From the NCBI GenBank assembly GCA_017849585.1, contig JAFIGT010000006.1, positions 1-45,673 of the forward strand: a stretch of DNA of 45,673 nt, given 5' to 3'. This stretch comes from Verrucomicrobium sp. Lineage in GTDB: Bacteria; Verrucomicrobiota; Verrucomicrobiia; Methylacidiphilales; UBA1321. Below are positions 1 to 45,673 of the stretch, piece after piece. The position numbers and the translations under genes are program-made. The notes below the pieces were generated by a model, which saw nothing but the letters and a program-made list of their open reading frames with translations, did not search any database and was not told the DNA's origin. The number at the start of each line of letters is the position of its first letter. Position 1 is the first letter of the stretch.

Positions 1-201
1 ACCACTCGGAAGGTCTCCACCCCCACCACCGCCGCGCCCCAGCAAGCGCCCACGACCCCCCCACCCCCGCCGGCCCATCCCCCATCCACTCCCGCTACCG
101 CCGACGAGTCCCCCTCCTTTCTGCGACTTGACTCCCCGCCTCCGTCCAACAGCGCCCCCTCGTCTCCCCTCTTCCCCGCTCCCAGTGCGCCGCCGCTGTA
201 A
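1..201 (+). CDS. C-terminal proline/serine/threonine-rich tail of a protein entering from the left (partial)
   Basis: Frame 1 is open from the first base to a TAA at 199-201 and encodes about 66 residues dominated by Pro, Ala, Thr and Ser, including a run of five prolines. No start is visible, so this would be the end of a gene beginning outside the window. Such tails are common on cell-envelope or low-complexity proteins, but nothing here identifies the family. The C-rich composition could also keep a frame open by chance. A large inverted repeat follows the stop, which suits a gene end. Confidence 0.45.
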   Translation, partial: TTRKVSTPTTAAPQQAPTTPPPPPAHPPSTPATADESPSFLRLDSPPPSNSAPSSPLFPAPSAPPL

Positions 202-243
202 AATCGTCAGCGGCACCAGACATCGGAGTCACGAATCCGAACC

Positions 244-350
244 GTAGGGCGGTTCTGTGAACCGCTGGCTGGCACCGCAGGTGCCATGAGTGGAGAGCTT
301 GCATTCAAATTTGCAGGAGAGACAATCGGCGGTTCACAGAACCGCCCTAC
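244..350. repeat. Long inverted repeat (22-bp perfect arms) with a nested hairpin
   Basis: The arms at 244-265 and 329-350 are perfect 22-base reverse complements (core GGGCGGTTCTGTGAACCGC). They are separated by 63 bases that contain a second hairpin, GGCACC-GCA-GGTGCC, at 271-285. The right arm ends exactly where leader-element copy 1 begins. A weaker version of the same layout (GGCGGCAC at 17266-17273, GTGCCGCC at 17336-17343, 62 bases apart) precedes copy 2. It may be a transcription terminator for the left-hand gene, a REP-like element, or part of the leader element itself. It lacks the U-run of a classical terminator. Confidence 0.8.
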
Positions 351-591
351 ACGCAAAAATGTCACACACGCAGCTCACGTAGCTCACCTAAGACAAACAC
401 TCCCGCGCCACCTGTGGTAGTCTTCCTCCATGCGCGGACTCTTTTCCTTCGCAATCTCAAATCGGAAATGCGGAATTTCCCGTATCGACACCACCGCGAC
501 ACCCAACAGAGGCGGTCGATCTTTGTAGCGCCATGTCGACGCTGTTTATTTTTTTCGTGCCATCCCCTACCCCCACCCCTAAAAACACCCT
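351..591 (+). repeat. Dispersed leader element, copy 1 (most diverged), upstream of the yjbQ-like gene
   Basis: The copy opens with GCAAAAATGTCACACACG and the box CAGCTCACGTAGCTCACCTAA, the same opening as the copies at 17341, 28864 (reverse) and 43341. It then carries a short ORF at 430-528 whose product has Ile-Ser-Asn at residues 9-11, matching the spacing of the other copies. A perfect GGAAAT/ATTTCC hairpin lies inside this ORF. The 3' part resembles copy 3 only near its end (a T-run, then TCG and CCCCTAAAAA). The gene start follows at 592. With the inverted repeat at 244-350 it accounts for nearly all of the 390 bases between the partial gene and yjbQ. Confidence 0.65.
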
Positions 592-1008
592 ATGATTTCC
601 CAGACCTTCACCTTTACCATTCCCACCAAAGGCAAGGGCACCTACGAAATCACCAAACAGGTGCAGGCCGCCGTGGATGAAACCCGCATCAGCGAAGGCA
701 CCGCCTCCGTCTTCATCGCCCACACCAGCGCCAGTCTCGTGCTCTACGAAAATGCCGACCCCACCGCACGCGAGGACCTGCACCGCTTCATGGAAGAGGT
801 CGTCCCTGAAGACGAAACCTATCTCCACGACGCGGAAGGGCCCGACGACTCCACCAGCCACCTGCGCATGGCCCTCACCCGCACCAGCGAAGTGATCCCC
901 ATCAATCGCGGCAGCCTCTGCCTCGGCACCTGGCAGGGCATCTTTATCTTTGAACACCGCCGCGCTCCGCATCGCCGCACCATTTACCTCAACGTCACCG
1001 GAGTCTAA
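592..1008 (+). CDS. YjbQ/UPF0047 family protein
   Basis: This 138-residue protein has the family landmarks in order: HTSASL near residue 45, ENADP, a central His-x4-GPDDSTSHLR stretch, and the closing GTWQGIFIFEHR. The length is normal for UPF0047. E. coli YjbQ has weak thiamine-phosphate synthase activity in vitro, but the physiological role of the family is unsettled, so I assign no reaction. The conserved His and Asp residues suggest a bound metal or phosphate. The ATG at 592 sits only about six bases after CCCCTAAAAA and has no Shine-Dalgarno sequence. It is the first gene after leader-element copy 1, and the antiporter gene follows after five bases, probably in the same transcript. Confidence 0.9.
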   Translation: MISQTFTFTIPTKGKGTYEITKQVQAAVDETRISEGTASVFIAHTSASLVLYENADPTAREDLHRFMEEVVPEDETYLHDAEGPDDSTSHLRMALTRTSEVIPINRGSLCLGTWQGIFIFEHRRAPHRRTIYLNVTGV

Positions 1009-1013
1009 TCCCC

Positions 1014-2450
1014 ATGGAAAATCCCACCGCGCTTCCCACCTTCCCGCTGCCGCTCAACCAATACGCGCACACAGAAGGCGCGGGACTCTGGCAGGTGCTC
1101 GTGGAGCGCGTGCAGGCCGATCCCTTCAATCTCCTCGCCAGCGTCCTCTTCCTCCTCGCCATCCTCCACACCTTCCTCGCTCCCACCCTGCTCAAGCTCG
1201 CCCACCGCCTCCAGCATCACCACGACGACGAGATCCGCCGCAAAAAAGAAGCCGGCCACTCCATTCACCCGCGCCACGAACGCAGCATGCCCGCCGCGGC
1301 GCTCCACTTCCTCGGTGAAGTCGAAGCCATCTTCGGCCTCTGGGTGGTACCCCTGCTCATCGCCATCACCTTCACCAAGGGTTGGGACACCGCCAAACAT
1401 TACCTCAACGACACAGTCAACTACACCGAACCCCTCTTCGTCATCGTCATCATGGCCATCGCCGCCAGCCGCCCCATCCTGCAATTCGCCGCGCGCGGCA
1501 TGGCCCTCCTCGCCGGAACCTCGCCCGCCCGCTGGTGGTTGACGCTCCTCACCGTTGGCCCACTCCTCGGCTCGCTCATCACCGAGCCCGCCGCCATGAC
1601 CATCTGCGCGCTGCTGCTGGGCCGCGAATTCTACGCGCTCAAGCCCGGCATGACATTCATGTACGCCACCATCGGCCTCCTCTTCGTGAATGTCTCCGTC
1701 GGTGGGACACTCACCAACTTCGCCGCACCGCCCGTCCTCATGGTCGCCGCGAAATGGAACTGGAGTTCGCTCTACATGCTGCAGGAATTCGGCATTCGCG
1801 CCATCGTCGCCATCCTGTTGAGCAACCTCGTTTACTTCCTCTATTTCCGCCCGGAATTCACCGCCCTGGCGACCAAACGCAAGCAGGTCGCCAGCGCCCA
1901 TCCCGACGAGGAGGAAGCCGTGCCGCTCTGGATTACCGGCGTTCACCTCGCCTTTCTCCTCGGCACGGTCATCGTCGCCCACTACCCCGCCCTCTTCATC
2001 GGCGGCTTTCTGTTCTTCCTCGCCTTCACCATTGCCACGAGTCCCTACCAGGATGAAATCAACATACGCTCACCGCTGCTCGTCGGCTTCTTCCTCGCGG
2101 GACTCGTCATTCACGGCGGACTGCAAGGCTGGTGGATCGAACCGCTCCTCGGCCGCTTGAGCCAATGGCCGCTCCTGCTCGGAGCGACCTTCCTGACGGC
2201 TTTCAATGACAACGCGGCTATCACCTATCTCGCCACGCTCGTACCCGATTTCAGCGAGACACTGAAAATCGCCGTCGTCTCCGGTGCCGTCGCCGGGGGC
2301 GGCCTCACCGTCATTGCCAACGCGCCGAACCCGGCGGGTCAATCGATCCTCAACAAATACTTCCCCAATGGCGTCGCACCCGGCCCCCTCGCCCTCGCGG
2401 CCCTCTTTCCCACCGCCATCGTGCTCCTCTGCTTTGCGGCGTTCCGATAG
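1014..2450 (+). CDS. Putative Na+/H+ antiporter (PF07399-like) integral membrane protein
   Basis: The 478-residue protein has about ten to twelve hydrophobic segments. An N-terminal cytosolic-looking loop rich in His and basic residues (HHHDDEIRRKKE, about residues 76-87) follows the first segment. The central region has the polar membrane motifs typical of this family: PLLGSLITEPAAMT, then SVGGTLTNFAAPPVLMVA, and near the C terminus AFNDNAAITYLA with a Gly-rich GGGLTVIANAPNP segment. Such re-entrant, Asn/Asp/Pro-containing loops are typical of ion-transporter superfamily members. Transport of Na+ against H+ is inferred from the family name only. It lies five bases after yjbQ and ends at a hairpin terminator. 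Confidence 0.8.
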   Translation: MENPTALPTFPLPLNQYAHTEGAGLWQVLVERVQADPFNLLASVLFLLAILHTFLAPTLLKLAHRLQHHHDDEIRRKKEAGHSIHPRHERSMPAAALHFLGEVEAIFGLWVVPLLIAITFTKGWDTAKHYLNDTVNYTEPLFVIVIMAIAASRPILQFAARGMALLAGTSPARWWLTLLTVGPLLGSLITEPAAMTICALLLGREFYALKPGMTFMYATIGLLFVNVSVGGTLTNFAAPPVLMVAAKWNWSSLYMLQEFGIRAIVAILLSNLVYFLYFRPEFTALATKRKQVASAHPDEEEAVPLWITGVHLAFLLGTVIVAHYPALFIGGFLFFLAFTIATSPYQDEINIRSPLLVGFFLAGLVIHGGLQGWWIEPLLGRLSQWPLLLGATFLTAFNDNAAITYLATLVPDFSETLKIAVVSGAVAGGGLTVIANAPNPAGQSILNKYFPNGVAPGPLALAALFPTAIVLLCFAAFR

Positions 2451-2464
2451 ACGGCTGAAACTGA

Positions 2465-2498
2465 AAAGGCTGGTCCCGCTTGCGCAGAACCAGCCTTT
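2465..2498. terminator. Bidirectional intrinsic terminator between converging genes
   Basis: AAAGGCTGGT at 2465-2474 pairs perfectly with ACCAGCCTTT at 2489-2498 around a 14-base loop. The A/T ends of the stem supply short U-tracts on both strands. It sits between the antiporter gene (+) and the small membrane-protein gene (-), so it can serve both. Confidence 0.75.
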
Positions 2499-2534
2499 CG
2501 CTTCTGTCCAAGGCGTTAACCGCCGTGGGACGGA

Positions 2535-2714
2535 TCAATCCTTATGATATCGTTCGTACAACGATTCACCGGCGGCTTCGCGCGTGACGCGCTCATCCTC
2601 TGCCTTGCGGTAGAGTTTATAACCCGCCGCCAAAGCCAATCCCCCAACGAAAGCCAAAGCCAGCGCAACCACCACGGGCTGCAGATCAGACTTCTTCTTT
2701 TCTTGCTGTGACAT
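2535..2714 (-). CDS. Small single-span membrane protein, 59 residues
   Basis: From the ATG at 2714 the product is 59 residues: a polar, Lys-rich start (MSQQEKKKSD), one hydrophobic helix (VVVALALAFVGGLALAAGY, about residues 13-31) and a charged tail ending YERYHKD. I chose 2714 over an upstream ATG because a strong Shine-Dalgarno sequence (GGGAGGAG, 2719-2726) lies about five bases before it. No family is recognised. The basic residues flanking the helix predict an inner-membrane protein with a short cytoplasmic tail. It appears monocistronic. Confidence 0.65.
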   Translation of the reverse strand: MSQQEKKKSDLQPVVVALALAFVGGLALAAGYKLYRKAEDERVTREAAGESLYERYHKD

Positions 2715-2837
2715 ACTACTCCTCCCTTTCCACTTCATTAAAACTCCGGTAATTCAAAATGCAACCAAGGAAAACTGATAAAATCAGCACTTCCCTTTAG
2801 ATGAAATCGGCACAACCATTCCAAGCATAAGCGGCTT

Positions 2838-3128
2838 ATGGTTAATTTTCCTTCTCCTCAATACCTGACCCTCCACGTCGTCCCCAATGCCCCGAAAAGT
2901 GCGGTCGTCGGCCGCCACGGAAACGCCCTCAAAGTCAAACTCCACGCCCCCGCAGTCGACAATAAGGCCAACACCGAACTCGTCCGCTTCCTCGCGGAGC
3001 AACTTCACCTTCCCGCGGCAGCCGTCACCCTTGTACGCGGCCAGAAATCCCGCGAAAAAACCGTCGCCCTCTCCACCCTCACCATCGCCCAAGCCGAAGC
3101 AATCCTTCTCGGCGAAGCCAGAGCCTGA
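2838..3128 (+). CDS. DUF167/UPF0235 (YggU) family protein
   Basis: This 96-residue protein matches the YggU fold. It has an early beta strand with VVPNAPKSAVVG, then LKVKLHAPAVDNKAN and the basic segment RGQKSREKTV, which is the usual order in the family. The length is also typical. The biochemical role of the family is not known to me. It is the first of three tightly packed plus-strand genes (DUF167, VOC protein, unknown): the VOC start is 19 bases downstream. No clear Shine-Dalgarno sequence precedes the ATG. Confidence 0.85.
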   Translation: MVNFPSPQYLTLHVVPNAPKSAVVGRHGNALKVKLHAPAVDNKANTELVRFLAEQLHLPAAAVTLVRGQKSREKTVALSTLTIAQAEAILLGEARA

Positions 3129-3147
3129 CCTTTCCCGCCCCCTCGCC

Positions 3148-3657
3148 ATGACACACTCCATCGATCACCTCAACCTCGTCGTGCACGATCTCGACGCCAC
3201 CGTCCGCTTCTACTGCGATCTTCTCGGCTTTCAACAAACCAACCGCGCCACGCTGCAAGGAAGCTGGATTGACGCCGTCGCCGGACTCCCCGACATTCAG
3301 GCCGACGTCGTTTTCCTCGAACTCCCCGGCAACGGCCCCCGCATTGAGGTCCTCCAGTATCGCACCCCGGTCGGGCAAAATTTACCCGCCAACTCCCTCG
3401 CCAATACCTTCGGCCTGCGCCACTTTGCCCTCCGCATTTCCGACATGACGGCCACCGTCAAGCGCCTCCGCGCCGCCGGAGTCCAATTCGTCAGCGACCC
3501 CGTCGAAGTCCCCGCCGGCATTCTGAAAGGTGCCCGCGTACGCAAAACCCTTTGCTACTTTCACGATCCCGACGGCGTCCTCCTGGAACTCGCCGAGTAT
3601 CATGACACAGAGGGTTGTCGAAACGAAACCAGTGCGCTAGACTCCTCGGATGATTAG
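3148..3657 (+). CDS. VOC (glyoxalase/bleomycin-resistance) superfamily protein
   Basis: The product is 169 residues starting MTHSIDHLNLVVHDLDATV, a standard opening for a vicinal-oxygen-chelate fold with His-7 as a likely metal ligand. Two beta-alpha-beta-beta-beta units follow: FYCDLLGF to RIEVLQY, then LRHFALRISD to LLELAEY. HFALRI and the final glutamate are further candidate metal ligands. The substrate cannot be read from sequence: glyoxalases, dioxygenases, epimerases and resistance proteins share the fold. I chose the ATG at 3148 because the frame upstream is only the shadow of the DUF167 gene. The last eight bases overlap the next gene's start. Confidence 0.85.
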   Translation: MTHSIDHLNLVVHDLDATVRFYCDLLGFQQTNRATLQGSWIDAVAGLPDIQADVVFLELPGNGPRIEVLQYRTPVGQNLPANSLANTFGLRHFALRISDMTATVKRLRAAGVQFVSDPVEVPAGILKGARVRKTLCYFHDPDGVLLELAEYHDTEGCRNETSALDSSDD

Positions 3658-4033
3658 CAAAGGCTACGTCGCCATTTTCGACGCCCCACTGAACAAAGAG
3701 TCCATCAGTCTCTTCGTCGAATCGTGGCTGGAACGCTTCGAACGCGTGGAACAGGTCACGCCCGAACCCGGCCTCTCCGCCACCGCCCTTTCCATCAGCA
3801 AGCGCGAGGAAATCATGTGGGAACCGAGCCTGCAATTCCGCGTCATCAACGGCGACGAATTCACCTGGGTCTACGTCACCCAGAACCGTCGGGTCATCGA
3901 AACCACCGGTTTTCCCTCGGAAGAAATCTCCCTCTGCCTCGACGTCCTCATCGAACTTGAAGGCGTCACCGAAATCATCGAGGAACACAACGACAAGCGC
4001 CTCGACGAACTCGAGAAGCAAGGGCTGCTGTAA
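3650..4033 (+). CDS. Uncharacterised 127-residue protein
   Basis: I do not recognise the family. The protein is soluble, with an ISLFVESWLERFERVEQV amphipathic helix near residues 18-35, a central segment ending with GDEFTWVYVTQNRRVIETTG, and a very acidic C-terminal helix. Its start overlaps the VOC gene by eight bases, so translation of the two is probably coupled. It may therefore act with the VOC protein, but no function is assigned. Codon use resembles its neighbours. Confidence 0.7.
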   Translation: MISKGYVAIFDAPLNKESISLFVESWLERFERVEQVTPEPGLSATALSISKREEIMWEPSLQFRVINGDEFTWVYVTQNRRVIETTGFPSEEISLCLDVLIELEGVTEIIEEHNDKRLDELEKQGLL

Positions 4034-4151
4034 TTCTTTTCACACACCCCGGCGCCATCCACGACATTACATTGTCACTGACCGCCAACCGGATGATTCT
4101 GCATGGCATGAACTTCGAGTTTCTGATCGTTCTCCTCTGAAATTTGCGATC

Positions 4152-4787
4152 TCAACTCTCGAATTTCCCCTGCCGCAAAAACCGCACGATCCGGCCAAAC
4201 ACCGGCCGCGACACGAGCAATCCAAAATGATTCACATGCGCGACCGCATGCGCCGTCGCTCCCGCGAGTCGCGTCTCCTCCAGCGTCACCGTGCCGTCAT
4301 TCGGTCCCGGCATGGCACCCAGCACCTGCCCGATACCAAGAGGATAAGTCCCCGCGATCACGCCAAATGGCCGCTCGTCCTTCCAGCTCGGTTGCCCCCG
4401 TTGCAGCAGCGGCAACAACGTCCTCCCGAGAATCGGCCGTTCCAACCCAAGCTGTTGAATCCGCTGTGCGGTCCACGATCCATTGAACGGCGAACCCAAC
4501 GCCACCACATGGCCGGGCCGCGCTTGAGGCGTCCGCTGTAAAAGTTCATGCGTAAGCAAACCGCCGAGGCTGTGACAAACAAAGTGCACCGTCTCGCCCT
4601 CCGACGCATCCACAAAGGCACGCAACGCCGCCAGATTATCCTCCGTCCCACCGCGCACCGAAGGGTAGCGGAATTGACGCACGCGATAACCCGCCTCGCG
4701 CAACCGGCGCGCGAGCCACTTCATCTCCACGCCGAGCATCCAGATGCCGTGCACCAGCACCACTGTTTCCTGATGCGATTGCGTCAT
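4152..4787 (-). CDS. Alpha/beta hydrolase, lipase-like
   Basis: The 211-residue protein opens with VVLVHGIWM, the oxyanion-hole HG motif. It has the nucleophile elbow CHSLGG near residue 95, an acid candidate in PNDGTVTLEE, and a late histidine in AVAHVNHFGLL. Together these resemble a Ser-Asp-His triad of the cytosolic lipase/PGAP1-like type. The short length and lack of a signal peptide suggest a cytoplasmic esterase or acyltransferase with unknown substrate. It overlaps the upstream gene by four bases (ATGA), so the two form a translationally coupled pair. Confidence 0.8.
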   Translation of the reverse strand: MTQSHQETVVLVHGIWMLGVEMKWLARRLREAGYRVRQFRYPSVRGGTEDNLAALRAFVDASEGETVHFVCHSLGGLLTHELLQRTPQARPGHVVALGSPFNGSWTAQRIQQLGLERPILGRTLLPLLQRGQPSWKDERPFGVIAGTYPLGIGQVLGAMPGPNDGTVTLEETRLAGATAHAVAHVNHFGLLVSRPVFGRIVRFLRQGKFES

Positions 4788-5239
4788 GACCCCACCGTGT
4801 GCTCCGGTGCCCGGCTTTCCTCCGGATAAACTGCCACCGCAGCGGCCAGCTCGGTCCCAGCGAAAACCGTACCCGTCAATCGCTCGACAAGTTGCCGCGC
4901 CTTGCGGTCACGCGCACGGCGGAACCACCCGCGCCCGGCTTCCGCATCGGCATCCATGATCGTGGAAAGCCCCGCCGAATAAAACGCCATCCGCAACGTC
5001 ACGGGGACAAATCCCATCCAGCGAAAAGTCGTCACAATCTCACCCTTCTCAAAATTCCGCGACACCTCCGTCAGCTTCGCCTCAGCCAGCTTCGAGCGCA
5101 CCGCTTCGAAAACATAGCGGTAGGGCGCATCGGAGGCGCACCGTTCCACCAGCACCTGGTTGAACCGAATTTCGAGTTTGGCCTCGGACCGGATCGGCTG
5201 CACGACCTTCGCCCGCGGCTTCAGATTATCGAAGCTCAT
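4784..5239 (-). CDS. Uncharacterised 151-residue protein
   Basis: No family is recognised. The protein is soluble and basic: an N-terminal half of alternating strands and helices (KLEIRFNQVLVERC, YRYVFEAVRSKLAEAKL), a more hydrophobic middle with RWMGFVPVTLRMAFYSAG, and a Lys/Arg-rich stretch (FRRARDRKARQL). It is the first gene of the pair with the lipase-like hydrolase, sharing ATGA with it. It diverges from the PilT-type gene at 5388, leaving 148 bases for promoters in both directions. Confidence 0.65.
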   Translation of the reverse strand: MSFDNLKPRAKVVQPIRSEAKLEIRFNQVLVERCASDAPYRYVFEAVRSKLAEAKLTEVSRNFEKGEIVTTFRWMGFVPVTLRMAFYSAGLSTIMDADAEAGRGWFRRARDRKARQLVERLTGTVFAGTELAAAVAVYPEESRAPEHTVGS

Positions 5240-5387
5240 GATGATTTATGCAATTAGACACTAGCAGATTCCCGTCCCTTGACCAGTTCGCCGTGGGGAG
5301 CTTCGAGCGCGCACTCACTAACCAGCGCAATTTTTCAAGCCCGGACTTGTCCCGCGTCCACAATGCGCTTAACTTCGCCCTATTCCC

Positions 5388-6458
5388 ATGGTCGAACTCA
5401 TCGACAAACTCTGCATCGCGATGCGCGCCAACCAGGCCTCGGATCTTTTCCTTTACGAAGGCGGCGTGCCTCAAATCCGGCTCAATGGCAAACTGATGGA
5501 TCTCGGCGACAGCCCGCTGGCTCCCGAATTGATCGAACAATTCTGGCTCGAATGCGGCGCCAGCGCGTCCACCCTCGACCGAGATACCGCCTTCTGCGCC
5601 TCCGATGGCGGCCGTTTCCGCGTCAATCTCTTCCGCACCCTGAGCCGTCGCGGCGCGGTGCTTCGTGAAATCAAGACCACCATTCCCGATCTGTCCACGC
5701 TCCGCCTGCCCACCGAGCTGCTCACCACCTGGGTTTCCCGTCCGGCGGGACTCCTCCTCGTCGCGGGCCGCACCGGCTCGGGCAAATCGACCACCATCGC
5801 CTCGTGCCTCCAGTGGTTGAACGAGCATGAGCCTCGTCACGTGGTCACCATCGAAGATCCCATCGAATACCTCTTCCAGAATCAGGCCTGCCTCTTCAGC
5901 CAGCGCGAAGTCGGCATCGACACCGACTCCTTCGCCGAGGGCATGCGCCGGTCACTACGTCAAAGTCCGGACGTGATTTTCGTCGGTGAAATCCGCGATT
6001 ACGCCTCCGCCTCCACCGCCCTACAAGCCGCCGAGACCGGCCACCTCGTTGTCACCACCCTGCACAGCGCGAACGTCGCGGAGACGATCGAACGCTTCGT
6101 CCAGATCTTTCCCGCCACCGATCGCGAAGGCGCCCAGCGCATCCTCAGCAGCCAGCTCATCGGCGTCTTCTGCCAGCAACTCGTCCCCACGAAAGAAGGC
6201 GGCCTCACCCCCGTTCTCGAATATCTCCAAAACGAAGGTCTCAGCCGCAAATACATTCAAGACGGTCGCAACCCGGAACTCTCCGACATCATCGCCCGCG
6301 GCGACAACGCCACCTCGCGCTCCTTCCTGACCTCCCTGGCCACCGAGGTGCAATCAGGCGTAATCCATCAGGATGTTGCCCTGCAGTACTGCGAAAATCC
6401 GCATGAACTCAGCCGCGTCCTGCGCGGCATCTCCAGCGGCTCGACGGTCAAATCCTGA
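5388..6458 (+). CDS. PilT/PilU-type secretion ATPase, first of a tandem pair
   Basis: This 356-residue GspE/PilT-family ATPase has a Walker A motif GRTGSGKST at residues 127-135. The Asp box is around VTIEDPIEYLF, the Walker B-like segment is PDVIFVGEIRD, and the His box is around LVVTTLHSANVAETI. Family members hydrolyse ATP at the inner-membrane base of type IV pili to retract the pilus. The C-terminal region lacks a clear AIR motif and differs from the second copy. It is therefore more like an accessory PilU-type ATPase, although that subtype is an inference. The second ATPase starts 38 bases downstream. Confidence 0.88.
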   Translation: MVELIDKLCIAMRANQASDLFLYEGGVPQIRLNGKLMDLGDSPLAPELIEQFWLECGASASTLDRDTAFCASDGGRFRVNLFRTLSRRGAVLREIKTTIPDLSTLRLPTELLTTWVSRPAGLLLVAGRTGSGKSTTIASCLQWLNEHEPRHVVTIEDPIEYLFQNQACLFSQREVGIDTDSFAEGMRRSLRQSPDVIFVGEIRDYASASTALQAAETGHLVVTTLHSANVAETIERFVQIFPATDREGAQRILSSQLIGVFCQQLVPTKEGGLTPVLEYLQNEGLSRKYIQDGRNPELSDIIARGDNATSRSFLTSLATEVQSGVIHQDVALQYCENPHELSRVLRGISSGSTVKS

Positions 6459-6495
6459 GAACTTCGCCAAATCCGTTCGTCTTATCTTTAACGCT

Positions 6496-7587
6496 ATGGC
6501 CAACGAAAACGTCCTCGATGTCGTCTACTTCCTCACCGAGACGGTCAACCGCTCCGCCTCCGATCTCCATCTCGCCGTCGGCTCGCCGCCCATGGCGCGA
6601 CTGCACGGCTCACTCGTTCCCCTCGCCGAATACAATCTCACCGCAGACAATTGCCGCGATCTCATCCTTGGCATTCTCACGGAAAATCAACGCGCCCGGC
6701 TGGAAGAAGATTGGGAGCTCGACTTCGCCCTGCAGGTCGACGGACTCGGTCGTTTTCGCGGCAACGCCCACTACTCGCGCGGCTCGCTCGAAGCCGCCTT
6801 CCGCCATATCCCGAGCGCAATTCCCGACATCAAGAATCTCGGCCATCGACCGTTTCTGATGCAGCTTTGCAATCTGGAACAAGGCCTCATTCTCTTCACC
6901 GGCATCACCGGCTCCGGCAAAACAACCACGCTCGCCTCCATCATCCAGCATATCAGCAGCCAGCGCACCGGCGTGATCATCACCGTCGAAGACCCCATCG
7001 AATTCATCTTCGAGAACCGCCTCTCGCTCGTGAAACAACGCGAACTCGGCACCGACACAAAAAGCTTCCCCACCGCCTTGCGCCATGCGTTGCGGCAAGA
7101 CCCAGACATCATCATGATCAGCGAAATGCGCGATCGCGAAACGATGCAGACCGCCATCAGTGCCGCGGAAACCGGTCACCTGGTCCTCGCCACCGTTCAC
7201 ACCATCGACGCCCCCAAGGCGCTCGACCGCCTCATCGACAGCTTCCCGCCCGATCAACAACCGCAGATCATCGCCCAGTTGGCGAACTGTCTGCAAGCCG
7301 TCGTCTCGCAGCGACTCCTTCCCCGCGCCGACGGCCAGGGCCGCGTTCTCGCCACCGAAATCATGGTCTGCAACAACGCCATCCGCGCCTGCCTGCGCGA
7401 CCGTCGCGGCGAGCAGATGATCGGCCTCATGGAAATCAGCAGCCGCGAAGGCATGCACACCATCGATGACAGCCTCATCGAGCTGCTCGAAAAAGGACTC
7501 ATCACCAAGGAAGAAGCGCTCATCAACGCCCGCGACCCCAATCGCATCAATAATCTCAAGGCCAAGAAAAGTGGTTTCTTTAGTTAG
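6496..7587 (+). CDS. PilT-like twitching-motility ATPase, second of a tandem pair
   Basis: From the ATG at 6496 the product is 363 residues. It shows the PilT order: an N-terminal PAS-like domain with SASDLHLAVGSPPMAR, Walker A GITGSGKTT (136-144), VTVEDPIEFIF, the Walker B-like segment PDIIMISEMRD, then LVLATVHTIDAP. The C-terminal segment NAIRACLRD carries the AIR sequence characteristic of true PilT and is followed by a GMHTIDDSLIELLEKGLIT helix. It most likely powers pilus retraction together with the preceding ATPase. An in-frame ATG at 6373 exists but lies inside the previous gene. No other pilus genes are in the window. Confidence 0.9.
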   Translation: MANENVLDVVYFLTETVNRSASDLHLAVGSPPMARLHGSLVPLAEYNLTADNCRDLILGILTENQRARLEEDWELDFALQVDGLGRFRGNAHYSRGSLEAAFRHIPSAIPDIKNLGHRPFLMQLCNLEQGLILFTGITGSGKTTTLASIIQHISSQRTGVIITVEDPIEFIFENRLSLVKQRELGTDTKSFPTALRHALRQDPDIIMISEMRDRETMQTAISAAETGHLVLATVHTIDAPKALDRLIDSFPPDQQPQIIAQLANCLQAVVSQRLLPRADGQGRVLATEIMVCNNAIRACLRDRRGEQMIGLMEISSREGMHTIDDSLIELLEKGLITKEEALINARDPNRINNLKAKKSGFFS

Positions 7588-7612
7588 ATAGCGATCTGAA
7601 ATCCATAGAAGC

Positions 7613-7631
7613 GGCGGCACACTGTGCCGCC
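7613..7631. repeat. Short perfect hairpin after the PilT pair
   Basis: GGCGGCACA at 7613-7621 and TGTGCCGCC at 7623-7631 form a near-loopless perfect inverted repeat. It lacks a U-tract, so it may be a rho-dependent or REP-like element rather than an intrinsic terminator. The GGCGGCAC core recurs at 17266-17273, just before leader-element copy 2. Confidence 0.6.
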
Positions 7632-7691
7632 AGCTACTGCCCTGCGCCAGCAGCTTGTATTCGGCACAATTGATGCTTAGTTATAACCAGG

Positions 7692-8282
7692 ATGAAAACC
7701 ATGAAAATGCCGGCGCAGATCCCGATCATGACGCTGCCCAACGCCATCCTCTTTCCCCAGGCGTTGCTCCCGCTCTACATTTTCGAACCGCGCTACCGCG
7801 CCATGCTCAAGAAGTCCCTCGAACAACAGCGCATGTTCGCCATCGCCATGCCCGGCGCTCACACCCGGCCCCGCAACATCGGCGGCATTGGGATCATTCG
7901 CGCCTGTGTCGATCGGCCCGATGGCACCTCCAATCTCATATTGCAAGGCGTCTCCCGCGTCCGTTTCACCCACTTTGTTCAAAAAGAACCCTACTATGTG
8001 GGCGATATCGAAGTCCTCGAAACGCAAGGCAACAATCCCACGCAGGTGGAAGCCTACGCCGCACGCGTGCTCCAGCAAGTGAATCGCCTCCATCAAGGTG
8101 GCTCGCTCGACAACGACGGAATCATTAAATTCCTCAACGAGCTGACCGACTACGAAGCCCTCGCGGACATCATTACCTACAGCTTCATCGAGGATGTCGG
8201 CCGCAAACAGGCCATTCTCGAGGAACTCGACCTCTGCAAGCGCCTGCGCAAGGTGGAACTCGCACTGAAGAAAATCGACTGA
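7692..8282 (+). CDS. Stand-alone LON substrate-binding domain protein
   Basis: This 196-residue protein resembles only the N-terminal domain of Lon protease. It has PIMTLPNAILFPQALLPLYIF, then EPRYRAMLKKSLEQQRMFAIAM, and the GVSRVRF strand in the middle. The AAA+ and Ser-Lys protease domains are absent, and the length matches free-standing LON-domain proteins. These are thought to bind unfolded or specific protein partners, and several lack a known role. The ATG at 7692 follows an AGG; an internal ATG a few codons later is possible. It converges on ruvB with 74 bases between, in which I see no clear terminator. Confidence 0.85.
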   Translation: MKTMKMPAQIPIMTLPNAILFPQALLPLYIFEPRYRAMLKKSLEQQRMFAIAMPGAHTRPRNIGGIGIIRACVDRPDGTSNLILQGVSRVRFTHFVQKEPYYVGDIEVLETQGNNPTQVEAYAARVLQQVNRLHQGGSLDNDGIIKFLNELTDYEALADIITYSFIEDVGRKQAILEELDLCKRLRKVELALKKID

Positions 8283-8356
8283 AGATCTCGTTTCCCAGCC
8301 TCTATCGGCAATCAACAGGATGTGGCGCCAGAGCCTAGCGCTCATCATCCTGGCAT

Positions 8357-9370
8357 CTAAAACAGCTCTTCCTGCGACTTCTTCGGCTTCAACCCGAGCT
8401 TGTCATAGGAACGTTGCGCCGCCACGCGACCCTGCGGCGTGCGCTTGATAAAGCCTTCCAGAATCAGGTAGGGCTCATGCACTTCTTCCAGCGTTCCAGC
8501 TTCCTCACCCACAGCCACCGCGAGCGAATTCAGACCGACCGGTCCGCCATCAAATTTATGAATCAGCGCCTCGATCAATCGCTTATCCATTTCATCCAGG
8601 CCATCCTGGTCGATCTCCAGCATCTGCAACGCCGCATCGGCGGAGTCGCGATCAATCTTTCCTTTCGAACGCACCGTGGCGAAGTCGCGCACCCAGCGCA
8701 ATAAATTATTCGCCACACGCGGCGTACCGCGCGAGCGACGCGCGATCTCAAGCGCGGCCTCCGCATCCATATCCACACCCAGGATCCGGCCCGACCGTTC
8801 CACGATCGCGGTGAGCGTCTCCGCGTCATAATAATCCAGCCGATTCACCATGCCGAAGCGCGACCGCAACGGCGCGCTCAGCATACCCGCGCGCGTTGTC
8901 GCGCCGATGAGCGTGAACTTCGGCAGATTGAGCCGCACGCTGCGCGCGTTCGGCCCCTGGTCGATGATGATATCCAACCGGAAATCTTCCATCGCGGGAT
9001 AGAGATACTCCTCGATGTTCTTGTTCAGGCGGTGAATTTCATCGATGAACAATACATCGCCCTTTTCCAGTGTGGTCAACAATCCAGCCAGATCTCCCGC
9101 CTTTTCCACCACTGGACCCGACGTGCATTTGATCCCCGCGCCCATCGCCCGCGCCACGATATGAGCGAGCGAGGTTTTACCCAAACCGGGAGGACCGCTG
9201 AAAAGCAAGTGCTCCAGCGCGTCCCCCCGCGATTGCGCGGCCTCGATCATCACCGCGAGCCGGTCCTTCACCCGTTGCTGGCCGGTGAAATCCTCAATGA
9301 GGGCGGGGCGCAGGGAGAGCTCCAGCGCGGAGTCTTCTGCGGGAATATTAAAGGCATCGGAATCGGGCAT
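8357..9370 (-). CDS. ruvB: Holliday junction branch migration ATPase RuvB
   Basis: The 337-residue protein matches RuvB throughout: [15 protein letters not shown], Walker [13 protein letters not shown], Walker [11 protein letters not shown], sensor GATTRAGML, the Arg-finger region [10 protein letters not shown], and the C-terminal winged helix with [19 protein letters not shown] and the family ending ([10 protein letters not shown]). RuvB hexamers drive branch migration on Holliday junctions together with RuvA. It is transcribed after ruvA with a 25-base gap, so the two should be co-expressed. Length and motifs are intact. Confidence 0.97.
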
Positions 9371-9395
9371 AACGATGAATGGAGTTTAGTGCTTG

Positions 9396-9995
9396 CTAGA
9401 GAATTTTCAACGCCTCGCGGATCAGATCTTCCACGCCGGCGTTTGGCTTGCGATCGAGTGTGGCCCGAACCGCCTTGTGCGCCTCCACCTGCTTGAAACC
9501 GAGGGAAATCAACGCCAGCACCGCGTCGTTGACATGCTGCTCGTCGGGCGAAAGCGTGTTCTTTGCCGAGGCCGCTTCCCACGCAGCGGAAACACCTACC
9601 TTGTCGCGCAGCTCGACGACGATGCGCTCCGCGGTCTTTTTGCCGACACCCTTGATCTTGCTCAGCATCGCGATGTCGCCCGAGACTACCGCTCCCTTGA
9701 AAAGTACCGGCGGCGCGCCGCTCAGCACAGCCAACGCTGTCTTGGGACCGATCCCGCTCACGTGATTGATCAGCAGCCGAAACAAATCGCGTTCTTCCGC
9801 CGTGGCGAATCCGTACAGCACATGCGCGTCCTCGCGCACCTGCAGATGGGTGAGCAATTTCACCGGCGAGGGCGGCGGCGGCAGTTTGTCATAGGTCGAC
9901 AGGGGGATCAACACCTCGTACCCCACCCCACCCGCTTCGATGACCGCTTGGGTCGGCAACACCTCAATCAATGGACCGTGAAGGAATGCAATCAT
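9396..9995 (-). CDS. ruvA: Holliday junction DNA helicase subunit RuvA
   Basis: The 199-residue protein begins MIAFLHGPL with the N-terminal OB fold (VGYEVLIPLSTYDKL). Helix-hairpin-helix motifs follow (VSGIGPKTALAVLSG and IKGVGKKTAERIVVEL). The C-terminal three-helix domain is present (NDAVLALISLGFKQVEAHKAV). RuvA tetramers clamp the four-way junction and recruit RuvB. It is immediately upstream of ruvB on the minus strand. The gene that would usually precede it, ruvC, is on the same strand but separated by a plus-strand gene at 10136-10555. Confidence 0.96.
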   Translation of the reverse strand: MIAFLHGPLIEVLPTQAVIEAGGVGYEVLIPLSTYDKLPPPPSPVKLLTHLQVREDAHVLYGFATAEERDLFRLLINHVSGIGPKTALAVLSGAPPVLFKGAVVSGDIAMLSKIKGVGKKTAERIVVELRDKVGVSAAWEAASAKNTLSPDEQHVNDAVLALISLGFKQVEAHKAVRATLDRKPNAGVEDLIREALKIL

Positions 9996-10135
9996 GATGG
10001 AAACCGAATTTCACCCGACCGCCCCCCGCTTGTCCACTGCCAAAAATGCCCACCTCATTCGCGTTCGACCCCGTCCTGAACTACATTAGAACTCAACAAC
10101 TTCGATCTCGCGCCGAAAAAAAGGGAGAGAACTGC

Positions 10136-10555
10136 ATGAACACCGAGTCCACCACGTTCAACTCGCCGAGGGAAATGCTCCTCCGCATCCTCTATTTAGT
10201 GCCGATACCGCTCAATCTCAGCGCCTTCTTCATGCCCCTCTTTGCCGTCATTTACCAACGCTGGGACTTTCTCGCGCTCACGGGAGTTCTCTTTGCGCTC
10301 GCCGTTTACTACCGTTACCTTGGGGAAAAGTACTGGGAATTCGAGCGACTCGACGATCTCATGGATGGGGTCAATCCCGCAGACACCCCCACCGCCGAAT
10401 CACGCCAACGCCCGGTCACAGACAAGGATCTCGACCGGCTTCTCCTCGCCTTGGAAAATTGGGATGGCAACGCCGCCTCCCGGCCCGAAGCACTGCTCGA
10501 AGCCAATAGCGTCCATCGCCACAAGGCCCAAGATCAGCGTTATTGGGATAACTAG
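10136..10555 (+). CDS. Two-span membrane protein inserted between ruvC and ruvA
   Basis: The ATG at 10136 has a good Shine-Dalgarno sequence (AAGGGAGAG about six bases upstream), which favours it over an in-frame start at 10046. The 139-residue product has two adjacent hydrophobic helices (about residues 21-41 and 44-60). A charged cytoplasmic region follows, with many Asp, Glu, Arg and His residues, ending HKAQDQRYWDN. No family is recognised. The gene runs opposite to ruvA and ruvC, and its stop overlaps the ruvC stop by four bases, tail to tail. Its antisense position suggests a later insertion, but no mobile-element remnant is visible. Confidence 0.75.
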   Translation: MNTESTTFNSPREMLLRILYLVPIPLNLSAFFMPLFAVIYQRWDFLALTGVLFALAVYYRYLGEKYWEFERLDDLMDGVNPADTPTAESRQRPVTDKDLDRLLLALENWDGNAASRPEALLEANSVHRHKAQDQRYWDN

Positions 10556-11043
10556 AGCCGCTTCGACAGCTTCAATCCCGCCGCGCTCTGTGCGTGCGTT
10601 AATGCAATCGCGAGCGCATCTGCCGCGTCAGGAGATGGATTTTCCGTCAGCCCCAATAGCGCACGCATCATAAAGGCCACCTGCTGCTTTTGCGCCCCGC
10701 CTCGCCCCGTCGTCGCCGCCTTCACCCGGCGCGGCGCGTACTCGTACACCGGCAATTCCGCCTGCGCCAGCGCCAGCAACGACGCTCCACGCGCGGCCCC
10801 CATCGTGATGGCGATTTGGTGACTGTGCACGTAGATGACGCCCTCCACCGCCGCTTCATCGGGCTTGGTGAGAGTGATGATCTCCGTGATGCGTCGATGA
10901 ATTTCTACCAGACATTGCAGATGCGTTCGTGCCGGAGGATTCTTGATCTCGCCAAACGTGATCACCTTCGGCTTGCCCGCCACGTAGGAAATCACTCCAT
11001 AGCCTGTGCTGCGCAACGAAGGATCGATGCCGAGGATGATCAT
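10552..11043 (-). CDS. ruvC: Crossover junction endodeoxyribonuclease RuvC
   Basis: The 163-residue protein carries the RuvC acidic tetrad: Asp-7 in ILGIDPSLRSTGYG, Glu in AAVEGVIYVHS, and the two Asp residues of PSPDAADALAIALTHA. These are the metal-binding residues that cleave Holliday junctions symmetrically. The family segments HQIAITMGAARG and KAATTGRGGAQKQQV are present. The ATG at 11043 starts MIILGIDP with no extension. It lies 22 bases downstream of the YHS-DUF2231 gene and shares strand, but not operon, with ruvAB. Confidence 0.96.
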   Translation of the reverse strand: MIILGIDPSLRSTGYGVISYVAGKPKVITFGEIKNPPARTHLQCLVEIHRRITEIITLTKPDEAAVEGVIYVHSHQIAITMGAARGASLLALAQAELPVYEYAPRRVKAATTGRGGAQKQQVAFMMRALLGLTENPSPDAADALAIALTHAQSAAGLKLSKRL

Positions 11044-11065
11044 ACTGGGTGCAGCGTCACGCTGC

Positions 11066-12076
11066 TTACCACCGGAAATAATTCTGGCCGTAGACCAGCA
11101 TTCCGCCGAAGTGACCAGTCACGCCCACCGCCGCTGCGGCCAGATACAGCAGCCAGCGATAGAACAACCGTTCCGACTCCTGCGTGATCCACAGCGATAC
11201 CACCGCCACCAGCACCGTGAACGATGCCGTCCCAATGCCCAGCCAGCGGTGCCACTCCAAAATCCAATCCGTGCTACCGGGCGTCGCCTCCCCCCCACCG
11301 GAAGCAGCCACCCAGCCGCTAAACGCCGTAAAGAGGATAATGACTCCCGCGAACCGGATCGCAAAAAGCGACACCGGCGCAAAAAAACGGCGTCCCGTGA
11401 AAGCCAGGAAAAACTCCGCCAGCGCCGCGGTGAAGACCAGCGCAATCGGGAAATGCACCAGCAATGGATGAAAATAACCGATGAAGCGCCAGATCCGTTC
11501 TTCGTCAGTCAGCGGCGGCTCCGCTTTACCTGAGCCCGCCACATCCGAGATCACTTCAGACACCGACGGCACCGCCTGTCCTGGAGCCGGGGTGTCCGCA
11601 CTCACATACACCGTGGCTCGGTTATGCATCTCGGCAATGTACTTCGCAGGATCCTCGGAAAACTTCGTCAGGCAACGCGCGCAGCAAAAGTAATAAATCT
11701 TTCCATCCAATACCTTTGCGTATTTTGTGTCCGATTTCTCATCGGGCAACACCGGACAAACCATGTCCGGATTCGCCACAACTGGCGTACTCAGCGAAAC
11801 CGCCACGGGAGCCGCCGGAGCGGCAGGTACGGAAGGAGTCGATACCGATGTCGCCACCGGAGCAGGAGCCGCCGGAGCGGCAACAGGCAAAGGTAGCGTC
11901 GTATTGGTGGTCGGTTTGGGGGCTGTCACCGTCGGAGAGGAGGTCGTGGTTGCAGCCGCCGGCTTGGGTGCCGCCACGGGAGCGTTCGTCGGAGCCGCCA
12001 CCACCGGCAGAGTTGCCAGCGCCCCGAAGAAGAAGATTCCAATCGTTAAAAATCGGCAGGTCGTCCAACGTCTCAT
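11066..12076 (-). CDS. Exported YHS-like domain fused to a DUF2231 membrane domain
   Basis: The 336-residue protein starts with a signal peptide (about residues 1-28). A long Ala/Pro/Thr/Val linker follows (29-104), then a YHS-like domain (about 105-150) with CPVLPDE and YYFCCARCLTKFSEDPAKYI. The C-terminal membrane domain (about 198-335) opens FHPLLVHFPIAL, the DUF2231 signature, with four hydrophobic spans. YHS domains are often linked to metal or copper handling. DUF2231 proteins are uncharacterised, and some sit with cytochromes. A membrane redox or metal role is only inferred. The Cys-Cys-x-x-Cys cluster after YYF is a candidate metal site. Confidence 0.75.
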   Translation of the reverse strand: MRRWTTCRFLTIGIFFFGALATLPVVAAPTNAPVAAPKPAAATTTSSPTVTAPKPTTNTTLPLPVAAPAAPAPVATSVSTPSVPAAPAAPVAVSLSTPVVANPDMVCPVLPDEKSDTKYAKVLDGKIYYFCCARCLTKFSEDPAKYIAEMHNRATVYVSADTPAPGQAVPSVSEVISDVAGSGKAEPPLTDEERIWRFIGYFHPLLVHFPIALVFTAALAEFFLAFTGRRFFAPVSLFAIRFAGVIILFTAFSGWVAASGGGEATPGSTDWILEWHRWLGIGTASFTVLVAVVSLWITQESERLFYRWLLYLAAAAVGVTGHFGGMLVYGQNYFRW

Positions 12077-12190
12077 TTTTCAGCTCCGTAAAGGCAAGAT
12101 TCAGGCCAAACTATGAGACCCTCCGCGAAATATGCGAGAGAAAATACACGGTTCCCGGGAGCCTGCCGAGGTGCCGCCCCCTCTCTCCGC

Positions 12191-12991
12191 TCACCGGATT
12201 ACAGTCCGGAGACACCCGTTCTCATTGACCAATGCCTGCCAATGTGACCGATCTTCCGCCGTGGCAGAGTCTTGCGCTAGCCCCCAATCCGGACACCATT
12301 TCGGCAACGCCTTGCCCCGACCCCAGTGATGGTACGGCAAAATCTCCACTAGCCGAATCTCCGACCGCCGCGACCACTGGGCAATCGCCTCGAAATGCTC
12401 CCGGCTGTCATTCACCCCCGGCACCATTGGACAGCGCAAAATCACGTCCATCCCCTGTTCGCAGAGAAACTCCAGATTCCGTAATATCACCTCCGGCCCC
12501 ACCCCGGTCAGCTCTCGATGCGTCGACCTTCCGGTCGCCTTATAATCAAACAGCACCACATCCACGTCGGCCAATACTCCCGCCAACGTCTCCCTCGCCC
12601 CCTGCCCCGACGTATCTAAACACGTATGCAATCCCCGCCCTTTCGCCCCCCGCAACAGCGCCGTCGTGAACGCCCCCTGCGCCAACGGCTCCCCACCCGA
12701 GATGGTCAAACCACCTCCGGTCGCAGCGTAATAATCCACCTCTCCCGCAATCTCGTCGAGCACCTCCGCCACCGTCACCTCCCGCCCACACCACTCATCC
12801 GTCGTTCCATCTCGATGCCGCAACAGCTCCGGCTCCGGTCGAATCGCCTCGGGGTTGTGACACCAGCGACACCGCAAGGGGCAGCCCTTCAAAAACACCG
12901 TGCTGCGCATCCCCGGACCATCCACAAACGACGCATGTTGGATGTCGAAGATCACGCCCCGAACCGATTCCGTTGTGGCCATCGTTTTCAT
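12191..12991 (-). CDS. Glycyl-radical-enzyme activating enzyme (radical SAM)
   Basis: The radical SAM cluster motif is clear: GCPLRCRWCHNPE has the Cys-x3-Cys-x2-Cys that binds the SAM-cleaving 4Fe-4S cluster, followed by GGGLTISGGEPLAQ for SAM binding. This enzyme would install the glycyl radical on the adjacent enzyme. The segment after HNPE is short and lacks the two extra Cys-rich clusters seen in many activases of dehydratase-type enzymes, so it resembles PFL activase in size. The ATG at 12991 (266 residues) lies four bases after the partner's stop. ATG 12982 is an alternative with GGATG upstream. The ATG at 13033 would overlap the partner. Confidence 0.88.
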   Translation of the reverse strand: MKTMATTESVRGVIFDIQHASFVDGPGMRSTVFLKGCPLRCRWCHNPEAIRPEPELLRHRDGTTDEWCGREVTVAEVLDEIAGEVDYYAATGGGLTISGGEPLAQGAFTTALLRGAKGRGLHTCLDTSGQGARETLAGVLADVDVVLFDYKATGRSTHRELTGVGPEVILRNLEFLCEQGMDVILRCPMVPGVNDSREHFEAIAQWSRRSEIRLVEILPYHHWGRGKALPKWCPDWGLAQDSATAEDRSHWQALVNENGCLRTVIR

Positions 12992-12995
12992 CCGT

Positions 12996-15290
12996 TCAAT
13001 ACAGCGTCCGCCGCAAAATATCCTGCTGCACATCCGGACTCAGCTTCACGAAATACGCACTGAAACCGCCCACCCGTACGATCAGGTTTGGATAATTCTC
13101 CGGGTGCGCCAACGCATCCTCCAACATTCCCCGGCTTACCACTGTCAGCATCGCCTGCGTCCCGCCTCGCTTCCAATACGTCGCCAGCACGCCGTTCAAG
13201 GCCGGACGATAACGCGTGAACATCTCCGGGGAGAGCTTCACGTTTTGCACCGCACCCGCGTGAATTGCCGGATTTGGTTTCGCCAGGGAGTTCAACAAAC
13301 AGGCCAACCCTCGCTGATCATTGCCCGCCGTGGGTTGATTCGCATTCGACATCGGTTGACCGGCCCGCCGCCCTTCCGCCGTGGCCGGGGTAGTATGTCC
13401 CAGGATGACATTCGCGGAATTATTGATCACCACCACGAGATAACTATCCATTCCGCCCAACGCCGCCCGATCACGCGCGCTGTGGCAAACCTGTTCGTGT
13501 ACCCGCTGCACCATCGCGTCTGCCTCGGCATCATCGTTACCGTATTTCGGCAACGCCACCAACCGCTGGCGTTCGGACTCGTGATCGCTGAAATTCCCGT
13601 CGATCCATGACAATAACTCGTCCGCCGTCACCTGTTTCTCGTCGTACACCAGTCGTTTGATTGCCGTCAGACTGTCCGCCGTCGTGACATTGCCGAACGT
13701 CTCCATCGTTCCACCGAGATGCCCCGCCCCGCCGCCGAGCACCGGCAAGCCGCGCTCCACGCAATCGTCAAAAAGCAAGCTGATCGCCAGAAATGTCACC
13801 TCGCGGGCCGACTCCCGATACACAATCCCTTGCGCCTTCGCCAGATGATCCATGTGCCAATCCACCTGCTGCGCATAAGCCGCAAACAGCTCGTCGAATG
13901 TCTTGAAATCGCGGAACTCACCGAGCGCCAATCCCGCGCGTCGGCCACTGAACGAATCCACCCCGTTGTGCAACGTCACATCGAGCACCTTCGCCAGATT
14001 CAGCAACCCGTTCGGTGTGCCGACACTCCAATGATCGATAATGTATTCCCCGCACCCGAACGGCAGATACTGCTCCGCCCGCTCGCGGGAAATCCGGAAC
14101 GCCTCCGCCACCGCCGGCACATTCACATCATCGTTGTACAACATCGGATGGGTATTGCCCTCGCCGATCACATCGAGCGCCTTGTCGTAGAGAGCCGGAT
14201 TTTGATCGCGGTGAAAGCGGAGTGTCAGATTCGGAATGAGATGATGCACCCGGCGCATCGCTTCCATGGCCGCCAGCGCCACCCGATCCGCGTTGTCCGG
14301 ATTGCGCCGCCCCATGCCGCCAAGAATGACGCGATCATTCCAGACATTCTCATTCACCGCGATTAACCGCCAGAGCCCGACCAGCAGCTCAATCCCCTCC
14401 TCCTCGGTTATCCGGCCGGAGTCGACATCACGCGCATAAAAATCCCCCAGATACACATCCATCCGGCCAAAGTTCGCCGTATTCGCCACGATGGTATAAA
14501 TCCAGGCCAATTGAATGGCCTCGCGAAATGTCTGCGGCGCGTCTTCCTGAACCGCCCCCAGCGTGGCGGCGATGGTTTCATAACGCTCCCGCTGCTCCGT
14601 GCTCACACTCTCCCGCGCCAGTGCCAACGCCTGATCGCGGTAGCATAGGATCGCCTCGCGCACAGTTTCGATCACCGCTAACAACCCGGTGTAAAAATCC
14701 TCCCGTTCGACAGATCCAACCGATTCCAACCGCTTGCATTCGACCGCCTCTCGCAGCCCCTTCAAACCCAGCCGCAGCAATTTGTCGTAATTCAGCTGAA
14801 TCCCCGCCAACCGGTACAACGGAAACGCCACCGCGGCCCGATCCAGCCACGCGCCATCGTCCGCCTCCGGCAATCCCGCGCTCAATTGCGCAGCAATCAC
14901 CGCCGCGCAACGGCGACTCGTGCTGCGCGTCTGCCAGAAATCGATCAGCTCTTGCGCCACGCGGCGCAACACCGGGGTCGCGTCCGCCCCATCTCGCAAC
15001 GCCGCGATTTTCTTCTCGTGACAGAAATAACCGTACCCCGAATCCTCCGAACCGAGCCCGACCAACGTCGCGCTCCAGATCCCCGCAAACAGATCCCCCT
15101 CTCGAATCGCCCCCAGCATGCCCGGCGTCTGCGCCCGCAGACAGGCCGCCTCGCGCCGCGCAGGCGAGTCCGCCTCATGCTGCCGATATACCTGCGTGAA
15201 GCGCCACTCGCGGGCCAGTTGGGGCGGGATGTCCTGACCGTCCACACGGTCCGATTTCAAATGCAGAAGAGGTGAAGAGATTGTTTCCAT
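12996..15290 (-). CDS. Glycyl radical enzyme (PFL-like family, GCxE active site)
   Basis: The 764-residue protein has both hallmarks of the superfamily. The radical site is RVGGFSAYF (Gly-742, 22 residues from the end). The thiyl Cys-413 lies in PFGCGEYIIDH. Pyruvate formate-lyase itself has adjacent cysteines (CC), whereas dehydratases and C-N lyases use GCxE with a catalytic Glu two residues after Cys. Here Glu-415 fits, so a lyase or dehydratase of a polyol, sugar acid or amine is more likely than PFL. The GCGEY variant is not one I can assign. The activase follows directly, and an AraC regulator lies just upstream. The radical is destroyed by oxygen, so anaerobic use is expected. Confidence 0.9.
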   Translation of the reverse strand: METISSPLLHLKSDRVDGQDIPPQLAREWRFTQVYRQHEADSPARREAACLRAQTPGMLGAIREGDLFAGIWSATLVGLGSEDSGYGYFCHEKKIAALRDGADATPVLRRVAQELIDFWQTRSTSRRCAAVIAAQLSAGLPEADDGAWLDRAAVAFPLYRLAGIQLNYDKLLRLGLKGLREAVECKRLESVGSVEREDFYTGLLAVIETVREAILCYRDQALALARESVSTEQRERYETIAATLGAVQEDAPQTFREAIQLAWIYTIVANTANFGRMDVYLGDFYARDVDSGRITEEEGIELLVGLWRLIAVNENVWNDRVILGGMGRRNPDNADRVALAAMEAMRRVHHLIPNLTLRFHRDQNPALYDKALDVIGEGNTHPMLYNDDVNVPAVAEAFRISRERAEQYLPFGCGEYIIDHWSVGTPNGLLNLAKVLDVTLHNGVDSFSGRRAGLALGEFRDFKTFDELFAAYAQQVDWHMDHLAKAQGIVYRESAREVTFLAISLLFDDCVERGLPVLGGGAGHLGGTMETFGNVTTADSLTAIKRLVYDEKQVTADELLSWIDGNFSDHESERQRLVALPKYGNDDAEADAMVQRVHEQVCHSARDRAALGGMDSYLVVVINNSANVILGHTTPATAEGRRAGQPMSNANQPTAGNDQRGLACLLNSLAKPNPAIHAGAVQNVKLSPEMFTRYRPALNGVLATYWKRGGTQAMLTVVSRGMLEDALAHPENYPNLIVRVGGFSAYFVKLSPDVQQDILRRTLY

Positions 15291-15315
15291 GGGTGATCTT
15301 TGTTACCCATCACCC
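15291..15315 (-). promoter_or_regulatory. Inverted repeat abutting the start codon of the glycyl radical enzyme gene
   Basis: GGGTGAT at 15291-15297 and ATCACCC at 15309-15315 form a perfect 7-bp inverted repeat directly against the ATG. It covers the space where a ribosome site would lie. It could sequester translation initiation or act as a protein-binding site. The remaining intergenic sequence to the AraC gene stop (15316-15410) is comparatively AT-rich and must hold the promoter. Confidence 0.45.
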
Positions 15316-15410
15316 TACCTCGCAACCGACGGAAAATCTTCCACCCTGCCAGCGAATTATTACGCTAGGATGATATTCAGATACTGAGTAGAACGCATAA
15401 CACACACACC

Positions 15411-16262
15411 CTACACAATCACCTTGCGATGCGTCACCCGATACCGTCGCGGCGACAGACCATACCGCCGCCGGAACAACTCATACGCATGCCCCACATT
15501 GGAAAATCCCGCCTCCAGCACCAACTCCAGAATCGGATGCGACGTCGTGCGCAATTGCCCCTCCAGATAGACCAGCCGCAGCTCGTTCACATAATCGGTC
15601 GGCGACATCCCGAGCCATTGCCGCGTCACCCGCGCCACGTGCTCCGGGCTGCGTCCACAAAGCCGCACCCACGCCGCCACCCCTTCCTGCCGGGGCGTCC
15701 GCTCCCGCATCTGCGCGCAGGCCGACGCCAGCCAGTCCGGCGCTTCGACCGGTAACCGCTGTTCTCGCCCCACCCCGTTGGAAATGAGATGAATCAGGTT
15801 CAGTAAAAACCGCTCGATCTCGAACAAAGAACGCGGCGCATTCACCAAACCGTCGGCCCATTCCTGCAACCGCGTCAACCGCGCAGGCTCCAGCCACGCC
15901 GTCTCCGGCAAAGCGGCACGGCTCCAAAACCAGCGGCGGTCGCGCCCAAAATACCGGCGCTGCAACGCGTGCAAGGTCGACATCGGGAACGCCACATTCA
16001 CGAAACCCAGCGGCGCGGCAGGCACCAGCTCGATCGTATGCGCATCCTCCGGTCGCATGAAGACCACATGCCCCGGCTTTAACTCCTGTCTCTGGCCATT
16101 CACGTGATGAATCGCCCGCCCCGTATAAATCCAGAACACCTCCGCGAAATCGTGGCGATGATAGGAAATGGCCCACTGCCGAGCACGCAGATCGTTCTGC
16201 AGATGGAACATTTCCCCGGGCGCGGCGGTACGTCGCCACAGGATTTTATCGATCTTGGCCAC
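15411..16262 (-). CDS. AraC-family transcriptional regulator with cupin sensor domain
   Basis: The 283-residue protein has an N-terminal cupin-like sensor (HRHDFAEVFWIYTG, then the LKPGHVVFMRPEDAHTIE strand) and a C-terminal double helix-turn-helix. Its second half contains GMSPTDYVNELRLVYLEGQL, ILELVLEAGFSNVGHAYELFRRRYGLSPRRYR. This architecture is typical of sugar-responsive activators. It sits directly upstream of the glycyl radical enzyme on the same strand and divergent from the PhyH gene, so it probably controls one or both. The start is GTG at 16262 with AAGG about eight bases before it. Confidence 0.88.
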   Translation of the reverse strand: MAKIDKILWRRTAAPGEMFHLQNDLRARQWAISYHRHDFAEVFWIYTGRAIHHVNGQRQELKPGHVVFMRPEDAHTIELVPAAPLGFVNVAFPMSTLHALQRRYFGRDRRWFWSRAALPETAWLEPARLTRLQEWADGLVNAPRSLFEIERFLLNLIHLISNGVGREQRLPVEAPDWLASACAQMRERTPRQEGVAAWVRLCGRSPEHVARVTRQWLGMSPTDYVNELRLVYLEGQLRTTSHPILELVLEAGFSNVGHAYELFRRRYGLSPRRYRVTHRKVIV

Positions 16263-16321
16263 AGGCAGAACCTTAACCGATTCTCTCCATCAGGGCAATG
16301 CTTCGACCTGTTTTTTTCGAT

Positions 16322-16332
16322 TATGCGGCATA
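16322..16332. promoter_or_regulatory. Small palindrome between divergent araC-type and phyH genes
   Basis: TATGC-G-GCATA is a perfect 11-base palindrome in the 138-base divergent intergenic region. It is a candidate operator for the AraC-type regulator. A single site this short could be chance. Confidence 0.3.
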
Positions 16333-16400
16333 TCAACCCGGCGTACTTTTATGTCATTCAGCGGGAAGCTTTCCCTTCTGCTTCGCGTTACAGTTCGGTC

Positions 16401-17231
16401 ATGATAACCACCACTGCCCCCAGTCGTCTGACCGCTGAAGAAGTCGATCACTACCGCCGCGAAGGCTATCTCAAATTCAACCGCCCCGTCCTGCCCGAGG
16501 ATCGCTTCGCCTCGCTAAAACACTGTTTCGAAGGTCTCCTCCACAACCTGCCCGCCGGGGAACGCCCCGAATCGATGGACGTCCCGCACTTCCTTCACCC
16601 GGAACTCTTCGCATGGGCGTTCGATCCCGCGATCCTTCAAATCGTCGAACCGATCCTCGGTCCCGATCTTGCGCTCTTCTCCACCCACTTCATATGCAAG
16701 CCACAGGGCAACGGCAAGCGCGTGCCATGGCATGAAGATTCCGCCTACTGGAAAGATCAGATCGACCCGATGGAAGTCTGCACCGTCTGGCTCGCGCTCG
16801 ATTCCTCGACCCGGCTCAACGGCTGCATGATGGTCATCCCCCGCACCCACAACACCGGTCAGCGCGGATTCTCCGCTTACGATCCTGTCGATCCCGCGCG
16901 CAACGTCTTCGCCACCGAGATTCGCGCCGACCAACGCGACGACTCCCGCCGCGTTTACCTCGAGCTCGCTCCCAACGAATGCTCCCTGCACGACGCCCGG
17001 ATCATCCATGGCTCCGAACCCAACACCTCCACCCAGCGCCGCTGCGGTTGGACCCTGCGGTTCTGCTCGACCTCGGTGAAATTCAATGAGGAACGATTCA
17101 ACGGCATGCACCAAGTCTACCTCGCCAGCGGCCGCGACCTCGGCGGCAACCGTTACGCCGATCCCTCCCGCGCCTACCCGGAAGTCATCGCCAAACGCAT
17201 CGCCTCCATGCGCTATAAAGGGGCGCACTGA
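16401..17231 (+). CDS. PhyH (phytanoyl-CoA dioxygenase-like) Fe(II)/2-oxoglutarate oxygenase
   Basis: The 276-residue protein begins with LTAEEVDHYRREGYLKF, a common opening of this family. It has the iron site His-x-Asp in VPWHEDSAYWKD and the distal His in ARIIHGSEPN. A following Arg (RRCGWTLRF) probably binds 2-oxoglutarate. These enzymes hydroxylate or halogenate diverse small molecules, and the substrate is unknown here. The ATG at 16401 is preferred; the longer frame upstream is antisense to the AraC gene. It diverges from that regulator, so shared control is likely. An oxygen-using enzyme beside an oxygen-sensitive radical enzyme is a curious pairing. Confidence 0.88.
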   Translation: MITTTAPSRLTAEEVDHYRREGYLKFNRPVLPEDRFASLKHCFEGLLHNLPAGERPESMDVPHFLHPELFAWAFDPAILQIVEPILGPDLALFSTHFICKPQGNGKRVPWHEDSAYWKDQIDPMEVCTVWLALDSSTRLNGCMMVIPRTHNTGQRGFSAYDPVDPARNVFATEIRADQRDDSRRVYLELAPNECSLHDARIIHGSEPNTSTQRRCGWTLRFCSTSVKFNEERFNGMHQVYLASGRDLGGNRYADPSRAYPEVIAKRIASMRYKGAH

Positions 17232-17340
17232 ACCAATTTCCAATCAAAACCTCGCACCGGTGTAGGGCGGCACAGCGGGCCACCTCGACAGCTCCGCAGC
17301 CTTTGCGTCTTGGCGAGCTCTGCGAGAAATACCCCGTGCC

Positions 17341-17548
17341 GCCGCAAAAATGTCGCACACGCAGCTCACATAGCCAACCTAACGCAAACGGTCGGCGCGA
17401 TTATCTGCTAGAAAGGAGTCATGCGCGATGTCTTCTCTTCTCAAATTTCCAATGTGAAATCGGTAATCCCGCTTGTCCCGGACCGGGACCAAGAAAAGGG
17501 TGTAGACGTTGGGAGCGGTTCGGAGCCCACACTCAAAAAATATCACGC
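17341..17548 (+). repeat. Dispersed leader element, copy 2, upstream of dapL
   Basis: The copy runs from GCCGCAAAAATGTCGCACACG to about CACTCAAAAAATATCACG. By hand alignment it is about 94% identical to copy 3 over roughly 170 bases. It contains the box CAGCTCACATAGCCAACCTAACGC, a strong AAAGGAG-TC-ATG start at 17421 opening a 68-residue frame, and the perfect palindrome GTCCCGGACCGGGAC (17475-17489). It ends with the conserved GTAGACGTTGGGAGCGGTTC. The dapL start follows at 17636. With the weak inverted repeat at 17266-17343 it fills the 404 bases between phyH and dapL. Confidence 0.85.
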
Positions 17549-17635
17549 CACCTCTCCCCCCCCTTCCGTCACGTGGCCTTGCAATTCCCCGGAAAGCCGA
17601 TTAGTTTTTCCCCTCACCTTTTACTGATCCCTACT

Positions 17636-18877
17636 ATGCAAGAAAGCTACATCCAGAATCTCTTCGCCGAGCGCATCGGTGGCAACCGTTACGGCAAGGA
17701 CACCGCGATTTACAAGTTCGAGAAGATCAAGCGCGCCAAGCGTGCCGCGCTCGAAGCCAACCCCGGCCAGGAACTCTTCGACCTCGGCGTGGGCGAACCC
17801 GACGAGCCTCCCTTTCCCGAAGTGATCGATCTCCTCTACGCAGAAGCGAAGAAGCCCGAGAACCGCGGCTACTCCGACAACGGCGGCCCCGTCCTCAAGC
17901 AAGCCGCCGCGCGTTACCTGCAAAATCTGTGCGGCGTAACGATCAATCCCGACACGCAAGTATTGCACTCGATCGGCTCGAAGGCGGCCCTCTCGATCCT
18001 CCCCGCCGCGTTGATCAATCCCGGCGACGTGGTCTTGATGACCGTTCCCGGCTATCCCGTTTTTGGCACCCACGCGAAGTACTACGGTGGCGTGGTGCAC
18101 AACCTCAAGCTCACGGCAGAAAACAACTTCCTCCCCGATCTGAAGTCAATCCCGGCGGACGTCCTGGCCAAGGCCAAGGTGCTCGTGATCAACTACCCGA
18201 ACAATCCGACCGGCGCGAGCGCCACGAAGGAATTCTTCGTGGAAGTTGTCGCGTTCGCGAAGAAGAACAATCTCGTCGTCATCCACGATTTCGCCTACGC
18301 CGCGCTCGTGTTCGAGGGCAAGCCGCTCAGCTTCCTCGCCACTCCCGGCGCGATGGATGTGGGCATCGAGCTGCACTCCGCCAGCAAGAATTTCAACATG
18401 ACCGGATGGCGTTGCGGTTTCGTCGCGGGCAATGAGTTGCTGGTGAAAGCCTACGGCGATGTGAAGGACAACACCGACTCCGGTCAGTTCCTCGGCATCC
18501 AGAATGCCGTCGCGTATTGCTTCGATCACCCGGAAATCACGGCCAAGATCGCGGCCAAGTACTCGCGCCGCATGGACCTCCTCGTCCCCGCGCTCAAGAA
18601 GCTCGGCTTCAAGGCCGCCAAGCCCAAAGGTTCGTTCTTCCTCTATGTCGGCATTCCCAAGTCCGCCAGTCGGGAAGGTAAGAAAGTCGACTTCACCAGC
18701 GCAGAAGCATTTTCGCAATGGATGATCACCGAAAACCTCATCTCCACCGTGCCGTGGGATGACGCCGGAACCTTCGTCCGCTTCAGTGTCACCTTCAGCG
18801 CCAAAGGGGAAGCCGAAGAAAAACGCGTGATCGGCGAAATCGAAAAGCGCTTGGCCCGTTACCAATACGAGTTTTAG
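17636..18877 (+). CDS. dapL: LL-diaminopimelate aminotransferase (DapL)
   Basis: The 413-residue PLP enzyme begins MQESYIQNLFAERIGG and has the class I aminotransferase landmarks: LFDLGVGEPDEPPF, the YPNNPTG motif that binds cofactor, and the PLP lysine in SASKNFNMTGWRCGF. DapL makes LL-diaminopimelate from tetrahydrodipicolinate and glutamate in one step, supplying lysine and peptidoglycan; it is known in Verrucomicrobia and Chlamydiae. The ATG at 17636 is chosen because the upstream in-frame extension lies in the leader element. There is no good Shine-Dalgarno sequence. An intrinsic terminator follows the stop. Confidence 0.93.
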   Translation: MQESYIQNLFAERIGGNRYGKDTAIYKFEKIKRAKRAALEANPGQELFDLGVGEPDEPPFPEVIDLLYAEAKKPENRGYSDNGGPVLKQAAARYLQNLCGVTINPDTQVLHSIGSKAALSILPAALINPGDVVLMTVPGYPVFGTHAKYYGGVVHNLKLTAENNFLPDLKSIPADVLAKAKVLVINYPNNPTGASATKEFFVEVVAFAKKNNLVVIHDFAYAALVFEGKPLSFLATPGAMDVGIELHSASKNFNMTGWRCGFVAGNELLVKAYGDVKDNTDSGQFLGIQNAVAYCFDHPEITAKIAAKYSRRMDLLVPALKKLGFKAAKPKGSFFLYVGIPKSASREGKKVDFTSAEAFSQWMITENLISTVPWDDAGTFVRFSVTFSAKGEAEEKRVIGEIEKRLARYQYEF

Positions 18878-18884
18878 TGACCGA

Positions 18885-18920
18885 CGCAAAAAAAGCCTTG
18901 CCGAAGGGGCTTTTTTTGCG
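18885..18920 (+). terminator. Intrinsic terminator after dapL
   Basis: CGCAAAAAAAGCC pairs perfectly with GGCTTTTTTTGCG around a ten-base loop, seven bases after the dapL stop. The stem itself contains the U-tract. Confidence 0.85.
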
Positions 18921-18935
18921 CTAAACCGTTTTATA

Positions 18936-18963
18936 TTGAAAGTCTATCGGGAAAGTTTACTTT
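18936..18963 (+). promoter_or_regulatory. Candidate sigma-70-type promoter for cysK
   Basis: TTGAAA (18936-18941), a 16-base spacer and TACTTT (18958-18963) precede cysK by 20 bases, in an AT-rich 63-base gap after the dapL terminator. The -10 match is modest. Confidence 0.4.
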
Positions 18964-18983
18964 AAAAACTCAAGGAATGATCC

Positions 18984-19946
18984 ATGCCCATCTACAATAA
19001 TATCATCGAAACGATCGGTCGCACACCGCTCATCAAGCTGAACCGCCTCACCGCCGGGCTCGAAGCCACGGTCGCCATCAAAGCCGAATATTTCAATCCC
19101 CTCGGCAGCGTGAAAGATCGTATCGGCGCCGCCCTCATCGAAGCGGGCGAAAAAGCCGGCAAGATCAACAAAGACACGATCATCGTGGAACCCACCTCCG
19201 GCAATACCGGCATCGCCCTGGCCTTCGTCGCCGCCGCGAAAGGATACAAACTCATTCTCACCATGCCGGAAAGCATGAGCTTGGAACGCCGCACGCTCCT
19301 CGCCCTCCTCGGCGCCAAACTCGTCCTCACCCCCGCCGCGGAAGGCATGAAGGGCGCAATCAACAAGGCCAATCAGATCGTGGCCGAAACCCCGAATTCC
19401 TTTATCCCCCAACAGTTCGAGAACGACGCCAACCCGGAAATCCACCGCAAGACCACTGCGGAAGAAATCTGGAAGGACACCGATGGCCAGATCGATATTC
19501 TCATCTCGGCAGTCGGCACCGGCGGAACGATCACCGGTATCAGCGAAGTGATCAAACCCCGCAAGCCCGGCTTCAAGGCCATCGCGGTCGAACCGAAGGA
19601 CTCTCCGGTCATCACCCAGACACTCAAGGGAGAACCGATCAAGCCCGGCCCCCACAAGATCCAGGGCACCGGTGCCGGTTTCGTTCCGAAGAACCTCCAC
19701 CTCCCGATTGTGGACGAAGTGATCACCGTCTCCAACGAAGACGCCCTCGCCACCGCCCGCCGGTTGGCCAAGGAAGAAGGCATCCTCGCCGGCATCTCCT
19801 CCGGCGCGAACGTCTTTGCCGCCATCGAAGTGGCCAAGCGTCCCGAGAACAAGGGCAAGCTCATCGTCACGATTGCCTGCAGCACCGGCGAACGCTACCT
19901 CAGCACCGCCCTCGCCGAGGAAGCCCGCAAAGAAGTCGGCACCTGA
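18984..19946 (+). CDS. cysK: Cysteine synthase A (O-acetylserine sulfhydrylase)
   Basis: The 320-residue PLP enzyme has [16 protein letters not shown] at the start and the cofactor lysine in [11 protein letters not shown]. The substrate loop is [12 protein letters not shown] and the phosphate-binding loop is [14 protein letters not shown]. The C-terminal SSGANVFAA and the late serine in [10 protein letters not shown] are also typical. It makes cysteine from O-acetylserine and sulfide in the cytoplasm. An AAGGA about eight bases before the ATG at 18984 supports the start. It lies between two intrinsic terminators, so it is a single-gene transcript. Confidence 0.95.
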
Positions 19947-19967
19947 TTCGCCCCCGGCGAACTCAAC

Positions 19968-20003
19968 AAAAAGAGCGAGGCCTCACGGTCTCGCTCTTTT
20001 TTT
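19968..20003. terminator. Bidirectional intrinsic terminator between cysK and the response regulator
   Basis: AAAAAGAGCGAGGCC pairs with GGTCTCGCTCTTTTT around TCAC, leaving one mismatch, and is followed by further T residues. A and T runs on both sides let it serve both converging genes. Confidence 0.85.
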
Positions 20004-20019
20004 ATTGGCAACTGAAAGT

Positions 20020-20451
20020 CTAGTGACGAGTCGATTTCACCGCGCGCATCAGCGCCGCGAATAATTCCTCCGGCGGAATCGTCTTGCTGATGTAGCCATT
20101 CGCGCCATCGTGAATTGCCGTCTGCAACTTGTTCTCGTCGTAACCGGCCCCGGTCAAAATCACAATCGGCAGGTTCGCATACTGCTGCCGGATCTGTTGC
20201 AGGATTCCAAACCCTTCATCCGGATCATGCCCCAAGTTTAAATCCAGCACGATCGCATCGCAGGGATTCTTAGCCAACCACTCCATCACTCCGGTCGAGT
20301 CGGGCATCGTCTCGCACAGACAGCCCTGAATCTGGAGAAAATCCCGCAGAAAATGACGCACCCCGCGATCATCATCAATCACGAGGAAATGTTTCACCTC
20401 AAGTTCCTTATCACCCACGTGAGATTGAGCGGCATTAGTTGAGGTGCTCAT
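20020..20451 (-). CDS. Single-domain response regulator (CheY-like receiver)
   Basis: The 143-residue protein is one receiver domain with a short N-terminal extension. The acidic pocket is LVIDDDRG, the phosphoacceptor Asp lies in IVLDLNLG, the switch Thr in VILTGAG, and the conserved Lys in YISKTIPPEEL. There is no output domain, so it must act by protein contact, as in phosphorelays or motility control. No histidine kinase is adjacent. A TATAAT box lies seven bases before the ATG, predicting a leaderless message. Confidence 0.9.
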   Translation of the reverse strand: MSTSTNAAQSHVGDKELEVKHFLVIDDDRGVRHFLRDFLQIQGCLCETMPDSTGVMEWLAKNPCDAIVLDLNLGHDPDEGFGILQQIRQQYANLPIVILTGAGYDENKLQTAIHDGANGYISKTIPPEELFAALMRAVKSTRH

Positions 20452-20458
20452 GGCTTTG

Positions 20459-20486
20459 ATTATAACTTATTTGGTTAGGAACACAA
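20459..20486 (-). promoter_or_regulatory. Strong -10 promoter placing the response-regulator start at the transcript end
   Basis: On the minus strand TATAAT (20464-20459) is perfect. TTGTGT lies 16 bases upstream. Only seven bases separate the -10 box from the ATG at 20451, so transcription would begin at or one base before the start codon. Confidence 0.6.
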
Positions 20487-20569
20487 CTGGGAACACATGA
20501 GTGCTATCGACCGGAAAGTCACCTTTCTAAAGTGGATTCTGAGAAGGCTTGCCGAGACACCGGAAACCG

Positions 20570-20640
20570 TTACCCGACATGGATTCGAACCATGAATAAC
20601 GCCTCCAAAGGGCGCTGTGTTACCATTACACCATCGGGTA
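20570..20640 (-). tRNA. tRNA-Gln (anticodon TTG)
   Basis: Read on the minus strand, TACCCGA pairs with TCGGGTA as the acceptor stem. The D arm is GTGT/ACAC, the anticodon arm is GCGCC-CTTTGGA-GGCGT with anticodon TTG, and the T arm is CATGG-TTCGAAT-CCATG. All stems are intact; the discriminator base is A and CCA is not encoded. Confidence 0.95.
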
Positions 20641-20789
20641 ATAAGAGGGCTCTATTCTCAGGAGAAAGATCGGTTTGTCAAACCTCGAAAACAGGGAAAT
20701 TGCATAATATCGCGTGTAAAGTGATGTCCTCAACGTCTTTTGATTTGCTCCCGCCCGCGGCACCCACTACACTACCCCACTCAGCTAAC

Positions 20790-20862
20790 GGTCCCATCGT
20801 CTAGTTGGTTAGGACACAGCCCTCTCAAGGCTGGCGCACGGGTTCGAATCCCGTTGGGACTA
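20790..20862 (+). tRNA. tRNA-Glu (anticodon CTC)
   Basis: The acceptor stem is GGTCCCA/TGGGACT, the D arm GTCT/GGAC, and the anticodon arm CAGCC-CTCTCAA-GGCTG with anticodon CTC. The T arm is ACGGG-TTCGAAT-CCCGT. The discriminator is A and CCA is not encoded. It diverges from tRNA-Gln; the 149 bases between them show nothing else I can name. Confidence 0.95.
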
Positions 20863-20925
20863 TTTCTTCTCGTTTTTCGGAAGAAACGATGTACAGACTC
20901 GCAAATCCAGATTCTGTTGAATAGG

Positions 20926-21552
20926 ATGACGGTCGACACGACACAACTCCCATCGCCAATGAATCACGTTTTCGTAGATTTCGAGAATGTCCATGAGATT
21001 GACCTCGCGGTGATCGGTAATAAATCCGTCCTCTTGACCCTGCTCCTGGGCGCCAACCATTCCAAGCTGGATGTATCTCTGGTCGAGAGAATGATGACGC
21101 ATCCCTCCTCAGTTCAGCTCCTGCGGCTCTCATCATCTGGCAGGAATGCGCTCGATTTCGCCTTGGCTTTCTATTTAGGAAAAGCAGCCACAACCGATCC
21201 GACCGGATCTTTTCACATTATTTCAAAAGACAAGGGATTCGATCCACTGGTCAAGCATTTGCGAGACCATCAGATTGAGGTCCACCGTCACGATAATTTC
21301 TCGATCCTGACATTTTCTGTTCCGCCCAAAACCCAAGCCCGCAAGCCCGACAATTTATTTGTCCGCGTTCTAAATCACCTACGAAAGAACAAGACCAACC
21401 GCCCCACGCGAAAGAAGACGTTGATGCGCCATTTGCTTGGGTTCGCAGGAAATTCCGCCACTGAATCCAACGTACTGGATTTGATCGAGAAGCTGCAGAC
21501 AGAGGGACATATGGAAATTGATGACAAGGGCGCGGTGACTTACCACTTGTAA
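20926..21552 (+). CDS. PIN-like (NYN-type) nuclease-fold protein
   Basis: The 208-residue protein starts near HVFVDFENVHEIDL, the acidic opening strand of PIN/NYN-like domains. It keeps the later acidic motifs SGRNALDFALAFYLG and FHIISKDKGFDPLVKHL. Such folds bind a metal and cleave RNA, but activity here is unproven. A basic C-terminal region (about residues 140-208) resembles a winged helix. The start is uncertain: ATG 20926 directly follows AGG, while ATG 20959 begins MNHVFVDFEN. It lies just after tRNA-Glu in a stretch that looks less GC-rich, which hints at acquired DNA. Confidence 0.75.
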   Translation: MTVDTTQLPSPMNHVFVDFENVHEIDLAVIGNKSVLLTLLLGANHSKLDVSLVERMMTHPSSVQLLRLSSSGRNALDFALAFYLGKAATTDPTGSFHIISKDKGFDPLVKHLRDHQIEVHRHDNFSILTFSVPPKTQARKPDNLFVRVLNHLRKNKTNRPTRKKTLMRHLLGFAGNSATESNVLDLIEKLQTEGHMEIDDKGAVTYHL

Positions 21553-21560
21553 CGCACCGC

Positions 21561-22556
21561 TTAAGCTTTGGCGTCGCGTCGTCCGCGAATGCAAAGCACC
21601 ATCCCCCCACCGACGACCACCAGCATCCACGTGTTCGGTTCCGGCACGACGTTATATCCGAGATCTTTCCACATCCCGAGCTCTGTCGCGGAGTAGCTGA
21701 AGTTCGGTGGGTTCTCCGAATCCGAGGGAAACATGATCAGGCTCTCCGAGGTGTTCACCGTGAAATCCAGATGGCTCATGCTGCTGCCATCCTCGTACGG
21801 ATTCGGTGCGTAGATTTTGATAGGCGTGCCGTTGGCATCGTTGCCATACTGCCCGGTCCAAAAGACATTCGTGCTCGTCGTCGCCGCTTTCCGCAAAGCA
21901 TCGGTTCCCATGCTGATTAAAGAAGTGCTACCCTCCGCAAGGTAGTAATCAAAGATTGAGGGCGTTCCGCCTTGGTAGGTTCCGTCCTCATTATCGACCA
22001 ACGAGAGAAATCCCAAGCCATGGCCAATCTCGTGAATCATCGTCGTGTACAAGCTTTCTGTTCCCGCCGCCTTGGATGTGGTGGAAAAATCCCACGTGAC
22101 CGTCGAGTTGAGATTCAGCTCGATATGCGTGCCCGTCACCACTTCGCTCTTTGCCAGGTGATTGGCCAAAGTGGATGAGTAGTTGACACCCGTTCGGATC
22201 TGCGTATTCGTCGGCTGAAGCGCCAATAATTGCGCACCGGTTTTCCAATCTCCACTCGGGCCGGCGTTCGCGACTTGGTTTCCACTCAGCGCTTTCCAAG
22301 AGACGGCGATGTTCCATGTCTCGCCCGCATAACTTTCCTGAAATGTGCTCCCGTAATAACTCACCACGGAATTCCAGACGGAGGTGACATTCACGCGATT
22401 GGGATCATCCGCTGGCGTAGTTCCCCAATCCCAAGTCGTTGTAATCGTAATGGCCGAGCTCGGGAGTAACCCTCCGCTCAAGCAGAGAAGTCCAGCAAGC
22501 ATCGCTCGCCTGATGAGGCTAAAGAAGGATCGGCAAATCATTGAGTTCTGAGACAT
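21561..22556 (-). CDS. Secreted zinc metalloprotease with PEP-CTERM sorting signal
   Basis: The 331-residue protein has a signal peptide (about residues 1-35) and a zinc site HEIGHGLGF (His-175, Glu-176, His-179) of the HExxH type. It ends with a classic PEP-CTERM tail from residue 304: VPEPNTW, a hydrophobic span, then Arg-rich GRRDAKA. Such proteins are processed by exosortase and displayed or released at the cell surface, often together with extracellular polysaccharide. No exosortase gene is in the window. The substrate is unknown. It converges on the PIN-like gene with eight bases between. Confidence 0.88.
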   Translation of the reverse strand: MSQNSMICRSFFSLIRRAMLAGLLCLSGGLLPSSAITITTTWDWGTTPADDPNRVNVTSVWNSVVSYYGSTFQESYAGETWNIAVSWKALSGNQVANAGPSGDWKTGAQLLALQPTNTQIRTGVNYSSTLANHLAKSEVVTGTHIELNLNSTVTWDFSTTSKAAGTESLYTTMIHEIGHGLGFLSLVDNEDGTYQGGTPSIFDYYLAEGSTSLISMGTDALRKAATTSTNVFWTGQYGNDANGTPIKIYAPNPYEDGSSMSHLDFTVNTSESLIMFPSDSENPPNFSYSATELGMWKDLGYNVVPEPNTWMLVVVGGGMVLCIRGRRDAKA

Positions 22557-22804
22557 ATAAATGAGTTGGTAGTTCTGATTCTTACGGGCTGGAACTCAAG
22601 CAGCAGTTCGCTTTCCAGAACAGCTCATTTATTATCCTACTGGTAAGTAGAAGAAGCGATTATTCTGAGAAATCCCTCTATCACTCCAGCTCATAACGCT
22701 CTCTGAATTTCAGACCATTTCTGAAATTTCCCCTCCGCCTCAGGTTTTACGAAAAAGCCGGTTGCTTGAGATGAAAAGAGAGCGATGTGATAGATTTTTT
22801 ATGT

Positions 22805-22834
22805 TTGAGCTGTCCAATTCAGGACCGATATTCT
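22805..22834 (+). promoter_or_regulatory. Candidate promoter for the L,D-transpeptidase gene
   Basis: TTGAGC (22805-22810), an 18-base spacer and TATTCT (22829-22834) lie 16 bases before the ATG. They sit in an AT-rich intergenic stretch (22557-22850) where I see no other feature. Confidence 0.45.
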
Positions 22835-22850
22835 AAAGACATAAAAACCC

Positions 22851-23561
22851 ATGAGTGGCGCTCAGTCCCATCCTCTGAAACTCACCATTTGCCCGGCAGT
22901 CCTGCTGCTTCTGGCATTCACCCTTTCCTCTGTTCCGGCTCAAGCGGACGATAAGGACAAATCCAACTCCAGTTCCTTTTCCGTGGAAATGCCGCGCAAT
23001 CGTTCCGGCAGCAAACATGGAGCCACGACGCAATACCGCAAATCCCTGAGCGTCGTTCGCACGCAGGATTGGCCGTTTCGTTGGGAACCGGATCCCGCCA
23101 AGCCGATCACACGGGTGGAAATTAAACTCGGCGAACAACGTATTTATTTTATGCAAGGGTCTCTCGTGGTAGGCGAAGGCCCGGTATCGACGGGTCGCGC
23201 CGGTTTCGATACGACGCCCGGTTCCTTCAAAGTTTTAGCCAAGGAAAAGCTCCACTATTCCAATCTTTACGGCGAATACGTGGACAAGAACGGTCGCACG
23301 GTCAATACCAGCGCCGAAGCCGGAGATCCGATTCCGAAGGGTTTGAGTTATCGCCCCTCACCGATGCCGTACTTCCTGCGCATCAGCGACACGGGCACAG
23401 GCATGCATGAAGGTTGGCTACCCGGCTATGCTGCGTCGCATGGGTGCATCCGGCTGCCGCGCAAATTGGCGCCACTGATTTTCCCGGCAATTCCCGTGGG
23501 CTGCCCAGTCATCATCATCCCCGATGAAGAGACCGCGCGCAAAGTGGCCAAGAATAATTAG
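22851..23561 (+). CDS. Exported L,D-transpeptidase (YkuD domain)
   Basis: The 236-residue protein has a signal peptide ending near SSVPAQA. The YkuD domain spans about residues 87-225. Its active site is intact: His-186 in GMHEGWLPG and the nucleophile Cys-199 in SHGCIRLP. The family cross-links peptidoglycan stems or attaches proteins to the wall in the periplasm. The N-terminal 50 residues after the signal are Ser/Lys-rich and probably disordered. It ends 21 bases before the mutL stop on the other strand. Confidence 0.9.
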   Translation: MSGAQSHPLKLTICPAVLLLLAFTLSSVPAQADDKDKSNSSSFSVEMPRNRSGSKHGATTQYRKSLSVVRTQDWPFRWEPDPAKPITRVEIKLGEQRIYFMQGSLVVGEGPVSTGRAGFDTTPGSFKVLAKEKLHYSNLYGEYVDKNGRTVNTSAEAGDPIPKGLSYRPSPMPYFLRISDTGTGMHEGWLPGYAASHGCIRLPRKLAPLIFPAIPVGCPVIIIPDEETARKVAKNN

Positions 23562-23582
23562 GGACGAGCCGCATCTGCGGCA

Positions 23583-25364
23583 TCAACCCTGGATGCGACC
23601 AAATTTCTTTTCCAGTTCGTCGAGACTGAACTGGATCATCGTGGGCCGTCCATGCGGACAGGTGTACGGCAAATCACACGCCAGCAGGTCTGCGACCAAT
23701 TTATCCCATTCGTCAGGTCGCAAGGCATCATTCGCTTTCACGGCGTGACGGCAGACGGTTTTCGTCACGACTTCCTCGCCAAGACGGCGCGACTTGCGAG
23801 TCTCGCCACCCGCTTCCTGCAATTCCACCACCAGCGTGCGCATGAACTCGGTCACGTCGCGCGTCTTCACCATGGGCGGCAAGGCATCGACTAAAAAAGT
23901 GGTTGTCCCGAAGAGGCTGATCCCCACCCCGATTTGATTCAGCGTTTCGAGTTGGGCCATTAAAAAGTCCGCTTCGCGAGGAGGCAACTCCAGCGTCGCG
24001 GGCAAGAGCAGCCGTTGCGAGAGCACCTCTTGTTTCGCCACACGTCGCAACATCTGCTCAAACAGTACCCGCTCGTGGGCGGCGTGTTGATCAATAAGCA
24101 CAAGACCTTCCTTCCCCTCTGCGACGAGATAGAGATGCGCCACGTCACCAAGCACGCGTAATCCGAGTGCATTCTCCGGAGCATGCGGTCGGGGAGGCGC
24201 GGGCGGAGCATAGGATGTCGTCGGCAACTGCAGGTCCGGCTGCACCGCCAGATCCATCACCTCGCGACGCATTTCGGGCAGCGATGGCAGTGGAGCGGAA
24301 AAAGTGGGCGCTTGCGGCGTGGGATAAAAGGTCGGCTTCCACGCCGTCGGAACCGTCGCGGCAATGGGTGCGGAACCGAATTGCTGAAGCGTCCGCTGCA
24401 CGGCTGGCACGATGAACTGGCGGATGCGCATGTCGTCGTGGAAACGCACCTCGCGTTTCGCGGGGTGAATATTGACATCGACCCCGGCGGGATCGAGTTC
24501 GAGAAAGAGAACGCAGACGGGGTAGCGGCCACGCATCAGGGCGTTGTGATATCCCTCGAGCAAACCGAATTGGAGCGTGCGGCTGGTCACCGGGCGACCA
24601 TTCACGAACACATGCTCGTCCTGCCGATTACCGCGACTCACGCCCGGCTGCCCAATAAAACCGTGCAACCGCAGGCCATCCTCCTCCGCTTCGAGGGGGA
24701 TCATCTGCCGCATAAATTCCTCGCCATAGATGGCCGCAATGCGATCGCGCAGCTGTTGACCAGCCGACCAGCGTTCCGGCGGACCGTCATCGTAGGAGGT
24801 CATGAATCCCACATCCGGCCGCGCCAATCCGGCGAGAATCATCTGGTGCTTGATGTGCGCCGTCTCCGTCGGTTCCGTGCGCAGAAACTTGCGCCGCGCG
24901 GGCATATTGAAGAACAACGACCGCACTTCGATCTGCGTGCCGGGAGCCATGCCCGCCTCGCGCACATCGACGAGCTTGCCGCCGTTCACGGTCAACTCGG
25001 TGCCCGCGATGGCATCGGGTTCGCGTGTGCGCAGGCGAAATTTCGAGACCGAAGCAATGCTCGGGATGGCCTCGCCACGAAAACCGTAGGACGCGATATG
25101 CGAGAGATCATCACTCGTCTTGAGCTTGCTCGTGGCGTGACGCTCGAGACAGAGCAAGGCATCGTCCTTGCTCATGCCCCAACCGTTATCCGTGATCACG
25201 AGCAAATTACGACCACCACCGCGCACTTGAATATCTATTTGCGTGGCCCCCGCATCGAGCGAGTTTTCCATCAACTCCTTGAGCACAGAAGCCGGGCGCT
25301 CAATCACCTCGCCCGCGGCGATTTGATTGGCCACCTGCTCCGATAAAAGGGCAATGCGGTTCAC
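23583..25364 (-). CDS. mutL: DNA mismatch repair protein MutL with endonuclease motif
   Basis: The 593-residue protein has the N-terminal GHKL ATPase (IAAGEVIERPASVLKELMENS, ITDNGWGM, YGFRGEA) and the transducer segment DVNIHPAKREVRF. After a Pro-rich linker (about 335-400) comes a dimerisation domain with the nicking motif DQHAAHERVLFE at residues 425-436 and the later CPHGRPT. The motif marks MutL of bacteria without MutH, which nick DNA themselves. The start is GTG at 25364 without a clear Shine-Dalgarno sequence. It follows parB on the same strand after 45 bases. Confidence 0.95.
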   Translation of the reverse strand: MNRIALLSEQVANQIAAGEVIERPASVLKELMENSLDAGATQIDIQVRGGGRNLLVITDNGWGMSKDDALLCLERHATSKLKTSDDLSHIASYGFRGEAIPSIASVSKFRLRTREPDAIAGTELTVNGGKLVDVREAGMAPGTQIEVRSLFFNMPARRKFLRTEPTETAHIKHQMILAGLARPDVGFMTSYDDGPPERWSAGQQLRDRIAAIYGEEFMRQMIPLEAEEDGLRLHGFIGQPGVSRGNRQDEHVFVNGRPVTSRTLQFGLLEGYHNALMRGRYPVCVLFLELDPAGVDVNIHPAKREVRFHDDMRIRQFIVPAVQRTLQQFGSAPIAATVPTAWKPTFYPTPQAPTFSAPLPSLPEMRREVMDLAVQPDLQLPTTSYAPPAPPRPHAPENALGLRVLGDVAHLYLVAEGKEGLVLIDQHAAHERVLFEQMLRRVAKQEVLSQRLLLPATLELPPREADFLMAQLETLNQIGVGISLFGTTTFLVDALPPMVKTRDVTEFMRTLVVELQEAGGETRKSRRLGEEVVTKTVCRHAVKANDALRPDEWDKLVADLLACDLPYTCPHGRPTMIQFSLDELEKKFGRIQG

Positions 25365-25409
25365 GATGGTTCGATGTACGGACGGAGATCTCTACCGTCG
25401 AAAAGACAC

Positions 25410-26291
25410 TTACTCCGCCAAGCCGAGCAGACGCAACAGGCGGTCCAATTCGTCCGCAGAGAAGAACTCGAGTTCAATCTTGCCGGTCTGCGCCGTGCCG
25501 CTGAGCCGCACGCGCGTACCGATGTGACGTTGCAGGCGCTTCTCCAAGTCAGCCCATTGCGCATTAGACGGAGCGGAGGGAGACTTGCCGTGCTTCGAGC
25601 GTTTCGGTTTGTGAGACTGAAGCGATTCCACCAGCTTTTCCGTCTGGCGAACCGTGAGCTGATCCTTCAGCACTCGCTCCCCGACGAGGAGCATTTCCTC
25701 CTGCGAATTGAGTCCGAGAATAACTTTGGCGTGACCGACGCTCAAGCGACCGGCAGACACATAATGACGCAATTGATCCGGAAGCGAGAGGAGCCGGATC
25801 GCATTGGCCACGCTCGCGCGGTTCTTGCCGACGCGTTTGGCCACTTCTTCCTGCGTGAGTTGAAACTGGTTGATGAGCAGCGCGTACCCTTCCGACTCTT
25901 CGAGCGGATTCAGGTCAGCGCGCTGGAGATTCTCGATGAGCGCCAGCTCGAGCACTTCGCGGTCGCTCGCGGAGCGGGTGATGACCGGTACCGTGGCGAG
26001 CCCCACCTGTTGCGAAGCGCGCCAGCGGCGTTCACCCGCGATGAGTTCGTAATTACTTCCGACCTGGCGAACAATGAGCGGCTGGATGATGCCGCGCTCG
26101 CGGATCGATTCGACAAGCTCAGTGAGTTGCTCCTCGGAGAAATGTTTGCGCGGCTGGTAGGGGCTCGGGACAATCTGACTGAGCGGGATGTGCTCGATGC
26201 GCTCGCCCTTTTCCACAATGGGTTGCGGCGTCGCCAACGATTCACTGTTGATCAACGCGCTTAAACCGCGACCTAAACCTGTCTTTGCCAT
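25410..26291 (-). CDS. parB: Chromosome-partitioning protein ParB
   Basis: The 293-residue protein begins GLGRGLSALI, the segment that contacts ParA. The nuclease-like CTP-binding domain follows, with PYQPRKHF, GERRWRA and ENLQRADLNPLEE. The DNA-binding helix-turn-helix is at LTQEEVAKRVGKNRASVAN, and the C-terminal dimerisation domain is present. ParB-CTP clamps load at parS sites. No parA is adjacent; the neighbour is mutL, and no good parS was found in the window. The ATG at 26291 has no Shine-Dalgarno sequence but sits six bases after a -10 box. Confidence 0.95.
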   Translation of the reverse strand: MAKTGLGRGLSALINSESLATPQPIVEKGERIEHIPLSQIVPSPYQPRKHFSEEQLTELVESIRERGIIQPLIVRQVGSNYELIAGERRWRASQQVGLATVPVITRSASDREVLELALIENLQRADLNPLEESEGYALLINQFQLTQEEVAKRVGKNRASVANAIRLLSLPDQLRHYVSAGRLSVGHAKVILGLNSQEEMLLVGERVLKDQLTVRQTEKLVESLQSHKPKRSKHGKSPSAPSNAQWADLEKRLQRHIGTRVRLSGTAQTGKIELEFFSADELDRLLRLLGLAE

Positions 26292-26297
26292 TTGGGA

Positions 26298-26326
26298 AAA
26301 CTAGACAGCCAAGCCGAGGTGGTCAA
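26298..26326 (-). promoter_or_regulatory. Promoter predicting a leaderless parB message
   Basis: On the minus strand TTGACC, a 17-base spacer and TAGTTT end six bases before the parB ATG. The expected transcription start therefore coincides with the A of the start codon. Confidence 0.55.
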
Positions 26327-26352
26327 CTGCTGCGTAAATGGGTGAAAGCTGG

Positions 26353-26646
26353 CTAGAACCCAGCGTGAATTTCCTCTTCGGCTTCACGCTTTTGCTTCAT
26401 TTCCTCGAGGGGGCGGAACCGTTCCGCATTGAAACCGCGTTCGGGATACGGAGGAGTGGTGGATTTGGGGTTATTGAGGCCGATGAGATAAAGGCAAACT
26501 TCGCCCGGCTCGCTTTTCCAGTTCACGCCGAGCACCACGTCGCGAATGACGTAGATCTGCCCTTTTTTGGGCAGGCTCTTGTAGAGAAGGATGACAGCCT
26601 TGGGAAAGTTGTCATCCACGCACACCACTTTTTGTCCGACTTCCAT
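26353..26646 (-). CDS. Uncharacterised 97-residue protein
   Basis: I cannot assign a family. The protein begins MEVGQKVVCVDDNFP and is soluble, with strands around GQIYVIRDVVLG and CLYLIGLNNP. A GFNAERFRPLEEM segment precedes an acidic helical tail. A similar GFNAERFRP-type ending occurs in small hypothetical and phage-like proteins as I remember them, which is weak evidence. AAAGGA about eight bases before the ATG supports the start. It lies 27 bases after the phosphohexomutase stop and is probably in that operon. Confidence 0.7.
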   Translation of the reverse strand: MEVGQKVVCVDDNFPKAVILLYKSLPKKGQIYVIRDVVLGVNWKSEPGEVCLYLIGLNNPKSTTPPYPERGFNAERFRPLEEMKQKREAEEEIHAGF

Positions 26647-26673
26647 AACGCGATTCCTTTCGTGTAAATCGGC

Positions 26674-28596
26674 CTATTTGACCCGTTCCTGAACGTCAGC
26701 CTGAACCTCGGTCCACCAGTCGTTGAGGTAGGCCTTGCGTTCGGCCTTGACGGTGGCGAGATCGGTTTTCACTTCCGCTTGGGTGAAGAAATAGAATTTG
26801 ATCTTCGGTTCCGTGCCCGAACCGCGAACCGCCATGCGGCTGCCGTTGGCGAGATGGAAGAGGAGCATGGTTTCCTTGGGGATCACCTTGCCATCGACGT
26901 CCTTGTAGTCCTGCTTGCCGAAGTCCTCAACCGCCACCACATCGCTGCCATTCATCTGCTTGGGCGGATTTTCGCGATAGGATTTGAGCAGCTTCTGGAT
27001 CTGCGCCGCACCGACCGCACCCTCGAAGGTGAGCGTGCCGAGTTTCTCGGTGAAGTAGCCGAATTTTTTGTAGACCGCATCGAGGTAATCAATGATGGTC
27101 TGGCCATTCACCTTGGCCCACGCCGCGACTTCCGCGAACATGAGCACCGCGGCGTTGGCGTCCTTGTCGCGGACGTAATCGCCGCCGGAGTACCCGTAGC
27201 TTTCCTCACCGCCGAAGATGAAGAAGGTCCCCTTCTCCAACTGCGCCGCGCGCTGTTTTTCCATCGGCTGGGCATCGTAATCCGCGAGGCCGGAGGCCTT
27301 CTCGTAATCGAGCATCTTTTCACCGATGTACTTGAAACCGGTGAGCGTGTTGACGCACTTGATGCCGTAATGTTCCGCGATCTTCTTTTGCAGATCGGTC
27401 GTGACGAAAGTCTTGATCAACGCCGCGTGCGCCTTGTTCGCGTCGTTGACGATGCCCTTCGCGAAGAAGCGTTCCGTGCGGTAGGCCGCCATGATCGAGC
27501 CGATCATGTTGCCGGTGATGATTTCGAATTCGCCCTTTCCATTGCGGCAGATGACACCCATGCGATCCGCATCCGGGTCAGTGGCGAGAACAATGTCCGC
27601 GCCCTCGGCCTTGGCCTGATCGACGCCCAACTGCAGGGCCTCCGCGTTTTCCGGATTCGGCGAGGCGACCGTCGGGAACCGGCCATCGGCCTGATCCTGC
27701 TGCGCCACGACGCTGAAATCGAAGCCCCACTGTTTCAGCAGCGAGGGAATGATGCGGCGGCCGGTGCCGTGCACGGGAGTGTAGACGATCTTGAGTTTGC
27801 CTTGCGACGCCTTGATCGTTTCCGGTTCCAGCACGAGGGTGCTGACCGCGTTGCGGTAGGCATCGTCCGCTTTCGCGTCGAGAATATGAATCGGCGCGGG
27901 CGTGCCAGTGAACGGCGGAAGCGGGGTGACGTCGAGGGCATTGACCTCCGCGATGACGCCGGAAGCGTGGGGTTCGACCAACTGACCGCCATCGGCGAAG
28001 TAGGCCTTGTAGCCGTTATCGTGCGAAGGATTGTGGCTGGCGGTGATCATGACCCCGACATGCGCTTTCAACCAGCGGACGGAATACGAAAGCTGCGGCG
28101 TCGACCGATCCTCGGGGAAAAGATAAACCTCGATGCCGAGTTCGGCCCAAGCCTGCGCGACGAGTTCCGCGAAGAAGCGGGAGAAGTGGCGCGTGTCGTG
28201 CGAGACAACGCCCTTGATTTTCTGGCCCTTGAAATACTTCAGCAGATATTGACCCGTGCCCTGCGCGGCGCGGCGGACGTTGACCGCATTGAACATGTTC
28301 GAACCGATGGCGGCGTGCTCGGGACGGCCAAGTTCCCCCGGCGTGCCGAGTTCGACCTGGGTCACCTTGCGGCCAATGGTGCGACCGCGAATGCCGCCCG
28401 TACCGAAGGCGAGCTTCTTGAAAAAGCGGTCATTCAGCTCGGTCCATTCCCCCGCCGCCACGAGTTCCTCGATGCTGAGACGGCCCCAGGCGGGCGTCTC
28501 GGCAGATTCGTACACGCGGAGAATGTTTTCGACGGTGGAGGGAAGGAGTTCTTTCGAGGCGGGTTCCACCGCCAGCAATTCACGCAGAGGCTTCAT
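26674..28596 (-). CDS. Alpha-D-phosphohexomutase (phosphoglucomutase/phosphomannomutase type)
   Basis: The 640-residue protein carries the phosphoserine loop TASHNPSHDNGYKAYF, the metal-binding loop ATDPDADRMGV and the sugar-binding loop FGGEESYGYSGGDYV. The C-terminal phosphate-binding RGSGTEPKIKFYF is also present. It interconverts hexose 1- and 6-phosphates through a bisphosphate intermediate. Glucose and mannose specificity cannot be separated here. The length is near that of PgcA-type mutases, slightly long. It is preceded by leader-element copy 3 in the sense direction and followed by the 97-residue gene. Confidence 0.92.
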   Translation of the reverse strand: MKPLRELLAVEPASKELLPSTVENILRVYESAETPAWGRLSIEELVAAGEWTELNDRFFKKLAFGTGGIRGRTIGRKVTQVELGTPGELGRPEHAAIGSNMFNAVNVRRAAQGTGQYLLKYFKGQKIKGVVSHDTRHFSRFFAELVAQAWAELGIEVYLFPEDRSTPQLSYSVRWLKAHVGVMITASHNPSHDNGYKAYFADGGQLVEPHASGVIAEVNALDVTPLPPFTGTPAPIHILDAKADDAYRNAVSTLVLEPETIKASQGKLKIVYTPVHGTGRRIIPSLLKQWGFDFSVVAQQDQADGRFPTVASPNPENAEALQLGVDQAKAEGADIVLATDPDADRMGVICRNGKGEFEIITGNMIGSIMAAYRTERFFAKGIVNDANKAHAALIKTFVTTDLQKKIAEHYGIKCVNTLTGFKYIGEKMLDYEKASGLADYDAQPMEKQRAAQLEKGTFFIFGGEESYGYSGGDYVRDKDANAAVLMFAEVAAWAKVNGQTIIDYLDAVYKKFGYFTEKLGTLTFEGAVGAAQIQKLLKSYRENPPKQMNGSDVVAVEDFGKQDYKDVDGKVIPKETMLLFHLANGSRMAVRGSGTEPKIKFYFFTQAEVKTDLATVKAERKAYLNDWWTEVQADVQERVK

Positions 28597-28660
28597 AAGG
28601 TATGAGTGTTTTAGACAAAAAGAGCGCCATTAACGAAGCGATTTTTTAGGGGGCGGGTTC

Positions 28661-28864
28661 CCCCATCGAAAAAAATGAAGCGCAGCTCCGAACCGCTCCC
28701 AACGTCTACACTCTTTTCTTGGTCCCGGTCCGGGACAAGGGGGATGCCGATTTCACATTGGAAATTTGAGAAGAGAGGACATCGCGCATGACTCCTTTCT
28801 AGCAGAAAATCGCGCCGACCGTTTGCGTTAGGTTTGTTAGGTGAGCTACGTGTGCGAAAAAAGT
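28661..28864 (-). repeat. Dispersed leader element, copy 3, upstream of the phosphohexomutase gene
   Basis: On the minus strand it reads TTTTCGCACACGTAGCTCACC, then AAAGGAGTC-ATG at 28789 with a 27-residue frame. The palindrome GTCCCGGACCGGGAC follows (28722-28736 on the plus strand), then GTAGACGTTGGGAGCGGTTC and a T-run. It points toward the mutase start at 28596 and nearly fills the 316-base gap between that gene and the divergent gene at 28913. Copy 2 is its closest relative. It also lies upstream of the divergent gene, but in the antisense direction for it. Confidence 0.85.
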
Positions 28865-28912
28865 GTGGTTTCACCCCTTCTCGTGCGGTATGGCTGGAGC
28901 CGGGAGAACGTC

Positions 28913-30220
28913 ATGAACCGGAATACGAAAACCGCCGCCGTGATCGTCCAGGTGCTCGATACCACCGGAAATCCGGTCCGTGGCGCGGTGGTGCAGCGCG
29001 TCGGTTACCGCCTCAAGGAAGACGCTGCCTCCGCCTACGGCGTGCCGGAAGGCGATTTATGGCCCACGCCCAGCCCGGCGCCCACCGATGCCGATGGCAG
29101 GACAACGCTGATTTATCCCCTCGAGGGCGAGGAGGGAATGCAGTTGTCCATTCTGTTTGTAGCGGTCGCGCATCCCGATTTTTGCCGGGCGCAAATTGAA
29201 TTATCCGTGACCTCCCCGACTCCGCTGGTGCTTCAGCAAGGCGCTCGATTGACCCTCATCGGCGAATCCGAAACGAAAGATCTCTGTATCCATGCGGATC
29301 TCGGAGTTGCTCCATTCCCGCCGCCGGTGGATTGGGTGCGTTCTTCCACCGACACGGTAACCGCCCGGATTCCCGTGGGTCGTTATGCTGTGCGCGCGAT
29401 TGGTCGTAGCGCCACCGGCGAAATTTGGTTCAGCGCACCGCAAGAGTTCCGGGCGGAAAATCAAACCGCCACCTTGCGCTTGGCCCTCACTCCCGGGCGT
29501 TCCGTGGCGGGCGCACTCGATTCGTCCGTCCCCCGCCCCGTGCAACACGGGATCGTGGTTGCCGAGGTAACCACTCCCAGCGCGGCGGGAATCAACCTCT
29601 GGAAAACGTCCGCTCCGCTCGCGAAAGACGGCACATTTCTACTGACGTCGTTACCTCCGGGAGACTTGGCCGTCGTCGTAGTCTGTGACGGTTTTCTCTC
29701 CCAACCCACGGAAGCGGATCCTCGCTCCTGGAAGCCGCAAATTTTCTCCGCCGACACCCCCTCCCCGCTCCGGGTCCAGATGACTCCTTCGGGCACGGCG
29801 CGCATTCAGGTGCTCGGACCCGATCACGAGCCCTTGAGCGGAGCCATCGTCTTGTTCAGCCCCAATCAGCAATTCCAACGCGGCAATACCATTCTCGGCT
29901 CCTGTACCGGGACTGCGGAAACGCTCGAAAAAAGCGAGGCACCCGAGTCAGCCCTCAACAACCGGTATCAGGTCCAGACCGATGCGTCGGGGATCGCCCT
30001 CATTTCCAACCTTCCCCCCGGCCAACAGATTTTTTACGTGCACTACGCCGATTACGAAATGCCCATCGCGTTCGTGCAGTCTTACCCCGTGCGCGACGCG
30101 CGTATTGAGATCATGGCCGGTGCCGTGGTTGAGCAGACCGTGACGATGGAAAAGGCCGGAACCCGTTCGCTCGTGAGCGAGATTGAAAAATACGAAACGT
30201 CGTTAAAACAAAGGCGGTAA
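28913..30220 (+). CDS. Protein with repeated beta-sandwich (carboxypeptidase-regulatory-like) domains
   Basis: The 435-residue protein has at least three similar units built around strands such as VIVQVLDTTGNPVRGAVVQ, VAGALDSSVPRPVQHGIVV and ARIQVLGPDHEPLSGAIVLF, each followed by a TDADG/TDASG-type turn. These resemble carboxypeptidase-regulatory or Big-like sandwich domains used for binding or as spacers. No signal peptide or membrane segment is visible, so its location is unclear. The ATG at 28913 follows GGGAGA; an in-frame ATG at 28841 lies in the leader element and is less likely. Confidence 0.7.
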   Translation: MNRNTKTAAVIVQVLDTTGNPVRGAVVQRVGYRLKEDAASAYGVPEGDLWPTPSPAPTDADGRTTLIYPLEGEEGMQLSILFVAVAHPDFCRAQIELSVTSPTPLVLQQGARLTLIGESETKDLCIHADLGVAPFPPPVDWVRSSTDTVTARIPVGRYAVRAIGRSATGEIWFSAPQEFRAENQTATLRLALTPGRSVAGALDSSVPRPVQHGIVVAEVTTPSAAGINLWKTSAPLAKDGTFLLTSLPPGDLAVVVVCDGFLSQPTEADPRSWKPQIFSADTPSPLRVQMTPSGTARIQVLGPDHEPLSGAIVLFSPNQQFQRGNTILGSCTGTAETLEKSEAPESALNNRYQVQTDASGIALISNLPPGQQIFYVHYADYEMPIAFVQSYPVRDARIEIMAGAVVEQTVTMEKAGTRSLVSEIEKYETSLKQRR

Positions 30221-30222
30221 CC

Positions 30223-31284
30223 CTACGCCAAACGCGATTTGGTTTTCGCGAGGAGTCCGAGGAAAAAGAGGCCGCCGAGAATGCTGGTGATGACGCCGAT
30301 GGGGACTTCCTCGCCGACGACGAGACGGCGCGAGAGAAGGTCGGCCCAGAGGAGGAGCAAGCCGCCGAGCAAAACGGAGCCGGGCAGGACGAGGCGGTGA
30401 TTCGGGCCGAGGAGTTTGCGGGTGATGTGCGGGACGATGAGGCCGATAAAACCGATGATGCCACTGACCGCCACTGCCGCCGCCGCGAGCAAGGCTGCGG
30501 TGCCGAGGAGCACAAGCTTGGTCCGCTCGAGCGGAACGCCGAGGTGATGGGCGGTTTCTTCGCCGAGAGCGAGGAGATTGAGTTCGCGCCAATAGTAGAT
30601 GGCCACGCCGATGCCGAGGAGCACATAGGGCACCAGCGCGGTGACGTAGACCCAGCCGTGATTGGCGAGGCTGCCGAAAAGCCAGCTCATCGAGCCGCGC
30701 AAGGTGGACGCTTCCTGCCGCATGAGCAGCAGCGTCACCATGGCGGTGGCGAGACTGCCGACGGCCATGCCGGTGAGGAGGAGCAAACTAACGGCAACGC
30801 GGCTGCCGCGTTTGGCGAGGAGATAGACCAGCGCCGTAGTGCCGAGAGCACCGCCAAAGGCGAAGAGCGTGATCGTATTCAATCCGCCCATCGAGATTTC
30901 CGCGCCAAGACTGGCAGCGATGACGCCACCCAAGGCGGCCCCGGGAGAGACGCCGACGACAAACGAATCGGCCATCGGATTTTCAAAGAGCGCTTGCAAG
31001 AGGGCTCCGGCCACGGCAAGCGCCGCACCGACGAGCAGGGCCAACGCCACGCGGGGGAGCCGCAATTCCCAGATGATCGTGGTCTGATTGTCGGACGCCT
31101 GATTGGAGATCAGACCCGCCTTCGCCGCAACCACGCGCACGACGTCGCCCACGGAATAGGTTTCCGTGGTGCCGAGACAGGTCGCGAACCAGACGCTGAC
31201 CAGCAGCGCCCCGAGTATGAGCGCCAGCATCAGCCCGGCACGGCGGGTGGAGATCACCGATTTGCTCAGGAGCGAGTCTTTCAT
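30223..31284 (-). CDS. FecCD/BtuC-type ABC transporter permease
   Basis: The 353-residue protein is very hydrophobic with about nine to ten helices. It has the family motifs LRLPRVALALLVGAALAVAG, ENPMADSFVVGVSPGAALGG and the later GFIGLIVPHITRKLLG, which contacts the ATPase. It would form the channel for a siderophore, haem, cobalamin or metal chelate. I chose ATG 31284, which overlaps the ATPase stop by four bases (ATGA); the longer frame reads back into the ATPase gene. It is last in the three-gene transport operon. Confidence 0.92.
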   Translation of the reverse strand: MKDSLLSKSVISTRRAGLMLALILGALLVSVWFATCLGTTETYSVGDVVRVVAAKAGLISNQASDNQTTIIWELRLPRVALALLVGAALAVAGALLQALFENPMADSFVVGVSPGAALGGVIAASLGAEISMGGLNTITLFAFGGALGTTALVYLLAKRGSRVAVSLLLLTGMAVGSLATAMVTLLLMRQEASTLRGSMSWLFGSLANHGWVYVTALVPYVLLGIGVAIYYWRELNLLALGEETAHHLGVPLERTKLVLLGTAALLAAAAVAVSGIIGFIGLIVPHITRKLLGPNHRLVLPGSVLLGGLLLLWADLLSRRLVVGEEVPIGVITSILGGLFFLGLLAKTKSRLA

Positions 31285-32078
31285 GACGCGGCCTCCACTT
31301 GTCGCGGCAACAAGACGAAGGGGTGGCCGGAGTGGGGATTGGTCTGCACGTCGACGTCGACGCCGTAGATGGCTTTCAGATTCTGCCGGGTGATGATTTC
31401 CTTCGGCGTGCCTTGCGCATGGATCTTGCCACCGCCCATGAGGACGAGCCGATCGCAATATTCCGGCGCGAGATGCAGGTCATGCGAGATGCAGAGCACC
31501 GCCACCTTGCAGTCGTGGGCAAGAGAACGGATCAGTTTGAAGATCGCCAGTTGATGGCCCAGATCGAGATGCGCGGTCGGCTCGTCGAGCAACAACACGG
31601 GCGTGCCCTGCGCCACGGCGCGGGCGACGGCCACGCGCTGCAATTCGCCACCGCTGAGTTCGTTGACGGGGCGTTCCTCGAGACCGCGTAGATCGCAGCG
31701 TTCGATCGCCTCGTTGACCATCCGGTCGTCTGTCTCGGTGGAGACATTCCAGCCGTGCTGCCACGGGGAGCGGCCCATTTCGACGACTTCGCGCACGGTG
31801 AAGGCAAAGAGCGGCGACTGGCTCTGCGGGACGACGGCGACGACTTGGGCGGTCTCGCGGCGCGAGTAGCGGGCGAGCGGTTTTCCCTCGAGAAAAATCT
31901 CCCCGTAGGTCGGCGCGAGGAGTCCGGTCATGACCCGCAAAAGCGTGCTCTTGCCGCAGCCATTGGGTCCGATCACGCCGACGAGTTCACCCCGATGCAA
32001 GTCCACATCGATCCCGTGCAGGACGGAGCGCGAGCCGTAGCCCGCGTCGATTTGTTTTACCTGATAGGCCGGGGTCAT
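31281..32078 (-). CDS. FecE/BtuD-type ABC transporter ATP-binding protein
   Basis: The 265-residue ATPase has Walker A GPNGCGKSTLL, the signature LSGGELQRVAVARA, Walker B VLLLDEPTAHLD and the switch His in CISHDLHL. The family segment FTVREVVEMGRSPW (Q-loop neighbourhood) is typical of siderophore and B12 importers. It powers uptake through the downstream permease, with which it overlaps by four bases, and starts five bases after the binding-protein gene. Confidence 0.94.
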   Translation of the reverse strand: MTPAYQVKQIDAGYGSRSVLHGIDVDLHRGELVGVIGPNGCGKSTLLRVMTGLLAPTYGEIFLEGKPLARYSRRETAQVVAVVPQSQSPLFAFTVREVVEMGRSPWQHGWNVSTETDDRMVNEAIERCDLRGLEERPVNELSGGELQRVAVARAVAQGTPVLLLDEPTAHLDLGHQLAIFKLIRSLAHDCKVAVLCISHDLHLAPEYCDRLVLMGGGKIHAQGTPKEIITRQNLKAIYGVDVDVQTNPHSGHPFVLLPRQVEAAS

Positions 32079-32083
32079 GAAGA

Positions 32084-33103
32084 TCAGCGTTTGGCCGGGG
32101 CCAGTTCGGGATGCAAACCGTAGGCGATGATTTCCGCGGCTTCCATGAGACGCGGTCCGGGAATGGTAAGCAGGTCGTCGGGCACGAGCACGAGACGATT
32201 ATTGGCGACGGCCTTGATTTTGCTCCAGCGGGGATCTACGCGCATGCGCTGCCATTCTTTCTGCAGGAAATCGCCATCGACCTTGCCCTTGCCAATGGCG
32301 ACGAGAATGACGTCGGGGTTGTTCTGGATGACGGTTTCCATGGCGAGTTGCGGCCACATGGTGGCGGCTTGCGCGGCGATGTTGTCGCCCCCGGCCAACT
32401 GGATGAGTTCATGCGGGAAGCTCCCCTTCCCGGCGCTGTAGAGTCCATTGATGCGGAGCAGGAGCAAGACCTTGGGACGAGGACCGGACGGCAGGGATTG
32501 TAATTGTTTCGTGAGCGCCTCGCCGCGCTGGCGCATGTCGGTCACGATTTTCTCCCCGCGCTCGCGCAGCCCCAGCAGGGTGGCCAGATCCACCGTGTCG
32601 CGATAGACGCTTTCAATCGAGGTATGCCGGAAATATGCCGCGTGGAGACTCAGGCGGTCAATCTGTCGCACCACTTCCTGCGGAGTCAGCCCCGACCCCA
32701 CGACAAGATCAGGATGCAGCCCGAGCATCTTCTCCATGTCGGGGTCCATGATGCCGCCAATCTTCGTCTTGGCGATGGCCTCGGGCGGATGAATGCAATA
32801 GGTGGTGTCGGCCACGATCCGGTCCCCAGCCCCGAGGGCGAAGATGAGCTCGGTCAGGCTCGGCGCAAGGCTGACGATGCGCTGGGGCGGGGCCGGCAGG
32901 ACGATCTCGCGATTGAAAGCGTCGCGGAAGTGGAGCGGAAAGCCGGTCGCGGTGGAAGTGGTGAGGGACGGGGCAGAAGGCGTCGCGGATGGGGCGATCT
33001 TGGGTTTCGCCTGGGCCATGAAACGGAACAGGCAGATGATGGCCAGGGCAAAAACCAATATCCCGATCAGAACGCCAAAGGAAGTGAGCACCGGTTTGCG
33101 CAT
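32084..33103 (-). CDS. FecB/BtuF-type substrate-binding protein, membrane-anchored
   Basis: The 339-residue protein opens with a single hydrophobic helix (about residues 9-28) without a lipobox Cys, so it is probably tethered by an uncleaved anchor or exported. A Ser/Thr/Pro linker follows. The binding-protein body starts at PQRIVSLAPSLTELIFALGAGDRIV, a typical BtuF/FecB opening, and ends with RLVLVPDDLLTIPGPRLMEAA. The ligand (siderophore, cobalamin, haem or metal) cannot be read. I found no cobalamin-riboswitch motif or Fur-like box in the 236 bases upstream. Confidence 0.9.
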   Translation of the reverse strand: MRKPVLTSFGVLIGILVFALAIICLFRFMAQAKPKIAPSATPSAPSLTTSTATGFPLHFRDAFNREIVLPAPPQRIVSLAPSLTELIFALGAGDRIVADTTYCIHPPEAIAKTKIGGIMDPDMEKMLGLHPDLVVGSGLTPQEVVRQIDRLSLHAAYFRHTSIESVYRDTVDLATLLGLRERGEKIVTDMRQRGEALTKQLQSLPSGPRPKVLLLLRINGLYSAGKGSFPHELIQLAGGDNIAAQAATMWPQLAMETVIQNNPDVILVAIGKGKVDGDFLQKEWQRMRVDPRWSKIKAVANNRLVLVPDDLLTIPGPRLMEAAEIIAYGLHPELAPAKR

Positions 33104-33288
33104 AAAACGTGTGAAGGTATAGCGTTAACGAAATTCCGACAGTAACGCAATGCTGCAAGTAATTGGCCCGTGACAGGTTGCGCCATTTTGACTCTTTTAC
33201 AGGAGGCATCGGGACAGAATTTTACGATTGCAATCGCCTGCTTTTTACGTAAACCGATGATTCCCAAAATATAAGATTTTTCCTGCAT

Positions 33289-33304
33289 TTGGCATTCTTT
33301 TTGC
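33289..33304 (+). promoter_or_regulatory. Sigma-54-type -24/-12 promoter
   Basis: TTGGCATTCTTTTTGC contains the GG (33291-33292) and GC (33303-33304) doublets exactly ten bases apart, as in the consensus TGGCAC-N5-TTGC. The predicted transcription start is near 33316, giving a leader of about 24 bases before the ATG at 33340. A possible sigma-70 -10 (TATCAT, 33306-33311) has no good -35. Confidence 0.5.
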
Positions 33305-33339
33305 CTATCATGGAAGTGAATCTGTAATAAAAGAAGACT

Positions 33340-33528
33340 ATGAGTGAGAATGCCTGCCCCTGCGGAAAAGACAGTAAAACATGCCCGGCCGTGTCCAAAG
33401 GCCAAAACGGCAAGGGGGATTCACCCCGTAACGTCAGCCTGAAATTCCGCAAGAATTACGATCACATCGCCTGGAGCTCCAAGACGAAGAAGTCCAAGCC
33501 GGGCGAGAAGTTCGTTAAAGTGTATTGA
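33340..33528 (+). CDS. Small cysteine-containing protein, 62 residues
   Basis: The product begins MSENACPCGKDSKTCPAV, with three cysteines in the first 15 residues. It continues as a Lys/Gly/Ser-rich polar chain ending KFVKVY. The Cys-x-Cys plus Cys pattern could bind zinc or a cluster, but three cysteines alone are not diagnostic and no family is recognised. It stands alone: the gene to the right converges on it and the promoter region to the left looks sigma-54-like. The coding call rests on that promoter, a plausible start and a composition unlike a random frame. Confidence 0.6.
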   Translation: MSENACPCGKDSKTCPAVSKGQNGKGDSPRNVSLKFRKNYDHIAWSSKTKKSKPGEKFVKVY

Positions 33529-33620
33529 TTCGGTCCCGAAGCGGGAAAGGGAATGGGAGACAATCCGCCGATTGAAACCGATTAGCCGCTGTTGTCGATC
33601 ATCGGTCTTTTCGAGCGGAC

Positions 33621-35126
33621 TCACCACGGCCTGAACTCTTTCCCGTTCTTCGGTTGCTGGTAGCGAATATCCACCAGCGTCAGCCCCGGCTGCAACGCCT
33701 TCGGTTGATGCGACGGCAGGAAAAGTTCCACCCGGCCCTCGCGAAAAAGTTGCCGGTAAAACTCCCGGCGACGTTCGAAATCGGCCTGCGCGAATTGCGC
33801 CACAGAGTCATCTAGAAACCGGTGATTCACATCGAATGAAACCAGCACGTGCGTCACGCCGTGACGCCGCAGTTCGTCCAGCGAACCCAAGTCCGCCACG
33901 AACCAGCTCGACAGAGAGCGCCCCGTCCGCGGCTCCACATCCACCCGCGCCCACTCATCCTGCGCGAGTACCAGAGTCCCGCGATAATGCTGCGCCAAAT
34001 GTTCCCGCACCACCGCGCGACTATCGAAACGAAACCCCCACGCCCGACGAGCCGCTTCGGGCTCCGCGCGCCACACCAGCCACGCCGCCACAATCACCGC
34101 CCCGGCTTGCGGCAACCACGTCAGCCACCGACGGGACCCACTCCTCGGCCACGGCAACGCGGCACCTGTCACCACCACGAAAGACATCAAATAGAAAATC
34201 GGTAATTCGTAACGGTCCGAGTACTTCGCCGTCCACGACAGCGCAATCAGCAGGATCACCGACGAACTCAACATCCACAAACTGCCCGGCGGCCGTCGCT
34301 CGCGCCCAGCCAGCACAAATCCCAGACATCCCAGCGCCAGTAACAGCCACGGAATCGATTGCCCCAGTTCGCGCCAGTACAGCGCATGCGGTATGGCATG
34401 GCCCGAGCCATAATCGCCCGCCAGCAGCAGCGTCACCTCCAGCGTCCCCGCCTCGCGCGCGACGTTCCAGTTCTGCAGCACGGGCCAGTAAATCCCCACC
34501 ACGAGCACGCCAAACAATCCCACAATCCACGCCAGCACGGTGCGACATTCGCGCCAACTCCACACCACGGCCTGTCCGCCCAGGAGCATCACCCAAAACC
34601 AACCGACGTACTTGCTCCCGGCCAGCAATGCCAGCGCCACGCCGAGCAGCACCGCACGGCGGCGGCCCGATTCCGCGCCGAAAAACGCCAGCGCCCAGAA
34701 CGACGCCGACAGTCCGAGCAGCAGCAGCGTATCTTCCTTGAAATAATGCCCGATCTCGTACAGATCCGGTTGCACCAGCAGCACCGCCCCCAGCGCCACA
34801 CCCGTGATCGTTCCTGCCCACACGACGGCCAGATCGACCAGCAGAGCGTTCGCCAGCGCGAGATAAAGAGCCGACAAGGTGCGCCCCACCTGCACGACTG
34901 CCTGCGGGTCGGCATTGCGTCCGGTCAATCGCGCCACGCCATCGGCGAGAGTCAGCATCAACGGCGGATGATTGAAATTGCGCCGCGCATCCGTCACCTG
35001 CGAGACCTTCGAGGACTCGTCGTTGTGGTAAAGCCACGAAAAATGATTATCGCGCGTGTAGAGTTGCAGCGACAGCGCCAGCACCACCGCGAACAGCAAC
35101 ACCCTCGGCAGACGACCTCCGTTCAC
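33621..35126 (-). CDS. GT39-like (PMT/ArnT-type) membrane glycosyltransferase
   Basis: The 501-residue protein has about ten hydrophobic segments. Near the N terminus is NHFSWLYHNDESSKV, an acidic Asp-Glu pair in the first outer loop as in dolichyl-phosphate mannosyltransferase-type enzymes. ARRNFNHPPLMLTL follows. A soluble C-terminal portion (about residues 345-501) has GTLVLAQDEWARVDVEP and later strands. The family moves a sugar from a lipid carrier; donor and acceptor are unknown. The start is taken as GTG 35126 because it shares GTGA with the upstream gene's stop. An ATG at 35165 would overlap that gene by 43 bases. Confidence 0.75.
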   Translation of the reverse strand: MNGGRLPRVLLFAVVLALSLQLYTRDNHFSWLYHNDESSKVSQVTDARRNFNHPPLMLTLADGVARLTGRNADPQAVVQVGRTLSALYLALANALLVDLAVVWAGTITGVALGAVLLVQPDLYEIGHYFKEDTLLLLGLSASFWALAFFGAESGRRRAVLLGVALALLAGSKYVGWFWVMLLGGQAVVWSWRECRTVLAWIVGLFGVLVVGIYWPVLQNWNVAREAGTLEVTLLLAGDYGSGHAIPHALYWRELGQSIPWLLLALGCLGFVLAGRERRPPGSLWMLSSSVILLIALSWTAKYSDRYELPIFYLMSFVVVTGAALPWPRSGSRRWLTWLPQAGAVIVAAWLVWRAEPEAARRAWGFRFDSRAVVREHLAQHYRGTLVLAQDEWARVDVEPRTGRSLSSWFVADLGSLDELRRHGVTHVLVSFDVNHRFLDDSVAQFAQADFERRREFYRQLFREGRVELFLPSHQPKALQPGLTLVDIRYQQPKNGKEFRPW

Positions 35127-36307
35127 GCACAGCCTCCCGCCGCTGCGCCAGACGCCCACGCCCATTGAAAATTAAACCCGCCGAGATGGCCCGTCACATC
35201 CACCACCTCGCCGACGAAAAAAAGTCCCGGCACGCGCTTCGCTTCCATCGTCTTCGACGACAGCTCGCCCGTGTCCACCCCGCCGAGCGTCACCTCCGCC
35301 TTCGAGTAACCCTCCGTGCCTGCCGGATAAATCTCCCAGCGATGCAATGTCTGCGCGATCTCGCGGAGTTTCTTGATCGCGAACTGATTGATCGGCTTCG
35401 ACGGACAATCCCGCGCACACCATGCCTGCACGAAACGCTTTGGCAAGCGCTGGCTCAATACATTCATCAACTCCGTGCGCTCCGGTTGCTTCGACACCAG
35501 CCACTCCTCGAGTTTTTCGTCTGGCGATAAATCAATCGTCAATGGCTGCCCCTCTTTCCAATACGACGAAATCTGCAGGATGGCCGGACCGCTCAGTCCG
35601 CGATGGGTGAATAAAATATTCTCGCGAAAACGACGTCCCGCGCACGACACCACCACGTCCATCGAAATGCCGCTCAGCTCGCCATACGCATTCACATCGC
35701 GCGGCGAAAAAGTCAACGGCACGAGACCCGGCCGCACCTCGGTCACATTCAGCCCGAAACTCTTCGCGATCCGGTAGCCGATGTCATTTGCCCCGAGTTT
35801 CGGGAATGAGAGTCCTCCTGTCGCCACCACGACCGACTCGCACGACATCGGTCCTTTGTCCGTCTGCACGATCAACCGCGCCGATCCCTCCCCCGCCGGA
35901 GCGGCTTCCACGCCGGTCACTTTGGTATTCACCAAAATCTCCACCCCGGCCTCGGCACAATCCTGCAGGAGCAACCCCGTGATCTGCCGCGAGCTTTCAT
36001 CGCAAAACAGCTGGCCAAGTTTCTTCTCGTGATAGGAAATCCCGTGTTGCTCCACCCAGTCGATGAACTGCTGCGGCTTGAAGCGCGCCAAGGCCGACTT
36101 GCAGAAATCGGGGTTACCGGAAAGGTAGTTATCCGGCGTTGCCAGATAGTTCGTGAAATTGCAGCGTCCGCCGCCCGAAATCAGGATTTTGTTCCCAACG
36201 CGGCCATTATGTTCCAGCACGAGTACGCGCCGTCCCCGGCGCGCCGCTGTCACGGCCGTCATCAACCCCGCCGCACCCGCGCCGATAATGATCACCTCGG
36301 AATTCAC
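35123..36307 (-). CDS. BaiN/HI0933-family flavoprotein (FAD/NAD(P)-dependent oxidoreductase)
   Basis: The 394-residue protein starts with a dinucleotide-binding motif VIIIGAGAAGLMTAV. It has the family stretch NGRVGNKILISGGGRCNFTN, FCDESSRQITGLLLQ, VVVATGGLSFPKLGA and a C-terminal FVGEVVDVTGHLGGFNFQWAWASG. The family binds FAD; one characterised group (BaiN) reduces bile-acid intermediates, but most members have unknown substrates. The start is GTG at 36307. On the minus strand TTTTCA-17-TATCAA lies nine bases upstream, so its message may have almost no leader. Confidence 0.9.
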   Translation of the reverse strand: MNSEVIIIGAGAAGLMTAVTAARRGRRVLVLEHNGRVGNKILISGGGRCNFTNYLATPDNYLSGNPDFCKSALARFKPQQFIDWVEQHGISYHEKKLGQLFCDESSRQITGLLLQDCAEAGVEILVNTKVTGVEAAPAGEGSARLIVQTDKGPMSCESVVVATGGLSFPKLGANDIGYRIAKSFGLNVTEVRPGLVPLTFSPRDVNAYGELSGISMDVVVSCAGRRFRENILFTHRGLSGPAILQISSYWKEGQPLTIDLSPDEKLEEWLVSKQPERTELMNVLSQRLPKRFVQAWCARDCPSKPINQFAIKKLREIAQTLHRWEIYPAGTEGYSKAEVTLGGVDTGELSSKTMEAKRVPGLFFVGEVVDVTGHLGGFNFQWAWASGAAAGGCA

Positions 36308-36425
36308 AGGAAGTCATTGATACGGAAAGACGAGCCAAATGAAAAGGGGAACGTCACCCGGAACCGCCCTCTCCTTTCCTGCGGTCTCCAATGCGAGCAT
36401 TACGCCGCAAACGACGCCCAAGAGA

Positions 36426-36454
36426 TTGACATCTTTTCGCGCATTGCGTTGAAT
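36426..36454 (+). promoter_or_regulatory. Consensus promoter for the heptose/Kdo/Lpt operon, predicting a leaderless start
   Basis: TTGACA (36426-36431) is a perfect -35, followed by a 17-base spacer and TTGAAT (36449-36454). Only five bases separate the -10 box from the ATG at 36460, so transcription should begin at about the first base of the start codon. Confidence 0.6.
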
Positions 36455-36459
36455 GTTCC

Positions 36460-37446
36460 ATGCCTTTGTCCTCGAATCGGTTGAATGAATTGACCAGCGC
36501 CTTTGCCGCGCAAAAGATCCTCGTCATTGGCGACCTGATGCTCGATGAGTTCATCTGGGGCAAAGTCTCCCGGATCTCCCCTGAAGCCCCCGTTCCGGTC
36601 GTCGATGTCCAGCGCTCCGAATTTTATCCCGGTGGTGCCGCCAACGTCGTCCGTAATCTCTGCGCCTTCACCCGTCACTCCAGCATGGCAGGCGTGATCG
36701 GACAGGACAGCGCCGGAGAGAGAATCCTCAATCTCCTCAAGGAGGACGGGGCTTCCGTCAGCGCCGTACTCCAGAGTGCCTCCCGCCCCACCACGCTCAA
36801 GACCCGCATCATCGCCCGCCAGCAACAGGTCGTCCGCGTCGACCGCGAGACCAAGGAAAAGCTCGCCGATGCCGATCACCAATGGCTCATCGACCAGATT
36901 GCCGCACTCGTCGGCCAGCACGACGCGATCATCATCGAGGACTACGCCAAAGGACTCGTCGACCAGCGACTCGTCACCCGCGTGATTGAGGAAGCCCGCA
37001 AGCAAAAGAAGATCATCGCCATCGACCCCAATCCCCACAATGCGCTCGACTTCACCGGCGCCTCCGCCATCAAGCCGAACCGCAGCGAAGCGTTCCAGAT
37101 GGCGGGACTCGAATTCAGCGAAACGCGTGACGATCTGATGCGCGCCGCCGAAATCCTGCAAAACAAGTGGGACCCGCAATACCTCTTCATCACTCTGAGC
37201 GAAGAAGGCGTCCTCCTCCTCGAAAAAGGAGCCCAGCCCTACCACACGCCGACCCGCGCGCAGCAGGTCTACGACGTCTCCGGCGCGGGCGACACCTCCA
37301 TCGCCGTCTTCACCCTCGCCCTCGCGGCGGGAGCCACCGGCCCCGAGGCGACCGACCTCGCCAACCATGCCGCCGGCGTGGTCGTCGGCAAACTTGGCAC
37401 CGCCACGCTGACGTTGGAAGAACTCCGCGCCAGCTTTAATCTTTAA
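36460..37446 (+). CDS. hldA: D-glycero-beta-D-manno-heptose-7-phosphate kinase (HldE N-terminal/RfaE-type)
   Basis: The 328-residue PfkB-family kinase matches the kinase half of HldE. It has ILVIGDLMLDEFIWGKVSRIS, PEAPVPVVDV, GGAANVVRNL, and the catalytic GAGDT in YDVSGAGDTSIAVF. It would phosphorylate heptose 7-phosphate at C1. The cytidylyl/adenylyl-transferase half of HldE is absent, so a separate HldC-type enzyme must exist elsewhere. It begins an eight-gene plus-strand set for LPS core synthesis and export. Confidence 0.9.
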   Translation: MPLSSNRLNELTSAFAAQKILVIGDLMLDEFIWGKVSRISPEAPVPVVDVQRSEFYPGGAANVVRNLCAFTRHSSMAGVIGQDSAGERILNLLKEDGASVSAVLQSASRPTTLKTRIIARQQQVVRVDRETKEKLADADHQWLIDQIAALVGQHDAIIIEDYAKGLVDQRLVTRVIEEARKQKKIIAIDPNPHNALDFTGASAIKPNRSEAFQMAGLEFSETRDDLMRAAEILQNKWDPQYLFITLSEEGVLLLEKGAQPYHTPTRAQQVYDVSGAGDTSIAVFTLALAAGATGPEATDLANHAAGVVVGKLGTATLTLEELRASFNL

Positions 37447-37452
37447 TTTTTT

Positions 37453-37998
37453 ATGAGTAAACCAGCCGTTTTTTTTGATCGGGACGATACCCTGATGCGC
37501 AATGTGCCGTATCTCGGCGATCCGTCCAAAGTGCAAATCTTCCCCGGCACCGCCGATGCCCTGGACAAGTTAACCCACGCCGGGTTCGCCCTCGTGATTG
37601 TCAGTAACCAATCCGGCGTCGGCCGTGGTTTGATTACCATCCAGCAAGTCGCCCTCGTCACCGAGGAAATGCAGCGCCAGCTCGGCGACTCCTACTTCAC
37701 CGGCATCTACAACTGCTACGCCGCCCCAGGCCAACCCGGCGACGACAACCGCAAGCCGAGCCCCGTGCTCCTGCAACAGGCCGCCGTCGCGCACGATCTC
37801 GACCTCGCGAAATCCTACATGGTGGGCGACCGCCTCTCCGACGTCCTCTGCGGCAAGAACGCCGGATGCAAATCCGTCCTCGTCCTCACCGGTCCTAGCT
37901 CCCCCGAACGCGAAGTGGCCCGCAACGAAGCCCACTATGTCGCCGCCGACTTGATCGAGGCCGCCGAGTGGATCGTGATCGACTCGAAGCGAAAGTAG
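37453..37998 (+). CDS. gmhB: GmhB-like HAD phosphatase (heptose 1,7-bisphosphate 7-phosphatase)
   Basis: The 181-residue HAD protein has the nucleophile motif FFDRDDT, the second motif IVSNQSGVGRG and the acidic motif MVGDRLSDVLCGKNAG. These match histidinol-phosphate/heptose-bisphosphate phosphatases. Following a heptose kinase by six bases, it most likely removes the C7 phosphate. The usual zinc loop (CxH...CxCRKP) is replaced by CYAAPGQPGDDNRKP, with only one cysteine, so this version probably has no zinc. Confidence 0.85.
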   Translation: MSKPAVFFDRDDTLMRNVPYLGDPSKVQIFPGTADALDKLTHAGFALVIVSNQSGVGRGLITIQQVALVTEEMQRQLGDSYFTGIYNCYAAPGQPGDDNRKPSPVLLQQAAVAHDLDLAKSYMVGDRLSDVLCGKNAGCKSVLVLTGPSSPEREVARNEAHYVAADLIEAAEWIVIDSKRK

Positions 37999-38002
37999 TT
38001 TC

Positions 38003-38737
38003 ATGCACAAAGCCGTCATCGTCATTCCCGCACGCTACGCCTCGTCCCGGTTTCCCGGCAAGCCGCTCGTCCCCATCCTCGGCAAACCGATGATCCAGTG
38101 GGTGTGGGAAGCCGCCAGCCGCAGCAAGCAAGCCTCCAAGGTTCTCGTCGCCACGGACGACGCCCGCATCGCCGACGTCGTCGCCAATTTCGGCGGCACC
38201 GCCGTCATGACCAAGGCCACCCACCGCTCCGGCACCGACCGCATGGCCGAGGTAGCCCGCAAGCATCCCGCCCGGATGTACGTGAACGTGCAGGGCGACG
38301 AACCGCTCCTCACGCCAAAGGCGGTGGACGACCTCATCGCCGGCATGGGCAATGCCCCCATGGGCACACTCGCCCACCCCATCGAAGCCGAGTCGGAATG
38401 GCGCAGTCCCGAAGTCTGCAAGGTGGTCATTGACGTCGACGGCTACGCGCTCTACTTTTCCCGGTCCCCCTTGCCCTTCCAACGCCAGTACGATCCGGCG
38501 GTGCGGGCTTGGCGGCATGTCGGCATCTACGCCTTTAAAGCGGAGGCGCTCAAACGATTTGTGGGCTGGAAACCCAGTCCGTTGGAAAAGGCGGAGAGTT
38601 TGGAACAATTGCGCGCCTTGGAACACGGAATGAAAATCAAGGTATTGCCGACGAAATTTCGTTGCGCCGGAGTCGATACCTCCGCAGATTTGACCAAAGT
38701 GGAAAGCCTGTTGGCTGCGGCCAGGAAAAGACGATAG
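38003..38737 (+). CDS. kdsB: 3-deoxy-manno-octulosonate cytidylyltransferase (CMP-Kdo synthetase)
   Basis: The 244-residue protein starts VIVIPARYASSRFPGKPLVP, the nucleotidyltransferase loop, with YVNVQGDEPLL for metal and CTP binding and YALYFSRSPLPF later. KdsB activates Kdo with CTP in the cytoplasm. It lies five bases after gmhB and 27 bases before pyrG, whose product makes CTP, a pairing that couples substrate supply to Kdo activation. Confidence 0.95.
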   Translation: MHKAVIVIPARYASSRFPGKPLVPILGKPMIQWVWEAASRSKQASKVLVATDDARIADVVANFGGTAVMTKATHRSGTDRMAEVARKHPARMYVNVQGDEPLLTPKAVDDLIAGMGNAPMGTLAHPIEAESEWRSPEVCKVVIDVDGYALYFSRSPLPFQRQYDPAVRAWRHVGIYAFKAEALKRFVGWKPSPLEKAESLEQLRALEHGMKIKVLPTKFRCAGVDTSADLTKVESLLAAARKRR

Positions 38738-38752
38738 CAGGCCACTTAGTAA

Positions 38753-41139
<2,387 letters not shown>

Positions 41140-41156
<17 letters not shown>

Positions 41157-41751
41157 GAGAACCCTGATCCTCAGTGTTTCCGCCCTGCTGGCAGGCGCGG
41201 CGGTTTCGTCGGCGCAACAGCCGACGCCGGAACCCGCCAAAAGCCCCACCAGCAACATGACCCAGGGGCAGGTGACCAAAGGGTTCACCCTGCCGCAGTA
41301 CACCGATGGCAAGCTCACCGCCATGATTAATGGCGGCGAAGCCCGCGTCATCAGCGTCAACCGCACCGAGATCACCGCCTTGCGCGTCGATCTTTACGAG
41401 GACGGCAAAGTCGCCACCACCATCACCTCCCCCAAGAGTGATTACTGGAATGGGGACAACAAAATGCGCACCCGCTTCGGCGTGGAAATCGTCCGCCCCG
41501 ACATGACCGTCACCGCCCAGACCATGGAATGGGAAATCAAGGAACAACGCGGCGTCCTGCGCCAGAACGTCAAGGTGGTCCTCAATAATCTCGATCTCGC
41601 CAAGCCCGCCGAAACGCCGAATCCCGCTGCCTCCGCGCCGCTCGGCGTTCCTGCCCCCGGCACCGAACCGCTGACCACCACGGAAAGCTCCCCACTCCAA
41701 TTGCAACAGTCTCCCGCTTCTTCCACACCCTCCACCCTCCTCCCTCAATGA
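41140..41751 (+). CDS. LptC-like periplasmic protein
   Basis: From ATG 41140 the 203-residue protein has an N-terminal hydrophobic helix (about residues 8-24) followed by a beta-rich region with [20 protein letters not shown] and [22 protein letters not shown], then a Pro/Ser/Thr-rich tail. LptC-type proteins bridge the LptBFG motor to LptA. Identity is inferred mostly from its place before lptA and lptB and the beta-jellyroll character. The start overlaps kdsA by 17 bases; the stop overlaps lptA by four. Confidence 0.7.
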
Positions 41752-42242
41752 AACAGACCCTCCTCCTGCTGGCCCTCGTGACTTGGAGCCTCTCACCGTT
41801 GCACGCGCAAACCGCGGCCAAACCGGCGGCCGATGCCAAGACCTCCACACCCACCGTGGTCACCTCCGACGTGTTCAAGATGGACATGCCCGGCCATCAA
41901 GGTCTCTTCACCGGCAACGTCGTCGTCACCGCGACCGATTTCAAACTCAAGGCCCGCGAAATGCAGGTCTTCTTCGACGACAACAACAAGATCAAACGCA
42001 TGATCGCCCGCGGCAACGTGGAAATCGACGCCACCGACAAACAAACCAAGTCCGGCCAGGCGGAATACATCATCGCTGAAAACAAACTCATCCTCACCGA
42101 ATCGCCCCAGGTGCTGCAAAACCGCAATACCGTCACCGGCACGACCATCACCATCTACCGCGACACCAACCGCATGGATGTCGACGGTCGCAGCCGCGTT
42201 CTCCTCTACGAGAGCGGCCCCACCGAAGCGAATCCGAAATAA
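41748..42242 (+). CDS. lptA: LptA-like LPS-transport periplasmic protein (OstA-N domain)
   Basis: The 164-residue protein has a signal peptide ending at SPLHAQ. Its OstA-N repeat pattern includes FKMDMPGHQGLFTGNVVVTATDFKLKA, MIARGNVEIDATD and TKSGQAEYIIAENKLILTE. LptA forms the periplasmic bridge that carries LPS to the outer membrane. It shares ATGA with the LptC-like gene. The gap of 122 bases to lptB contains a separate promoter. Confidence 0.88.
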   Translation: MKQTLLLLALVTWSLSPLHAQTAAKPAADAKTSTPTVVTSDVFKMDMPGHQGLFTGNVVVTATDFKLKAREMQVFFDDNNKIKRMIARGNVEIDATDKQTKSGQAEYIIAENKLILTESPQVLQNRNTVTGTTITIYRDTNRMDVDGRSRVLLYESGPTEANPK

Positions 42243-42321
42243 AGTCGAATCGCAAAGCGCTCGCTTCCAATTCAAAAGCTTCTCAAGAGTCGTACCTCAG
42301 GATGTCCTTGCGTTTTGAGTT

Positions 42322-42351
42322 TTGACTTCCCCCTTGCGCCCAGCACACAAT
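42322..42351 (+). promoter_or_regulatory. Candidate internal promoter before lptB
   Basis: TTGACT (42322-42327), an 18-base spacer and CACAAT (42346-42351) lie 13 bases before the lptB ATG. It would give lptB some independence from the upstream Kdo genes. Confidence 0.45.
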
Positions 42352-42364
42352 CCCTTTCGTACCC

Positions 42365-43231
42365 ATGAGCACTCCTGACGAAACGCCCCAGACTCCGCCC
42401 GAGTACGTGGAACCCGCCGCCGAAGCACCGGCCGAGGAAGCCCTGCCCGAGGTCTTTGCTCAGGAAGCCGACCCTCAATATGAGGAACCCTCGGCCCATC
42501 TGCCCACCGAACCCCTCATCCGCACCGAAGGGCTGATCAAGGAATACGGCAAGCGCCGCGTCGTCAATGGCGTCCACATCGAAGTCCGCGCCGGCGAAGT
42601 CGTCGGCCTGCTCGGCCCCAACGGTGCCGGCAAGACCACCACCTTCTACATGATCGTCGGCCTCATCAAGCCCACCGGCGGGCACGTCTACCTCGCCAAC
42701 GAGGACGTCACCGACATGCCCATGTACCGCCGCGCCCGGCTCGGCATCGGCTACCTCCCACAGGAGGAATCCATTTTCCGCAAGCTCACCGTCGAGGAAA
42801 ACCTCATGGCCATCCTCGAGACGCTGCCCTACACCCACGACGAACGCATGGCCCGCTGCAACGAACTCCTCGCCGACTTCGGCCTCGAGCATGTCCGCCA
42901 CAACATCGCCATCACCTGCTCCGGCGGTGAAAAACGCCGCGTCTGTATCGCCCGCGCCCTCGTCACCTCCCCCTCGATCCTGCTCCTCGACGAACCCTTC
43001 AGCGGCGTCGACCCCATGGCCGTCTACGACATCCAGCAGATCATCCTCAGCCTGCGCGAACGCGGCATCGGCGTCCTCATCACCGACCACAACGTCCGCG
43101 AAACCCTCTCCGTCGTCGACCGCGCCTACCTCATCTGCGAAGGCCGCGTCGAAAGCCAGGGCGATAGCGACTTCCTCATCAACGACCCCGTCGCCCGCGA
43201 CCTCTATCTCGGCCCGCGATTCTCTCTTTGA
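42365..43231 (+). CDS. lptB: LptB LPS-export ABC ATPase with an acidic N-terminal extension
   Basis: The 288-residue ATPase has Walker A GPNGAGKTT (residues 84-92), the LptB-typical YLPQEESIFRKLTVEENL, the signature CSGGEKRRVCIARA and Walker B LLLDEPFSGVDP. The switch His is in ITDHNVRETL. Residues 1-49 form a Pro/Glu/Ala-rich acidic extension that E. coli LptB lacks. A start codon nearer the ATPase domain is possible, but the ATG at 42365 fits the promoter. LptB energises LPS extraction with LptFG, which are not in the window. Confidence 0.93.
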   Translation: MSTPDETPQTPPEYVEPAAEAPAEEALPEVFAQEADPQYEEPSAHLPTEPLIRTEGLIKEYGKRRVVNGVHIEVRAGEVVGLLGPNGAGKTTTFYMIVGLIKPTGGHVYLANEDVTDMPMYRRARLGIGYLPQEESIFRKLTVEENLMAILETLPYTHDERMARCNELLADFGLEHVRHNIAITCSGGEKRRVCIARALVTSPSILLLDEPFSGVDPMAVYDIQQIILSLRERGIGVLITDHNVRETLSVVDRAYLICEGRVESQGDSDFLINDPVARDLYLGPRFSL

Positions 43232-43253
43232 TTGAGCCTTGAGCTCAATCAAA
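43227..43253. terminator. Perfect hairpin over the lptB stop
   Basis: TTTGATTGAG and CTCAATCAAA form a 10-bp stem around a seven-base loop, overlapping the stop codon. It lacks a downstream U-tract on the plus strand, so termination is possible rather than certain. Confidence 0.5.
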
Positions 43254-43273
43254 AGTTCTAGGTACTCAGTTCT

Positions 43274-43327
43274 AAGCACGAAGTAAGGAGCTACCTCTCC
43301 CGCGCTAGCGTCCCCTACTTCGTACTT
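43274..43327. repeat. Imperfect inverted repeat 5' of leader-element copy 4
   Basis: AAGCACGAAGTAAGG (43274-43288) pairs with CCCTACTTCGTACTT (43313-43327) with two mismatches. It precedes copy 4 by 13 bases, as inverted repeats precede copies 1 and 2. Confidence 0.6.
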
Positions 43328-43340
43328 TTCCCCTGCCTGC

Positions 43341-43552
43341 GGCAAAAATCTCGCACACCTAGCTCACGTAGCAAACCTAAGCCTAACGCTTCGGCCCTTA
43401 CCCGTGCTTAAATACCCCCATGGCACCCGTCTTCCCCTTTCCCATTTCCAAACTGGAATGTGCAATCCCTCCTTCCCGCACCTCGCCACCTTCCACACCC
43501 TGTAGACGTTGGGAGCGCTTCGGAGCCGCGATTCAAAAAAAATTCACCCCAC
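43341..43552 (+). repeat. Dispersed leader element, copy 4, upstream of arc
   Basis: It starts GGCAAAAATCTCGCACACCTAG and keeps the box AGCTCACGTAGCAAACCTAA. It carries an ORF from ATG 43420 (50 residues, Ile-Ser-Lys at 9-11) and the conserved GTAGACGTTGGGAGCGCTTC, then an A-run. The palindrome of copies 2 and 3 is missing. The arc start is 206 bases further on. With the two hairpins it accounts for much of the 526-base gap; 43553-43720 is AT-richer and I see nothing further in it. Confidence 0.75.
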
Positions 43553-43722
43553 CCCATCCCTTTCGCACATGATAAACTTCACCCTCTCCGAATTGCAAAA
43601 CGCTCGGGAACTAATCCGTTTTCTCTAGCCAGAACCTTTTTTCTCCGCATCCACCCCAAAAAAAATTTGCGATTCCCTTCATCTCCGCGCGTTTATATTC
43701 CGATCTTTATATTAATTTCCAT

Positions 43723-43750
43723 TTGCACGCACAAAACTTGCTACTAGTTT
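43723..43750 (+). promoter_or_regulatory. Promoter close to the arc start codon
   Basis: TTGCAC (43723-43728), a 16-base spacer and TAGTTT (43745-43750) end seven bases before the ATG at 43758. GAGGT lies in those seven bases, so either the message is leaderless or a longer transcript uses GAGGT as ribosome site. Confidence 0.5.
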
Positions 43751-43757
43751 GAGGTGT

Positions 43758-45470
43758 ATGGCGAAAAAGACGAAGCCTCCTGTCGTCAGTCCTTCGCCCG
43801 AACCGGCGGAAACGCCCGAGTTCGGACCGTCGCTCGATTCACTGTCGACACTCCAAATCCTCGATCTGGTCAACCAATCCATTCCCTACGATTCCCCGGC
43901 GCGACCCGAGTTGAATTACCTCCGTCTGCGCGTCGAGGAAATGGAAGTCACCAATGAGCAGGCCCGCGACGCCATCGAGAAACTCGACGCCGCCGTCACC
44001 AAGCTCTCCTCCCCCGCCAATCGCACCGGCACTCTCCTCGCCCTGCCCAAGCCCGACATCGCGCTCGTGGTCAGCAGCGGCGCGGAATACTACTGCTCGA
44101 TCGATCCGCGCCTGAGCCAGACGGAACTTCTCGTCGGCACGAAAATTCTGCTCAACGAAGCCTACGCTGTCATTGGCGATCTCGGTTTCGAACTCGGCGG
44201 TCCTGTCGTGAAAATTTTTGATCTACTTCCCGACGGACGCCTCCGCGTCGGTTCGGAAGCCGGCATGCAGAACAGCCTCGTCATCCGCTCCGCCGCGCTC
44301 GGCAAGGAAAAGCTCAAGGTCGGTCTCGAAATCCGCCTCGACTCCTCCGCCCGCGTGGCGCTGGAAGTCGTCGCGAAGCCCGAATCGAAGGATCACCTTC
44401 TCGAGCGCGTACCCGAATTGCCATGGGAGAAAGTCGGCGGTCAGGCCGAAGCCCGGCAAGCCGTGCGCGACGCCATCGAATTGCCCCTGCTCCACAGCGA
44501 TCTCTTTGAAGCCTACAAGCACACCACGCCCAAAGGCATCCTGCTCTACGGCCCTCCGGGTTGCGGCAAAACGCTGCTCGGAAAGGCCACCGCTTACAAC
44601 CTCACCCGTCAACTGCGCGAGAAGACCGGTCGCGACCTGCAAGAGTGCTTCATGCACGTCAAGGGCCCCGAGATTCTTAACATGTGGGTCGGCGAATCGG
44701 AACGTCAGGTCCGCGAAATCTTTGCCCGTGCCCGGGAAAAGGCGAAGGACGGTTATCTGCCCTTCATCTTCATCGACGAAGCCGAATCGATCCTCGGCAC
44801 GCGCCGTTCCGGTCGCGGACACAATATCGTCAACACACTCGTCCCGATGTTCTGCGCCGAGATGGACGGCATCGAATCGCTCCACGAGATGGTCATCATC
44901 CTCGCGTCGAATCGCGCCGACATGATCGACCCCGCCATCTTGCGGCCCGGTCGCATCGACCGCAAAATCAAGGTGAACCGCCCGAGCCGTCAGGAATCGG
45001 ACGACATCTACCGCATCTACCTGTCCCCTACACTACCCTTCGACGCCAACCTCGTCAAAGAACACGGCAACGACACGAAGAAAGTCGTCGACTACCTCAT
45101 CGCGCAGTTGCTCGAGGAACAGTTCAGCCGCAAGGATTCGAATCGTTTCCTCGAGATCACCACGCGCAGCGGACGTCACGAGTTCCTCTATCGCGGCGAT
45201 CTCATCAGCGGTGCGATCATTTCGTCCATCGTGGAACGCGCCAAGGAACTCGCCATCAAGCGCGCCATCAGCTCGCCCGATCATAATGGCCTGTGCCTCG
45301 CCGATCTGCTCACTTCGCTCGAAGTGGAGTATCAGGAGAACGACATCTTCCCGCCGTCCGACATCACCGAAGACTGGATGAAACTGGTCGATCAGGACCC
45401 GGAAAACGTCGTCAAGATTTCACCCGTCCGCCCCCGCCGCAACGAACACTCCACCTCCTCGATTATTTAA
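43758..45470 (+). CDS. arc: ARC/Mpa-type AAA+ ATPase of the pupylation-proteasome system
   Basis: The 570-residue protein has an N-terminal helical segment likely to form a coiled coil (about residues 50-83) and an interdomain with OB-like strands (about 93-205). One AAA+ module follows: Walker A GPPGCGKT (265-272), pore loop around LNMWVGES, Walker B FIFIDEAES, then ASNRADMIDPAILRPGRIDRK. In actinobacteria this ATPase recognises Pup through the coiled coil and feeds the 20S proteasome. The C-terminal GQYL-like docking tail is absent; this protein ends STSSII. ATG 43758 has GAGGT upstream. dop starts 30 bases later. Confidence 0.92.
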   Translation: MAKKTKPPVVSPSPEPAETPEFGPSLDSLSTLQILDLVNQSIPYDSPARPELNYLRLRVEEMEVTNEQARDAIEKLDAAVTKLSSPANRTGTLLALPKPDIALVVSSGAEYYCSIDPRLSQTELLVGTKILLNEAYAVIGDLGFELGGPVVKIFDLLPDGRLRVGSEAGMQNSLVIRSAALGKEKLKVGLEIRLDSSARVALEVVAKPESKDHLLERVPELPWEKVGGQAEARQAVRDAIELPLLHSDLFEAYKHTTPKGILLYGPPGCGKTLLGKATAYNLTRQLREKTGRDLQECFMHVKGPEILNMWVGESERQVREIFARAREKAKDGYLPFIFIDEAESILGTRRSGRGHNIVNTLVPMFCAEMDGIESLHEMVIILASNRADMIDPAILRPGRIDRKIKVNRPSRQESDDIYRIYLSPTLPFDANLVKEHGNDTKKVVDYLIAQLLEEQFSRKDSNRFLEITTRSGRHEFLYRGDLISGAIISSIVERAKELAIKRAISSPDHNGLCLADLLTSLEVEYQENDIFPPSDITEDWMKLVDQDPENVVKISPVRPRRNEHSTSSII

Positions 45471-45500
45471 CCACCGCCACAACCTCCACTCCTTTTTCGA

Positions 45501-45673
45501 ATGCAGAGCAAAATCCCACCGTGGTCCGTTTGCTTCGGTCTGGAAACAGAAATCGGGATCGCCGTCGCGGAAGATCCCGAGGCGGATGTCGTCGAGGAGT
45601 CGATCAAACTCGTCCGCGCCGCCGCCCGTCACGGCCTCGCCAACCTGTGGGACTACGCCACGGAAGACCCGCA
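45501..45673 (+). CDS. dop: Dop, Pup deamidase/depupylase (5' part only)
   Basis: The first 57 codons encode VCFGLETEIGIAVAEDPEA, matching the conserved GxExE(Y/F)GI opening of the Dop/PafA glutamine-synthetase-like fold. They continue to LWDYATEDP, which resembles the WDY-x2-E-x-P of Dop rather than PafA. Dop deamidates Pup and removes Pup from proteins. It follows arc by 30 bases, the same order as in actinobacterial pup loci. The gene runs off the right edge; pup, proteasome subunits and pafA, if present, lie beyond. Confidence 0.8.
   Translation, partial: MQSKIPPWSVCFGLETEIGIAVAEDPEADVVEESIKLVRAAARHGLANLWDYATEDP

Follow-up and report, generated by a model that had tools for sequence, protein, structure and literature searches.

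A predicted sigma-54 promoter and candidate enhancer at a small cysteine-containing protein gene of Verrucomicrobium sp., with counterparts at chaperone genes

The window analysed here, 45,673 nucleotides of contig JAFIGT010000006.1 from Verrucomicrobium sp., carries a gene for a 62-residue protein that most likely belongs to a chaperone regulon under sigma-54 and an enhancer-binding protein (EBP), as judged from the conservation of its promoter site and from an upstream palindrome that it has in common with hsp20 and dnaK. Both predicted sites are present, are conserved and are shared with hsp20. In the explanation that we favor, and that we consider probable as a whole, sigma-54 RNA polymerase would transcribe the gene from a -24/-12 element at 33,289-33,304, and an NtrC-type EBP bound to the palindrome at 33,179-33,195 would activate it, as part of a chaperone regulon for protein damage; in this order of Verrucomicrobiota, hsp20 and probably also dnaK would be preceded by a promoter of that type and by that activator site. 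The activator would be a response regulator (C37:84192 of the window's own genome, G000) with its PAS histidine kinase, the signal would be heat or protein damage, and the 62-residue protein would help the Hsp20/DnaK system.

The small gene and its predicted promoter element

The element, TTGGCATTCTTTTTGC, lies on the plus strand at 33,289-33,304, and its doublets (GG at 33,291-33,292 and GC at 33,303-33,304) are exactly ten bases apart, as an earlier sequence-only reading of this DNA had it; it fits the pattern TGGCAY-N5-WTGC. At sigma-54 promoters transcription begins about 12 nt past the -12 GC, which places the predicted start at 33,316 on the plus strand, and the ATG at 33,340 does lie the claimed 24 nt beyond it. 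The open reading frame (33,340-33,528, plus strand) encodes 62 residues with the three N-terminal cysteines described earlier (Cys 6, 8 and 15, in CPCG and TCP), followed by an NGKGDxPRN module recognized in family alignments. It is a real gene, to judge by homologues in 17 of the 60 genomes searched, its own included, and by 12 invariant columns in their alignment. Its neighbors, both identified by Pfam, are a divergent gene for a Peripla_BP_2 periplasmic binding protein (32,084-33,103), with which it has a common intergenic region, and on the other side a gene for a PMT_2 protein (33,621-35,165); both are on the minus strand, so that the small gene is alone on its strand here. No sigma-54-like site facing the Peripla_BP_2 gene was found in the shared intergenic region, and a simple consensus scan of the plus strand found no sigma-70-like site in 33,060-33,660.

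The doublets by themselves are weak proof, since the looser pattern TGGC-N7-TTGC occurs nine times in the window versus 2.25 expected. Throughout the 4.79 Mb genome TGGCAYN5TTGC is found at 41 places, versus 24 for the reversed control, and the majority of the 30 places examined lie within long reading frames. Sites of this type do precede rpoN and some other genes of the genome, which suggests that the genome makes use of canonical sigma-54 promoters; from sequence, we take the products of those other genes to be AmtB, FlgB, a cyclopropane-fatty-acid synthase and a DUF4388 protein.

Five of the 17 genomes have the strict pattern TGGCAYN5WTGC no more than 150 nt from the start codon (shuffles: mean 0.012, maximum 1). 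Of these, G000, G001 and G002 belong to the window's genus and G017 and G036 to other families, and because this strict site is conserved across orthologues we regard it as more than chance. A looser pattern is seen upstream of the gene in six of 17 (shuffles: mean 1.12, maximum 6), a result that is not convincing alone. In six further genomes (G012, G015, G016, G020, G025 and G039) the gene follows hsp20 at a distance of 87-110 nt, with a sigma-54-type site ahead of hsp20 in all six, while G003, G013, G018, G021, G023 and G026 have neither a site of their own nor the hsp20 link. The expectation that orthologous loci would keep the -24/-12 doublets is thus borne out directly in five genomes (own genome counted) and by way of the hsp20 operon in six; because the last six have neither, sigma-54 control of the gene would not be universal among its orthologues. 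The spacers between hsp20 and the small gene are hairpin-rich in all six cases (L006, L008, L012, L013, L014 and L016), at -33.7 to -47.5 kcal/mol by figures that carry no shuffle control; the hairpin predicted in each is strong and may determine how much of one product is made relative to the other. Beyond the 17, locus L089 from the Verrucomicrobiae has the gene at 2457-2654 behind an Hsp20-like reading frame (1968-2384), with the sigma-54-type sequence TTGGCTCTTAATTTGC 48 nt upstream of the latter, and locus L088 has a palindrome scoring 14.4 and a loose GGCATGGTGCTAGC at -63. At nine loci of relatives from outside the order, the 150 nt before the gene had no site and palindrome scores did not exceed 5.1.

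A palindrome at the small gene, chaperone genes and two CBASS genes

A 17-bp palindromic matrix, which reads AGNGTCATNATGACNCT, was learned from 16 of 17 hsp20 upstream regions, that of G002 being omitted as a near-duplicate. Its highest-scoring match in the window is TGCGCCATTTTGACTCT at 33,179-33,195, with a score of 21.4; the next reach 15.5 and 14.9. In all five genomes where the small gene has its own promoter site, the palindrome starts 111-123 nt upstream of the -24 GG, with scores of 21.4 in G000, 18.6 in G002, 21.3 in G017, 17.8 in G036 and 4.4 in G001; none of 1000 shuffles reached the score in the first four, and 47 did in G001. Directly upstream of the gene, no score above 7.1 was seen in the 12 genomes that lack a site of their own, and the G001 palindrome is weaker than the one in G016 (7.1), which is among those 12. 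Sigma-54 enhancers lie some 80-200 nt upstream. The palindrome at 33,179-33,195 is a conserved candidate for such a site, which we infer to be where the EBP binds, with ZraR as at most a possible model for it.

Strict promoter sites were found in ten of 20 hsp20 upstream regions (shuffles: 0.008, maximum 1) and loose ones in 18 of 20 (shuffles: 0.93, maximum 5, for a pattern chosen after a first look at those sequences), one of the latter, in G038, looking spurious. These 20 come from 31 hsp20 loci; seven second genes or repeats of one operon were omitted, as were the extra copies L116, L130 and L137 and the gene of L127, whose start was not located and which, as L224, has both a palindrome and a sigma-54-type site. 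Family f9 (G019, G024 and G038) stands apart: 17 of the 18 loose sites fall outside it, two of its three genomes lack the hsp20 site and the third has the spurious-looking one, and the 62-residue gene was not found in any of the three. G004, G008 and G009 have sigma-54-type hsp20 promoters yet no 62-residue gene. The distance from palindrome to -24 GG at hsp20 is 58-144 nt in 16 of 17 upstream regions and 217 nt in G015.

All 20 canonical dnaK upstream regions have GG-N9-TGC within 90 nt (shuffles: 1.3, maximum 5) and 14 have a palindrome scoring at least 13 (100 shuffles: 0.04, maximum 1), with both pattern and cut-off set after a first look; the dnaK palindrome of the window's own genome, at 12.9, is just below that cut-off. 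In 14 of the 20 cases no more than 27-33 nt separate the dnaK site from the ATG, and the resulting messages would be near-leaderless; the dnaK sites are the weaker part of the case. The 20 were drawn from 27 loci by omitting seven paralogues; G002 and G017 gave no match and G001 only a paralogue. Both elements are also found at a gene of G003 that we take, from its N-terminus, to be clpB-like. The predicted activator site and promoter type of the small gene are in this way common to chaperone genes, with dnaK weaker in the own genome, and the link to stress that had been supposed for a sigma-54 gene gains support from the upstream site at hsp20 and dnaK.

A regular expression for the palindrome matches 13 distinct places in the own genome, versus six for a reversed control, and four of the 13 score at least 20: those at hsp20, the 62-residue gene, a CBASS cyclase and a CBASS HNH-SAVED effector. 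Across 21 genomes a stricter form occurs 58 times, versus 14 for its control; 21 of these precede hsp20, dnaK, clpB or the 62-residue gene, 12 are one repeated sequence and 25 are unexplained. In G003 the palindrome occurs at 12 sites for which no target is evident. The identical sequence AGAGACATTTTGTCTCT recurs 12 times in G013 and G021, several times near contig ends, and from these recurrences it may be part of a repeated or mobile element.

The CBASS palindromes lie 172 nt before the ATG at 2354 of the cyclase locus (L201, G000:C3:98500-106000) and 156 nt before the ATG at 2333 of the effector locus (L202, G000:C4:108000-116000). GG-N9-TGC occurs just once in 320 nt at either gene (-46 and -35, respectively), and sigma-54/EBP control of anti-phage CBASS defense is possible. 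A bolder and quite tentative idea is that one NtrC-type two-component system of this order senses protein damage, caused by heat or phage, and via sigma-54 induces Hsp20, DnaK, the NGKGD protein and, in the window's genome, the two CBASS systems; if true, it would put chaperone and immune responses on one enhancer.

Sigma-54 machinery and a candidate activator

Both rpoN and at least one EBP, which the sequence-only reading had named as a check on its proposal, are present in the genome: there is one rpoN match (E 1.2e-58) and there are 18 matches to Sigma54_activat, 12 of which, at E 7.6e-64 or better, are strong EBPs. The sequence TGGCATGATTATTGC lies 56 nt upstream of the rpoN start (L001, 434-490), and autoregulation of rpoN through it is possible; a 2025 survey predicts rpoN autoregulation in classes including Verrucomicrobiia (PMC12316311).

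For the activator, 37 of the 42 EBP matches in eight further genomes were compared with the 12 of G000. Two EBPs at E<=1e-30 are encoded in G020 (92% complete), and one of them, here called group B, and G000 C37:84192 are each other's best match. Among the EBPs compared, group B is a reciprocal best match in eight of the eight further genomes and so is present in all nine. Its Pfam layout is a receiver, an AAA+ domain and a Fis-type helix-turn-helix, and its gene adjoins that of a PAS histidine kinase. The recognition helix contains RRTL in G000 and in six of the eight, and RKTL in the two from f9, where the dnaK palindromes have the form TGGG...CCCA; but GGG also occurs in one palindrome arm in G008 and G020. 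In G016 a palindrome with the same sequence as the G013/G021 repeat lies near the 5' end of the kinase-regulator pair. The response regulator at C37:84192 is the best EBP candidate, offered as a lead. Another EBP, group A (C12:110096), is less likely, in that its best match in G002 is non-reciprocal (nine of ten EBPs of this 89% complete genome having been compared) and its C-termini differ in several genomes.

The protein, alternative readings and related systems

The statement that the protein has no recognized family holds for Pfam, NCBIfam and PHROGs, where it has no match at E<=1, and for the PDB, where no relative was found, so that these searches speak against a known family; it does not hold more broadly, in that the protein fits a definable wider family, defined in this analysis by the NGKGD module. 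An HSP20 domain (PF00011) was not found in it by Pfam at E<=1. The 17 homologues have in common C6, N23-G24-K25-G26, P29-R30-N31, F36, N39 and W45, and N23, G24, K25, G26, P29, R30 and W45 are kept in 35 of 35 aligned rows, which were chosen for carrying the module. A sample of the whole phylum gave homologues in 12 of 387 genomes, the own genome included, the weakest being doubtful and two lying in long frames. Named relatives come from Verrucomicrobia bacterium Tous-C9LFEB, Candidatus Methylacidiphilaceae bacterium UBA1321 and Pelagicoccus species, and those of Pelagicoccus lack the cysteine pattern. AlphaFold2 models, of low confidence (mean pLDDT 57.1 with 17 rows and 66.9 with 35), show a single short helix at 34-41/42. 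From its genomic company, we would guess that this basic peptide with N-terminal cysteines aids the Hsp20/DnaK system as a proteostasis helper.

Collections of phage and plasmid records, each queried with one relative rather than with the window protein, gave no match. Among IMG/VR viral contigs, 61 loci (L261-L321) have a relative, with the NGKGD module read in 56, several of them near-copies; eight were scanned and matched no PHROG. The viral small proteins carry the same module as the window protein, and some have Cys-rich N-termini; unlike it, they have N-termini that are short, Lys-rich or fused to other sequence. In L298 the module is fused to what we presume to be a dihydrofolate-reductase-like sequence.

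Three other readings have been weighed against the proposed chaperone regulon. That the doublets arose by chance and the gene uses a housekeeping promoter would agree with the eight other TGGC-N7-TTGC matches in the window, the weak looser-pattern test and the six orthologues with neither element nor hsp20 link; it is disfavored by conservation of the strict site in five of 17 genomes versus 0.012 in shuffles, and the palindrome common with hsp20 and the missing plus-strand sigma-70-like site also speak against it, so that we find it very improbable. The gene might instead be sigma-54 dependent while the palindrome is the operator of some other regulator, a repressor or a sigma-70-type stress activator, with the EBP bound elsewhere. 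Many of the loci examined do have a palindrome with no sigma-54-like site downstream, and dnaK upstream regions have palindromes where the promoter element is less canonical. The spacings at the small gene and at 16 of 17 hsp20 genes, however, suit an enhancer and are far for a repressor; moreover, palindrome and promoter site coincide, the former being present in all five genomes with the latter (weakly in G001) and above 7.1 in none of the 12 without. We consider this operator reading unlikely.

The third reading concerns the protein, which might be phage-derived or phage-directed, acting in counter-stress or defense under host stress control and not as a chaperone helper. The viral relatives and the palindromes at the two CBASS genes are in its favor, whereas the position of the gene behind hsp20 in six of 17 genomes of the order, and the neighbors at 12 viral loci, which were varied and by eye showed no common pathway, weigh against it; it appears doubtful, if somewhat less so than a palindrome serving another regulator.

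Bacterial chaperones are usually described as being under sigma-32 or under repressors such as HrcA. One known chaperone system, with sigma-66 and HrcA, belongs to bacteria that we take to be of the same superphylum as the window's genome. Like the arrangement proposed here it brings sigma-54 and a sensor kinase/activator pair to a chaperone operon; it differs in that sigma-66 and HrcA also act and that heat lowers rpoN, and the portion of its description available to us names no hsp20 or NGKGD protein. In the survey text available to us, sigma-54 promoters are predicted at GroEL/GroES, IbpA, GrpE, DnaJ and DnaK, with enrichment in Planctomycetota and Bacteroidota; those regulons resemble the present one in promoter type, and that text names no Verrucomicrobiota chaperones, no common enhancer and no NGKGD protein (PMC12316311). 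The ibpB gene of E. coli, also a small heat-shock gene with a reported sigma-54 promoter, is cited as sigma-54 dependent in one account (PMC4370416), but ChIP gave a sigma-54 signal only at background and the site is called misannotated in another (PMC4591121). In Geobacter, chaperone genes are reported to change with RpoN, but a search for RpoN elements at these genes gave none (PMC2725144). A search by titles and abstract openings found no paper that describes a chaperone or CBASS regulon under sigma-54 in this order. As far as that search reaches, the kind of regulon is known, and the order-wide common enhancer, candidate activator, NGKGD protein and CBASS link are new.

In most of the order, sigma-54 and one recognizable enhancer appear to govern chaperone genes, and the finding points to a candidate sensor pair and a new small protein in the response. 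It offers sites and an activator that can be tested, and a possible link between protein damage and anti-phage CBASS defense. The promoter type and upstream site common to the 62-residue gene and the chaperone genes suggest that part of the protein-damage response in these bacteria may be run through sigma-54.
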